From an uncultured Pelagibacteraceae bacterium (GTDB lineage Bacteria > Pseudomonadota > Alphaproteobacteria > Pelagibacterales > Pelagibacteraceae), in assembly GCA_902597675.1 (NCBI GenBank), contig CACJYR010000010.1:1-46168 (forward strand): a stretch of DNA of 46,168 nucleotides. Reading direction: 5' to 3'. Shown here piece after piece: positions 1 through 46,168 of this stretch (the stretch's first letter is position 1; each line of letters begins with the position of its first letter). The notes under the pieces were generated by a model, which did no database searches, was not told where the DNA came from, and was given only the letters and a program-made list of their open reading frames with translations. Both the position numbers and the translations under genes were made by a program.

Positions 1-15
1 GAAAGAATTAAAAGC

Positions 16-876
16 GTGAAAAATCTTACAGACCAACAAAAGGGATCGTTATTGGCCTTTGTTGCAGTAATGTTTATCACACCAGACTCACTATTCATTA
101 GGCTTTCAAATATAGATACTTGGGGTTTAGTTTTTTATAGGGGAATTATTCCTTTTATGACAGTTTTGTTAGGTATGTTAATTATTTATAAGTTAAATTT
201 CTTTAAAATTCTTTTCACTAGTGGTTATCATGGAATATTTTATGTAATTACATTTAGTGTAACCAATATAACTTTTGTCGTTTCTATTCAAAATACAAAT
301 GTTGCCAATACCTTGGTTATGATAGCGACTGCTCCAATGTTATCAGCTATTCTTGGAGCAATATTTCTAAAAGAACCACCTGATAAAAAAACTTGGATTT
401 CTATAATAATTACTTTTTTAGCAATAATATATATTTTCTATGACTCTTTGAAGTTAGGTAATTTCTATGGAGATATTTTAGGATTTGTTACTGCGATAGG
501 TTTAGCGGTTGGAGCAGTTATAATCAGATCTGCTAAAAATAAAAATTTAGTTCCTGCTGCAGTAGTTGGCAAATTATTTGTAGCAACTTTTGCATTACTT
601 TTTATCGAAAGTTTTGCGTTAATTGGCAAAGATCTTTTGATTGTTCCACTGATGTGTATTTTATGTGTAGCGATTCCTTTTGTTTTGGTTACCATTGCGC
701 CAAGGTTTATACCGGCCGCAGAAGTTAATCTTTTTTTTCTGCTAGAGACTATAATTGGTCCAATTTGGGTTTGGTTAATCATAAAGGAACAGCCTAGTTT
801 AGAAACACTTCAGGGTGGTCTGATTATAATAACCACCATCGCTATTCATTCATACTTAAAACTCAAAAATTCTTAA
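16..876 (+). CDS. EamA/DMT-family transporter
   Basis: Inner-membrane carrier of the drug/metabolite transporter superfamily, 286 aa. About ten hydrophobic segments are visible, arranged as two EamA halves. The first half holds the characteristic loop NTNVANT followed by a helix and FLKEPP; the second ends with ETIIGPIWVWLIIKEQP. Translation starts at GTG at position 16, so the window opens almost at this gene and its promoter is not visible. The substrate cannot be read from sequence; family members export or import amino acids and other small metabolites. It is one of three EamA proteins in the first 21 kb, the others being at 4259-5164 and 20158-21036. Family assignment is firm and function is open. 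Confidence 0.9.
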   Translation: MKNLTDQQKGSLLAFVAVMFITPDSLFIRLSNIDTWGLVFYRGIIPFMTVLLGMLIIYKLNFFKILFTSGYHGIFYVITFSVTNITFVVSIQNTNVANTLVMIATAPMLSAILGAIFLKEPPDKKTWISIIITFLAIIYIFYDSLKLGNFYGDILGFVTAIGLAVGAVIIRSAKNKNLVPAAVVGKLFVATFALLFIESFALIGKDLLIVPLMCILCVAIPFVLVTIAPRFIPAAEVNLFFLLETIIGPIWVWLIIKEQPSLETLQGGLIIITTIAIHSYLKLKNS

Positions 877-934
877 GCTTGTCACAATTAAGACTTGATT
901 TAATAATACATCGCGAATAATTACCTCAATTTTT

Positions 935-2290
935 ATGAATAAGGTTTTAAAAAACTCCTGGGCATTGTTTTTGGGAATGGGCTTCATTATGATGGCTTAT
1001 GGATTCCAAGGGTCTCTCCTAGGGGTAAGAGCGGTCCAAGAAGAATTTAGCCTTACTTCAACTGGATTTATGATGTCTGGTTATTTTGTAGGATATTTTA
1101 TTGGTGCCGCAACTATTCCAAATATAATTTCGAGAGTTGGTCACATAAGAGTCTTTGCAGCTTTTGCGTCCTTGGCATCATTAGTTGTTTTAATTCACTC
1201 AGTTATAATTCATCCATTCATATGGTTTCTATTAAGAATACTCACAGGTGTTAGCATGGTCTGTATTTATACAGTTGCAGAAAGTTGGTTAAATGACAGA
1301 TCAAGTAATAAAAATCGAGGTAGTGTTCTTTCTATTTATATGGTCATTCTTTATGGAACTATGGGTATTGGTATGTTCTTACTTAACTTTAGTAGTCCTA
1401 AAAACTTTCAACCATTTATATTAGTTTCGGTAATTACTTCTGCTGCTTTAATACCAATTTTATTAACTAAAAAGAAACCACCTAACTTTAAAAAGATACA
1501 AGCAATGAATATGAGAGAATTATATGAAGCTTCACCTTTTGGTATGGTGAGCTCTCTTTTTTATGGAACAATACAATCTGCTTTATTCACATTGTTAGCA
1601 GTTTACGCTACCTCCATGAACTTCACAATTTTAGAAATATCAATTGTAACTTTCCTATTAGCGATATCAGGTGCAGTAGCCCAATTTCCAGTTGGTAAAA
1701 TTTCAGATATTTACGATAGAAGAAGAGTAATTGTGTTTTCAACATTTGGGGCAGCAATATTTGCAATAATTGCTATATTTGTTTCAAGACAAATGTATTT
1801 ACCAGGTGGTCTTGCAACTAGTAAAACATGGTTTTATTTTTTCTTTATTCTTTTTTCATTTTGTAGTTTGCCTATGTTTTCTTTAATCCTAGCACATACA
1901 AACGATTATATTTCAAAAGAAAAATTTGTTGCAGCTGGAGCGGGACTGCAATTTGCTTTTGGATTAGGAGCAATGAGTGGTCCGTTTCTTTGTTCAATAT
2001 TTATGGATTTGGTTGGACCAAATGGTTTCTTTGTGTTTCTATTTATTTTTCATTCTTTTATTGGATTTTTTGGAATTTATAGAATGAAAGTAAGAAAAAC
2101 TGTTGAGAATCCTGACTCTCTGTTCGTTGCCATGCCGCAGACCATTACTCCTGCGGGTATTGAACTTAATCCTACTACTGAACACATAGAAGAACCATAT
2201 TCAGAAAAAGTTAAAGAAATTTTAGAAAGAAAAGGTGTAAAATATAAAAAAGACGAGAACGAATATCAAAAAAAGGAAGTGACATATTAA
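935..2290 (+). CDS. MFS transporter
   Basis: Major facilitator superfamily permease of 451 aa with about 12 membrane helices. The loop between helices 2 and 3 (NIISRVGHIRVF) and the repeated form in the second half (GKISDIYDRRRVIVF) match the MFS G-x-x-D-R-x-G/R-R signature. The N-terminal half resembles the YcaD-like group (GFQGSLLGVRA, then AESWLND), which is known from family knowledge and not further resolved here. A hydrophilic, charged C-terminal tail of about 60 residues follows the last helix. Substrate unknown. It follows the EamA gene by 58 bases on the same strand and could share its transcript. Confidence 0.9.
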   Translation: MNKVLKNSWALFLGMGFIMMAYGFQGSLLGVRAVQEEFSLTSTGFMMSGYFVGYFIGAATIPNIISRVGHIRVFAAFASLASLVVLIHSVIIHPFIWFLLRILTGVSMVCIYTVAESWLNDRSSNKNRGSVLSIYMVILYGTMGIGMFLLNFSSPKNFQPFILVSVITSAALIPILLTKKKPPNFKKIQAMNMRELYEASPFGMVSSLFYGTIQSALFTLLAVYATSMNFTILEISIVTFLLAISGAVAQFPVGKISDIYDRRRVIVFSTFGAAIFAIIAIFVSRQMYLPGGLATSKTWFYFFFILFSFCSLPMFSLILAHTNDYISKEKFVAAGAGLQFAFGLGAMSGPFLCSIFMDLVGPNGFFVFLFIFHSFIGFFGIYRMKVRKTVENPDSLFVAMPQTITPAGIELNPTTEHIEEPYSEKVKEILERKGVKYKKDENEYQKKEVTY

Positions 2291-2398
2291 ATATATCCCT
2301 TTCAGGTTGTAACTCATTTTAGTCAGATTACATAGATTTTTTCAAGAATCTTATTGAATAATTTTCATTTATCTAGTGAAATAATTAAAATTTAAAAA

Positions 2399-3130
2399 AT
2401 GCCATTAAAAAAAAAGAAAACAAAAATTAAAAAAAAAACTAACGGACTTGCTAAAATAGCAACATTTACAACAAGTTCGCTTAGCAGCGCGTTAACTAAT
2501 TACAAGAAAAAAAAAGAGCAAGAAAAAATCAAAGCTATTAAATTACAAAAACTTGAGGAAAGAAATTCTTATCAAAAGGAAAAAAAAGAATTGAAACTTT
2601 GGGAGGATAGGCTCAATAAAGAGAGTAGCAAAATCCGTTCAAATGAAGAAGAGCTGAGAATAAGAGAAAAAGAAATAAGATCTAAAGAAGATCAACAAAA
2701 AATTGAAAGTGAAAGGCTGACGAAAAAAGATGAGGAATTAGTGCTTGTTGCAAAAGAATTAAGAGAAAAAGAAAAGCAATTAAAAACTAGAGAAGAAGAG
2801 CAAAATAGAAAAGATATTGATTTAAAAGTAAGAGAAGATGAGCAAAAAAATAAGGAATTAAAAGAGCAAAGACGTAAAAATAGAGAATTAAAATTATTGA
2901 AAGAAGAGGAGGATAAACAAAAAGAAGCTGAGTTTATCAAAATAAGAGAGTGGGAAGAAAAATTTGATAGAGAACGAAAGCAAAAAGAACAAGAAGAAAT
3001 TAGACGAGAACAAAGACTTATTCAAAAAGAAATTGAAAAAAGAGCGAGATTTGAGGAAATTGATAAAAATCTCAAAAGTTCATCAAGTGGATTAGAGAAT
3101 TTTAATATAGATAAATCTAAAGAAAATTAA
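2399..3130 (+). CDS. Lys/Glu-rich coiled-coil protein of unknown function
   Basis: No enzymatic family is recognised. The 243-aa product has a basic start (MPLKKKKTKIKKK), a short stretch near residues 20-37 rich in Ala, Thr and Ser (LAKIATFTTSSLSSALTNY), and then about 190 residues of almost uninterrupted Lys/Glu/Arg-rich sequence with heptad-like spacing of Leu and Ile, predicting one long helix or coiled coil. There is no signal peptide. The reading frame is open over the whole length and the antisense frame gives only a low-complexity Ser/Phe string, so this strand is the coding one. It lies 108 bases after the MFS gene and converges on the amidinotransferase gene with a 7-base gap. A structural or scaffolding role is a guess. 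Confidence 0.7.
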   Translation: MPLKKKKTKIKKKTNGLAKIATFTTSSLSSALTNYKKKKEQEKIKAIKLQKLEERNSYQKEKKELKLWEDRLNKESSKIRSNEEELRIREKEIRSKEDQQKIESERLTKKDEELVLVAKELREKEKQLKTREEEQNRKDIDLKVREDEQKNKELKEQRRKNRELKLLKEEEDKQKEAEFIKIREWEEKFDRERKQKEQEEIRREQRLIQKEIEKRARFEEIDKNLKSSSSGLENFNIDKSKEN

Positions 3131-3137
3131 TCTTTTT

Positions 3138-4253
3138 TTATTGTTTTGGAAAATAATCTTTGATTTCCCCTTCTCTATAAACATCAGCAGTACAACAATG
3201 AAGTCCGCCTCCAAAAGCATAAGCATCTCTTAAATCTACTGGAATTACCTCCATACCTAACTTGTCTAATTGATCTGCCTGATATTTTTCACTTTTTTCA
3301 ACACAAACTGTTTTAGGATCTAACACTAAAACATTCATTGAAAGCCAAACAGATGAATAACAAAGTGGTGGTGGCTCATTATGAGCTGGTTGAGCAGCAT
3401 CAATTATTTCCCATCCGTTATTTTCAAATAATTTTCTTTGATCTTTAGGTAATTTTCTTTGGGGATTGTTTATAATCAGTCCTTCTTTTATAGGAGTAAA
3501 GGTTGCATCTATATGTATTGGATATGGATCACCCGGAAAGTTTACTGCATGAATTCTATGATCTTTAAAATGTCTTCTTAACCAATCAATACCTTTCAAA
3601 TTTGTGGTGAAACCATGTTGTACAATTAAATCTTTTCCAAATCGAAGTATATCTGCTGCATCAAACAAAGGTTCTTCCTCAGTTGTTACAAAAAATTTAT
3701 CTTCAGTCCATTTTAATCTTTTTTCTATTCCTATTTTGTCAGATAAATAATCTTCTCTGTAATCTGCATCTGTTAATCTTGGTTTAGGAGCCGATTCATG
3801 TCTCATGTTCGGGTCTGAATTATAATATTCTTTTAAAAGAGGTCGATAGCAAAGATATTCAAACCATCTGCATCTATAACTCATAGTAGCTTCTAAAATT
3901 TCATTACCCACAGTCAATAAAACATCTCTTGGGGGCATACAACCAAACATAGTTTCAACTTTCCAGTCAGGGGTTGAAATATTTTGATTAAAATCAATTG
4001 GTGTTGGTCTATCTACTTTAATACCACGCTTAGATAATATTTCTGAAAAATCATTTAACAATTGATTAGCTTTATCTATTGTATCTTTTGTTCTTGGACC
4101 AAATTTACCTTTCATATCAGAGTCCTCGGGAACTTTTGCTTCAAGCGCAGGCTCTGCTGCAGGAATACATGTACCATCAGCCCTACCAACAATTACATGT
4201 TTTAATGGATCCCACTCATTCCAACTATTTACAATGACTTTATTTCTATCCAT
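3138..4253 (-). CDS. L-arginine:glycine amidinotransferase-like protein
   Basis: Amidinotransferase of the AGAT family, 371 aa, full length. Sequence blocks typical of AGAT are present in order: NSWNEWDPLKHVIVGRADG near the N-terminus, MPPRDVLLTVGNEILEA, FDAADILRFGKDL (catalytic Asp), HIDATFTPI (catalytic His) and GGGLHCCTADV (nucleophilic Cys near the C-terminus). AGAT enzymes move the amidino group of arginine to glycine or another amine, giving guanidinoacetate or related guanidino compounds plus ornithine. The acceptor here is unknown. The residue after the nucleophile is Cys, where AGAT usually has Trp. The gene follows an EamA transporter by 5 bases, so the two are very likely co-transcribed. 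No creatine-type methyltransferase lies beside it. Confidence 0.88.
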   Translation of the reverse strand: MDRNKVIVNSWNEWDPLKHVIVGRADGTCIPAAEPALEAKVPEDSDMKGKFGPRTKDTIDKANQLLNDFSEILSKRGIKVDRPTPIDFNQNISTPDWKVETMFGCMPPRDVLLTVGNEILEATMSYRCRWFEYLCYRPLLKEYYNSDPNMRHESAPKPRLTDADYREDYLSDKIGIEKRLKWTEDKFFVTTEEEPLFDAADILRFGKDLIVQHGFTTNLKGIDWLRRHFKDHRIHAVNFPGDPYPIHIDATFTPIKEGLIINNPQRKLPKDQRKLFENNGWEIIDAAQPAHNEPPPLCYSSVWLSMNVLVLDPKTVCVEKSEKYQADQLDKLGMEVIPVDLRDAYAFGGGLHCCTADVYREGEIKDYFPKQ

Positions 4254-4258
4254 TAAAT

Positions 4259-5164
4259 TTAATTTAGAGCGATGTATCTCTTATTCCACCTCATGATAAG
4301 ACTATAATAAATAAGTGAAACAAACAGAAAGAAACCACCTACTATTGTGTTAGTAGATGGAATTTCATTAATACCAAACAATGGTAACCATACCCAAAAA
4401 ATTCCTCCAATAACCTCTGTGAGAGACAATAATGTCAGCTCTGCTGCTTGGATTGCTTTAGATCCTATAGAATATAAAATAAGACCTAAACAGACTAATA
4501 CCCCATGTAAAGAAAACATTGCACTATTATAACTAGTTGCAAAAAAGGTTTGTTTATTAACCAAAATCATAATTGTAGCAGTTATAAAACAAAATAAACC
4601 TGCTACAGCGACTGTTGTAAATTTTGGAGTTTCTTTTCTCCATCTTAAGGTGACAGAAAAAATTGAAAATCCTATTGATGACGTAAGTCCAAAAACAAAG
4701 CCTATTAAAGAATTTTTTTCAGTATTACCAAGAGCCATGATTATAATACCCACAGTTGCAATAAGCATTGATATCCAGACATTTAGAGAAATTTTTTCCT
4801 TTAAAAATAAAAAGGCTAATAATGCAGTGAAAAAGGGCATTGCAGCTAAACATAATAAGGTAATTGCTGCAGTAGTGTTTGTAATTGAATAAATAAATGA
4901 AATCATTGCAATACCAAGACCAACGCCACCAACCAATCCTGATTTACCTACTTTTTTATAATTTTTGTAGAAATTTATTCCCTCTTCAAAATATAAATAT
5001 AAATTTAAAATTATAAAAATAGTTAAACCTCTACCAAAAATATATTGCCAAGGAACCATATGAGGATCATTCATATATCTCACTACTAGAGGGCCAAACG
5101 ACCAAAGTATCCCTGCAAATAAAACTACCGGTACAGCTATTTTTTCATTTCTAAGTTCAACCAT
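4259..5164 (-). CDS. EamA/DMT-family transporter, paired with amidinotransferase
   Basis: 301-aa membrane protein with ten predicted helices in two EamA repeats; the diagnostic loop SITNTTAAITLLCLAAMPF and FLKEKIS lie in the first half, and SLTEVIGGIFWVWLPLF in the second. It is the first gene of a two-gene minus-strand unit and ends 5 bases before the AGAT-like gene. That spacing suggests that it moves either the amidinotransferase substrate or its product, which is inference from position only. It is divergent from the Fe-S scaffold-like gene with 86 bases between their starts. Confidence 0.9.
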   Translation of the reverse strand: MVELRNEKIAVPVVLFAGILWSFGPLVVRYMNDPHMVPWQYIFGRGLTIFIILNLYLYFEEGINFYKNYKKVGKSGLVGGVGLGIAMISFIYSITNTTAAITLLCLAAMPFFTALLAFLFLKEKISLNVWISMLIATVGIIIMALGNTEKNSLIGFVFGLTSSIGFSIFSVTLRWRKETPKFTTVAVAGLFCFITATIMILVNKQTFFATSYNSAMFSLHGVLVCLGLILYSIGSKAIQAAELTLLSLTEVIGGIFWVWLPLFGINEIPSTNTIVGGFFLFVSLIYYSLIMRWNKRYIALN

Positions 5165-5236
5165 AATCGACTATTTAGATCTAATTGATTAGCACTACAA
5201 CATAAATTAAATTGTTATACAAAGTATTGGTACTAG

Positions 5237-5242
5237 TATAAT
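5237..5242 (+). promoter_or_regulatory. Candidate -10 element of the Fe-S scaffold-like gene
   Basis: A perfect TATAAT ends 8 bases before the ATG at 5251, which would place the transcription start within a couple of bases of the start codon. A poor -35 (TTGTTA, 5212-5217, 19-base spacer) is the best upstream match. The gap contains no Shine-Dalgarno motif. Confidence 0.45.
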
Positions 5243-5250
5243 AAATTAAT

Positions 5251-5649
5251 ATGAATTTGGATATTCTTAAAATAGCCTCTGATACCAACAATAACAAAAG
5301 TATCAAAAACTATACACACCACTCAAAATTGAAAAATTCAATGTGCGGTGATGAGATGCAAATAGATTTAGTTATCAAAAAAAATAAAATTGTTGACTTT
5401 GGTTATCAAGGTAAGTCCTGCGTTTATTGTCAAGCCTCAGCAAGCTTACTTTCAAAAATTTCAATTAATGAAAATAAGTCTAAAATTAATGAATTGTGCG
5501 ACGATGCAAAATATTATTTTGAGGGAAATGTTGAAAATATTGAGAAAAAATGGAAATCGCTTAATAAAATATTTAATGATAAAAATTTATCTCGTAAAGA
5601 ATGTATTTTATTGCCTTTTAAAACAATAAAAAAAATAGTATCAAAATAA
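5251..5649 (+). CDS. IscU/SufU/NifU-type iron-sulfur scaffold-like protein
   Basis: 132-aa protein with the three conserved cysteine positions of IscU-type scaffolds: Cys32 in MCGDEM, Cys57 in SCVYCQASAS and Cys118 in KECILLPFK. The Asp after the first Cys-Gly and the run of Ser/Ala after the second Cys also fit. An extra Cys60 makes a C-x-x-C pair in the middle motif, unlike canonical IscU. Such proteins assemble [2Fe-2S] clusters on sulfur from a cysteine desulfurase; no desulfurase or suf/isc gene is beside it. The HPP gene follows after 4 bases, so they probably form a pair. A closer match to the SufU side is likely from the SCxxxxxASAS form, but that is a judgement by eye. Confidence 0.8.
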   Translation: MNLDILKIASDTNNNKSIKNYTHHSKLKNSMCGDEMQIDLVIKKNKIVDFGYQGKSCVYCQASASLLSKISINENKSKINELCDDAKYYFEGNVENIEKKWKSLNKIFNDKNLSRKECILLPFKTIKKIVSK

Positions 5650-5653
5650 TTTT

Positions 5654-6118
5654 ATGGGCAATTTAAAACAATCTTTTATTGCAGGTTTATTTTCAATTAT
5701 CACTATAGGTATTTTAACTTTATTAACTTATAAAACTGAATTTGGAATTTTCCTTGTAGCATCTTTTGGATCATCAATGGTTCTGTTGTTCGGATATCCT
5801 GAAAGCCCTTTTGCCCAACCCAAAAATGTTTTTTTTGGGCATCTGGTAACTGCAATTGTAGGAATGTTTTTTTTATATTTAATTCCTTTGCCATTATTTA
5901 TAATAATACCATTAGCAGTTGGTTTCGGAGTGGGTCTAATGATATTGTTGAATGTAACCCATCCACCTGCAGGGGGAAATCCAATTATAGTTATTATGGG
6001 TAGTGTCTCACTAGACTATTTGTTAAGCCCGATAATTTCAGGATCAATAATTATTCTAGTTTTTGCTATTATAATTAATAAATTTATACTTAAAAAGAGT
6101 TATCCAAAAACAAAATAA
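5654..6118 (+). CDS. HPP family membrane protein
   Basis: 154-aa integral membrane protein of the HPP family. Four or five hydrophobic helices are visible. The name-giving motif appears as NVTHPPAGGNP around residue 100, and the conserved FGSSMVLLFGYPESPFAQPKNVFFGH block lies in the first half (positions 5766-5840). Some plant and cyanobacterial HPP proteins move nitrite, but the family is broad and the substrate here is not known. It starts 4 bases after the Fe-S scaffold-like gene and is followed by 77 bases before the formate dehydrogenase gene. Confidence 0.82.
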   Translation: MGNLKQSFIAGLFSIITIGILTLLTYKTEFGIFLVASFGSSMVLLFGYPESPFAQPKNVFFGHLVTAIVGMFFLYLIPLPLFIIIPLAVGFGVGLMILLNVTHPPAGGNPIIVIMGSVSLDYLLSPIISGSIIILVFAIIINKFILKKSYPKTK

Positions 6119-6195
6119 TTTGTTTGATAGCGACATTAAAATAATGTTAGATGTCTCAAAATAAATTAATGATCGAAAGTAACGCAGGAGAATAA

Positions 6196-7395
6196 ATGAA
6201 AATATTATGTGTATTATATGATGATCCAAAAGGAGGAATGCCTAAGTCATATCCACTTAAAGATCTTCCTAAACTAGAAAAATATCCAGATGGGATGACC
6301 TTACCTTCACCAAAAGGAAGAGATTTTAATCCAGGAGAATTGTTAGGATGTGTTTCAGGAGAATTAGGATTAAGAAAATTTTTAGAAAGTAATGGACATG
6401 AGTTAGTAGTTACTAATAGTAAAGATGGAGATGGATGTGAGGCTGATAAACATATCGTTGACGCTGATATAGTAATTTCTCAACCTTTTTTTCCTTATTA
6501 CTTAACTAAAGAAAGAATTGCTAAAGCTAAAAACTTAAAAATGGCTATTACAGCTGGAATTGGCTCTGATCACGTAGATTTACAAGCAGCTATGGATAAC
6601 AAAATTGATGTAGTTGAAGTAACTTTTTGTAATTCAAGATCTGTTGCTGAACACATTGTAATGATGATTGTATCAATGGTGAGAGACTATCACAACCAAC
6701 ATAGAATTGTTAATGAAGGTGGATGGAACATAGCAGATGCTGTGCAAAGGTCTTATGATGTTGAAGGTATGCACATTGGAACTGTTGCTGCTGGCCGTAT
6801 TGGTTTAGATGCATTAAGAAAAATGAAACCATTTGATGTACACTTACATTATTTTGATAGACATAAATTACCAGATAGTGTTGAAAAAGAATTAAACCTA
6901 ACATTTCATGAGTCAGTAGAGTCTATGGTTAAAGTTTGTGATGTCGTGACTATAAATTGCCCTCTCCATCCTGAGACTGAGAACTTATTTGACGATGCAA
7001 TGATAAGCAAAATGAAAAAAGGTGCTTATATTGTAAACACTGCAAGAGGTAAAATTTGTAATCGTGATGCTATTGCAAAAGCATTGAAGAGTGGTCAACT
7101 AAGTGGTTACGCTGGAGACGTTTGGTTTCCACAGCCAGCTCCAAATGATCATGTATGGAGAACAATGCCTAACCATGGAATGACACCTCATACTTCTGGA
7201 ACATCTTTGTCGGCTCAAACAAGATATGCTGATGGTGTAAGAGAAATCTTAGAATGTTTCTTTGAAGGAAAAGAAATTAGAGATCAATATCTTATAGTCA
7301 AAGATGGACAATTAGCTGGAATGGGTGCTCACTCATATAGTAAAGGATCTGCCACAGGTGGTTCAGAAGAGGCAGCTAAATATAAGAAAAAATAA
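6196..7395 (+). CDS. fdh: NAD-dependent formate dehydrogenase
   Basis: Soluble, metal-free formate dehydrogenase of the D-2-hydroxyacid dehydrogenase family (formate + NAD+ to CO2 + NADH), 399 aa, close to the roughly 400 aa of the Pseudomonas sp. 101 enzyme. It keeps the FDH-specific N-terminal block (LCVLYDDP, then SGELGLRKFLESNGH), the substrate region TAGIGSDHVDL and CNSRSVAEH, the nucleotide site GTVAAGRIG, an Asp in HYFDRHKLP that favours NAD, the catalytic Arg in NTARGK, and the Gln/His pair in WFPQPAPNDH and MTPHTSGTS. The C-terminal GAHSYSKGSATGGSEEA is also typical. A good Shine-Dalgarno (AGGAG, 6186-6190) precedes the ATG. Formate from one-carbon pathways can thus give NADH. Confidence 0.95.
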   Translation: MKILCVLYDDPKGGMPKSYPLKDLPKLEKYPDGMTLPSPKGRDFNPGELLGCVSGELGLRKFLESNGHELVVTNSKDGDGCEADKHIVDADIVISQPFFPYYLTKERIAKAKNLKMAITAGIGSDHVDLQAAMDNKIDVVEVTFCNSRSVAEHIVMMIVSMVRDYHNQHRIVNEGGWNIADAVQRSYDVEGMHIGTVAAGRIGLDALRKMKPFDVHLHYFDRHKLPDSVEKELNLTFHESVESMVKVCDVVTINCPLHPETENLFDDAMISKMKKGAYIVNTARGKICNRDAIAKALKSGQLSGYAGDVWFPQPAPNDHVWRTMPNHGMTPHTSGTSLSAQTRYADGVREILECFFEGKEIRDQYLIVKDGQLAGMGAHSYSKGSATGGSEEAAKYKKK

Positions 7396-7407
7396 ATCAT
7401 TCTTTTA

Positions 7408-7449
7408 ATTATTAAAGGTAAGCTACTTAAGGTAGCTACCTTTAATAAT
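7408..7449 (+). terminator. Strong hairpin after formate dehydrogenase
   Basis: A perfect 13-base-pair outer stem (ATTATTAAAGGTA, 7408-7420, with 7437-7449), a bulged A, a 5-base-pair inner stem (GCTAC with GTAGC) and a 5-base loop. No long T-run follows, so it could act as a terminator or as a 3' mRNA stabiliser. It ends one base before the -35 of msrA. Confidence 0.75.
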
Positions 7450-7450
7450 C

Positions 7451-7478
7451 TAGACTCAATTCCCAATTTTTGTATAAA
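7451..7478 (+). promoter_or_regulatory. Candidate msrA promoter
   Basis: TAGACT (7451-7456), a 16-base spacer and TATAAA (7473-7478). The -10 ends 9 bases before the msrA ATG at 7488, giving an expected start of transcription about 3 bases before the start codon. Confidence 0.5.
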
Positions 7479-7487
7479 TTTTTAATC

Positions 7488-8063
7488 ATGAGATTTTTAT
7501 TATTTATACTTTTAAACTTAATAATTACTAATTCAGTATTAGCATCTGAAAAAAGTAAAGCATATTTTGCTGGTGGTTGTTTCTGGTGTATGGAAGAGTC
7601 TTTTGAAAAATTAACAGGTGTTGAGAAAGTGATTTCAGGATACTCTGGAGGAAAAACCAAAAATCCAACCTATGAAGAAGTTACTTATGGAAATACAGGT
7701 CACCTTGAAGTTGTAGAAGTAATTTATGATGCAAGTTTAATATCTTTCGAAGAATTACTTAAAAATTTTTGGCTCAACATAGATCCATTTGATCCTTATG
7801 GTCAGTTTTGCGATAAAGGTTATAGCTACAGATCTGCAGCTTTTTATACAAATCAAAAGGAAAAAGATTTAATTGAAAAAGATTTTAAAAGACTAGAAAA
7901 AAAATTTAATAAAAAAGTTGTTACTTATATTAGAGAATTTGAAAAATTTTATATAGCTGAAGACCGTCATCAAGATTATTATCAAGTATATTTTTTAAAT
8001 TATTTAAAATATAAAAAAGCTTGTAGAAGAGAAGAGATTTTGAATAGAATTTGGAAAATGTAG
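7488..8063 (+). CDS. msrA: Peptide methionine sulfoxide reductase MsrA, exported
   Basis: Reduces methionine-S-sulfoxide in proteins. The catalytic motif GGCFWCMEE (Cys31) is intact, and the fold markers SGYSGG, YGNTGHLEVVEV, GQFCDKGYSYRSA and the DRHQDYY block follow in order. The start is taken at the ATG at 7488 rather than the TTG at 7470, because it opens a clean signal peptide (hydrophobic residues 3-17, Ala-Ser boundary near 19-20) and lies just after a candidate promoter. The signal peptide indicates action in the periplasm, where the electron donor would have to be something other than cytosolic thioredoxin. selO follows after 6 bases. Confidence 0.92.
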   Translation: MRFLLFILLNLIITNSVLASEKSKAYFAGGCFWCMEESFEKLTGVEKVISGYSGGKTKNPTYEEVTYGNTGHLEVVEVIYDASLISFEELLKNFWLNIDPFDPYGQFCDKGYSYRSAAFYTNQKEKDLIEKDFKRLEKKFNKKVVTYIREFEKFYIAEDRHQDYYQVYFLNYLKYKKACRREEILNRIWKM

Positions 8064-8069
8064 CAATTT

Positions 8070-9524
8070 ATGAAAAACAACATCAATTGGAATTTTGATA
8101 ACACATATTCCAAATTGCCTGAGTCATTTAGAGAAAAAATAAATCCAGTAAAAGTTAAAAATCCTAAACTGATTTTGTTAAATGAGTCTTTGGCCAAGGA
8201 TCTAAATTTAGATTTTTCTGAAATAAGTCAGTCTGAATTATCAGCTATATTTACTGGAAATGAATTGCCAAAAAATAGTAATTCAATAGCACAGGCTTAT
8301 GCAGGTCATCAATTTGGCCATTTCACAATGCTTGGTGATGGTAGAGCAGTTTTGATTGGAGAACATGTATCTAAAAATAATCATAGATACGATATTCAAT
8401 TTAAAGGCTCAGGAAAAACTGCTTTTTCAAGAAATGGAGATGGTAGAGCAGCTTTAGGGCCTATGCTTAGAGAATATTTAATAAGTGAAGCAATGTATGC
8501 CTTGAATATACCAACGACGCGAAGTCTAGCGGTCGCAAAAACTGGAGAAAATGTAATTAGAGAGACACCATTAGAAGGTGCTATACTCACCAGAGTAGCA
8601 TCAAGTCATATTAGAGTAGGAACTTTTCAGTATATTGCGGCAAGAAATAAAAAAGGTGAGTTAGAGACATTATTTGATTATGTTGTCAAAAGACATTACC
8701 CAGAAATTGAAAATTCAAAAAATAAAGCCTTAGATCTTTTAAAAGTTGTTTTAGATAAACAGATTGATTTAGTTGTCAATTGGATGAGAGTTGGATTTAT
8801 TCATGGTGTAATGAATACAGATAACATGAGTATAGCTGGTGAGACCATTGACTATGGACCATGTGCTTTCATGGATATTTATGATCCAAAAACTGTATTT
8901 AGTTCAATTGATAAATTAGGAAGATATGCTTATTGCAATCAGCCGGTTATAACAAAATGGAATCTTTCAAGATTTGCTGAGTGCTTGATACCTTTGATTG
9001 ATAAAGACCAAGACACAGCTGTAAAATTAGCAACTGAAATAATTGACACTTTTGAAAAAATATATGAAGAAAAGTGGTTAAATATGATGAGAGCTAAGCT
9101 GGGCTTAATTGGCTCGGATAAAAAAGATAAGTACCTAATTTTAGACTTACTCACGTGGATGCATCAAAATAAAGTTGATTACACAAATACATTTTGCCAC
9201 TTGATGAACTTTAAAACTCAAAAAGATAATGTTTATGAAGGTGCTGATTTTAGCAACTGGAAAAAAAGGTGGCAGGAAAGATCATCAAGTCATGATAATT
9301 CAAAGGAAAAGCATAAAAAATTGATGAGAAGTACAAACCCTCTATTAATTCCAAGAAATCATATAGTTGAAAATACTCTTAGAGATGCAGATCAAGGAAA
9401 TTTGGAACCTTTGCTTAACTTTTTAAAAATCTTAAATAGCCCCTATACCGATCAAAAAGATATCAGTGAATATCAAATATTATCCAGTTCAAATGAAAAT
9501 TATCAAACTTTTTGTGGAACTTAA
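8070..9524 (+). CDS. selO: Protein adenylyltransferase SelO (YdiU/UPF0061)
   Basis: Pseudokinase-fold enzyme that transfers AMP from ATP to Ser/Thr/Tyr of target proteins in the redox response. Length is 484 aa, against about 480 in E. coli. The family blocks YAGHQFGHFTMLGDGRA, QFKGSGKTAFSRNGDGRAA, REYLISEAM, SSHIRVGTFQ, HGVMNTDNMSI and DYGPCAFMD are all present, including the Asn and Asp that bind metal. The protein ends TFCGT, so the C-terminal Cys occupies the place of the selenocysteine/cysteine of SelO proteins. It follows msrA by 6 bases and is probably co-expressed. It abuts the convergent flavoenzyme gene with no gap. Confidence 0.93.
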   Translation: MKNNINWNFDNTYSKLPESFREKINPVKVKNPKLILLNESLAKDLNLDFSEISQSELSAIFTGNELPKNSNSIAQAYAGHQFGHFTMLGDGRAVLIGEHVSKNNHRYDIQFKGSGKTAFSRNGDGRAALGPMLREYLISEAMYALNIPTTRSLAVAKTGENVIRETPLEGAILTRVASSHIRVGTFQYIAARNKKGELETLFDYVVKRHYPEIENSKNKALDLLKVVLDKQIDLVVNWMRVGFIHGVMNTDNMSIAGETIDYGPCAFMDIYDPKTVFSSIDKLGRYAYCNQPVITKWNLSRFAECLIPLIDKDQDTAVKLATEIIDTFEKIYEEKWLNMMRAKLGLIGSDKKDKYLILDLLTWMHQNKVDYTNTFCHLMNFKTQKDNVYEGADFSNWKKRWQERSSSHDNSKEKHKKLMRSTNPLLIPRNHIVENTLRDADQGNLEPLLNFLKILNSPYTDQKDISEYQILSSSNENYQTFCGT

Positions 9525-10628
9525 TTAAAGAACATATGGCTCATGTCTCGCCTGTTTACCTAAAACTCTCTCTACAGCCATATTTGAAATATCAATTGAT
9601 TGATAAGCACCCGTCGTAATCAATTCTGTTAATGCTCTACCAATTCCTGGGGCTTGCATTAATCCTCTTCCTGTGAAACCTGTTGCTAAGTAAACATTTT
9701 CAAATTTTGGATGTTTTCCAACAACTGCATTGTTATCAAGTCGATTGCAATCATAATATCCAGCCCATCCACCAGTTAATTTTAATTCTTCCATAGCCGG
9801 TATTCTATGAGCTAATGCTGGCCAAACTAATTCTTCAAAATCATCCCATGCAGGTTCAAGATCTTTAGCATCAAAGACTGATTTTGGTGAACCTGCTAAA
9901 TATTCTTTGCCTTCAGGTCTCCAATAAACTCCTGTTGTTAGATCACCTGTTAATGGCATTTCAGGAATATGTTTCGGACACTTTACTCTAAAAACTGTAT
10001 GTTTTTGAGGTTCAACAGGAATATCTTCTAAAAGCTCTTTAGTCCAACATCCAGCAGCTGAAATAATTGTCTTAGCATTAATTTCTGAAAGAGATTTAAC
10101 TTCACCTTTAACAAATTCTGCACCAAGATCAATTGCTTTACTTTTTAGAGCACTATGAAACATGAATGGGTCAATCCATCCCTCACTTTGATTGTCAGTA
10201 AAAGTCGCTGTTTCAATTCCCTCACTATTGATATATGGAAAAAAATTATTCAACTCAGAGCCTTTGATATTTTTTGTTCCCGCATCACAAGCTTTATGAT
10301 TTTCGAGCGCTTTATATTGTTCATCTGCATGCTCAGGTCCAAACATTAATAAATAACCATTGGTCACCATACTAGCAGTGGGTTTTGGATTTTTTTCAGT
10401 TTTTAATAAATCTGGAATTTGAAAAATAAATTCTCTAGCAAATTTTCCTAACAAAATGTTTTCTTTTTGAAAAAATTGTCTTCTAAAGCCACCTAATGAC
10501 AAAGGAAAAGAAGCAGTTTTATAAGTTGGGTCTTTTTCTATAACTTTAACTTTTCTGCCCTCTTTTGATAAAAAGTAAGCAGTCGCGGCTCCAATTATTC
10601 CACCACCAACTATTACAACATCATCCAT
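9525..10628 (-). CDS. FAD-dependent oxidoreductase, DAO family
   Basis: 367-aa flavoenzyme of the D-amino-acid/sarcosine/glycine oxidase superfamily. The N-terminal dinucleotide fold VVIVGGGIIGAATAYFLSKEG is followed by the acidic residue of VIEKD. The C-terminal signature DNNAVVGKHPKFENVYLATGFTGRGLMQAPGIG closes the FAD site. The substrate is probably a secondary or N-methylated amino acid, by family analogy with sarcosine oxidase subunit beta; sequence alone does not settle it. It overlaps the end of the tspO-like gene by one stop/start (TAATG), so translation is coupled. Confidence 0.88.
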   Translation of the reverse strand: MDDVVIVGGGIIGAATAYFLSKEGRKVKVIEKDPTYKTASFPLSLGGFRRQFFQKENILLGKFAREFIFQIPDLLKTEKNPKPTASMVTNGYLLMFGPEHADEQYKALENHKACDAGTKNIKGSELNNFFPYINSEGIETATFTDNQSEGWIDPFMFHSALKSKAIDLGAEFVKGEVKSLSEINAKTIISAAGCWTKELLEDIPVEPQKHTVFRVKCPKHIPEMPLTGDLTTGVYWRPEGKEYLAGSPKSVFDAKDLEPAWDDFEELVWPALAHRIPAMEELKLTGGWAGYYDCNRLDNNAVVGKHPKFENVYLATGFTGRGLMQAPGIGRALTELITTGAYQSIDISNMAVERVLGKQARHEPYVL

Positions 10629-11095
10629 TAATTTAATATTAGTAAGTTAATATTCAGAAATAATGCATAGCAACACCAAAGTAAATAGGGAATCATTAAA
10701 TAATAACTCACAAAATTGACACGCTTATATCTAATTACTAAAGTAATTATTAAACCAATTAAGATTACCAAAACAACTAAAGCTAAAAAAATTTGGTGTA
10801 ATCCAAAAAAAACGATACTCCAAGTTGTATTAAATATGATATGAATAAAATAAATATAAATCGTGTTAATGTCTCTATTTTTACTATGCCAAAAAAACCA
10901 AATAGCGACTGTCATCATTAGATACAACGTTGTCCAAACAGGTGCAAATATCCAATCAGGTGGGTTAAAATCAGATTTGACTAATTGAGAATACCAAGGG
11001 TCTTTAAAATTAATTGTGACTAAACTTCCAATAAATGAGGCTGAAAATGTGATAATAAAAAAAAGTATGAATGATAAAAATTTATTTTTTAACAT
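10628..11095 (-). CDS. tspO: TspO/MBR family protein
   Basis: Five-helix membrane protein of the tryptophan-rich sensory protein family, which binds porphyrins and related ligands. Visible family marks are DFNPPDWIFAPVWTTLYLMM, WFFWHS, FNTTWSIVFFG and the C-terminal LLWCCYALFLNINL. The start is set at 11095 instead of the in-frame ATG at 11110, because a perfect TATAAT (11107-11102, minus strand) ends six bases before it and the resulting N-terminus (MLKNKFLSFILFF) enters the first helix directly. The product is then 155 aa. It is coupled to the flavoenzyme downstream. Confidence 0.85.
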   Translation of the reverse strand: MLKNKFLSFILFFIITFSASFIGSLVTINFKDPWYSQLVKSDFNPPDWIFAPVWTTLYLMMTVAIWFFWHSKNRDINTIYIYFIHIIFNTTWSIVFFGLHQIFLALVVLVILIGLIITLVIRYKRVNFVSYYLMIPYLLWCCYALFLNINLLILN

Positions 11096-11101
11096 TAAAG
11101 T

Positions 11102-11107
11102 ATTATA
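11102..11107 (-). promoter_or_regulatory. -10 element of tspO, in the tspO/SDR divergent gap
   Basis: Perfect TATAAT on the minus strand, six bases before the ATG at 11095. The overlapping plus-strand TATTAT/TATACA (11101-11109) could serve the SDR gene starting at 11120. No convincing -35 was found for either. Confidence 0.45.
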
Positions 11108-11119
11108 CATCTTTAGATA

Positions 11120-11881
11120 ATGAATAAAAAAACAATTTGGATAACGGGTGGAAGTACTGGAATCGGCAAAGCTCTTGCAATAAAATTTGCTAATGAAGGG
11201 TGGAATGTTGCTATTTCAGCCAGACGTGAGAATCTTCTTAATGAGATTGCAGACAATCATGAAAATATAAGTTCATTTCCATTAGATGTGACTGATAAAT
11301 CAAAATGTAAAGAGGTTTTTGAAAAAATTAAGAATAAATTTGAAAATATAGATATTTGTTTTTTTTCCACTGGCACATGGAACCCAAAAAAAGAAAGGGA
11401 TATTGATGTTGAACAAATTGAGGAAGTCTTTAAAATTAATTTTTTTGGAACATTGAATGCTATCAAAGCAGTTGAAGAATATTTTAAAAATAGAAAAAGT
11501 GGAACAATTACTATCGTTTCCTCAATTGCTGGTTATAGAGGTTTACCAAATTCAACTGGATATGGACCTTCAAAATCTGCTCTAAACAATTTAGCAGAAA
11601 GTCTATATTTTGACTTTGGTCGATCAAATGTCAGAGTGTGCTTAGTATCTCCAGGTTTTATCAAAACTCCAATGACTGATAAAAATGATTTTAAAATGCC
11701 CTTTTTAAAAACTACTGAGTATGCGGCTGAAAAAATATATGATGGTTTGGTCAATAAAAAAACTTTTGAAATTCATTTTCCAAAATCATTAACTATTGTG
11801 CTGAAAATCTTAAGTTTTCTTCCGAGTAAGATTTATTTTGGTTTAGTTGGAAAATTAACAAAATATCAAAAGAAAGATTAA
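11120..11881 (+). CDS. Short-chain dehydrogenase/reductase
   Basis: 253-aa classical SDR. It has the cofactor motif TGGSTGIG at residues 9-16, the NxxG-like region modified to FSTGTW, the catalytic Ser in TIVSSIAG and the YGPSK catalytic Tyr/Lys. Arg residues after the first strand (SARRE) suggest NADP. The C-terminal hydrophobic segment (KILSFLPSKIYFGLVGKL) may touch membrane. It converges with the DUF3833 lipoprotein gene, sharing a four-base TTAA that gives both stop codons. SDRs accompany DUF3833/CFA/DUF1365 clusters in other alphaproteobacteria (recalled), so a role in fatty-acid modification is plausible. Confidence 0.88.
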   Translation: MNKKTIWITGGSTGIGKALAIKFANEGWNVAISARRENLLNEIADNHENISSFPLDVTDKSKCKEVFEKIKNKFENIDICFFSTGTWNPKKERDIDVEQIEEVFKINFFGTLNAIKAVEEYFKNRKSGTITIVSSIAGYRGLPNSTGYGPSKSALNNLAESLYFDFGRSNVRVCLVSPGFIKTPMTDKNDFKMPFLKTTEYAAEKIYDGLVNKKTFEIHFPKSLTIVLKILSFLPSKIYFGLVGKLTKYQKKD

Positions 11882-12426
11882 TCTTTTACAAATACTACAG
11901 TCAATTCAGCGACTTTAATTCCAAATTTAGTCATTGTAGCTCTATTAATTGCTACTCTATCATCCTGTTTGAAAATCCAATCATCGAAAGTAATCTTAAT
12001 TTCTTTACCTTTTACTGGAACTAATAAAACATACTCAAATTTAAATGCAGGACCATATGAATATCCCCTGGCTTTACCAACTACGTCTCCAGCAGTTCCC
12101 TCATAATTGTTGTCGTCTATCTTAGTAATTTGCCATTGTCTAGTTTGTACTTCACCGTCATCCCAATTAAATTTTTCATCAAGAATTAATTGCTTGCCAT
12201 CCCACTTACCATCTAAATCTGCTGAAAATTGTCTAGTAACTTTTCCAGATCTATTCTGAAGAACTCCCCAAGCTTTAACATTGCCTGACAAGTAATTTTC
12301 TATGATTAATCTCGGTTCTTTACCTTTAAAATCTTCTGGTTTCATATCGCTATTATTTGAGCAGTTTGTAATTAAGAATAAAGAGATTATCAATAAAATT
12401 GATCTTAAGTTTATCATTATGCTCAC
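11878..12426 (-). CDS. DUF3833 family lipoprotein
   Basis: 182-aa protein with a lipoprotein signal ending in the lipobox LITNC (Cys about residue 22). The mature part matches DUF3833: YLSGNVKAWGVLQNRSGKVTRQF, FNWDDGEVQTRQW, GTAGDVVGKARG and ITFDDWIFKQDDRVAINRATMTKFG are the recognisable blocks. Function is not established; the family is repeatedly found beside DUF1365, CFA-like methyltransferase and amine-oxidase-like genes, as here. It is the last gene of the minus-strand lipid-modification run and starts 13 bases after the methyltransferase gene ends. Alternative start Met4 (MINLRS) is equally possible. Confidence 0.85.
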   Translation of the reverse strand: MSIMINLRSILLIISLFLITNCSNNSDMKPEDFKGKEPRLIIENYLSGNVKAWGVLQNRSGKVTRQFSADLDGKWDGKQLILDEKFNWDDGEVQTRQWQITKIDDNNYEGTAGDVVGKARGYSYGPAFKFEYVLLVPVKGKEIKITFDDWIFKQDDRVAINRATMTKFGIKVAELTVVFVKD

Positions 12427-12439
12427 AAGCCCCTATTAT

Positions 12440-13618
12440 TTATTTATTTTGAATTGAAAATTGTATCAGATCAATATTTTTCGATTTAAATCCAGCCTCA
12501 CAATAAGATAGATAAAACTCCCACATTCTTTTAAAAGTTAAATCAAAACCTTGTTTTTTAATGAGATCCCATTTTCTATTAAATTCATTTTTCCAAATAG
12601 CTAATGTATTTGCATAATGATCAGCATATGAGTCGTATGACTTTATTGTTAAACCATTGTCTGAAACATATTTGTTTAAGCTATTTTTACTTGGCAAAAA
12701 TCCTCCTGGAAAAATATATTTTTGAATAAAATCTTGTTTAGTTTTATATCTATCAAATAAACTATCATCTATTGTAATTGCTTGAATAGCTGCCCTACCA
12801 TCTGCAGAAAGGTTTTTCTTAATCGTTTTAAAATAACTTTCCAAATAATTTTGCCCTACTGCCTCAATCATTTCTATGGACGCTATTGAATTATATTTAT
12901 TCTTTAAATCTCTATAATCTTTTATTTCTATATTTACTTTTTCATTTAAACCACAATTATGAATCCTTCTTTTTGCGTATTCGAATTGTTTTTTTGAAAT
13001 AGTAATACAATCTAATTTTACATCATATTTTTTTCCTAAATATTCTGCAAAACCACCCCAGCCACATCCAATTTCTAAAACCCTGTCGCCATGGTTTGGT
13101 TTTATTAAATCTATCATTTTTTGATATTTGTTGTTTTGTGCATCTGAAAGATCTTTAGTAGTCTCGCTAAAAATTCCGCTTGAGTAAGTTAAAGTTTCAT
13201 CAAGCCATAAAGAAAAAAAATCGTTTCCTAAGTCATAATGTTTTGCAATGTTTTCTTTACTTCTATTCTTTGTATTTTTTATAAAGATCCCTTTTAAAAA
13301 ATTTATAATTGGAAAATCGAGTAAGCCTGAAAACTTGTATATGATTTTGATGTTTCGAGCTGTTATTTCAATGAGATTGGATAAATTATCAGTTTCAAAT
13401 TCTTCTCTCATGTAAGACTCAGCAAAACCAATACTGCCACCCTTTATAAGATTAAAAGAAAAATTTGGATTTTTAATTTTCAATTTAGCTTTTAAATTAT
13501 CCTGAGGATTTCCAAATTTTAAAACTTTTCCTTGATAATTTGTAATTTCTAGATATCCAACATTTATTCCGGCTAATATGTTAAAAACCAGTTTGTCTGA
13601 AAGTCTATTTAAGGACAT
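12440..13618 (-). CDS. Cyclopropane-fatty-acid synthase-like SAM methyltransferase
   Basis: 392-aa CFA synthase family protein. The block HYDLGNDFFSLWLDETLTYSSGIF and the SAM-binding site VLEIGCGWGGFAEYL are intact, followed by ITISKKQFEYA, SIEMIEAVG and FIQKYIFPGGFLPS. CFA synthases methylenate cis double bonds of membrane phospholipid acyl chains; close relatives instead methylate them (as in methylated and furan fatty acid synthesis). It overlaps the upstream DUF1365 gene by one stop/start (TAATG). Neighbours DUF1365 and an amine-oxidase-like FAD protein favour a more elaborate product than a plain cyclopropane ring, which is inference. Confidence 0.88.
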   Translation of the reverse strand: MSLNRLSDKLVFNILAGINVGYLEITNYQGKVLKFGNPQDNLKAKLKIKNPNFSFNLIKGGSIGFAESYMREEFETDNLSNLIEITARNIKIIYKFSGLLDFPIINFLKGIFIKNTKNRSKENIAKHYDLGNDFFSLWLDETLTYSSGIFSETTKDLSDAQNNKYQKMIDLIKPNHGDRVLEIGCGWGGFAEYLGKKYDVKLDCITISKKQFEYAKRRIHNCGLNEKVNIEIKDYRDLKNKYNSIASIEMIEAVGQNYLESYFKTIKKNLSADGRAAIQAITIDDSLFDRYKTKQDFIQKYIFPGGFLPSKNSLNKYVSDNGLTIKSYDSYADHYANTLAIWKNEFNRKWDLIKKQGFDLTFKRMWEFYLSYCEAGFKSKNIDLIQFSIQNK

Positions 13619-14376
13619 TAATTTTCAAAAGATATGTTGTTTCTTATTTTCAATTTTTTTTGGATAAACTTTATTCCTTTGGTCCATAATTTAAACGCTT
13701 CAAAATGTATCGCTGCAATAATTTTAAACGTCATTAGGGGATGTTTTAAATAAGATTTAATTAACTCTGAAGTTGTAAAATCTTTTCTTTGCCCATCTTG
13801 AGAGGCATATAATATTTTTTCGTTTAATTGATATTGATCTATGATTACTGAAATCTTATCTGCAGGTTTTAAAATTCTAAAAAAATAACTACAATTCATT
13901 TCAATGAATGGTGAAACATGAAATTTTTTCTCGCAATTGTGTTGCAATAAATTGTCATTTTTTACTTTAAAAACATAAGTGTGTTGCTCACCAAAAGTAT
14001 TTTTGACTTCATATAATATGGATATCAAATCATTGTTATTATTGTACACATAAAAAACACTTAATGGATTAAAAACATATCCAAAGATTCTTGGGTAACA
14101 TAAAAGTTTAATTTTAATATTTTCACTACTAATATTATTTTGTTTTAGATTTTTTTTAACCCAATCGATTAATAGTGATCCATCTCTATCTCCATGGTCT
14201 TTATCAAAAAAACTTACTAAATTAAATTTATTGTATGAAAAAAAACTAATTGTTTTATCTAATTTTTCTAATTCAGAAAGATCAATTAAAAGTGAAAATA
14301 CCCTGTATTTAAAAAAATGTATCTTTGGTTTAAATCTTTTGTGAATTACAGTGCCATTATATATACAACTAGTCAT
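13618..14376 (-). CDS. DUF1365 family protein
   Basis: About 252 aa. DUF1365 marks are visible: YNGTVIHKRFKPKIHFFKYRVFSLLIDL at the N-terminus, then DHGDRDGSLLIDWV, LLCYPRIFGYVFNPLSVFYVY and the HVSPFIEMNCSYFF block. The start is set at 14376 (MTSCIYNG) rather than 14397, because that gives an 8-base overlap with the preceding gene's stop, typical of coupled translation, and matches where family members begin. Its biochemical role is not established; it is nearly always next to an amine-oxidase-like flavoprotein and a CFA-like enzyme, as here. Confidence 0.85.
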   Translation of the reverse strand: MTSCIYNGTVIHKRFKPKIHFFKYRVFSLLIDLSELEKLDKTISFFSYNKFNLVSFFDKDHGDRDGSLLIDWVKKNLKQNNISSENIKIKLLCYPRIFGYVFNPLSVFYVYNNNNDLISILYEVKNTFGEQHTYVFKVKNDNLLQHNCEKKFHVSPFIEMNCSYFFRILKPADKISVIIDQYQLNEKILYASQDGQRKDFTTSELIKSYLKHPLMTFKIIAAIHFEAFKLWTKGIKFIQKKLKIRNNISFEN

Positions 14377-15607
14377 TGAGGGTTTTGAGCATTTCAATAG
14401 ATGATTTTATTCCATCTTCATGAAAACCGTAACCAAAATAACTACCACAATAAAGAATATTTCTTTTATTTTGTAAATTTGTAAGCTGACTTTGAAAATT
14501 AAGTGCAGATTGATCAAAATATGGGTGTGTAAATCTAACTTTTTTTAAAATTTTCTTCTCATCAATTTTAAAATAAGGATTTAAGGTAAGAAAAATATTT
14601 TCATCACATTTAAGGTTTTGTAATAAATTTAGCCAATATGTAATTGAATTTTTTTCTATGTCATCCTTTTTAATTGATGAATTCCATGAACACCAAGCTT
14701 TTTTATTTTTTGGCATAGCTTGTTCATCGGTATGAATATAAGCAATATTTTCCTTATACTTATAATTTGAAAGCACATTCTTTTCCTGGTCGGTTGGATT
14801 ATCAATTATTGATAAAGCTTCATCTGCATGTGTTGCTAAAACAACTTTGTCGTATCCAAAATATTCACTTTCCCCTCCATAATATAAATCTATACCTGTT
14901 GTTTTTGTTTTAATTTTTTTGATTGGATAATTTTTGAAATGCTCACCACTGATTTTTGAAACAATGTTTTGAACATAAGTTCTGCTCCGATTTGATATTG
15001 TGTACCATTGGGGTCTATTTTTTAATTTAAACAAACCATGATTTTGAAAAAACTTTAAGAAAAATCTTAACGGCATTTGACTGGCAGCACTTGGTGGCAT
15101 TGACCATATGGCTGAGACCATTGGTATCAAATGAAAGTTGATAAACTCTTTTGAAAGATTTTCCTTTCTCAAATAATCACCAAGTGTAGTATCTTGATCA
15201 ATTTTTTTTATATTATCACATTTTTTGTAAAACTTTATTATATCAAAAAACATTTTGAGGAATCTTAGATTCAACAGATTGGCCTTATTTGAAAAAATTC
15301 CATTTAATCCTCTACCGCAATATTCGAATGAAGATTTTTCAACTGATACAGAAAAAGACATATCGCTTTTTTCAATTGCAATATTATTCTCTTCGAAAAA
15401 ATTTATTAAATTTGGGTAAGTTGCGTAATTAAATACAATAAAACCTATATCAACTGGAACTTTTTTTGAACCAAACGATAAATCAATAGTATGAGAGTGA
15501 CCACCGAAACGATCTTCCTTCTCGAAAAGATCTACATGATGTTTTTTTGATAAGTAATATGCAGCGCTTAATCCTGATATGCCTGAGCCGACAACAGCAA
15601 TCTTCAT
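14369..15607 (-). CDS. FAD-dependent amine-oxidase-like protein (COG2907 type)
   Basis: 412-aa flavoprotein with the Rossmann start IAVVGSGISGLSAAYYLSKKHHVDLFEKEDRFGGHSHTID, where the GGHSHT motif marks the COG2907 group. Later come VDIGFIVFNYATYPNLINFFEE, MVSAIWSMPPSAASQMP and the C-terminal CGSYFGYGFHEDGIKSS flavin-site motif. Group members lie with DUF1365 and CFA-like genes and may oxidise or desaturate acyl chains. It starts only 6 bases after gcvP stops on the same strand, so it may be read from the glycine-riboswitch transcript. It overlaps DUF1365. Confidence 0.87.
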   Translation of the reverse strand: MKIAVVGSGISGLSAAYYLSKKHHVDLFEKEDRFGGHSHTIDLSFGSKKVPVDIGFIVFNYATYPNLINFFEENNIAIEKSDMSFSVSVEKSSFEYCGRGLNGIFSNKANLLNLRFLKMFFDIIKFYKKCDNIKKIDQDTTLGDYLRKENLSKEFINFHLIPMVSAIWSMPPSAASQMPLRFFLKFFQNHGLFKLKNRPQWYTISNRSRTYVQNIVSKISGEHFKNYPIKKIKTKTTGIDLYYGGESEYFGYDKVVLATHADEALSIIDNPTDQEKNVLSNYKYKENIAYIHTDEQAMPKNKKAWCSWNSSIKKDDIEKNSITYWLNLLQNLKCDENIFLTLNPYFKIDEKKILKKVRFTHPYFDQSALNFQSQLTNLQNKRNILYCGSYFGYGFHEDGIKSSIEMLKTLND

Positions 15608-15613
15608 TAACTG

Positions 15614-18484
15614 TTAAGCTGCATCTTCTTTAAATTCATCTATGCTTGGACAAGTACAGAATATATTCTTGTCACCATAAACATTATCAACTCTTGCAAC
15701 TGGAGGCCAAAATTTATTAGCTCTTAAGAATTTTGCTGGATAAGCAGCTTCTGCTCTTGAGTATTTATGTTTCCAATCATCAGAAGCTAGTTCGCTGTCT
15801 GTGTGAGGAGCATTTTTTATTGGATTATCTATTTTATCAAATTCACCTGATTTAATTTTTTCAATTTCTTCTTTAATCTTAATTAAAGTATCACAAAATC
15901 TATCGAGTTCTGACAAGCCCTCACTCTCAGTTGGCTCTATCATCATTGTACCAGCTACCGGCCATGACATAGTTGGTGCATGAAACCCATAATCTATTAA
16001 TCTTTTTGCAATATCTTCTTCGGTTACTCCTGTTTCTGATTTAATATTTCTAATATCAATAATACATTCATGAGCAACATTGCCATTTGATCCTTTGTAC
16101 AAAATTGGAAAGTGATCTTTTAGTCTATGAGCAATATAATTTGCATTTAATATTGCTACTTCAGTAGCAAGCTTTAACCCTGCTGATCCCATCATTTTAA
16201 TGTACATCCAAGAGATTGATAGAATACTTGAACTACCCCAAGGAGCTGCCGAGACTGCTCCAATACCAGATGTTGGTCCACAATCTTTAATCACTGGATG
16301 ATTAGGTAAATAAACTTGTAAATGTCTTTTACAAGCAATCGGTCCCATACCTGGTCCTCCCCCGCCGTGTGGAATACAAAATGTTTTATGTAAATTAATA
16401 TGACAGACATCTGGACCAAAATTTCCAGGCTTTGCAACTCCAACTAAGGCATTTAAATTTGCTCCATCCATGTAAACCTGCCCACCATGTTTGTGAACTA
16501 ACTCACAGATATCAGTTATTTTTTCTTCAAACACTCCATGGGTAGATGGATAAGTTACCATTAGTGCCCCAAGATTTTCTGAATGTTGTTCAGCTTTTTT
16601 CTTTAAATCATCAAAATCAACATTTCCCTCTTTGTCACAATTAACAACAACCACCTTCATTCCAACCATTTGTGCACTTGCTGGGTTAGTGCCATGTGCT
16701 GAACTTGGAATTAAACATATATTACGATTAGCCTCACCCCTATCTAAATGATACTTTCTGATAACCATCAAGCCCGCATACTCACCTTGAGCACCTGCAT
16801 TAGGTTGCAAAGAAACACCTGAAAAACCAGTTATAGAACGCAACCAATTTTTAAGATCAGTAAATAAATCTCTAAAACCCTCCATTTGTTCAATTGGAAC
16901 AAACGGATGAGGTTCTGCAAATTCTTTCCATGATATTGGGATCATTTCGGCAGCTGCATTTAATTTCATTGTACAAGAACCAAGTGCAATCATAGTTCTA
17001 TTCAATGCTATATCTTTATCTTCTAATCTTTTTAAATATCTAAGCATTTCAGTTTCTGAATGATATGAGTTAAAAACTGGATGTTCTAAATATTTTGAAG
17101 TTCTTAATAAATTTTTTGGAAGATTAGGTAAACTTACCGATGGATCTTCTTTTTTGATTGATTCTGCTGCATTAAAAATTTTTAATAGTTGATTTACTCT
17201 ATATACATTTTTTCTCTCATCAAATGAAACAGCAAGCATTTCAGAATTTACTTTTCGAATATTAACTCTCTGATTCAGAGCATTCTTATAAATTTGATCA
17301 GTCTTTTCTTTGGTAATAATTGTTACAGTGTCAAAAAAATTATTCGAATAAAGCTCGTATCCAGATTGTTTTATTTTATCAGCAAAACTTTTTGCTAATT
17401 GAGACACTCTTTCTGAAATATTTTTAATTCCATCCGGACCATGATAAATAGCATATGCTGCTGACACAATTGCTAATAAAGCTTGGGCGGTACAAATATT
17501 ACTCGTCGCCTTATCTCTTCTAATATGTTGCTCTCTAGTTTGTAATGATAATCTATATGCTTTATTACCATGTCTATCAACTGATACACCGACAATTCTT
17601 CCGGGCATTGATCTTTTAAACTCATCTTTTGTAGCAAAAAAAGCTGCATGTGGACCTCCATATCCCATTGGAATTCCAAATCTTTGGGAGCTTCCAACTG
17701 CAATGTCGGCACCAAGTTCTCTTGGCGTTTTTAATTTTGCTAGGGCTAACAGATCACAAGCTAATACAGCCTTCCCATTCTTTTTGTGAATTTTGCTAAT
17801 TGCTTCACTTGGGTCTTTTATATCTCCTAAAGTTCCAGGATATTGCAAAATTCCACAAACTAAATCTTCTTTTAGCTGGTCTAAAACTTCATCTTCTTTA
17901 CCGACTAAAACCTTTAAACCCATTGGTTCAGCTCTTGTTTGAATTACATTTATTGTTTGAGGATGACAATCTTCAGAAACAAAAACTAAATTACTATCTT
18001 TTTTATTTAATCTGTGACTTAGACCCATAGCCTCTGCTGCTGCTGTGCCTTCATCTAATAAAGAAGCATTGGCAATATCCATTCCTGTAAAGTCAACAAT
18101 CATTTGTTGAAAGTTTAATAACATCTCAAGTCTTCCTTGAGCTACCTCAGGCTGATAAGGTGTATAGGAAGTATACCAACCTGGATTTTCTAGTATATTT
18201 CTCAAAATTACATAGGGTGTATAAGTTCCATAATAACCCATACCAATAAAATTTGAGTAAACTTGATTTTTTTTCGAAATTGCTCGTAACTTTCTTAACG
18301 CCTCGTATTCTGAATTTGAGTCACCAATATTAAGTTCACCTTTAAACTTTATTTTTTCTGGAACAGTGTTGTCAATTAAATCATCTAGTGACTTATAGTT
18401 TAATTCTTTTAACATTTTTGATTGTTCTTCTTTAGAAGGGCCAATATGTCTTCTTAAAAAATCTTTTTCTGAATTTGGTAACAT
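15614..18484 (-). CDS. gcvP: Glycine dehydrogenase (P protein of glycine cleavage)
   Basis: 956 aa, the same length as single-chain P proteins of E. coli type. P protein decarboxylates glycine with PLP and passes the aminomethyl group to lipoyl-H protein. The N-terminal block RRHIGPS, the GMGYYGTYTP region, SLLDEGTAAAEAM and the PLP-lysine motif HINLHKTFCIPHGGGGPG are intact, followed by SSILSISWMYIKMMG. It overlaps gcvH by one stop/start. It is third in gcvT-gcvH-gcvP and is followed after 6 bases by lipid-modification genes. Confidence 0.98.
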   Translation of the reverse strand: MLPNSEKDFLRRHIGPSKEEQSKMLKELNYKSLDDLIDNTVPEKIKFKGELNIGDSNSEYEALRKLRAISKKNQVYSNFIGMGYYGTYTPYVILRNILENPGWYTSYTPYQPEVAQGRLEMLLNFQQMIVDFTGMDIANASLLDEGTAAAEAMGLSHRLNKKDSNLVFVSEDCHPQTINVIQTRAEPMGLKVLVGKEDEVLDQLKEDLVCGILQYPGTLGDIKDPSEAISKIHKKNGKAVLACDLLALAKLKTPRELGADIAVGSSQRFGIPMGYGGPHAAFFATKDEFKRSMPGRIVGVSVDRHGNKAYRLSLQTREQHIRRDKATSNICTAQALLAIVSAAYAIYHGPDGIKNISERVSQLAKSFADKIKQSGYELYSNNFFDTVTIITKEKTDQIYKNALNQRVNIRKVNSEMLAVSFDERKNVYRVNQLLKIFNAAESIKKEDPSVSLPNLPKNLLRTSKYLEHPVFNSYHSETEMLRYLKRLEDKDIALNRTMIALGSCTMKLNAAAEMIPISWKEFAEPHPFVPIEQMEGFRDLFTDLKNWLRSITGFSGVSLQPNAGAQGEYAGLMVIRKYHLDRGEANRNICLIPSSAHGTNPASAQMVGMKVVVVNCDKEGNVDFDDLKKKAEQHSENLGALMVTYPSTHGVFEEKITDICELVHKHGGQVYMDGANLNALVGVAKPGNFGPDVCHINLHKTFCIPHGGGGPGMGPIACKRHLQVYLPNHPVIKDCGPTSGIGAVSAAPWGSSSILSISWMYIKMMGSAGLKLATEVAILNANYIAHRLKDHFPILYKGSNGNVAHECIIDIRNIKSETGVTEEDIAKRLIDYGFHAPTMSWPVAGTMMIEPTESEGLSELDRFCDTLIKIKEEIEKIKSGEFDKIDNPIKNAPHTDSELASDDWKHKYSRAEAAYPAKFLRANKFWPPVARVDNVYGDKNIFCTCPSIDEFKEDAA

Positions 18485-18864
18485 TATGCTGAAGTCTCCT
18501 TTGCAAATTTATCGTAATCGTCTTTATTCATTAAAGTATCCATTTCCGATGAATCTTTTATTTTAAGTTTAAAAAACCACGCTGAGTCTTCTGGGTCTTG
18601 ATTAATCCTCGATGGATCATCTACTATAGCTTGATTGGTATCAACTACTTCACCGCTCACAGGGGTATATACATCACTAGCAGCTTTCGTTGACTCTACA
18701 ACACCAGCTGTACCATCTTTCTCTACGCTAGAACCTTTTTCTGGAAGTTCTGCAAAAACTATATCACCTAACATCTCTGTAGCATGTTTTGTGATACCAA
18801 TTGTTGCAACATCTCCTTCTAATTTAATCCACTCGTGTTCTTTTGAATATTTTACTTCACTCAT
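18484..18864 (-). CDS. gcvH: Glycine cleavage system H protein
   Basis: 126-aa lipoyl carrier that shuttles the aminomethyl group between P, T and L proteins. The family start [20 protein letters not shown] and the lipoyl-lysine motif [17 protein letters not shown] (Lys60) are present, as is the C-terminal GWFFK equivalent SAWFFKLKI. It overlaps gcvT upstream and gcvP downstream by the TAATG arrangement, so all three are translated in step. A lipoamide dehydrogenase (L protein) gene is not in the window. Confidence 0.98.
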
Positions 18865-19967
18865 TAGTTTACCCCTTTGACATAACTTTTTTTATAAAAT
18901 GGTAAGCTACAAATACTTGCAGGATGTTTTTTACCTCTGACTTCTAAAAATACTTTAGTATTTTTTTTTGAAAATTCATTTTCCACATAACCCATTGCAA
19001 CAGGTCCATTAACACTTGGTCCAAATGTACCACTTGTGATTTCTCCAATATGAACATCTGATTGATTAAATATTTTTGTTTTTTCTCTAGCAATAATTCT
19101 GCCTTCAGGTTTAATTCCAACTCTTATTTTACTGACACCATCATTTAATTGTTTAATAATTATGTCAGAGCCAATAAAATCTCCCTTAGAGATTCTTTCT
19201 TTTGAAATAGCCCACTTTAAATTTGCTTCCACTGGAGTTTTATCTTTATCAAGATCATGACCATAAAGACACAAACCTGCTTCCAATCTTAATGTATCTC
19301 TTGCTCCAAGACCTATCAATTTAGATCCTTTATTGATTAATTCTCTAGTTAATTGGTCTACAAAATCATTTACAATTGATATCTCAAAACCGTCTTCACC
19401 TGTGTAACCAGATCGCGTAATATAAACTTTCTGATTTTCAAATGTAAACCAGTTTCCAGACATAAAATTTAGATCTTTCACACCATTAATAACATCATTA
19501 AGAATTTCTGATGATTTAGGACCCTGAATGGCAATCAGAGATCTATTTTCATCCAGAACCATTTTGTACTTATCCTTAAGAAATTCTTTTAAAATTTTAA
19601 AGTCATTATCTTTACATGCCGCATTGAGGATTATCAAAAAGCCTTCTTTTGTTTTTGTGATAATTAAATCATCATGTATCCCAGCATCTTTGTCCATTAA
19701 GAAGCTGTATTTTGAATGATTTAATTTCAAATTTTTAAGATCTAAAGGAAAAATTTTTTCTAAATCTTTGATTAAGTCCTCACCACCATAAATAAATAGC
19801 TGACCCATATGGGAAACATCAAATATACCTGAGTGATTTCGTGTGAATTTGTGTTCTTCTACAATACCTTCCGAATATTGTATCGGCATTTGATAGCCTG
19901 CAAATTCAACAAATTTTGCATTACAATCTTGATGTAATTGGTACAGCGATGTTTTTTTTGTTTCCAT
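18864..19967 (-). CDS. gcvT: Aminomethyltransferase (T protein of glycine cleavage)
   Basis: 367 aa, full length. T protein releases ammonia from the H-bound aminomethyl group and makes 5,10-methylene-tetrahydrofolate. The motifs [22 protein letters not shown], the folate-site Asp region of [33 protein letters not shown] and the C-terminal block are present. The ATG at 19967 lies in the 3' arm of a 12-base-pair stem that closes around the second riboswitch aptamer, so initiation is probably gated by the leader RNA. It heads the gcvTHP operon. Confidence 0.98.
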
Positions 19968-20051
19968 ATTAACTCTTTGTACCCATCTGTATATTTGCCT
20001 GAGAGTTTTGCTCCTTCGGCGAGAATTAAATCTCTTTCCAGAGTTAATATG
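19965..20051 (-). promoter_or_regulatory. Start-codon sequestering stem of the gcvT leader
   Basis: On the minus strand, CATATTAACTCT (20051-20040, in the linker and the 5' side of aptamer 2) is perfectly complementary over 12 bases to AGAGTTAATATG (19976-19965), whose last three bases are the gcvT ATG. The 5' arm shares three bases (TCT) with the canonical P1 of aptamer 2. No T-run terminator lies between aptamer 2 and gcvT, so control of translation is the simplest reading. Confidence 0.7.
19986..20042 (-). ncRNA. Glycine riboswitch, second aptamer
   Basis: Minus-strand RNA with the conserved glycine-aptamer core: TCTGG at the 5' side of P1, AAGAG, CGCCGAAGGAGCAA, then CTCTCAGGCAAA and a closing CAGA that pairs with TCTG. 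It has a shorter P3 region than aptamer 1. It ends 18 bases before the gcvT start codon. Confidence 0.93.
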
Positions 20052-20053
20052 TT

Positions 20054-20126
20054 ACGGTCCTTTTTGCCTGAGAGATTCCTGGGTGGTTGCTCCTTCGGCG
20101 CTACGATAATCTGTAGTCTCTCCCGT
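20054..20126 (-). ncRNA. Glycine riboswitch, first aptamer
   Basis: Minus-strand RNA beginning ACGGGAGAGAC and ending AAAGGACCGT, with the conserved core CGCCGAAGGAGCAA and ATCTCTCAGGCAAA. P1 is ACGG pairing with CCGT. Separated from aptamer 2 by an 11-base linker, giving the usual tandem glycine-binding arrangement. Its RNA starts just after the promoter. Confidence 0.95.
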
Positions 20127-20132
20127 GACAGG

Positions 20133-20161
20133 ATATTCTTACATGTGTGGAAAAAAGTCAA
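20133..20161 (-). promoter_or_regulatory. Candidate gcvTHP promoter
   Basis: TTGACT (20161-20156 on the minus strand), a 17-base spacer and GAATAT (20138-20133), placing the start of transcription about at the first base of aptamer 1. The -35 overlaps the stop codon region of the EamA gene. The -10 is weak. Confidence 0.4.
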
Positions 20162-21036
20162 TCAGAAACAATTTTTTTTTGTTTACTTAAAAGCGAGTAA
20201 AATTGTAATAAAACCGCAGAAAGTATAATTGCGCCACCAATTAATCCAAATACAGAGGGTCTTTCACTTACAAAAAGGAATGCCCATATCGGTCCTAGAA
20301 CAGATTCGGATAACATTATGATTCCTACCATGGCAGACGGTGTTGTTCTTGCTCCGATAGTTATAAATATAAAACCAAAACCAACTTGAAAAAAACCTGC
20401 GAGAAAACCCAAAAAGATATCATGAGTAGAAATCATAATTTTAGTAGAAAGTAAAAAACCAATTAAACATGAACTCACGCCGGCAACGAACTGGGCAGGC
20501 ACCATATCCACAGAGGGAAATTTTCTAACAATCATTATTAAAACTGCAAAAGTAATTGGCATTGTAAAAGCTGCAAGGTTTCCAGATAATTCTCCAGGAG
20601 ATAATGAGTTGCCAACCATTAATAAAACGCCTGTCATCGCCAGACAGATTGAAAACAGAGTGATTAAATTTATTTTTTCCTTAAGGAAAAAATACCCGAA
20701 TATTGCAAGAAATAGTATTTGTAGTGAAATGATAAAATTAGTATTGGCAACCGTGGTATTGTACATAGCAAACACATATCCACAAAAACCAAAAGATAAA
20801 ATAATTCCACCAATAAATCCTGGTAATCCGGACTTATAAAACGATTCAATTGTTTTTCCTCTATAACTTATAATTAAGAAAGCTAGAACTGTTAAAGAAA
20901 AAAATAAAGATCTCCAAAATAGAATTTGCCATAATGTAGCTCCCTCAAAAGATTTTACAATCAATCCACCAAAACTTAAACTTAATGCACCTAAAAAAAT
21001 TAATAGTGGTCCGGGTAAGTTTCTTATAAAAGTCAT
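20158..21036 (-). CDS. EamA/DMT-family transporter, in the 5-oxoprolinase operon
   Basis: 292-aa ten-helix carrier. The first half carries AMYNTTVANTNFIISLQILFLAIFGYFFLKEKI, the second the MLSESVLGPIWAFLFVSERP motif, both diagnostic of EamA. It starts exactly where pxpC stops (one-base overlap), so it is the third gene of a pxpB-pxpC-EamA unit. That position suggests uptake of 5-oxoproline or export of a related amino acid; the substrate is not shown by sequence. Its 3' end contains the promoter of the gcv operon. Confidence 0.9.
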   Translation of the reverse strand: MTFIRNLPGPLLIFLGALSLSFGGLIVKSFEGATLWQILFWRSLFFSLTVLAFLIISYRGKTIESFYKSGLPGFIGGIILSFGFCGYVFAMYNTTVANTNFIISLQILFLAIFGYFFLKEKINLITLFSICLAMTGVLLMVGNSLSPGELSGNLAAFTMPITFAVLIMIVRKFPSVDMVPAQFVAGVSSCLIGFLLSTKIMISTHDIFLGFLAGFFQVGFGFIFITIGARTTPSAMVGIIMLSESVLGPIWAFLFVSERPSVFGLIGGAIILSAVLLQFYSLLSKQKKIVSD

Positions 21037-21980
21037 TAAATTTGTGAAATTAAATTTTGTGTCTCCAAGTCATATAGTTTAAATAATGTTTCTGCATCAG
21101 CTAATTCGACTTTTTTAAATTTAATCTTTGAACCTGGAGTTAATTGAACTAATTTGTCATAATCTGCGCTAATCACAACTCCTATTTTAGGATAACCCCC
21201 AATAGTGCCATGATCTGAAAGCATAATAATCGGATTTCCATCTGCGGGTACTTGAATAACACCTTTTAATAAACCTTCCGATTTAATATTGGTGTCAACA
21301 ATATTTTCTATTTTTGGTCCCTCTAGTCTCATACCCATACGATCTGATAATTTTGATATTACAAATTCTTTCTCAAAAAAAATTTTTTTTCCCTCATCAG
21401 AAAAATAGTCAAAATTTGTCCCTTCGATAACTCTGATATTTTCAATTTTTGTATTAATGTAATTTAATTTTTTATCACTTAAATTTTTATTGATATTTGA
21501 AATATAAATCTTTTGTCCATCTTCTATTTTTTTTCCATTATTTGCACCTATGTTTGCTTTTGTGTTAACAGAGCAACTTGACCATTGATAATTTACATCA
21601 AATTCACCACTTACTGCTAAATATCCATAAACAGATTTATTAGTACTTATAATATCCAATTCATCACCATTTTCTAAATTGAAAGATTGATAACAATTTC
21701 CTTCAATAACATTATTTTTTTTTCTAATTAAAAATTTTACATCTCCCGTAATTGCAAAATTAATTTTTTCACCAAAATACTTAAATAATGGACCTTGATA
21801 GGCAAATTCAATTATTGGAAAATTTACTTCATTACCAACAAGTTTGTTAGAAATTTGAAAATTTCTATTATCCATTGCTCCACTAAATGGAATACCAATA
21901 TGATAAAGATTTCCTCTACCCTGATCTTGAAATGTTGTGTTAATTCCAGCTCTTTTTATTTCAAAATAATTTTTATTCAT
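21036..21980 (-). CDS. pxpC: 5-oxoprolinase subunit PxpC (KipA/YbgK-type)
   Basis: Biotin-dependent carboxyltransferase-like subunit of the ATP-driven prokaryotic 5-oxoprolinase PxpABC (5-oxoproline to glutamate). Family blocks are GINTTFQDQGRGNLYHIGIPFSGAMD, SDRMGMRLEGP, SEGLLKGVIQVPADGNPIIML and GGYPKIGVVISADYDKLVQL. The start is set at 21980 (MNKNYFEI), giving an 8-base overlap with the pxpB stop (21973), rather than the far upstream in-frame ATG at 22016 that would overlap by 44 bases. The product is then 314 aa, normal for the family. Confidence 0.93.
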   Translation of the reverse strand: MNKNYFEIKRAGINTTFQDQGRGNLYHIGIPFSGAMDNRNFQISNKLVGNEVNFPIIEFAYQGPLFKYFGEKINFAITGDVKFLIRKKNNVIEGNCYQSFNLENGDELDIISTNKSVYGYLAVSGEFDVNYQWSSCSVNTKANIGANNGKKIEDGQKIYISNINKNLSDKKLNYINTKIENIRVIEGTNFDYFSDEGKKIFFEKEFVISKLSDRMGMRLEGPKIENIVDTNIKSEGLLKGVIQVPADGNPIIMLSDHGTIGGYPKIGVVISADYDKLVQLTPGSKIKFKKVELADAETLFKLYDLETQNLISQI

Positions 21981-22647
21981 TGTAATTGTAATATTGTTCT
22001 TTGGTAATTTGCTCAAAAGTAACTACATCACCTGGATTAATTAAATTTGGATTATTCTCATTAGTGCTATCAAAAATAACTTGTGGTGTATTTCCAATGA
22101 TATTCCACCCACCAGGACTTTCAAATGTATAAACATTTGCAAATTGTTCTGTTAATCCAACTGAGCCCTTGGGCACTTTTACTCTCGGTGTTTCCAAACG
22201 TTTTGCCTGCAACTCATTTTCCAGATCACCAAGAAAAGGCATACCCGCAATAAAACCAGTCATATAACAAAAAAATTCCTTACCAAAAAATTTCTCATAG
22301 ATTTTATCACGAGTTATTTGTAACTTTTCCTCTAATCTTTTTATATCTAATGAAAAATTTTCATCACAACAAACAGGTATCTTAATTCTATTTGTTTCTA
22401 ATTCATCATCATTAGTAATATCTAAATTTTCGATTAATTTTTTGATCGTTTGAAAATTTTTTTTTCTTAGATCGAATGAAATAATTAATTTATTATATGA
22501 GGGAGTTAAGTTATTGATCCCATCAATATTTTCTTTTTGAATACTTTTAAAATATCGTATTACTTTACTATTTATTTCTTTGTTTACCTCAGACCCGAAA
22601 TCACAATACAAAGCTGCGTCACCAAGATTTGATATATTTTTAATCAT
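21973..22647 (-). CDS. pxpB: 5-oxoprolinase subunit PxpB (KipI/YbgJ-type)
   Basis: 224 aa. PxpB pairs with PxpC to form the ATP-using part of 5-oxoprolinase. Visible family features are the N-terminal GDAALYCDFG, YNKLIISFD, the ICCGxE-like VCCDENFSLDI, MTGFIAGMPFLGDL, the TPRVKVPKGSVGL block and FESPGGWNIIGNTP at the C-terminus. The start codon is only about 20 bases from the divergent pxpA start. Downstream genes overlap, so pxpB, pxpC and the EamA carrier form one unit. Confidence 0.93.
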   Translation of the reverse strand: MIKNISNLGDAALYCDFGSEVNKEINSKVIRYFKSIQKENIDGINNLTPSYNKLIISFDLRKKNFQTIKKLIENLDITNDDELETNRIKIPVCCDENFSLDIKRLEEKLQITRDKIYEKFFGKEFFCYMTGFIAGMPFLGDLENELQAKRLETPRVKVPKGSVGLTEQFANVYTFESPGGWNIIGNTPQVIFDSTNENNPNLINPGDVVTFEQITKEQYYNYNE

Positions 22648-22652
22648 GCCAT

Positions 22653-22660
22653 GTTATACT
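22653..22660. promoter_or_regulatory. Shared -10 core for divergent pxpB and pxpA
   Basis: The sequence GTTATACT reads as TATACT on the plus strand (22655-22660), 8 bases before the pxpA ATG at 22669. On the minus strand it reads as TATAAC (22658-22653), 5 bases before the pxpB ATG at 22647. No strong -35 was found on either side (TTGATA with a 20-base spacer for pxpA). Confidence 0.4.
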
Positions 22661-22668
22661 TACAAATT

Positions 22669-23448
22669 ATGAGTATGGAAATTAATATAAATTGTGATTT
22701 AGGTGAAAAATCAAAACATCACTCAAATAAGTATGATCCAGATTTATTAGAGATCGTAAATTCAGCCAATGTTGCTTGTGGCTATCACGCTGGAGATGAG
22801 CAAACCATGAGCCAAGTAGTGAAAATTTCGAAAAAAAATGGAGTGAGTATTGGTGCCCATCCTTCTTTTAACGATCCAGAAAATTTTGGTAGAGAAAGAA
22901 TGAATCTTTCTGAAAGTGAAATAAAAAAACTTATAATTGATCAATATGAAATTCTTCAAAAAATAGCTTCTTCTCATGGAGAAAATGTATCTCATGTAAA
23001 GCCTCATGGAGCTTTAAATAATATGGCGTGTGAGGATATTGAGTTAGCTACAATTTTAGCCAAAACTATTAAGGATATTAATAAAGACATAATATATCTC
23101 GTGCCGACTGGATCAAAAATGCAAGAGGCAGCAAAAAAATTAGACATGAAATTTGCCTGTGAAATTTTTGCTGATAGAAATTATGAAGATGATGGCAATC
23201 TTGTATCAAGAAAAAAGTCTCATGCGTTGATAACCGACCCCGAACAAGCAAAAAAACATGTATTGAAAATGGTTCAAACTCAGTCGCTTAATTGTCACAG
23301 CGGGAAGCAAATACCTTGTGAAATCGATTCTGTTTGTATACATGGAGACAATCTTAGTTCATTAGCAACAGCTAAGTCGATAAGAGATAACTTAGTTGAA
23401 AATGGCTTAGATTTAAAAACTTTAAACAAAATGAAAAAATTTATTTAA
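22669..23448 (+). CDS. pxpA: 5-oxoprolinase subunit PxpA (LamB/YcsF family)
   Basis: Third component of PxpABC 5-oxoprolinase. LamB/YcsF blocks are ININCDLGE, NVACGYHAGDEQTM, GVSIGAHPSFNDPENFGRE, SHVKPHGALNNMA and CEIFADRNYEDDGNLVSRKK, with CIHGDN near the C-terminus. The start is set at 22669 (MSMEININ), because family members begin a few residues before NCDLGE and a candidate -10 overlaps the ATG at 22651. A start at 22675 is also possible. It is divergent from pxpB and followed one base later by a TPR protein gene. About 259 aa. Confidence 0.93.
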   Translation: MSMEININCDLGEKSKHHSNKYDPDLLEIVNSANVACGYHAGDEQTMSQVVKISKKNGVSIGAHPSFNDPENFGRERMNLSESEIKKLIIDQYEILQKIASSHGENVSHVKPHGALNNMACEDIELATILAKTIKDINKDIIYLVPTGSKMQEAAKKLDMKFACEIFADRNYEDDGNLVSRKKSHALITDPEQAKKHVLKMVQTQSLNCHSGKQIPCEIDSVCIHGDNLSSLATAKSIRDNLVENGLDLKTLNKMKKFI

Positions 23449-23449
23449 T

Positions 23450-23944
23450 ATGAAAAAAGTTATCTTATCTTTATCTATTGCCTTTTTTATCACAACAAAT
23501 GTTTTTGCAGCTGGTTCTTCTAGTGGAGGCGATGGTGGATCAAGTGCATCAAAAACGAACTATGACAAAGCGGTAATACATATAAAAAGTGCTAAAAAAT
23601 ATGAAAAAAAAGGAAAATTAGAAAAAGCGCAAAAAAGTTATGCAAAAGCGCAAAAGCTTTTAATCAAATCAAATGAAAAAAAACCTGGTAAAGCTGATAC
23701 TCTTAACTATTTAGGTTTCACAACTAGGAAGCTGGGTGATTTTGAGAATGGTGAGAAATATTATCTTCAAGGTTTAGCTATTGATCCAAAACATAAAGGT
23801 ATTAATGAGTATCTTGGTGAATTGTATGTAGCAACAAACAGACATAATCTTGCAATTGAAAGGCTCGGAGTTTTAGAAGGTTGTAATTGCGAAGAATATG
23901 ATCAATTAAAAGCTGTCATAGCAGGTGAAAAATCAAAATACTAA
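23450..23944 (+). CDS. Exported TPR protein of unknown function
   Basis: 164 aa with a clear signal peptide (MKKVILSLSIAFFITTNVFA, cleavage after residue 20), a short Gly/Ser linker and about three tetratricopeptide repeats (YDKAVIHIKSAKKYEKKGKLEKAQKSYAKA; DTLNYLGFTTRKLGDFENGEKYYLQGLAIDP; INEYLGELYVATNRHNLAIERL), given as positions 23562-23880. A CNC pair follows near the C-terminus (GCNCEEY), a short motif seen at the end of similar periplasmic TPR proteins. It probably holds proteins together in the periplasm; the partner is unknown. It follows pxpA by one base and interlocks stop codons with the TRAP permease gene. Confidence 0.8.
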   Translation: MKKVILSLSIAFFITTNVFAAGSSSGGDGGSSASKTNYDKAVIHIKSAKKYEKKGKLEKAQKSYAKAQKLLIKSNEKKPGKADTLNYLGFTTRKLGDFENGEKYYLQGLAIDPKHKGINEYLGELYVATNRHNLAIERLGVLEGCNCEEYDQLKAVIAGEKSKY

Positions 23945-25251
23945 TTTATATTTTTAATCATTTGCTCCGGCATCCATAAAGCTATTTCTGGAAAGATCAC
24001 GACTAATATAACTGCTAGCACCATTAATAAGAATAATGGGAAGGCACTCCTTGCAATATACCCCATATCTTTTTTTGCCATACCTTGAAGTACAAATAAA
24101 TTAAAACCAACAGGGGGAGTGATTTGCGCCATCTCAACAACAATGACTAAAAAAATACCAAACCAAATCATATCAAAACCTGCTTGTCTAATCATAGGCT
24201 CAATGATTGCCATTGTTAAAACCACAGCTGAAATACCATCAAGAAACATTCCTAAAATTATATAAAAAATCATTAAAACAAATATCAAAACATATGGAGA
24301 TAATTCCATATTTTGGATCCAGAGAGCTAGATTTCTTGGTAATCCAGTGAACCCCATTGCTAAAGATAAAAATGTTGAACCTGCTAAAATAAAAGCGATC
24401 ATACAAGAGGTTTTAGTTGCTCCAAGTAAAGAGGATTTAAAAGTTTTTAATGTTAAACTTTTTTGAAAGTAAGATAATATCAATGCTCCAACTACCCCTA
24501 ATGAAGCTGCTTCGGTAGCTGTTGCAATTCCTGTGTATATCGATCCAATAACAGCTAATATTAAAATTATTACCGGCAAAAGTTGTTTTGATCTTTTTAT
24601 TTTTTCCAAAAATGAGTACTCCTCAATAATTTTTGGCATAGATTTTTTATTAATTAACGACCAAATAATTACGTAAGACATAAATATTAGTGCAATCATT
24701 ATCCCAGGAATAATCCCAGCGATAAATAATTTTGCTATAGACTCTTGGACAGCAACGCCATAAATAATCAATATAATTGATGGTGGTATCAGCAAACCTA
24801 ATGTTCCCGAACCCGCTAAACTACCTAGTAAGATTTTTTCAGGATAATTTCTTTTTCTTAATTCGGGAATAGACATCTTGCCTACTGTTGCAACAGTTGC
24901 TGCCGAAGAGCCTGAAATTGCTGCAAATAATGCACATCCGACAACATTAACATGGATTAAACCTCCCGGTAATTTTTGCATCCAAGGAGATAGTCCTTTG
25001 AATAAATTTTCAGAAAGCTTTGTCCTAAATAAAATCTCACCCATCCAGACGAATAGTGGTAATGCGGTAAGTGTCCAAGAGGATGATGTGCCCCATATTG
25101 TTGTAGCCATCGCATCACCGACTGGTCTTGAGGTAAATAACATCATGCCAATAGCCGATACACCAATCATACTTAACGCAACCCAAATTCCGGATCCTAA
25201 AAAAAATAGCAAAACACTGATAAAGAAAATTGTTAAAAGTATCTCGGTCAT
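23941..25251 (-). CDS. dctM: TRAP transporter large permease (DctM family)
   Basis: 436-aa membrane protein of about 12 helices, the transport channel of a tripartite ATP-independent periplasmic system that uses the sodium gradient. DctM marks are ATTIWGTSSSWTLTALPLFVWMGEIL, GGLIHVNVVGCALFAAISGSSAATVATVG, GTLGLLIPPSIILIIYGV and GMFLDGISAVVLTM, with ITPPVGFNLFVLQG near the C-terminus. It begins exactly after the small permease gene. The stop codon interlocks with that of the convergent TPR gene. Confidence 0.95.
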   Translation of the reverse strand: MTEILLTIFFISVLLFFLGSGIWVALSMIGVSAIGMMLFTSRPVGDAMATTIWGTSSSWTLTALPLFVWMGEILFRTKLSENLFKGLSPWMQKLPGGLIHVNVVGCALFAAISGSSAATVATVGKMSIPELRKRNYPEKILLGSLAGSGTLGLLIPPSIILIIYGVAVQESIAKLFIAGIIPGIMIALIFMSYVIIWSLINKKSMPKIIEEYSFLEKIKRSKQLLPVIILILAVIGSIYTGIATATEAASLGVVGALILSYFQKSLTLKTFKSSLLGATKTSCMIAFILAGSTFLSLAMGFTGLPRNLALWIQNMELSPYVLIFVLMIFYIILGMFLDGISAVVLTMAIIEPMIRQAGFDMIWFGIFLVIVVEMAQITPPVGFNLFVLQGMAKKDMGYIARSAFPLFLLMVLAVILVVIFPEIALWMPEQMIKNIN

Positions 25252-25734
25252 TTAATCTTTTTTGATGGTTAAAATAAATTGATGAAAAACGCTTATAAAA
25301 AAAATTGTTGATCCAATAGCTACACTTGTTTGAGGAATCCAAATCAAAATTTCATCTGCTCCTTCACTTCGTTCTTGAAATTTATAGGATATAATTAACA
25401 TTTTAACGAAGTAAAAAGCTAGGTATCCTGAAAAAAAGCTTGCAATACTTAAACACCAGGTTTCAATAAATTTTTTCTTTGTGCCTGATAATTTTTCTAA
25501 AAAAAGTGTAATCCGAATATGCCCTCCTTCTACAAATGTGTACGCTAATGCAAAAAAAGATGCAGCTGCCATACAATAACCTGAATACTCAGCAAGACCT
25601 CTTATATAAAAACCAAATATTCTCGACGAGATACCAATAAGAATAAAAACTGCTACTAAAATTAAGAAAAAAGCAGCGACATAACCTGAAAATTTATAGA
25701 GTTTATTTAAATTTCTACCTAGTGATTTTAACAT
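25252..25734 (-). CDS. dctQ: TRAP transporter small permease (DctQ family)
   Basis: 160-aa four-helix membrane partner of the large permease. Helical segments are visible around residues 15-40, 45-70, 90-115 and 130-155; the SGYCMAAASFFALAYTFVEGGHIRI block is the usual DctQ signature (25552-25626). It lies between the binding-protein gene, from which it is separated by a hairpin, and dctM, which it abuts with no gap. Confidence 0.9.
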   Translation of the reverse strand: MLKSLGRNLNKLYKFSGYVAAFFLILVAVFILIGISSRIFGFYIRGLAEYSGYCMAAASFFALAYTFVEGGHIRITLFLEKLSGTKKKFIETWCLSIASFFSGYLAFYFVKMLIISYKFQERSEGADEILIWIPQTSVAIGSTIFFISVFHQFILTIKKD

Positions 25735-25740
25735 AACAAT

Positions 25741-25771
25741 TTAAGGCCACTCAAATTTTAAGTGGCCTTAA
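25741..25771 (-). terminator. Intercistronic hairpin between the TRAP binding protein and permease genes
   Basis: A perfect 11-base-pair inverted repeat (TTAAGGCCACT and AGTGGCCTTAA) around a 9-base loop, in the 51-base gap after the binding-protein gene. No T-run follows on the minus strand, so it probably lets binding protein accumulate over permease by partial termination or by protecting the upstream mRNA end. Confidence 0.7.
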
Positions 25772-25785
25772 TTTTAAGAATTGAA

Positions 25786-26757
25786 TTATTTATAACTTGA
25801 TAAAACAGCAGCTCCTCTTGAACCAGCTTTTTGAGACCATTCCTTAGCCATAGTCTCTCCAACTTTTTCAAAATGAGCTTGTAGTGGTGCATTTACTTTA
25901 CCGACTACCATACCAGCATCAGCTAAAGCTTTTTTATCACCAACGTTGCCTTGTTTTGACAATTGCCAACCTTTTCTTTCAGCTAAAGCTGCTTGTTTCA
26001 TAACAAGATCTTTAGTTGCCTGATCTAATTTATTCCAAGCATCTTTATTCACAATTATCATGTTTTTTGGAAACCAAGCTGCAATATCATAAAAATATTT
26101 CACACCATTTTCCCAAATTTTTGAGTTTTTACCTGTAGTAGGTGATGTGATCATACTTTCTACCGCACCTGTAGAAAACGCCTGACTAATTTCAGCAGCC
26201 TCTATTTTTGTAGGAGCCATTCCTGTTAGCTCAGCAATTCTAATAGTAGCAGAATTATAAGCTCTAAATTTAAGACCTTTTAAATCTTCAACAGAGTTAA
26301 TTTCCTTTTTACTATACAAGCCTTGCGCTGGCCACGGCACAGCATAAAGAAATACCAAGCCTTTCTCGTCTAATCCTTTAACGATTTCGTCTTTTGACGC
26401 CTTATATAACTTCATTGCATCGGCGTAAGACGTTGCTAAGAATGGTTGAGAGTCTACTTCTAAAAGTGGATCCTCTTTTCCTAAAGCTGACATAAATCTC
26501 TCACCAATTTGAGCTTGACCTGTTCTTACTGCTCTAAAAATTTCTCCACCTTTAAACAACGAACCACCAGGGTGTGTTACAATTGTTAACTTGCCACCAC
26601 TTTTTTCAGTAACATTTTTTGCGAATTCAGCTGCATTTGCAGAATGAAAGTTCCCCGCCCCATAAGCTAGAGCCATGTCCCATTTCTCTGCAATTGCAAG
26701 ATTAATTGACAAAATTAATGAAACTAAAATAGTTGATAAATATTTTAAGAATTTCAT
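25786..26757 (-). CDS. dctP: TRAP transporter substrate-binding protein (DctP family)
   Basis: 323-aa periplasmic binding protein with signal peptide (first 23 residues, AIAEKWDM boundary). DctP features are PGGSLFKGGEIFRAVRTGQAQIGE, the EDPLLEVDSQPFLATSYADAM region and LKGLKFRAYNSATIRIAELTGM, where the conserved Arg would bind a substrate carboxylate. The usual DGQENP segment is replaced by ESMITSPTTG. The ligand is therefore probably an organic acid, identity unknown. A strong Shine-Dalgarno (GGAGG, 26766-26762) precedes the start. It is the first gene of dctPQM. Confidence 0.93.
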   Translation of the reverse strand: MKFLKYLSTILVSLILSINLAIAEKWDMALAYGAGNFHSANAAEFAKNVTEKSGGKLTIVTHPGGSLFKGGEIFRAVRTGQAQIGERFMSALGKEDPLLEVDSQPFLATSYADAMKLYKASKDEIVKGLDEKGLVFLYAVPWPAQGLYSKKEINSVEDLKGLKFRAYNSATIRIAELTGMAPTKIEAAEISQAFSTGAVESMITSPTTGKNSKIWENGVKYFYDIAAWFPKNMIIVNKDAWNKLDQATKDLVMKQAALAERKGWQLSKQGNVGDKKALADAGMVVGKVNAPLQAHFEKVGETMAKEWSQKAGSRGAAVLSSYK

Positions 26758-26870
26758 TTGTCCTCCATTTTTATTAAGACTATTTCATTATGTATTAAAA
26801 TAATTATCAATAAAAAAATAATACTACTTTTAATTGAATTATTTTAAATATTTTATACTATGCTATTACT

Positions 26871-27482
26871 TTGTTAGAAGAAGCACTCATATTAGTTCAG
26901 ATTATTTTTATCGATATAATCTTGGCAGCAGATAATGCAATTATCATTGGTTTGATTGCTGCAAACTTTGCACCAAAACATAGAAGGCAAATTATTTTAT
27001 GGGGAGTGGCTGGTGCTTTAATATTTAAAGTTATTTTTGCGTTATTTGCAACTTACTTGTTCAAATTTTATTTTATCAAAATTTTAGGTGGTTTACTTTT
27101 AATCTGGATTGTTAATGATTTAAGAAAAGATCTTTTTGAAATAAAGAAAGTAAAGTCGCCAACAAAAAAGTCTAAAGAACCATCTTATATTCAAAGTGTT
27201 TATAAAGTTTTATTTGCAGACATTACAATCAGTTTTGACAATGTTATAGGCGTAGTTGGAGCTGCCAAAGGTAATTTTGGCTTTATGATATTTGGACTGG
27301 TTTTATCAGTAATTTTAACAGGGGCAATGGCGACATATCTTGCAAGCTATATTCAAAAACATTTATGGATTGCCTATGTTGGTTTAGGTTTTATTCTTTT
27401 AGTTGCCCTTCAATTAGTAATTGGAGGTTTAGTAGATTTAGAAATTTTATCGATCAACGAGCAATTTAAGAAATATTTTTAA
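26871..27482 (+). CDS. TerC family integral membrane protein (YjbE type)
   Basis: 203 aa, about seven helices. The hallmark motifs with buried acidic residues are IDIILAADNAIIIGLIA in the first half and DITISFDNVIGVVGAAKG in the second. TerC proteins are linked to manganese export and to tellurite or membrane-stress resistance; the ion here is not known. The only good start is TTG at 26871; no in-frame ATG lies upstream. A TATACT (26854-26859) ends 11 bases before it. It interlocks stop codons with panB (TTAA shared). Confidence 0.85.
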   Translation: MLEEALILVQIIFIDIILAADNAIIIGLIAANFAPKHRRQIILWGVAGALIFKVIFALFATYLFKFYFIKILGGLLLIWIVNDLRKDLFEIKKVKSPTKKSKEPSYIQSVYKVLFADITISFDNVIGVVGAAKGNFGFMIFGLVLSVILTGAMATYLASYIQKHLWIAYVGLGFILLVALQLVIGGLVDLEILSINEQFKKYF

Positions 27483-28252
27483 TACGAATGTTTTTTAGTT
27501 GGATATTTCTTAGATCTTACCTCTGAAGCATATTTTCTTAATCCAGCATTGATATATTTTTTTACGTTTAGATATTGTTTAACAAATTTTATTTTTGTTT
27601 GGTTTAGACCAATTAAATCATCCGTAACAAGAACCTGACCATCGCAATGAACAGACGAACCAATTCCAATTGTTGGGATATTTAAATTTTTTGTAATTTG
27701 TTTTGCTATCGGTGTTTTTATACATTCCAAGACAATTGCAAAAACTCCATTATTTTGAAGTAATAAAGCATCATTAATTAATTGATTGATCTCTTTAGTG
27801 GTCTTTCCTTTAGATTTAAATTTACCTTTAGTTGATTGGGGTAGTAATCCAAGATGGCCCATCACAGGAATTTTATTTTTGGTTAGTAGTTTAATTTGAT
27901 GGATTATTTTTTTTCCACCTTCTAACTTCACTGCATCACACTTGGTTTCCTTAATTATTTTTTTAGCATTATTTAGAGCAGCGTTTGTTGTTGAATAAGT
28001 ATTAAATGGCATATCAACAACCATTAAACTTTTTTTTACTCCCAGTCTTACGCTTTTAGAATGATTAATCATTTCTGTTAGAGTAACTTTTCTGGTAGTT
28101 GAATAATTGTACAATACTGAACCTAGCGAGTCTCCCACAAGTACAATATCAACATATTTATCTACCTCTTCTGCAATATTTTTTGAATACGCAGTAAGAC
28201 AAACAATTTTAGATTTATTTTTTTTATTAAGAATTTTTTTTATTTTTTTCAT
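27479..28252 (-). CDS. panB: 3-methyl-2-oxobutanoate hydroxymethyltransferase
   Basis: 257 aa, first enzyme of the pantothenate branch (2-oxoisovalerate + methylene-THF to ketopantoate). PanB marks are [32 protein letters not shown] with the metal-binding Asp, [40 protein letters not shown] and [21 protein letters not shown]. It overlaps guaA by 4 bases. No panC is in the window. It consumes a one-carbon unit, as does purine synthesis upstream of guaB. Confidence 0.95.
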
Positions 28253-29811
28253 TCAAGCTCAATGGTGCTCGGCGGTTTAGATGTAACATCATAAACTACT
28301 CTATTTACTCCTCTTATGCTATTTACAATTTTATTTGAAATCATTTGAATAAATGATTTTTTGAAGTCATAAAAATCAGCCGTCATTCCATCCTCAGATG
28401 TAATTGCTCTTAATAAACACAAATATTCATAAGTTCGATTATCACCCATGACGCCTACTGTTTTGACTGGAAGCAATGCAGCATAAGCTTGCCAAATCTT
28501 ATTATATAAATTGTGCTCTCTTAAAGCTTGAATAAAATAATTGTCAGCTTCTTTTAAAATTTTGATTTTTTCTTTAGTAATTATGCCAGGCATTCTGATC
28601 GCCAGTCCAGGTCCTGGAAACGGATGTCTTAAAATAATTTCTTTACTAAGTTTTAATTCTAATCCCAATTTTCTAACTTCATCTTTAAATAAAAATTTCA
28701 ATGGTTCTACCAATTTAAGTTTCATTTTCTTTGGTAAACCACCTACATTATGATGAGATTTGATCTTTGAGGTTTGGCTTCCAGTCACTGACTTACTTTC
28801 AATAAGATCTGGATAGAGTGTTCCTTGTGCTAAAAATTTTACATTTTTTATTCTTTTAGCATATCTTTCAAAAATTTTGATAAATAAATTTCCGATTATT
28901 TTTCTTTTTTTCTCTGGATCAGAAACATTCTTGAGCTTTCTCAAAAATTCATTCTCTGCATTCACATAAATCAGATTAATTTTCAATTTTTTTTTAAAAG
29001 TTTTAACTACTTGTATTTCCTCATTTTTTCTAAGAAGACCTGTGTTGACAAAGATACAAAATAATTTTTTGCCGATTGCTTTATTTAATAGTTGAGCGAC
29101 AACGCTGCTATCAACTCCACCTGATAATGCACATATTACTTTATTTTTACCTACTAAATTTTGAACATCTTTTATCAATCTAATCTTTTGATCTTTTGAT
29201 GACCAATTTCTTTTAATTTTACATATCAAGAATATAAAATTATTTATTAATTTTTTTCCATTTTCTGTATGAGTAACTTCGGGATGAAACTGGACACCAT
29301 AAAAATTTTTTTTCTTATTTTCGATAATTGCAAATTTAGAGTTTTGACTTGAGGCAATAACGTTAAAATTTTTGGGAAGTTTCGAAACTTGATCAGCATG
29401 ACTCATCCAAACTTTATTAATATTTTTTTTATTAAAGAAGTTTTTTATCAAAATACTTTCCCTCTTTTTGCGAATATTTGCTAATCCAAACTCTCTATAT
29501 TTTGATTGTTTAACTCTGCCACCGTTAAGTTTTGATAAAATTTGATGACCAAAACAAATACCTAAGACTGGTATTTGATTTTCGATAATCCTTTTATCAA
29601 AAGAATATTTATTAATTTGGTAAACATTTAATGGTCCGCCTGATAAAATTATTCCTTTAATTGAATTATCAACATTTTTATTTTTAACCTTTTTATGACT
29701 AATAATTTCGGAATAAACTCCTGACTCTCTTATTCGCCTGGCTATTAACTGAGTAAATTGTGAACCAAAATCTATTATTAAGATTTTGTTCAAATTCTTA
29801 TCAAGACTCAT
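28249..29811 (-). CDS. guaA: GMP synthase (glutamine-hydrolysing)
   Basis: 520 aa, full length. The N-terminal class I amidotransferase has [18 protein letters not shown], the nucleophile in VLGICFGHQ and the [10 protein letters not shown] His/Glu pair. The ATP-pyrophosphatase half has the P-loop [12 protein letters not shown] and [11 protein letters not shown], and the C-terminal dimer domain ends PPSTIELE. It converts XMP to GMP, using the product of guaB located two genes upstream. It overlaps the TPR gene by 11 bases and panB by 4. Confidence 0.98.
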
Positions 29812-30241
29812 TTTTTTTGGGTTCTATATTTGCAAGGGTGTCTAAAATTTCTTTATTTTCATTACAGAGTTTTTTGCAAACTTTAGAAAAAGTATTAGAT
29901 AAATCTTTTACTTTTGAATAATTAGATCTCTCTAAAGCTATTTTCATAGACATTAATATTGCCTCTTCGTTGTTGGGTTCAATTAATAATGTTGCTTCCA
30001 AATTTTTTTCTTCTTTATCTTGATCTTCTTGAATGTTGTAAATTTTTGCTAAATAAAGATAAGAATTTGAGTCTTTAGGATTAAATACTATTCCTCTTTC
30101 AAACATAAACCTAGCATCCTCATATTTTTTATCTTTGAATAATTTTAGACCTTTATTAAAAAAATTTTCATCCGCTATAGCAATACTCATGCTATTGATC
30201 ATTAAATATAATAAAGAAATTAATTTAAATATTTTTGTCAT
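29801..30241 (-). CDS. Exported TPR protein between guaB and guaA
   Basis: 146 aa. A signal peptide occupies about the first 23 residues ([16 protein letters not shown]), followed by two or three TPR-like repeats ([61 protein letters not shown]; lying at 30005-30175). The C-terminal part has two Cys (VCKKLCNEN) in a C-x3-C. Function unknown. It is locked into the guanine-nucleotide operon by overlaps of 1 base with guaB and 11 bases with guaA, yet its product is predicted to be periplasmic, so the link may be only expression level. Confidence 0.78.
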
Positions 30242-31317
30242 CAGTATTTACTATCACTTTTAACGATATCAACATTATGAACCATACTTTCATAAAATCC
30301 AGCTTTTGTAATTTTAACAAATTGCGGTTTATATCTTAAATATTTTATCTGTTTGGAACCAAGATAACCCATAGATGATCTTAATCCACCAACTAATTTA
30401 AAAACAACTTTATCAACTTTACCTTTATATTTTGCTAATCCTTCTACTCCCTCAGGCACATACTTTGAGCTGTCTTTTTGTTTTTTTTGAAAATATCGAT
30501 CAGCCGAGCCTTTGTTCATCGCTCCTACCGAGCCCATGCCTCTAAAACTTTTAAATAATTTACCATTTTTTTTTATGAGTTTACCCGGCGTTTCATCAGT
30601 TCCTGCAAACAATGAACCTATCATGACTGCATCAGCGCCAGCAGCAAAAGCTTTAGCGAGGTCACCTGAGTATTTTATCCCTCCATCAGAAATAATTTTT
30701 ACATTTTTATTCTTTATGCCGTTTCTCACATTTAATATTGCGCTTAATTGAGGAACTCCAATACCCGCAACCAACCTAGTTGTGCAGATAGAACCGGGAC
30801 CAATCCCAACCTTAATTATATCAACGCCTAATTTAAGTAAAAATTTAGCTGCATCTGGTGTTGCTATATTTCCAGCACATAGAGCTGTTTTTTTATCTTT
30901 AATTTTTTTGATAAATCTAATTATTTCGGAAACTTTTTTGGTGTGTCCGTGAGCAGTGTCCACAACAATCATATCCAATTTTTCTTTTAAAAGTGCCTCA
31001 GCTCTTTTGAACTCGTTGGGTCCCGCTCCCACAGCTGCACCTACTAGTAATTTTTGTTTTTTTACTTTCTTAACTTCGAGAACTTGTTTTTTGATATCTA
31101 AATTTCTGTGGATTATTCCTAGTCCACCAGATTTTGCAATAGCAATAGCCATTTTGCTTTCGGTTACGGTATCCATTGCTGATGATAAAAGTGGGATTTT
31201 AAGTTTTAATGAGTCTGTTAATTTTATACTCGTATCAACCTCTGAGGGTAATATTTCAGAGTACTTAGGAACTAAAGTAACGTCATCAAAGGTAAGTGCT
31301 TCTTTTATAGGAACCAT
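30241..31317 (-). CDS. guaB: IMP dehydrogenase lacking the CBS (Bateman) domains
   Basis: Catalyses IMP + NAD+ to XMP + NADH. 358 aa, against roughly 490 in most bacteria. The catalytic barrel is complete: [44 protein letters not shown]-equivalent [21 protein letters not shown] with nucleophile Cys178, [13 protein letters not shown] and GMGSVGAM for the flap. Between [20 protein letters not shown] and [10 protein letters not shown], where about 120 residues of paired CBS domains normally sit, there are no residues to spare. The frame is continuous, so this is a clean domain loss and not a frameshift. Allosteric control by nucleotides should be absent. Confidence 0.95.
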
Positions 31318-31354
31318 AATCTTTTATATATGATTCCTTTTAAATTAAAAGTGT

Positions 31355-31966
31355 CTATCTAAGATTTTTACAAATAATAAAACTCTCTTTAGAGTCTTTG
31401 CGACTCGACTTAGGTTTAAAAACCTTTACTTCTTTAAAAATTTTTTTTCCTAGTGCGACAATTTCATTAAAAGATCTGCCCATAAATATTTTAGCAATAA
31501 AGATGCCCCTTTCAGATATTACATCTTTTGAAAATACCATCGCCTCTTTACATAACTCTCCAGTTTGAATTGCATCAACATCTTTTATTCCGGTCGTATT
31601 TACTGCCATATCAGACATAACCACATCAATTGGATTGTTGAGATTTTTTTTTATTTTCTCTTGGATATTGGGCTCTGTGAAATCACCCTCAATTTGAATA
31701 GTGTTTTTAATTTTTTCCATTTTTTTTAAATCTATCGAGATAATTGTTCCATTTTTTACAACCTTTGAAGCATATTGAGACCAACTTCCTGGTGCAGCAC
31801 CAATATCTATTACAGAAATTCCACCCTTAAAAACTTTAAACTTTTCATCAATTTCAATTAATTTATATGCAGATCTAGCTCTGTAACCATCCACTTTGGA
31901 TTGACGAACATAAGTATCTCTTTTTTGTTTATTAATCCAATTTTTTGATATTTTATTTTTTTTCAA
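31355..31966 (-). CDS. rlmE: 23S rRNA 2'-O-methyltransferase RlmE (FtsJ)
   Basis: 203 aa. Methylates U2552 of the 23S rRNA A-loop with SAM, a late step of large-subunit assembly. Visible are RDTYVRQSKVDGYRARSAYKL (substrate-side Lys), the SAM site VIDIGAAPGSWSQYA, VVMSDMAVNTTG with catalytic Asp, FIAKIFMGRS with catalytic Lys and VFKPKSSRKDSKESFIICKN. All K-D-K-E positions appear intact. It stops 37 bases before the guaB start and begins at the base after the glycosyltransferase-like gene ends. Confidence 0.95.
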   Translation of the reverse strand: MKKNKISKNWINKQKRDTYVRQSKVDGYRARSAYKLIEIDEKFKVFKGGISVIDIGAAPGSWSQYASKVVKNGTIISIDLKKMEKIKNTIQIEGDFTEPNIQEKIKKNLNNPIDVVMSDMAVNTTGIKDVDAIQTGELCKEAMVFSKDVISERGIFIAKIFMGRSFNEIVALGKKIFKEVKVFKPKSSRKDSKESFIICKNLR

Positions 31967-32878
31967 CTAGGTATCAAATCTTAAACTTTTATTAATCTTT
32001 TTATTGTCTAAAGTTTCTAATTCTATCTTTATACTTTTATCTACCCGCATATCTTTACCATCTTTCCATATTCCAGCTGCAAGATGCATTATACCTATTT
32101 TGTAATTGGGAAGATATGGTTCTACAAATGTTTTTTGATTTTCATCATATTTTGGTAAAAGATTACTAGTGATCCAATTACAATTTAAGGGTAAAAATTC
32201 TGTTTCAAGATCATCAATATAGACTGACATATTAATCGCTAATCCTTCAGAACCAAAAATATTTCCAGCCTTTAGTGTTTCTGATAAATTTTTTTGCCAC
32301 AAGCTCCACCCTTTTGAGTTTTTTTCCAAAGAAAACACGCCAATATTAATATGTGGAGCAAAAGCAAGTTTTCTAGCTTTGTCAGTACCAATTCTTGATT
32401 TTATTGCGTGTTTAAAATTTTGGGATTTGATTATCGCTAATTTTCCAAATAACCAATTTACTTTTGAGGTGATTTTGTAACCAGGTCCTATTGTTTGTGT
32501 AATACCCAACTTACCATTGTCACAAGCTTGAAAATAAAGCTCAATGGAACTCCAATCATTTACCCAAGCATCACAATCAATCCACAAATATTTTTCATAG
32601 TTTGGAAAATATTTAGGTAAAAATGCTCTTGAAACTTGGCTTTTAAGCCATTCCTTTTCTTTAACTTTAGATTGAGGAACTTCAATATCCCACTCTGCAG
32701 GTTTAATTTCATCTACTTTAGTAGATAATTTTTCTTTTTGATCTTTGTTTAAGCCTGCATCTAAAATACAGATCGCAACATTCTCACTTTCTTTGAATCT
32801 TTTAATAGAATTAATTAATTCTTCTAATAAAGGAAAATAGTTAGCATCAGCAAGAGAGACTATTGTGTTTTTTTTCAT
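31967..32878 (-). CDS. Putative GT-A glycosyltransferase (GT8-like)
   Basis: 303 aa. The N-terminal part starts IVSLADANYFPLLEELINSIKR, like nucleotide-sugar transferases that open a Rossmann-type GT-A domain. A D-x-D motif appears in KYLWIDCDAWVND, which is the metal/nucleotide-sugar site in GT8-like enzymes, and APHINIGVFSLEK and GSEGLAINMSVYID resemble the later conserved blocks. It has no signal or membrane helix, so it would act in the cytosol or at the inner membrane face. It lies between pssA (one-base overlap) and rlmE (adjacent), hinting at lipid or surface glycan modification. The acceptor is unknown. Confidence 0.65.
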   Translation of the reverse strand: MKKNTIVSLADANYFPLLEELINSIKRFKESENVAICILDAGLNKDQKEKLSTKVDEIKPAEWDIEVPQSKVKEKEWLKSQVSRAFLPKYFPNYEKYLWIDCDAWVNDWSSIELYFQACDNGKLGITQTIGPGYKITSKVNWLFGKLAIIKSQNFKHAIKSRIGTDKARKLAFAPHINIGVFSLEKNSKGWSLWQKNLSETLKAGNIFGSEGLAINMSVYIDDLETEFLPLNCNWITSNLLPKYDENQKTFVEPYLPNYKIGIMHLAAGIWKDGKDMRVDKSIKIELETLDNKKINKSLRFDT

Positions 32879-33681
32879 TAAAGTATGTCTTCAAGATCAT
32901 CATCCTCTTGAATTTTGTCATTTTCATGTTGTTTTTTTAATTTTTGAAAATGAAAAAAGCTAATTGGTAATAAAAGCACATAAACTAGAGAACTTATTGC
33001 AATTACATTAAATGTATAAACTAACAATAATCCAAAAAATAGAACTATACCAAATAATAAAAATATTGTTGTTCTTCTTGGTATGACAATTTTTTTAAAT
33101 GAATAACTTGGAAATTTACTTATGAGAAGCAATGATGTTGCCACAAAAAATATTGGAACAATGATATTAAAATTTAGTTGAATATAATCAAAACCACTCA
33201 GGCTTATTATTAATGGAGTTAACAATAATATTGCACCAGCTGGAGATGGCACTCCTTCAAAAAAGTTATCTTTCCAGGAAGGTTCCTGATTAGAATTAAC
33301 ATTAAACCTTGCTAATCTTAAAGCAACACAAATTACATAAACTAAACATAGTAACCATCCAAATCGACCTAGGGTATTTAATTTCCAGAAATACATAATG
33401 AATGCTGGAGCAACCCCGAAACTTATTACATCCGTTAAAGAGTCTAATTCTTTTCCAACTTTTGAGGTTCCCTTTATAAGTCTTGCTATTCTCCCATCTA
33501 AGCCATCAATCAAAGCAGCAAAAATTATTGCAATAATTGCTATTTCAAATCTTCCATCCAAAGCAAATCGAATTGAACTTAAACCAATACATACACCCAT
33601 CAGGGTTAGCATATTTGGTAAAATCATTCTTGCACTTTTTTTATCTGGTACAATTTTAAGATTTGGTTTTTTTTGCTCCAT
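32878..33681 (-). CDS. pssA: CDP-diacylglycerol-serine O-phosphatidyltransferase
   Basis: 267-aa membrane enzyme making phosphatidylserine from CDP-diacylglycerol and serine. The CDP-alcohol phosphotransferase motif is complete: DGLDGRIARLIKGTSKVGKELDSLTD (33486-33409) with all Asp residues. Around eight hydrophobic segments follow. The start is placed at 33681 (MEQKKPNLK), one base after psd stops, rather than the ATG at 33729 inside psd. With psd it forms the phosphatidylethanolamine pathway. It overlaps the GT-like gene by one base. Confidence 0.95.
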   Translation of the reverse strand: MEQKKPNLKIVPDKKSARMILPNMLTLMGVCIGLSSIRFALDGRFEIAIIAIIFAALIDGLDGRIARLIKGTSKVGKELDSLTDVISFGVAPAFIMYFWKLNTLGRFGWLLCLVYVICVALRLARFNVNSNQEPSWKDNFFEGVPSPAGAILLLTPLIISLSGFDYIQLNFNIIVPIFFVATSLLLISKFPSYSFKKIVIPRRTTIFLLFGIVLFFGLLLVYTFNVIAISSLVYVLLLPISFFHFQKLKKQHENDKIQEDDDLEDIL

Positions 33682-33682
33682 A

Positions 33683-34330
33683 TTATTTTTTTGCAAGTAG
33701 TGTCTCACCTGAAATAGCTTTTTGACCAACTTTTACAAGCGGCTCATAATTTTCATAATAGATATCAGCTCTACTACCAAATCGTATCATGCCAATACGA
33801 TCTCCTTGTTTCAACTCTTGATCTTTATTAGACTCACAAACTATTCTTCGTGCAACCAGTCCAGCTATTTGAACAATTATAATTTCATTGTTATGAGGGT
33901 CTTTAATTTTGAAGTAATTTCTCTCATTATCTTCACTTGCTTTATCCAGTGAAGCATTTACAAACTTACCTGGCTTATATAAAATTTCCTCAATCCTCCC
34001 TGCACATGGAGTTCTGTTTACATGACAATCAAAAACATTCATGAAAACACTTATCTTCTTAAATTTTTTATTCTCTAGACCAAGTTCTTTAGGCCCATCA
34101 ACGTCTTCAACTTTAATCACCTCACCATCTGCTGGACTAACAAGATAATTATCATCATCTATAATAACTCTATCTGGATCTCTAAAAAAATAATAAACCC
34201 AAATAGTTAAGACTAAACCAATAAGACCTAAGAAATTACTAAAAATATAAAATACTATTGTGATTATTCCGGCTATAACTAAAAATTTATAACCTTCAGC
34301 GTGAATTTTTGGAAATATCTTACTAAACAT
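33683..34330 (-). CDS. psd: Phosphatidylserine decarboxylase (short, Psd type)
   Basis: 215 aa, the short form of the pyruvoyl enzyme. It decarboxylates phosphatidylserine to phosphatidylethanolamine. N-terminal membrane helices (FLVIAGIITIVFYIFSNFLG) are followed by LVSPADGEV, KISVFMNVFDCHVNRTPCAGRIE, ERNYF and the self-cleavage motif RFGSRADIYY near the C-terminus, where Gly-Ser is split to make the pyruvoyl group. It heads the minus-strand run psd-pssA-GT-rlmE and is divergent from icd. Confidence 0.95.
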   Translation of the reverse strand: MFSKIFPKIHAEGYKFLVIAGIITIVFYIFSNFLGLIGLVLTIWVYYFFRDPDRVIIDDDNYLVSPADGEVIKVEDVDGPKELGLENKKFKKISVFMNVFDCHVNRTPCAGRIEEILYKPGKFVNASLDKASEDNERNYFKIKDPHNNEIIIVQIAGLVARRIVCESNKDQELKQGDRIGMIRFGSRADIYYENYEPLVKVGQKAISGETLLAKK

Positions 34331-34404
34331 ATTCTTCTATTTGATAATTTGTCATTAATATGTATATAAAATCGCGAAATTCAATTATTAAGATAAAAAT
34401 ATAA

Positions 34405-35619
34405 GTGAGCAAAATTAGCGTTAAAAACCCAATAGTAGAGTTAGATGGCGATGAAATGACCAGAATAATCTGGGAATTTATCAAGAAAAAATTAATACTT
34501 CCGTATTTAGATCTTGGCATCGAATATTACGATTTAGGAATGAAAAGTAGAGATGACTCTGATGATCAAATCACTATCGACTCTGCTAATGCAATTAAAA
34601 AAATTGGTGTTGGTATCAAATGTGCAACCATAACTCCAGATGAAGCACGAGTTGAAGAGTTTAAATTAAAGAAAATGTGGAGATCTCCAAACGGAACTAT
34701 CCGGAATATTATTGGAGGAACTGTATTTAGAGAACCCATAATTTGTTCTAACATTCCAAAACTTGTACCCTCTTGGTCCGATCCAGTAGTGATCGGGAGA
34801 CATGCATTTGGAGATCAATATAGAGCAACAGATTTCAAAGTGCCTGGCAAAGGTAAGATGGAAGTAAAATGGACCTCTGAAGATGGTAAAGATGAAATTA
34901 AATATGAAGTATTTAATTTTACAGGACCAGGGGTTGCGCTCTCGATGTATAATTTAGATAAATCAATTGAGGATTTCGCAAGATCCTGTTTTAGTTATGG
35001 ATTAATTAAGAATTGGCCAGTTTACTTATCAACTAAAAATACAATTTTAAAAAAATACGATGGGAGATTTAAAGATATATTTGAAGAGGTCTATAATAAA
35101 GAATTCAAGAAAAAATTTGAGGATGCAAAAATTACTTATGAACACAGATTGATTGATGACATGGTAGCGTGTGCAATGAAATGGAGTGGCAAGTATATAT
35201 GGGCATGTAAAAATTATGATGGTGATGTTCAATCAGATACCATGGCTCAAGGCTATGGCTCACTTGGTTTAATGACAAGTACACTGCTTACACCTGATGG
35301 AAAAATAATGGAGGCAGAAGCAGCACACGGAACAGTAACCAGGCATTACAGAATGCATCAACAAGGTAAAGAAACTTCCACAAATCCAATTGCTTCGATT
35401 TTTGCATGGACAAGAGGATTAGCACATAGAGGAAAACTTGATAGCAATGATGAGCTAATTAAATTTGCAAACACAATTGAAAAAGTTTGTATTGAAAGTG
35501 TTGAAAATGGCTCCATGACAAAAGATCTTGCAATATTGGTTGGACCCTCAAGTAAATATCTAACAACTAATCAATTTCTGGATGTAATTGATAACAATCT
35601 TAAACAGAAGCTAAATTAA
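34405..35619 (+). CDS. icd: NADP-dependent isocitrate dehydrogenase (type II)
   Basis: 404 aa homodimer-type IDH of the eukaryote-like subfamily. The N-terminus [66 protein letters not shown] and [12 protein letters not shown] are family marks; the metal site [13 protein letters not shown] and [17 protein letters not shown] follow. It makes 2-oxoglutarate and NADPH in the citrate cycle. The start is GTG at 34405. It converges with alaS and overlaps it by 9 bases. Confidence 0.97.
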
Positions 35620-38277
35620 AGCCTTTAGTTTTTCAAAAGCCTCATCAATTTTGTTTTTATCCTGTCCCCCTGCTTGGGCAAAATCTTTTCGGCCACCCCC
35701 ACCTTTGCCACCAATAATTTCTGAACCTAATTTTGCAAATTTTACAGCATCATATTTATCAACCAGTTTTTCAGTGACACCAACTCCTAAACCAACTTTA
35801 TCTTCACTACTTGCAAAGACAATTACAATTCCATCGCCAAGTTCTTTTTTTCCACTATCAACTAATTTTCTCAGATCTTTAGGGGGTAAATCTTGAACTT
35901 TTTGAAATCGAACTTTTATATCCTTTATTTTTTGATCATTAATAATATTTTTTGTTTTATCTTGAAGAACTGAATTAACATTCAATTGTTCAAGTTGTTT
36001 TGAAAGATTTTTTATAATTTCTTTTAAATCTTTATTATCAACTTTCGGTTTACCTCCAAGTTTTATTATTTGTGATGATAAGTCTTTGATAGTCTCCTCA
36101 TCCTTTTGTACAGATAAAGTTGAAAGCTTTTCTTTATTCTTAATAAAATCCTCAAGCTGTTTATCTCTTAAAGCCTCAACTCTCCTTACTCCTGCAGCAA
36201 TAGATGATTGACTGACAGTTTTAAATTTTCCAATATCTCCAGTATTTTTTACATGGGTTCCACCACATAATTCTGTTGAGAAATAAGTATCTTTTTCCTT
36301 ACCCATTGAAACAACACGAACTTCTTCACCATATTTTTCACCAAAAAAAGCTAACGCTCCCTTTTCTATTGCAGCTTTAGGTGTCATAATTCTTGTGGTC
36401 ACTTCAGAACCATTTTTAACATATTCGTTAACTAATTTATCTATTGTCTCTAATTCCTCATTAGTAATCGGTTTCATGTGACTAAAGTCAAACCTCAAAC
36501 GATCTGGTGCAACTAATGATCCTTTCTGCATCACGTGCTTACCTAAAGTTCTTCTTAAAGACTCATGAAGTAAGTGAGTTGCAGAATGATAAGCTTTTAA
36601 ATTGTTTCTTCTCTCAACATCAATTTTCATTTCAACTACATCATTAATTTTAATTTCTCCAGTTTTCACTGATCCATAATGAACAAATAAATCTCCAAGT
36701 TTTTTTTGCGTATCCTCAACTTCAAAAACTGAATTTCCAGAAACTATTGTACCTTTATCCCCGAGCTGTCCTCCTGACTCACCATAAAAAGGAGTTTGAT
36801 TAGTTATAATCATTCCTTCTTCTCCAGTAGATAATGATTTTGATTCCTGATTGTTTTTAATTAAATTTAACACTACTCCCTCAGATTGATTAGACTCGTA
36901 TCCCAAAAATTCTGTAGGACCAGTTTTATCTTTAATTGAAAACCAAATTGCTTCCTCTGAGCTGTCCCCAGATCCTTTCCAATTCTTTTTTGCAAGTTCT
37001 TTGCTTTTTTTCATCAACTCATCAAATTTTCGATGGTCAACTTTTAATGATTTATTTTTTAAAATATCTTCTGTGAGATCTAATGGAAAACCATAAGTGT
37101 CATATAATTTAAAAGCTACTTCACCTGATAACACTTTATCAATTTTTGAAATTTCATCATTCAAAATTTTAATTCCTCGATCAAGTAAAACTAAAAATTT
37201 TTCCTCTTCCATTTTTAATGTTTCTGTTATCAAAGACTCGGATCGCTCTAACTCTGGATAATTTCCAGACATTTCATTTTTTAAAGATTCAAAAATTTTG
37301 TAAAAAATAGGTTCTTTTGATCCCAATAAATGAGAATGCCTCATACCTCTTCTCATAATTCTTCTTAAGACATATCCGCGACCCTCATTGGATGGCAGAA
37401 CACCTTCAGCTAAAAGAAATGAACTTGCTCTTAAGTGATCAGCAATTACTCTAAAACTTGATATGTTATTATCAGCTTGTTTAACTTTAGTTACATCTGA
37501 TATCGAACTTATTAATTTCTTAAAATGATCAGTTTGATAATTGTCGTGTGTGCCTTGTAAAAGAGCAGCTATTCTCTCTAATCCCATTCCGGTATCTACA
37601 GATGGTTTGGGTAAATCTATTCTTTTATCTTTTGAAACTTGTTCATATTGCATAAATACCAAGTTCCAAATCTCAATAAAACGATCTCCATCTTGATCCT
37701 TTGTTCCTGGTAAACCACCTTTTAAATGATCACCATGATCATAAAATATTTCTGAGCAAGGTCCACAAGGACCTGTTTCACCCATTGACCAGAAATTATC
37801 TGACGTCGAAATTCTGATAATTCTATCATCTTTAAAACCCGCTATTTTCTTCCAAAAATTGAAGGCTTCATCATCTTCATGAAAAACTGTTACATAAAGT
37901 CTATTTTTATCTAAACCAAAATCTTTAGTGATTAAATTCCATGCAAGTTCAATTCCTCTCTCTTTAAAATAGTCCCCGAAAGAAAAGTTTCCCAACATTT
38001 CAAAGAAAGTATGATGTCTTGGAGTGTAACCAACATTCTCTAAATCATTATGTTTACCTCCTGCTCTGACACATTTTTGAGAAGTGGTAGCTCTTTGATA
38101 ATCTCTTTTCTCTAAACCGGTAAATACATTCTTAAATTGTACCATTCCAGAATTGGCAAACATTAATGTCGGATCATTGTTTGGAACTAAATTACTAGAC
38201 TCAACAATCTTATGATCATTCTTTTCAAAATATTTTAAGAACGTACTTCTTATCTCATTTAATGATTTCTGAGCCAT
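35611..38277 (-). CDS. alaS: Alanyl-tRNA synthetase
   Basis: 888 aa, full length. Domains in order: class II catalytic core ([40 protein letters not shown], positions 38097-37978), tRNA recognition, editing domain with [12 protein letters not shown] and [10 protein letters not shown] zinc ligands, and the C-Ala domain ending [18 protein letters not shown]. Its promoter and first codons are repeated, in decayed form, on the far side of the downstream-inserted TPR gene. The promoter (TAGACA, N16, TATTTT) lies so close that transcription should begin at or near the ATG. Confidence 0.98.
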
Positions 38278-38339
38278 ATTTTTAAAATACAGCTTTTTAA
38301 TTTTATGTCTACATAACAGTAAAGGGGGAAAGGCGCTTA
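38210..38339. repeat. Direct repeat copy A (functional alaS 5' end and promoter)
   Basis: Holds the first alaS codons, the alaS promoter (TAGACA 38311-38306 and TATTTT 38289-38284 on the minus strand) and 20 bases of the recA-terminator side. It matches copy B at 40113-40242, with a perfect 32-base block (38210-38241 with 40113-40144) and a perfect 20-base block (38320-38339 with 40223-40242); the middle is diverged with single-base indels. Copy A lacks the second half of the terminator stem present in copy B. Confidence 0.88.
38284..38311 (-). promoter_or_regulatory. alaS promoter
   Basis: TAGACA, 16-base spacer, TATTTT on the minus strand. The -10 ends 6 bases before the ATG at 38277, so the mRNA should be leaderless or nearly so. 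The same element, TAGACA-N16-TATCTT, is preserved in copy B (40214-40209 and 40092-equivalent 40192-40187 region), which supports it as a real conserved signal. Confidence 0.55.
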
Positions 38340-38449
38340 AATTAGGCGTTTATGTTTAACATACATAGCATTAGCTCAAAACAGTTAAGTAGACAATTTA
38401 AAATTAAGAAAAGATTAATCAGATAAATCAAATAACTATTTCCATTACC

Positions 38450-38478
38450 TAGACAGCTGATTAGAGGCTTGATATAAT
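38450..38478 (+). promoter_or_regulatory. Near-consensus promoter of the TPR/2OG gene
   Basis: TAGACA (38450-38455; five of six consensus bases), 17-base spacer, perfect TATAAT (38473-38478). The -10 ends 7 bases before the ATG at 38486, so transcription should begin at the start codon. No Shine-Dalgarno is present in the seven-base gap. Confidence 0.65.
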
Positions 38479-38485
38479 TTCGCTC

Positions 38486-39994
38486 ATGAAAAAAATCCAT
38501 GACGATTTTTTAAAACCACCTCAACAGCAATTAAATAATCTAATAAAGTATTATCAAGCTGGACGGTATGTTGATGCTGAAAAACTATCATTATCTATCA
38601 CTCAAGAATTTCCTAAACATCAATTTGCTTGGAAAGTGCTTGCCGTTTTGCTCAAACGAAATGGAAGGATAAATGAATCTTTAATTGTCAGTAAAAAATC
38701 TGTGCAGTTAGACCCACAGGATGCCGAAGCACACAATAATTTAGGTGTCCTACTGCAAGAACAGGGAAAATTATACGAAGCTGAAAAAAGTCATAGAAAA
38801 GCGATTGAGCTAAAACCAGACTATGCCGAAGCCCACAACAATTTGGGTAACACGCTGAAACAGCAGGACAAATTAGATGGGGCCGAAAAATGTTATAAAA
38901 AAGTGATAACATTAAAACCTGACTATGCTAAAGCCCACAACAATTTGGGTATACTACTAAAAGAACAAGGCAGAATAAAAGAGGCTGAAGCAAGCTATGC
39001 ACAAGCGATAAAACTAAAACCAGACTATGCCGAAGCCCACTACAATTTAGGTGTGTTACTGCAAGAAGAAGAAAGATTGGACGAGGCTGAGACAAGCTAT
39101 AATCATGCACTAACGCTTAAGCCTGATTTTACTGATGCATTGCAGAACAGATGGATGATATTATTTAGCCAAAAAAGATACGAAGTTGCACTAAAAGATG
39201 CCGACTTAATTACTTCCAAAAGTAATAGAGCATTTGACTTAATAACTCTGTATGCTTTGGGACGAACAGATGAGATTTATAAAAGAATTGAAACCCAATC
39301 TAATATTGATAGCGAAAATTTAGATATTGCTGCTTTTGCTGCATTTGTTGCTGAGTCAGAGAAAAAACCTACCGCATACAATTTTTGTCCTAATCCGATG
39401 GACTTTATACATATTTCTAATATCTCCTCTCACATTGAAAATTCTACTGAGTTTATAACAGAAGTAATAGGTGAGCTAAATAATATAAAAACTATTTGGG
39501 AACCACATGGAAGAACTACTCGTAAAGGATTTGTAACGGATAAAAAATTTAATTTATTTGAGAATTGTTCGGTAAAATTATCAAAACTTAAAGGGATTAT
39601 TTGTGATGAAATAAATGCTTATTATTTAAAATTTCAAAAAGAGACGTGCTCTTTTATTAAAAAATGGCCATCTGAAATTTTTCTTAATGGATGGCATGTC
39701 GTTTTAAAAAAACAAGGATACAATACTGCACATATTCATCCAACTGGGTGGTTAAGTGGGGTAATTTATTTAAAAGTGGTTCCAGCTCTTGAAAAAAATG
39801 AAGGTGCGATTGAATTCAGTTTGAATGGCCAATATTATCAACACAAAAAATCTCCTTACTTTATATTTCAACCTGAACTGGGAGATATAGTTTTTTTCCC
39901 TTCATCGCTCTTTCATAGAACTATTCCATTTACGACAGATACAGATAGAATTATTGTATCATTTGACTTAATACCAGATACAGCCAAACACTAA
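38486..39994 (+). CDS. TPR protein with C-terminal 2OG-Fe(II) oxygenase-like domain
   Basis: 502 aa. Residues about 44-213 hold one degenerate and four regular 34-residue tetratricopeptide repeats of the AEAHNNLG...LKPDY type. After a less conserved middle, the C-terminal 110 residues contain GWHVVLKKQGYNTAHIHPTGWLSGVIYL, GDIVFFPSSLFHRTIPF and DRIIVSFDL (from 39687 on), matching the putative 2OG-Fe(II) oxygenase family found behind TPR arrays. HIH and the later His would bind iron; the Arg of DRIIVSFD would hold 2-oxoglutarate. It probably hydroxylates a protein or small target held by the TPRs, which is inference. It is divergent in style: slightly higher G+C in the repeats, its own promoter, and flanking direct repeats. 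Confidence 0.85.
   Translation: MKKIHDDFLKPPQQQLNNLIKYYQAGRYVDAEKLSLSITQEFPKHQFAWKVLAVLLKRNGRINESLIVSKKSVQLDPQDAEAHNNLGVLLQEQGKLYEAEKSHRKAIELKPDYAEAHNNLGNTLKQQDKLDGAEKCYKKVITLKPDYAKAHNNLGILLKEQGRIKEAEASYAQAIKLKPDYAEAHYNLGVLLQEEERLDEAETSYNHALTLKPDFTDALQNRWMILFSQKRYEVALKDADLITSKSNRAFDLITLYALGRTDEIYKRIETQSNIDSENLDIAAFAAFVAESEKKPTAYNFCPNPMDFIHISNISSHIENSTEFITEVIGELNNIKTIWEPHGRTTRKGFVTDKKFNLFENCSVKLSKLKGIICDEINAYYLKFQKETCSFIKKWPSEIFLNGWHVVLKKQGYNTAHIHPTGWLSGVIYLKVVPALEKNEGAIEFSLNGQYYQHKKSPYFIFQPELGDIVFFPSSLFHRTIPFTTDTDRIIVSFDLIPDTAKH
38717..39124 (+). repeat. Four tandem 102-bp units encoding TPR repeats
   Basis: Residues 78-111, 112-145, 146-179 and 180-213 of the gene are in-frame 34-codon repeats. 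The DNA is also similar between units (for example GAAGCCCACAACAATTTGGG near 38828 and a near copy near 38932), suggesting recent internal duplication or gene conversion. Confidence 0.85.
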
Positions 39995-40103
39995 ATTTTG
40001 AGACTTAATTAAAAGAAAAAAATTTAAAACTCATAAGCGAAATTATATCTACAAAACTGAAAAAATAAGTTAGCATTGAACTCTTTTTTTAACTTATCTT
40101 GAT

Positions 40104-40181
40104 TGTACGATTTTATGATCATTCTTTTCAAAATATTTTAAGAATTTATTTCTTAATTTTATTTTATGATCTATTCACCAT
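40104..40181 (-). pseudogene. Decayed 5' fragment of alaS
   Basis: Reads from a former ATG at 40181 on the minus strand and corresponds to about the first 25 codons of alaS. It shares a perfect 32-base block with the real gene (40113-40144), then homology fades at about 40104. It has a premature stop at the sixth codon (where alaS has Leu) and a one-base insertion before the shared block, so it cannot be expressed as AlaS. It is part of direct-repeat copy B and is followed on the recA side by the recA terminator. Confidence 0.85.
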
Positions 40182-40242
40182 ACTTTAAGATACAGCTTTT
40201 TTATTCTATGTCTAGTTAGGGATAAAGGGGGAAAGGCGCTTA
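40113..40242. repeat. Direct repeat copy B (next to recA)
   Basis: Second copy of the alaS 5' region, in the same orientation as copy A. It includes a relic promoter (TAGACA at 40214-40209, TATCTT at 40192-40187 on the minus strand) and merges into the intact recA terminator. The remainder of the 39995-40281 gap, which has no intact gene, consists of this repeat, an AT-rich 3' tail after the TPR gene and the terminator. Confidence 0.88.
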
Positions 40243-40256
40243 TAACAAGCGCCTTT
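40232..40256. terminator. recA terminator, probably bidirectional
   Basis: Perfect 10-base-pair stem AAAGGCGCTT / AAGCGCCTTT with a 5-base loop, 25 bases after the recA stop. Short T-runs lie on both sides, so it can also stop transcripts from the plus-strand TPR/2OG gene. In copy A only the first half remains. Confidence 0.85.
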
Positions 40257-40281
40257 TATAATTTAAAGATGACCTTTAATT

Positions 40282-41430
40282 TTAGTTCTTTTTGGAAGGA
40301 GTAGCTTCTTTTGCAGCCTCTTCTTTTTCAGCTACTTTCTTCTCTTTTTCAATTTTTTCAGGACTTAATGGATTTCCTTCAATTTTCTTTGAAATCACTC
40401 CTGCTTTTTCTCTAATTGCCATTTCTATTTCTGCAGCAACTTTAGGATTTTGAGCAAGATAAGTTTTTGCATTTTCTCTACCTTGACCTATTTTTTCACC
40501 TTTATAAGCATACCATGCTCCTGATTTTTCAATAATGTCAGCTTTAGCACCTAGGTCAACTAACTCACCCATTTTGCTAATTCCTCTGCCATACATTAAG
40601 TCAAACTCAACAACTTTAAATGGTGGTGCAACTTTATTCTTAACTACTTTTACTCTTGTAGTGTTTCCAATAATTTCATCTTTATCTTTGATAGCACCAA
40701 TTCTTCTAATATCCATTCTTACAGATGAATAAAACTTCAACGCATTTCCACCTGATGTTGTTTCTGGACTTCCAAACATAACTCCAATTTTCATTCTAAT
40801 TTGGTTAATGAAAATCATCATTGTGTTTGTATTTGAAATTGAACCAGTTAATTTTCTTAAAGCCTGACTCATTAATCTTGATTGAAGACCAACATGATGA
40901 TCACCCATCTCACCTTCAATTTCAGCTTTTGGAGTTAAAGCTGCAACAGAGTCGATTACGATAACTGAGATAGAGCCTGATTTTACTAGCGTATCAGCGA
41001 TTTCTAAAGCTTGCTCACCTGCATCTGGTTGAGAAATTAAAAGTTCTTCAGTATTCACTCCTAATTTTTTCGCATAGACTGGATCTAAAGCATGCTCCGC
41101 ATCAACGAATGCACAAATTCCACCCGCCTTTTGAGCTTCAGCAACTACTTGTAATGCCAATGTTGTTTTTCCAGAACTCTCTGGTCCATAAACTTCAATA
41201 ATTCTTCCTTTAGGTAAACCACCTATTCCTAAAGCCAAATCTAAACTTAAAGAACCTGTAGATATCGACTCGATATCCATCGCTCTTTTTTCGCCCAGCT
41301 TCATAACTGAACCTTTTCCAAAATTGTCAGTTATCTGGCTAATCGCAGCATCTAATGCTTTGTTTTTTTCTTTAATATCCAATTCTTGATCTTTTGTAGA
41401 TTTAACTACTTTTAAGTTATTTTTTGTCAT
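40282..41430 (-). CDS. recA: Recombinase RecA
   Basis: 382 aa, a little longer than E. coli RecA because of a charged Lys/Glu-rich tail. It forms the ATP-dependent filament on single-stranded DNA for recombination and triggers LexA/UmuD self-cleavage. Marks are [32 protein letters not shown]-loop [46 protein letters not shown] and the MISQAL-type loop [13 protein letters not shown] candidate LexA box lies inside its promoter spacer, and GAGG (41440-41437) gives a Shine-Dalgarno. Confidence 0.98.
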
Positions 41431-41476
41431 TTTTTGCCTCTTTTCTTGCTTTTTTTAACACTCGAATCATAAAATA

Positions 41477-41504
41477 AATGTACACATTTTGTTCTCATTG
41501 GCAA
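41477..41504 (-). promoter_or_regulatory. recA promoter with LexA-type operator in the spacer
   Basis: Minus strand: TTGCCA (41504-41499), 16-base spacer, TACATT (41482-41477). Within the spacer and -10 lies GAAC-N7-GTAC (41494-41480), one base from the alphaproteobacterial LexA box GAAC-N7-GAAC / GTTC-N7-GTTC. A repressor here would block RNA polymerase. Confidence 0.6.
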
Positions 41505-41535
41505 GATATTTTATTCTTCCTCAAAAAATCAATAA

Positions 41536-42831
41536 TTATCTTATTTTTAGGTAATCGCTGTTTAGCAACCCTAAGGACTTTAACAAATTAAACTGAGATA
41601 AAATGTAATTTCTCTCAGAATCTGCCAAAGAAATTTGAGCATTCAAAAGTAAAGAGTTGGATTGAATGACCTCTAAAGTTGTTCTTCCCGCTCCACTATT
41701 ATATTCAGCTGTAATTCCTTCATTAGCAATTTCAGCAGCTTTAACTTGGGATTGAACAGAATTTAGTAAACTTCTATTAGATTGATAATTAGACCAGGCG
41801 CTAGCTACATCAGTTTGATTTTGTTTTACAGCACTATCTAAAATCAATCTTTTTCTATTTTCTAAACTTTGATTTTTTTTATATTTAGCAATGTTTTTAC
41901 CACCTGAAAAAAAAGGCCAAGAAACAGTTGCTTTAACAGTATCTTTTTCTCTCTCATCATATGTTGTATTTAAATCTTCAGTATATGATCTTTCAAAAGA
42001 TAATTTTGCAGTAGGTGCTAAATCAGATTTAGCTATTGATTTATCTTTAATAGATTGTTCATACTCTAATTTTGCAATTATTAAATCAGGATTATTTTTC
42101 TTTGAAAGCTCAATTGCTGAATTAAGATCTCCTGGAAGTTTGTAATTAACAATTGTACTTTTATCCAATGATTGTACATCATTAATGCTGCCTATAATAT
42201 TTTCGTAATTTAATTTGCTGGTTAATAAGTCATTTTGTGCTTTAATAAATTGTGCCTCAGCGCCTGCTAAAGAGGATTCTGATTGAGAAACATCCGATAA
42301 AGAAATTTGACCTCTACTAAGTCTAATTCTATCAGTTTCAACTTGTCTACTTAAAAGCTCAACGTTTGCTCTATTAATTTCCAACTTTTCATTTGCTGAA
42401 ATTAGTCCCGTATAAGCCTCTGTTGTTTTATATAATATGTCTTGTTCTTTTTTTAATAATTTTGCTTTTGCAAGATCAACACCTATCTTATTTTTTGCAA
42501 GATCTGCACCTCTTCCAAAATCTATCAAAGTTTGGGTAAGTGAAACTGATCTTGTTGACGGATCAACATCACTAATCGATGCGTCTCCCCCACCTTGATT
42601 GGTAAGTTTATTAGTTTCTTCCTGGCTTTCAGTTCCCTCAAGAGTAATTGTTGGCAAATAAGATCCTCTTGCTATATTTAGATCTTGTTCAGAAACATTA
42701 ATATTTTCTCTTTCAGCGTTGAGTTCTGAGTTATTTTTAAAAGCTTTTGATAAAGCACTAGAAAAGGTTTCTGCATTTACTTCAGAAAATAAAAACAATG
42801 TCCCTAGAAAAATTAAAATTATTTTATTCAT
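41536..42831 (-). CDS. TolC family outer membrane protein
   Basis: 431 aa with signal peptide (residues 1-20, SEVNAETF boundary). The mature part shows the two OEP repeats of long alpha-helical hairpins, with Asn-Ser-rich turns (NNSELNAERENINVSEQDL; RSVSLTQTLIDFG; DSERNYILSQFNLLKSLGLL at the end). TolC trimers form the outer-membrane duct for type I secretion and efflux pumps. No membrane-fusion or ABC partner is beside it, so the partner must be elsewhere. It overlaps the upstream glycerate-kinase-like gene by 4 bases. Confidence 0.9.
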   Translation of the reverse strand: MNKIILIFLGTLFLFSEVNAETFSSALSKAFKNNSELNAERENINVSEQDLNIARGSYLPTITLEGTESQEETNKLTNQGGGDASISDVDPSTRSVSLTQTLIDFGRGADLAKNKIGVDLAKAKLLKKEQDILYKTTEAYTGLISANEKLEINRANVELLSRQVETDRIRLSRGQISLSDVSQSESSLAGAEAQFIKAQNDLLTSKLNYENIIGSINDVQSLDKSTIVNYKLPGDLNSAIELSKKNNPDLIIAKLEYEQSIKDKSIAKSDLAPTAKLSFERSYTEDLNTTYDEREKDTVKATVSWPFFSGGKNIAKYKKNQSLENRKRLILDSAVKQNQTDVASAWSNYQSNRSLLNSVQSQVKAAEIANEGITAEYNSGAGRTTLEVIQSNSLLLNAQISLADSERNYILSQFNLLKSLGLLNSDYLKIR

Positions 42832-43757
42832 TTACTTTTATATACTGCAGATTTGATCTGATGGTTACTATTTAGATTGAAAATTATAGATGCATATTTA
42901 GGCATATTTCTAAACATATTCTGGGTTATTCTTTGATATGTCTGCATAAAATTGATGACATCTCCTCTGCTCATTATTTTTAAATTCGATTTTACTTTAC
43001 TTTTCACCCAAAGTTTTCTCTCTTGTTTCAATCTCCATTTCTGAAGCAAACTAAAATTTTTCGCTCTTAAATAAATTAAACAATTAAGTTGGGAATATAA
43101 GTTTTTGTATTTTGATTTCAATTGCTGGTTCACGTATTTTCTCCAAATTTGTCTTTGATCTTTGGCTTTTTCCAGAGAATTGATATTTTTCTTTAAAGTA
43201 TTATTTTTTTCTGATTTTGCACCAACGCACCACCCTTCGAAAATAATTACATCAGGTCTAACTTTTAAATCATACCAATTCTTTTTGTTAAATCGGTCAT
43301 CTATTGCTTTGTTAAATGTTGGCAATTTCAGCCTTTTAAATTTTCTACTTTTTACCTTTCTAAAAAAACTCAATATCATATTAATATCATGTGTTCCTGG
43401 TACTCCTCTAGTAAAAAGCATTGGGTGAATTTTATTAGATAAATTTATTCTATCTTTTCTAGTTTTATAAAAATCATCTATAGAAATTCTAAAAACCTTT
43501 AATTTAAAGTACTTTGTTAAAATAATTTTGATGAGTGAACTAATGGTTGTTTTGCCTGTACCTTGGCCTCCTGCTAAACCGACAAAATAAGGTCTTTTTT
43601 TATCAGCTTTTTTACTAATCCAAAAACATAATGGAATTAAGAAAGACTTTATCATTCTTTCTTTATTTTTAAATTTATCTGCTTTTGTTTCTTGAGATTT
43701 AATAAACTTTAAACAATCTTTTTTTACCTTACCAAAGCATAAGCTGAATTGTTGCAT
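42828..43757 (-). CDS. D-glycerate 3-kinase-like P-loop kinase
   Basis: 309 aa. The P-loop GGQGTGKT at residues 63-70, the SIDDFYKTRKDR substrate block, RGVPGTHDINM, LPTFNKAIDDRF and DVIIFEGWCVGAK match the plant-type glycerate kinase / uridine-kinase-like family. Its likely reaction is D-glycerate + ATP to 3-phosphoglycerate, linking C2/serine metabolism to glycolysis. The first 50 residues are basic. It overlaps the TolC gene by 4 bases. Substrate assignment is by family similarity only. Confidence 0.82.
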   Translation of the reverse strand: MQQFSLCFGKVKKDCLKFIKSQETKADKFKNKERMIKSFLIPLCFWISKKADKKRPYFVGLAGGQGTGKTTISSLIKIILTKYFKLKVFRISIDDFYKTRKDRINLSNKIHPMLFTRGVPGTHDINMILSFFRKVKSRKFKRLKLPTFNKAIDDRFNKKNWYDLKVRPDVIIFEGWCVGAKSEKNNTLKKNINSLEKAKDQRQIWRKYVNQQLKSKYKNLYSQLNCLIYLRAKNFSLLQKWRLKQERKLWVKSKVKSNLKIMSRGDVINFMQTYQRITQNMFRNMPKYASIIFNLNSNHQIKSAVYKSK

Positions 43758-43762
43758 GAAAA

Positions 43763-44125
43763 TTATTTTTTATCCAATGGATGATTTTGACCGTCATTTA
43801 CTGGAACTTCTTTCATATCAAAAGTATTTATTTCATCAATACAGCCAACATTAAATCCTGTCATTGCTGGATTGATCCTTGGATTGTGATGCGTGTAAAT
43901 TCCGCATTCAGAGCAAAAATAATGTTTCGCTACTTTTGAATGAAATTGATAAAGTTTTAGTTTATCTTGGCCTTTTGTAATTTTAAAATCTTCATTTTTT
44001 ACCATCGACATAATTGCACCTTTTCTTTTACAAATAGAACAATTGCATTTTATTACTTTAGCTAAATCTCCATCTAAATTAATTTGTGCTTCAACGGCTC
44101 CACAATGACATATTAATTTTTTCAT
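43763..44125 (-). CDS. GFA/CENP-V family zinc protein
   Basis: 120 aa. Zinc-binding Cys motifs are CHCGAVEA at the N-terminus, KCNCSICKRKG in the middle and YFCSECGIYTHH. The family includes glutathione-dependent formaldehyde-activating enzymes and the zinc domain of CENP-V. Substrate unproved; a formaldehyde role would fit the formate dehydrogenase upstream, but many members have no known reaction. It starts 5 bases before the kinase-like gene and is divergent from umuD. Confidence 0.85.
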   Translation of the reverse strand: MKKLICHCGAVEAQINLDGDLAKVIKCNCSICKRKGAIMSMVKNEDFKITKGQDKLKLYQFHSKVAKHYFCSECGIYTHHNPRINPAMTGFNVGCIDEINTFDMKEVPVNDGQNHPLDKK

Positions 44126-44232
44126 ATTGATGAATTGTTAAACTATCCTTGGTTGAAGTTATCCACAAGCATACAAAATATAGTTTTGATGTTCACGTTT
44201 TGATTCAGTTTTGATTCAATTACGGACTCAAA

Positions 44233-44261
44233 ATACAACCTATTGACTGCATTGTATAACT
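44233..44261 (+). promoter_or_regulatory. Candidate umuDC promoter
   Basis: TTGACT (44233-44238), 17-base spacer, TACAAA (44256-44261). The LexA box begins 14 bases beyond the -10, so a bound repressor would block the start of transcription. Confidence 0.4.
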
Positions 44262-44274
44262 GCGCTACAAATAA

Positions 44275-44289
44275 GAACAAAACAAGAAC
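44275..44289 (+). promoter_or_regulatory. LexA box of umuDC
   Basis: Exact GAAC-N7-GAAC, the alphaproteobacterial LexA operator. It ends at the base before the umuD ATG (44290). Weaker tandem ATTC-N7-ATTC half-sites (44203-44217) lie upstream. Confidence 0.75.
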
Positions 44290-44685
44290 ATGAAGCTCAC
44301 TATTCCTTATTATCTACATAAAGCCGGTGCTGGTTTTCCATCGCCTGCCACTGATTATATCGAGGAAGATATCGATCTGAACATGCATTTAATCAAAAAT
44401 GTTCCTGCCACTTTCATCATCCGAGTACAGGGAAAATCTATGGTTGATGTTGGGATTAATGATGGGGATTTATTAGTTGTCGATAAAAGTTTAAAGCCAA
44501 AAAACTTTTCAACCGTTATTGCAAATGTTCATGACGAACTTGTAGTTAAAACTTTAGTTCAAGAAAGAGATAAAAAATTTCTATCCTCAGGCTCTAAAGA
44601 TTTTTCTAATAGAATTTTGATAAATGAAGAAGAAGATGTCTTTATTTGGGGGGTTGTGACTTATGTCATCCATTCAACGTACTAA
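44290..44685 (+). CDS. umuD: UmuD-like S24 peptidase (Pol V accessory)
   Basis: 131 aa, slightly shorter than E. coli UmuD (139). The self-cleavage site is AGFPSPATDY with cut Ala14-Gly15; catalytic Ser50 lies in GKSMVDVG and catalytic Lys87 in ELVVKTLV. RecA-filament-driven cleavage makes UmuD', which joins UmuC as DNA polymerase V. It is preceded directly by a LexA box and overlaps umuC by 23 bases, the usual cassette layout. Confidence 0.93.
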   Translation: MKLTIPYYLHKAGAGFPSPATDYIEEDIDLNMHLIKNVPATFIIRVQGKSMVDVGINDGDLLVVDKSLKPKNFSTVIANVHDELVVKTLVQERDKKFLSSGSKDFSNRILINEEEDVFIWGVVTYVIHSTY

Positions 44686-45943
44686 AAAAATAGGCCTGGT
44701 CGATTGTAACTCTTTCTATGTTTCATGTGAAAGATTATTCAATCCAAGAATAAGAAAAAAACCTGTAGTTGTACTATCAAATAATGATGGTTGTATTATT
44801 TCTAGATCCAATGAAGCAAAAGCTTTGGGGATTAAAATGGGTGAACCTTATTTTAAGGCAAAAGATATTATTGTTAAAAATAAAGTTGAGGTTTTTTCAT
44901 CAAATTATTCTTTATATGGCGATTTATCTAGAAGAGTAATGAGAACACTTAAAAGATTTAATACTGAAATAGAAGTGTATTCTATCGATGAAGCATTTAT
45001 AGATTTATCCAATTTTCCAGACTCTGAAGTTGAAAAAGTTGGTAGAGAAATTAGAGAAACGGTTTTACAATGGACTGGTATTCCAACGAGTATCGGTATT
45101 GCTAAAACTAAAACTTTGAGCAAAGTTGCAAATCATATTGCCAAGAAGAAACAATCAGGGGTAACCAGTTTAATTGGAATAGAAAATTTAGACCCTATTT
45201 TAGAAAAAGTTGAAATAAATGATATATGGGGTGTTGGTAGGCAACTGACAAAATTCTACCAAAAAAATGGTATTTATAATGCTAAGCAACTTAAGAATAA
45301 ATCTAATACCTGGATCAAAAAATGTTCTAATGTTTTAAGCTCTAGAACTGCAATGGAACTTAGAGGGATACCTTGTATCAATTTAGAAACTACCCAAACT
45401 AAAAGAAAGAGCTGTGTAGTTTCAAGATCATTTGGTAAAAGAATTGAAAAATTTCAAGAACTAAAAGAAGCAGTTGCCAATTACTGCTTGAATGCATCTG
45501 AAAAAATTAGATCAGAATCTTTAGTTGCAAAAGCAATTACAGTTTTTGTTCGAACCAGTCCTTTTCAAAGAGACTATGGTTATTATTCAAATGCTAAAAC
45601 AATTGATTTTCCTATTGCAACAAACAATAGTATTGAAACTGTTAAGACTGCGGTTGCAATACTAGAAAGTATATTCAAAAATGGTTATCGCTATCAAAAA
45701 GCGGGTGTGATGCTAACAGGACTGCGTAATGACGATGGCAGAAAAAATTTATTTTCTTCTGAAAAAGATGAAAAAATAAAAAGTTTAATGCGGTCAATAG
45801 ATAATACTAATTATAGATATGGCAGATCCACTTTAAGTCTTGCAAGTGCTGGCGTTCATAAAAAATGGAATATGCGAAGACAATATTCTTCTAAAATAGA
45901 TACAGCTGACTTTTATTGTTTACCAACGATTAGAATTACTTAG
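44663..45943 (+). CDS. umuC: DNA polymerase V catalytic subunit UmuC
   Basis: 426-aa Y-family polymerase for error-prone bypass of lesions. Active-site marks are VDCNSFYVSCERLFNP, NNDGCIISRSNEAKALGI and YSIDEAFIDL; helix-hairpin-helix VNDIWGVGRQLTKFY-type sequence and AMELRGIPCI follow, with the little-finger domain and DUF4113 at the end. The beta-clamp motif is only partly recognisable (RKNLFSS instead of QLNLF). It overlaps umuD and converges with the unknown gene by 8 bases. Confidence 0.95.
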   Translation: MSSIQRTKKIGLVDCNSFYVSCERLFNPRIRKKPVVVLSNNDGCIISRSNEAKALGIKMGEPYFKAKDIIVKNKVEVFSSNYSLYGDLSRRVMRTLKRFNTEIEVYSIDEAFIDLSNFPDSEVEKVGREIRETVLQWTGIPTSIGIAKTKTLSKVANHIAKKKQSGVTSLIGIENLDPILEKVEINDIWGVGRQLTKFYQKNGIYNAKQLKNKSNTWIKKCSNVLSSRTAMELRGIPCINLETTQTKRKSCVVSRSFGKRIEKFQELKEAVANYCLNASEKIRSESLVAKAITVFVRTSPFQRDYGYYSNAKTIDFPIATNNSIETVKTAVAILESIFKNGYRYQKAGVMLTGLRNDDGRKNLFSSEKDEKIKSLMRSIDNTNYRYGRSTLSLASAGVHKKWNMRRQYSSKIDTADFYCLPTIRIT

Positions 45944-46168
45944 TAAAATGACAATTAGCTTCAACTACTGTCCAAGAAGCTGAACCAAAAGGCCTATTAC
46001 CAATATTTAAATAATGATGAACTATATCCCACTGATAACTATTAAGTTTACTTTTGTCTTGAGACCATTCTTTTAGTCTTTGTATATTTTCATGATCGGG
46101 AAATCTTGAAACATAGGCATATAACCATCCCCAATTACTACTTGATCGACTATTGAGATCTTGTTTTT
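45936..46168 (-). CDS. 3' end of an unknown gene, cut by the window edge
   Basis: Reverse-strand frame open from 46168 to a TAA at 45938-45936. The last about 76 residues read SRSSSNWGWLYAYVSRFPD, then HENIQRLKEWSQDK, NSYQWDIVHHYLNIGNRP and FGSASWTVVEANCHFTK. The sequence is rich in Trp and Tyr. I do not recognise the family. It shares 8 bases with the end of umuC. Confidence 0.6.
   Translation of the reverse strand, partial: KQDLNSRSSSNWGWLYAYVSRFPDHENIQRLKEWSQDKSKLNSYQWDIVHHYLNIGNRPFGSASWTVVEANCHFTK

Follow-up and report, generated by a model that had tools for sequence, protein, structure and literature searches.

The recA–alaS Gap of Pelagibacter Lineages, a Probable Slot for Small Gene Cassettes Imported by Homologous Recombination

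We propose that the gap between recA and alaS is very probably a slot at which homologous recombination brings small gene cassettes into Pelagibacter lineages. The stretch analyzed, here called the window (WIN), is 46,168 nucleotides of an uncultured Pelagibacteraceae bacterium (contig CACJYR010000010.1 of assembly GCA_902597675.1). In the window, a gene sits between recA and alaS, flanked by two copies of the alaS start. Relatives have the empty state, several cargos are found at the same position, and alaS genes at filled sites have mosaic breakpoints; in the window itself, the recA terminator hairpin is decayed in one copy of the junction only. We infer the order of transfers, the founding duplication event and the route of DNA uptake. 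Our confidence is slightly reduced because, between the window and the second carrier clade, recA differs hardly more than the cargo does, and because the putative donor does not resolve to one lineage.

Few mobile elements are known from streamlined SAR11 genomes, and for that reason SAR11 gene trading is an open question. The recA–alaS gap is a readable case of such trade, with empty sites, several cargos (a restriction-modification-like set among them), mapped crossovers and a scar that marks the native part.

The Duplicated alaS Start

The original prediction, made from the letters of the window, was of a decayed, same-orientation repeat of the alaS start with exact blocks of 32 and 20 bases. 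The alaS promoter and codons 1–25 are indeed present twice at 82% identity (Table 1), and both exact blocks can be read in the sequence. We call the copy beside the working alaS copy A and the copy beside recA copy R, or the relic; WIN_A, WIN_R, MED11_A and MED11_R are named likewise. A repeat scan finds the pairs 38195–38252 / 40098–40155 (84%) and 38281–38348 / 40184–40251 (81%), each with a spacing of 1903, and blastn over the junction aligns copy A with the relic at 81.8% over 137 columns (E 3e-33). The local score of the match is 145, whereas 1000 dinucleotide shuffles gave a mean of 22.6 and a maximum of 38, so the repeat is beyond what shuffled AT-rich sequence yields. A check for further copies had also been suggested; a whole-genome search finds no third one in the genome's own assembly at E ≤ 0.001, 40107–40242 being the sole other match.

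In the window, the relic carries a frameshift and stops. In the other two known carriers, the sister genome G700 and SAG-MED11 (MED11; also L066 and G370), it is an open 28-codon frame. The relic end after codon 25 is identical in all three. An artefact of single-cell amplification or assembly might be suspected, given that the names of many named relatives follow single-cell conventions (AG-, SAG-), with some titled MAG, and that one contig, from G134, is palindromic. With copies that differ by 18% and an arrangement common to three separate assemblies, the chance of an artefact is practically negligible.

Table 1. Features of the recA–alaS region of the window.
Feature	Position	Strand	Remark
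alaS	35611..38277	-	intact; first ~8 codons of foreign type
Copy A: imported promoter and 5′ UTR, with alaS codons 1–25	38204..38339	-	immediately upstream of working alaS; codons native beyond about codon 10
alaS promoter-like site in copy A	38284..38311	-	TAGACA-16-TATTTT; conserved in relatives
recA terminator hairpin remnant in copy A	38329..38352	-	decayed; -3.2 kcal/mol
Promoter-like site of TPR/2OG gene	38450..38478	+	TAGACA-17-TATAAT
Cargo gene, TPR repeats and 2OG-Fe(II) oxygenase domain (PF13759)	38486..39994	+	502 aa
Terminator-like hairpin between cargo gene and relic	40060..40099	.	weak; -6.1 kcal/mol
Copy R (relic): native promoter region and broken alaS codons 1–25	40107..40242	-	
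recA terminator hairpin	40232..40256	-	intact, native type; -14.7 kcal/mol
recA	40282..41430	-	intact

Promoters, Terminators and the Cargo Protein

The layout around the repeats is as predicted: a single gene between them, and recA, its intact terminator and the alaS relic on the far side of that gene. The predicted near-consensus promoter of the gene is an 11/12 sigma-70-type match, the best of 9; the count of matches is uninformative (9, and 9.5 on average in shuffles). The cargo −10 box and start (GATATAATTTCGCT-ATGA, 38466–38489) recur inverted just past the stop codon (40031–40052), similarly in G700 and more weakly in MED11.

In the window, the junction is split, that is, the recA terminator is kept in the relic and the alaS promoter in copy A. 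Since the two copies contribute one half each, the cell tolerates the insertion. The copy A hairpin of G700 folds at −6.7 kcal/mol. That of MED11_A still folds at −12.9 kcal/mol via other pairings, which counts against the half-junction picture. A terminator pattern scan listed none in the recA–alaS stretch; the recA hairpin was missed because it is without the T run that the scan requires. alaS is probably near-leaderless, judging from a −10 box that ends 6 nt before the ATG.

The cargo protein matches Pfam TPR_1 at 127.9 bits (cut-off 27.8) and PF13759 at 80.3 bits (cut-off 27; 403–494, E 1.5e-22). In PHROGs, it matches a phage 2OG-Fe(II) oxygenase family (E 2.6e-25). Residues H416, H418, H477 and R488, the putative iron and 2OG ligands, are invariant in 7 homologues. 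The predicted structure models the TPR part only; pLDDT is below 50 for 271–502, so the model of the oxygenase site is unreliable. The protein probably hydroxylates a substrate that its TPR part holds.

At E 1e-50, the cargo is matched in 9 of 399 genus genomes. Six of these matches include the oxygenase part (the window, MED11 and four at other loci), and three (G110, G243 and G223) share the TPR part alone. At the four other loci (L205–L208), a similar TAGAC region lies upstream of the homologues, three of which are shorter by 68 aa, or about two repeats, in the TPR part. No flanking host-gene duplication is found there, only internal TPR repeats of at least 35 nt; the duplicated junction is thus not a constant companion of the TPR-2OG gene. 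Viral carriage was considered as well, and the cargo protein has no match among IMG/VR viral contigs in a scan that reaches close relatives only.

Empty and Filled Junctions in Relatives

A search with the alaS N-terminus found matches in 107 of 151 genus genomes, and the named-genome scan covers the best 80 loci. The junction table holds 241 distinct rows from 273, one of which (L011) shows G110 a second time, so that 240 junctions remain in a sample biased to close relatives (the best 80 loci plus the upper part of a longer match list). Thirteen short or duplicate loci and the four loci without alaS (L205–L208) had been left out before the count, and G700, found later, stands outside it.

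The junction is empty in 229 of the 240, the window's nearest relatives included, with a gap of 75–103 nt. This agrees with the expectation that recA and alaS were originally neighbors, and it is the opposite of all relatives carrying the gene with no duplicated alaS start. Two further junctions have longer spacers of 133 and 183 nt with no visible gene. These enlarged spacers (183 nt in L120 and 133 nt in L134, from G073 and G095) have a AAGCTTGTTAATACAC stretch in common and are perhaps footprints of lost cargo. The remaining nine junctions bear genes, of five cargo kinds. WIN, G223 and G243 are counted here on account of their cargo; excluding them, 6 of 237 junctions are filled. Empty sites and different cassettes at one position are what the original prediction of a slot for cassette exchange among SAR11 strains had called for.

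The cargo kinds are as follows. Kind (a), the TPR-2OG oxygenase, is found in the window, SAG-MED11 and G700. Kind (b), TPR plus methyltransferase, is found in G110 and G243 by Pfam and in G223 by length and 3′ sequence. G110 and G243 share the cassette and its ends though they are distant, with recA proteins 99% and 87% identical, respectively, to the window's. Kind (c), in SAG-MED13 (MED13) and G025 (L070:673–4197; L181), has two tandem C5-cytosine DNA methylases and, after them, a third gene without a Pfam or PADLOC match in the scans on MED13. We read (c) as a restriction-modification-like set, with a nuclease suggested by position alone. Kind (d), in AG-914-B04 (B04; G018), consists of a sigma factor (Pfam), a gene overlapping its end, which we read from its position as an anti-sigma, and two genes without a Pfam match. 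Kind (e) is a lipoprotein-like gene on the palindromic contig of G134. In that contig (C9; L149), alaS is present twice on opposite strands, likely an amplification palindrome, and G134 was accordingly rejected as a second double-junction genome. The cassette ends vary among cargos.

A site-specific recombinase or transposon could also have inserted the gene, restoring the alaS 5′ end. Some known elements do restore the start of their target gene, and the right-hand junction of the relic is constant across the three carriers. This is very unlikely in view of the cargos: Pfam finds no recombinase in the window insert or in nine cassette proteins of four other genomes (four of the nine have no Pfam match at all; the cargos of G025, G223 and G134 are outside the scan). 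In addition, no long junction repeat is found at the seven other filled sites, either at E 1e-3 or, for G223 and G243, in a repeat scan, and the crossover position varies inside alaS.

The window cassette, including the relic, is also present in G700 and, in another clade, in SAG-MED11. Between WIN and G700, RecA is 99.7%, AlaS 99.3% and the cargo 97.6% identical at the protein level; judging from these values, the cassette of these two genomes is shared by descent. That only three duplicated-junction carriers are known, two of them close sisters, counts against our preferred explanation. Among the 33 two-match genomes beside the window's own (two candidates scored per genome), only MED11 has two junction copies at one locus; apart from the palindrome above, the other second matches were rejected as fragments of 20–67 nt.

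Mosaic alaS Genes

If cassettes enter by homologous recombination, the alaS of a filled site may change type along its length. It does so in two other filled genomes. In B04, sites favor donor over own by 58:12 before a break at nt 390–399 and by 17:357 after it; in G243, the counts are 20:3 and 15:438 around a break at nt 84–96. Neither pattern was reached in any of 2000 permutations, while three empty-site controls gave 369, 579 and 1829 of 2000. Identities in 60-nt windows step at the same places as the B04 and G243 breaks. Because alaS in these genomes is a mosaic, foreign at the 5′ end and native after it, we conclude that cassettes enter by homologous recombination together with a donor alaS start. 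In such clear cases, the recipient acquires the promoter and 5′ end of the donor's alaS along with the cassette.

The alaS of the window behaves similarly, with few 5′ sites: using L035 and MED11 as the pair, the break is at nt 24–31, with donor:own 4:1 and then 27:299 (0/2000). With L034 as own and L063 as donor, it is at nt 150–153, with 10:11 and then 19:287 (0/2000). G223 and MED13 have shallow breaks, with 5′-side counts of 22:20 and 29:22, and MED11 and G110 show no clear identity step inside alaS. The breakpoint test left out G025 and G134, for which there is no alaS sequence. Together with the empty relatives and the several cargos, the breakpoints bear out the suggestion that the gene entered by homologous recombination or duplication and left a broken alaS start.

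The identity between WIN and MED11 is less decisive. At the nucleotide level, it is 89–97% in the cargo gene, 77–88% in alaS beyond its start, 89–96% in windows of recA (91.7% overall) and 65–80% in the larger part of the next upstream gene. Compared with alaS, the cargo is clearly more similar; compared with recA, it stands out little.

Native and Imported Parts of the Two Copies

The original prediction held that one copy may have come from another strain. This is correct for part of the DNA: the imported segment comprises the promoter in copy A and the initial codons that follow it in the working alaS, as the WIN_A UTR is only 81% identical to its own clade. The terminator and promoter of the relic are native, the relic 5′ UTR being 98% (WIN_R) and 98–100% (MED11_R) identical to own-clade empty sites. 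Among empty sites, the best match to the WIN_A UTR is 90.6% (L126). The MED11_A UTR is 87% identical to its own-clade empty site and 98% to L131, L139, L211, L221 and L123. By recA, L131, L139, L211, L123 and L210 form a group (90.8–93.3% mutually, 85–89% to the window and MED11). Four of the five best MED11_A promoter matches thus group together, and L221, which matches equally, groups elsewhere; a single clade as the source of that promoter was therefore rejected.

Site counts place the switches. With own L063 and donor L131, MED11_R has own:donor 5:0 in the UTR and 3:6 in nt 1–46, and MED11_A has 0:5 and 10:0. With own L065, the counts are 5:1 and 3:8 for R, and 0:6 and 10:2 for A. For the window, the UTR counts are 11:0 in WIN_R and 4:7 in WIN_A. 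In coding nt 1–46, WIN_R favors own over L131 by 4:1 (2:2 with L210), which counts against a foreign relic coding part. The foreign origin of that part rests on bases shared with MED11_R, as follows. The relics of WIN, G700 and MED11 have the bases at nt 5, 11 and 72 in common, which are missing from both own clades. They also agree at nt 32 and 36, where the own clade of the window differs. The shared bases, and the same end after codon 25, point to one origin for the relic coding part in all three carriers, with a promoter side that is native in each. In MED11, relic nt 54–60 look native again.

In WIN_A and G700_A, alaS codons 2–3 are of the MED11-clade type (AQK), and the sequence is native from nt 31. 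A MED11-like lineage was probably the source from which the window's lineage received the cassette. At −50 to −45, WIN_A has CCCCC, as in its own relic, and G700_A has TTCCC; the four own-like WIN_A UTR sites are located here. We take these bases as a sign that, within the lineage of the window, the two copies underwent gene conversion with each other; this may also lie behind the exact 20-base block.

A Model for Cassette Movement

In the proposed mechanism, the TPR/2OG cassette carries a second copy of the junction, comprising the recA terminator, the alaS promoter and alaS codons 1–25. It would have passed from one lineage to another when crossovers fell within the two copies, at or close to the alaS promoter block, which hardly varies. 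For the window, we place the left crossover around the start codon of the relic, and the right crossover near alaS codon 8–10. With crossovers at these positions, recA would keep its native terminator, the adjoining start would become the relic, and the working alaS would use an imported promoter and first codons.

Two origins of the founding duplication were weighed. The first, to which we give nearly an even chance, is homology-facilitated illegitimate recombination: one end of a linear donor piece recombined inside alaS, and the other attached, with no homology, behind codon 25 of the recipient's alaS. The stop of the relic after that codon in all three carriers fits such a join, as do B04 and G243, where the crossover on the right falls within alaS and the join on the left close to the terminator. 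Two papers lend precedent, one reporting the process for three competent species (PMC3240628) and the other proposing it for Vibrio T6SS modules (PMC5361080). What argues the other way is that relic nt 7–36 of MED11 are mostly non-own, so the illegitimate event would sit in another lineage, with transfer later. In addition, no near-identical carrier is found among 200 relatives of G112 (31 genera; the lineage itself is thinly sampled), where the three matches are other-locus homologues (G049 and G059) and the G110 cassette.

The second origin, which we rate as rather unlikely, is single-crossover (Campbell-type) integration of a circle carrying the TPR gene and one junction. The direct repeats around the insert and the clean empty sites agree with it, and the repeats could release the circle again. 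In MED11, R and A also both change between own and other type in one and the same stretch (−40 to +7), as a single reciprocal crossover would leave them. A conserved promoter block would equally favor two independent crossovers, however, and the two switch points of the window do not coincide (no later than nt 5 in R, nt 24–31 in A). Neither a circle nor a recombinase is seen.

A bolder proposal, which we consider unlikely, is that the recA–alaS junction is a recombinase-free cassette port, its copies acting like attachment sites for RecA, from which the cassette can be excised as a circle that re-enters any empty site in the population. If so, a cargo would bring a donor alaS start and, in the duplicated form, a whole spare terminator–promoter junction, and neither essential neighbor would ever be interrupted. 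Import by homologous recombination, in its simpler form, suggests that a conserved terminator–promoter junction between two housekeeping genes is enough for a gene-exchange site.

As for uptake, MutS_V, Competence (ComEC) and DNA_processg_A (DprA) have no match in the genome's own assembly, which is about 81% complete; 11, 10 and 11 of 14 control genomes, respectively, have them. The lack of ComEC and DprA matches is weak evidence against classical transformation, and phage or gene-transfer agents may be the route of delivery.

Comparison with Known Systems

Among the papers listed in literature searches, no title or abstract opening describes a recA–alaS slot in SAR11. One parallel is promiscuous recombination. 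According to PMC12374537, other SAR11 lack mutS/mutL and have relaxed recombination, and recombination of shared genes is argued at around 90% identity. The genome studied here, without a MutS match, is alike in this respect. It differs in that the lineages involved are about 77–92% identical in alaS/recA, and in that a new gene is inserted.

Flexible genomic islands, as outlined by Lopez-Perez et al. 2014 (PMC4033161), likewise have strain-varying content at one location and crossovers in conserved flanking genes. The recA–alaS slot differs in size, with one to four genes between two housekeeping genes, and is mostly empty. Its cargos have unrelated functions, whereas surface clusters are replaced in the islands, and in one case it retains a duplicated junction scar.

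For the Vibrio cholerae T6SS effector modules, homology-facilitated illegitimate recombination is proposed (PMC5361080); the resemblance would lie in an anchored homologous end, a remnant of the old gene and later homologous spread. There, the remnant is a kept immunity gene; here, it is the nonfunctional first 25 codons of a housekeeping gene, and the illegitimate step is hypothetical. Gene slots exchanged by recombination are thus already known, and what the recA–alaS case adds is an unusually legible scar.
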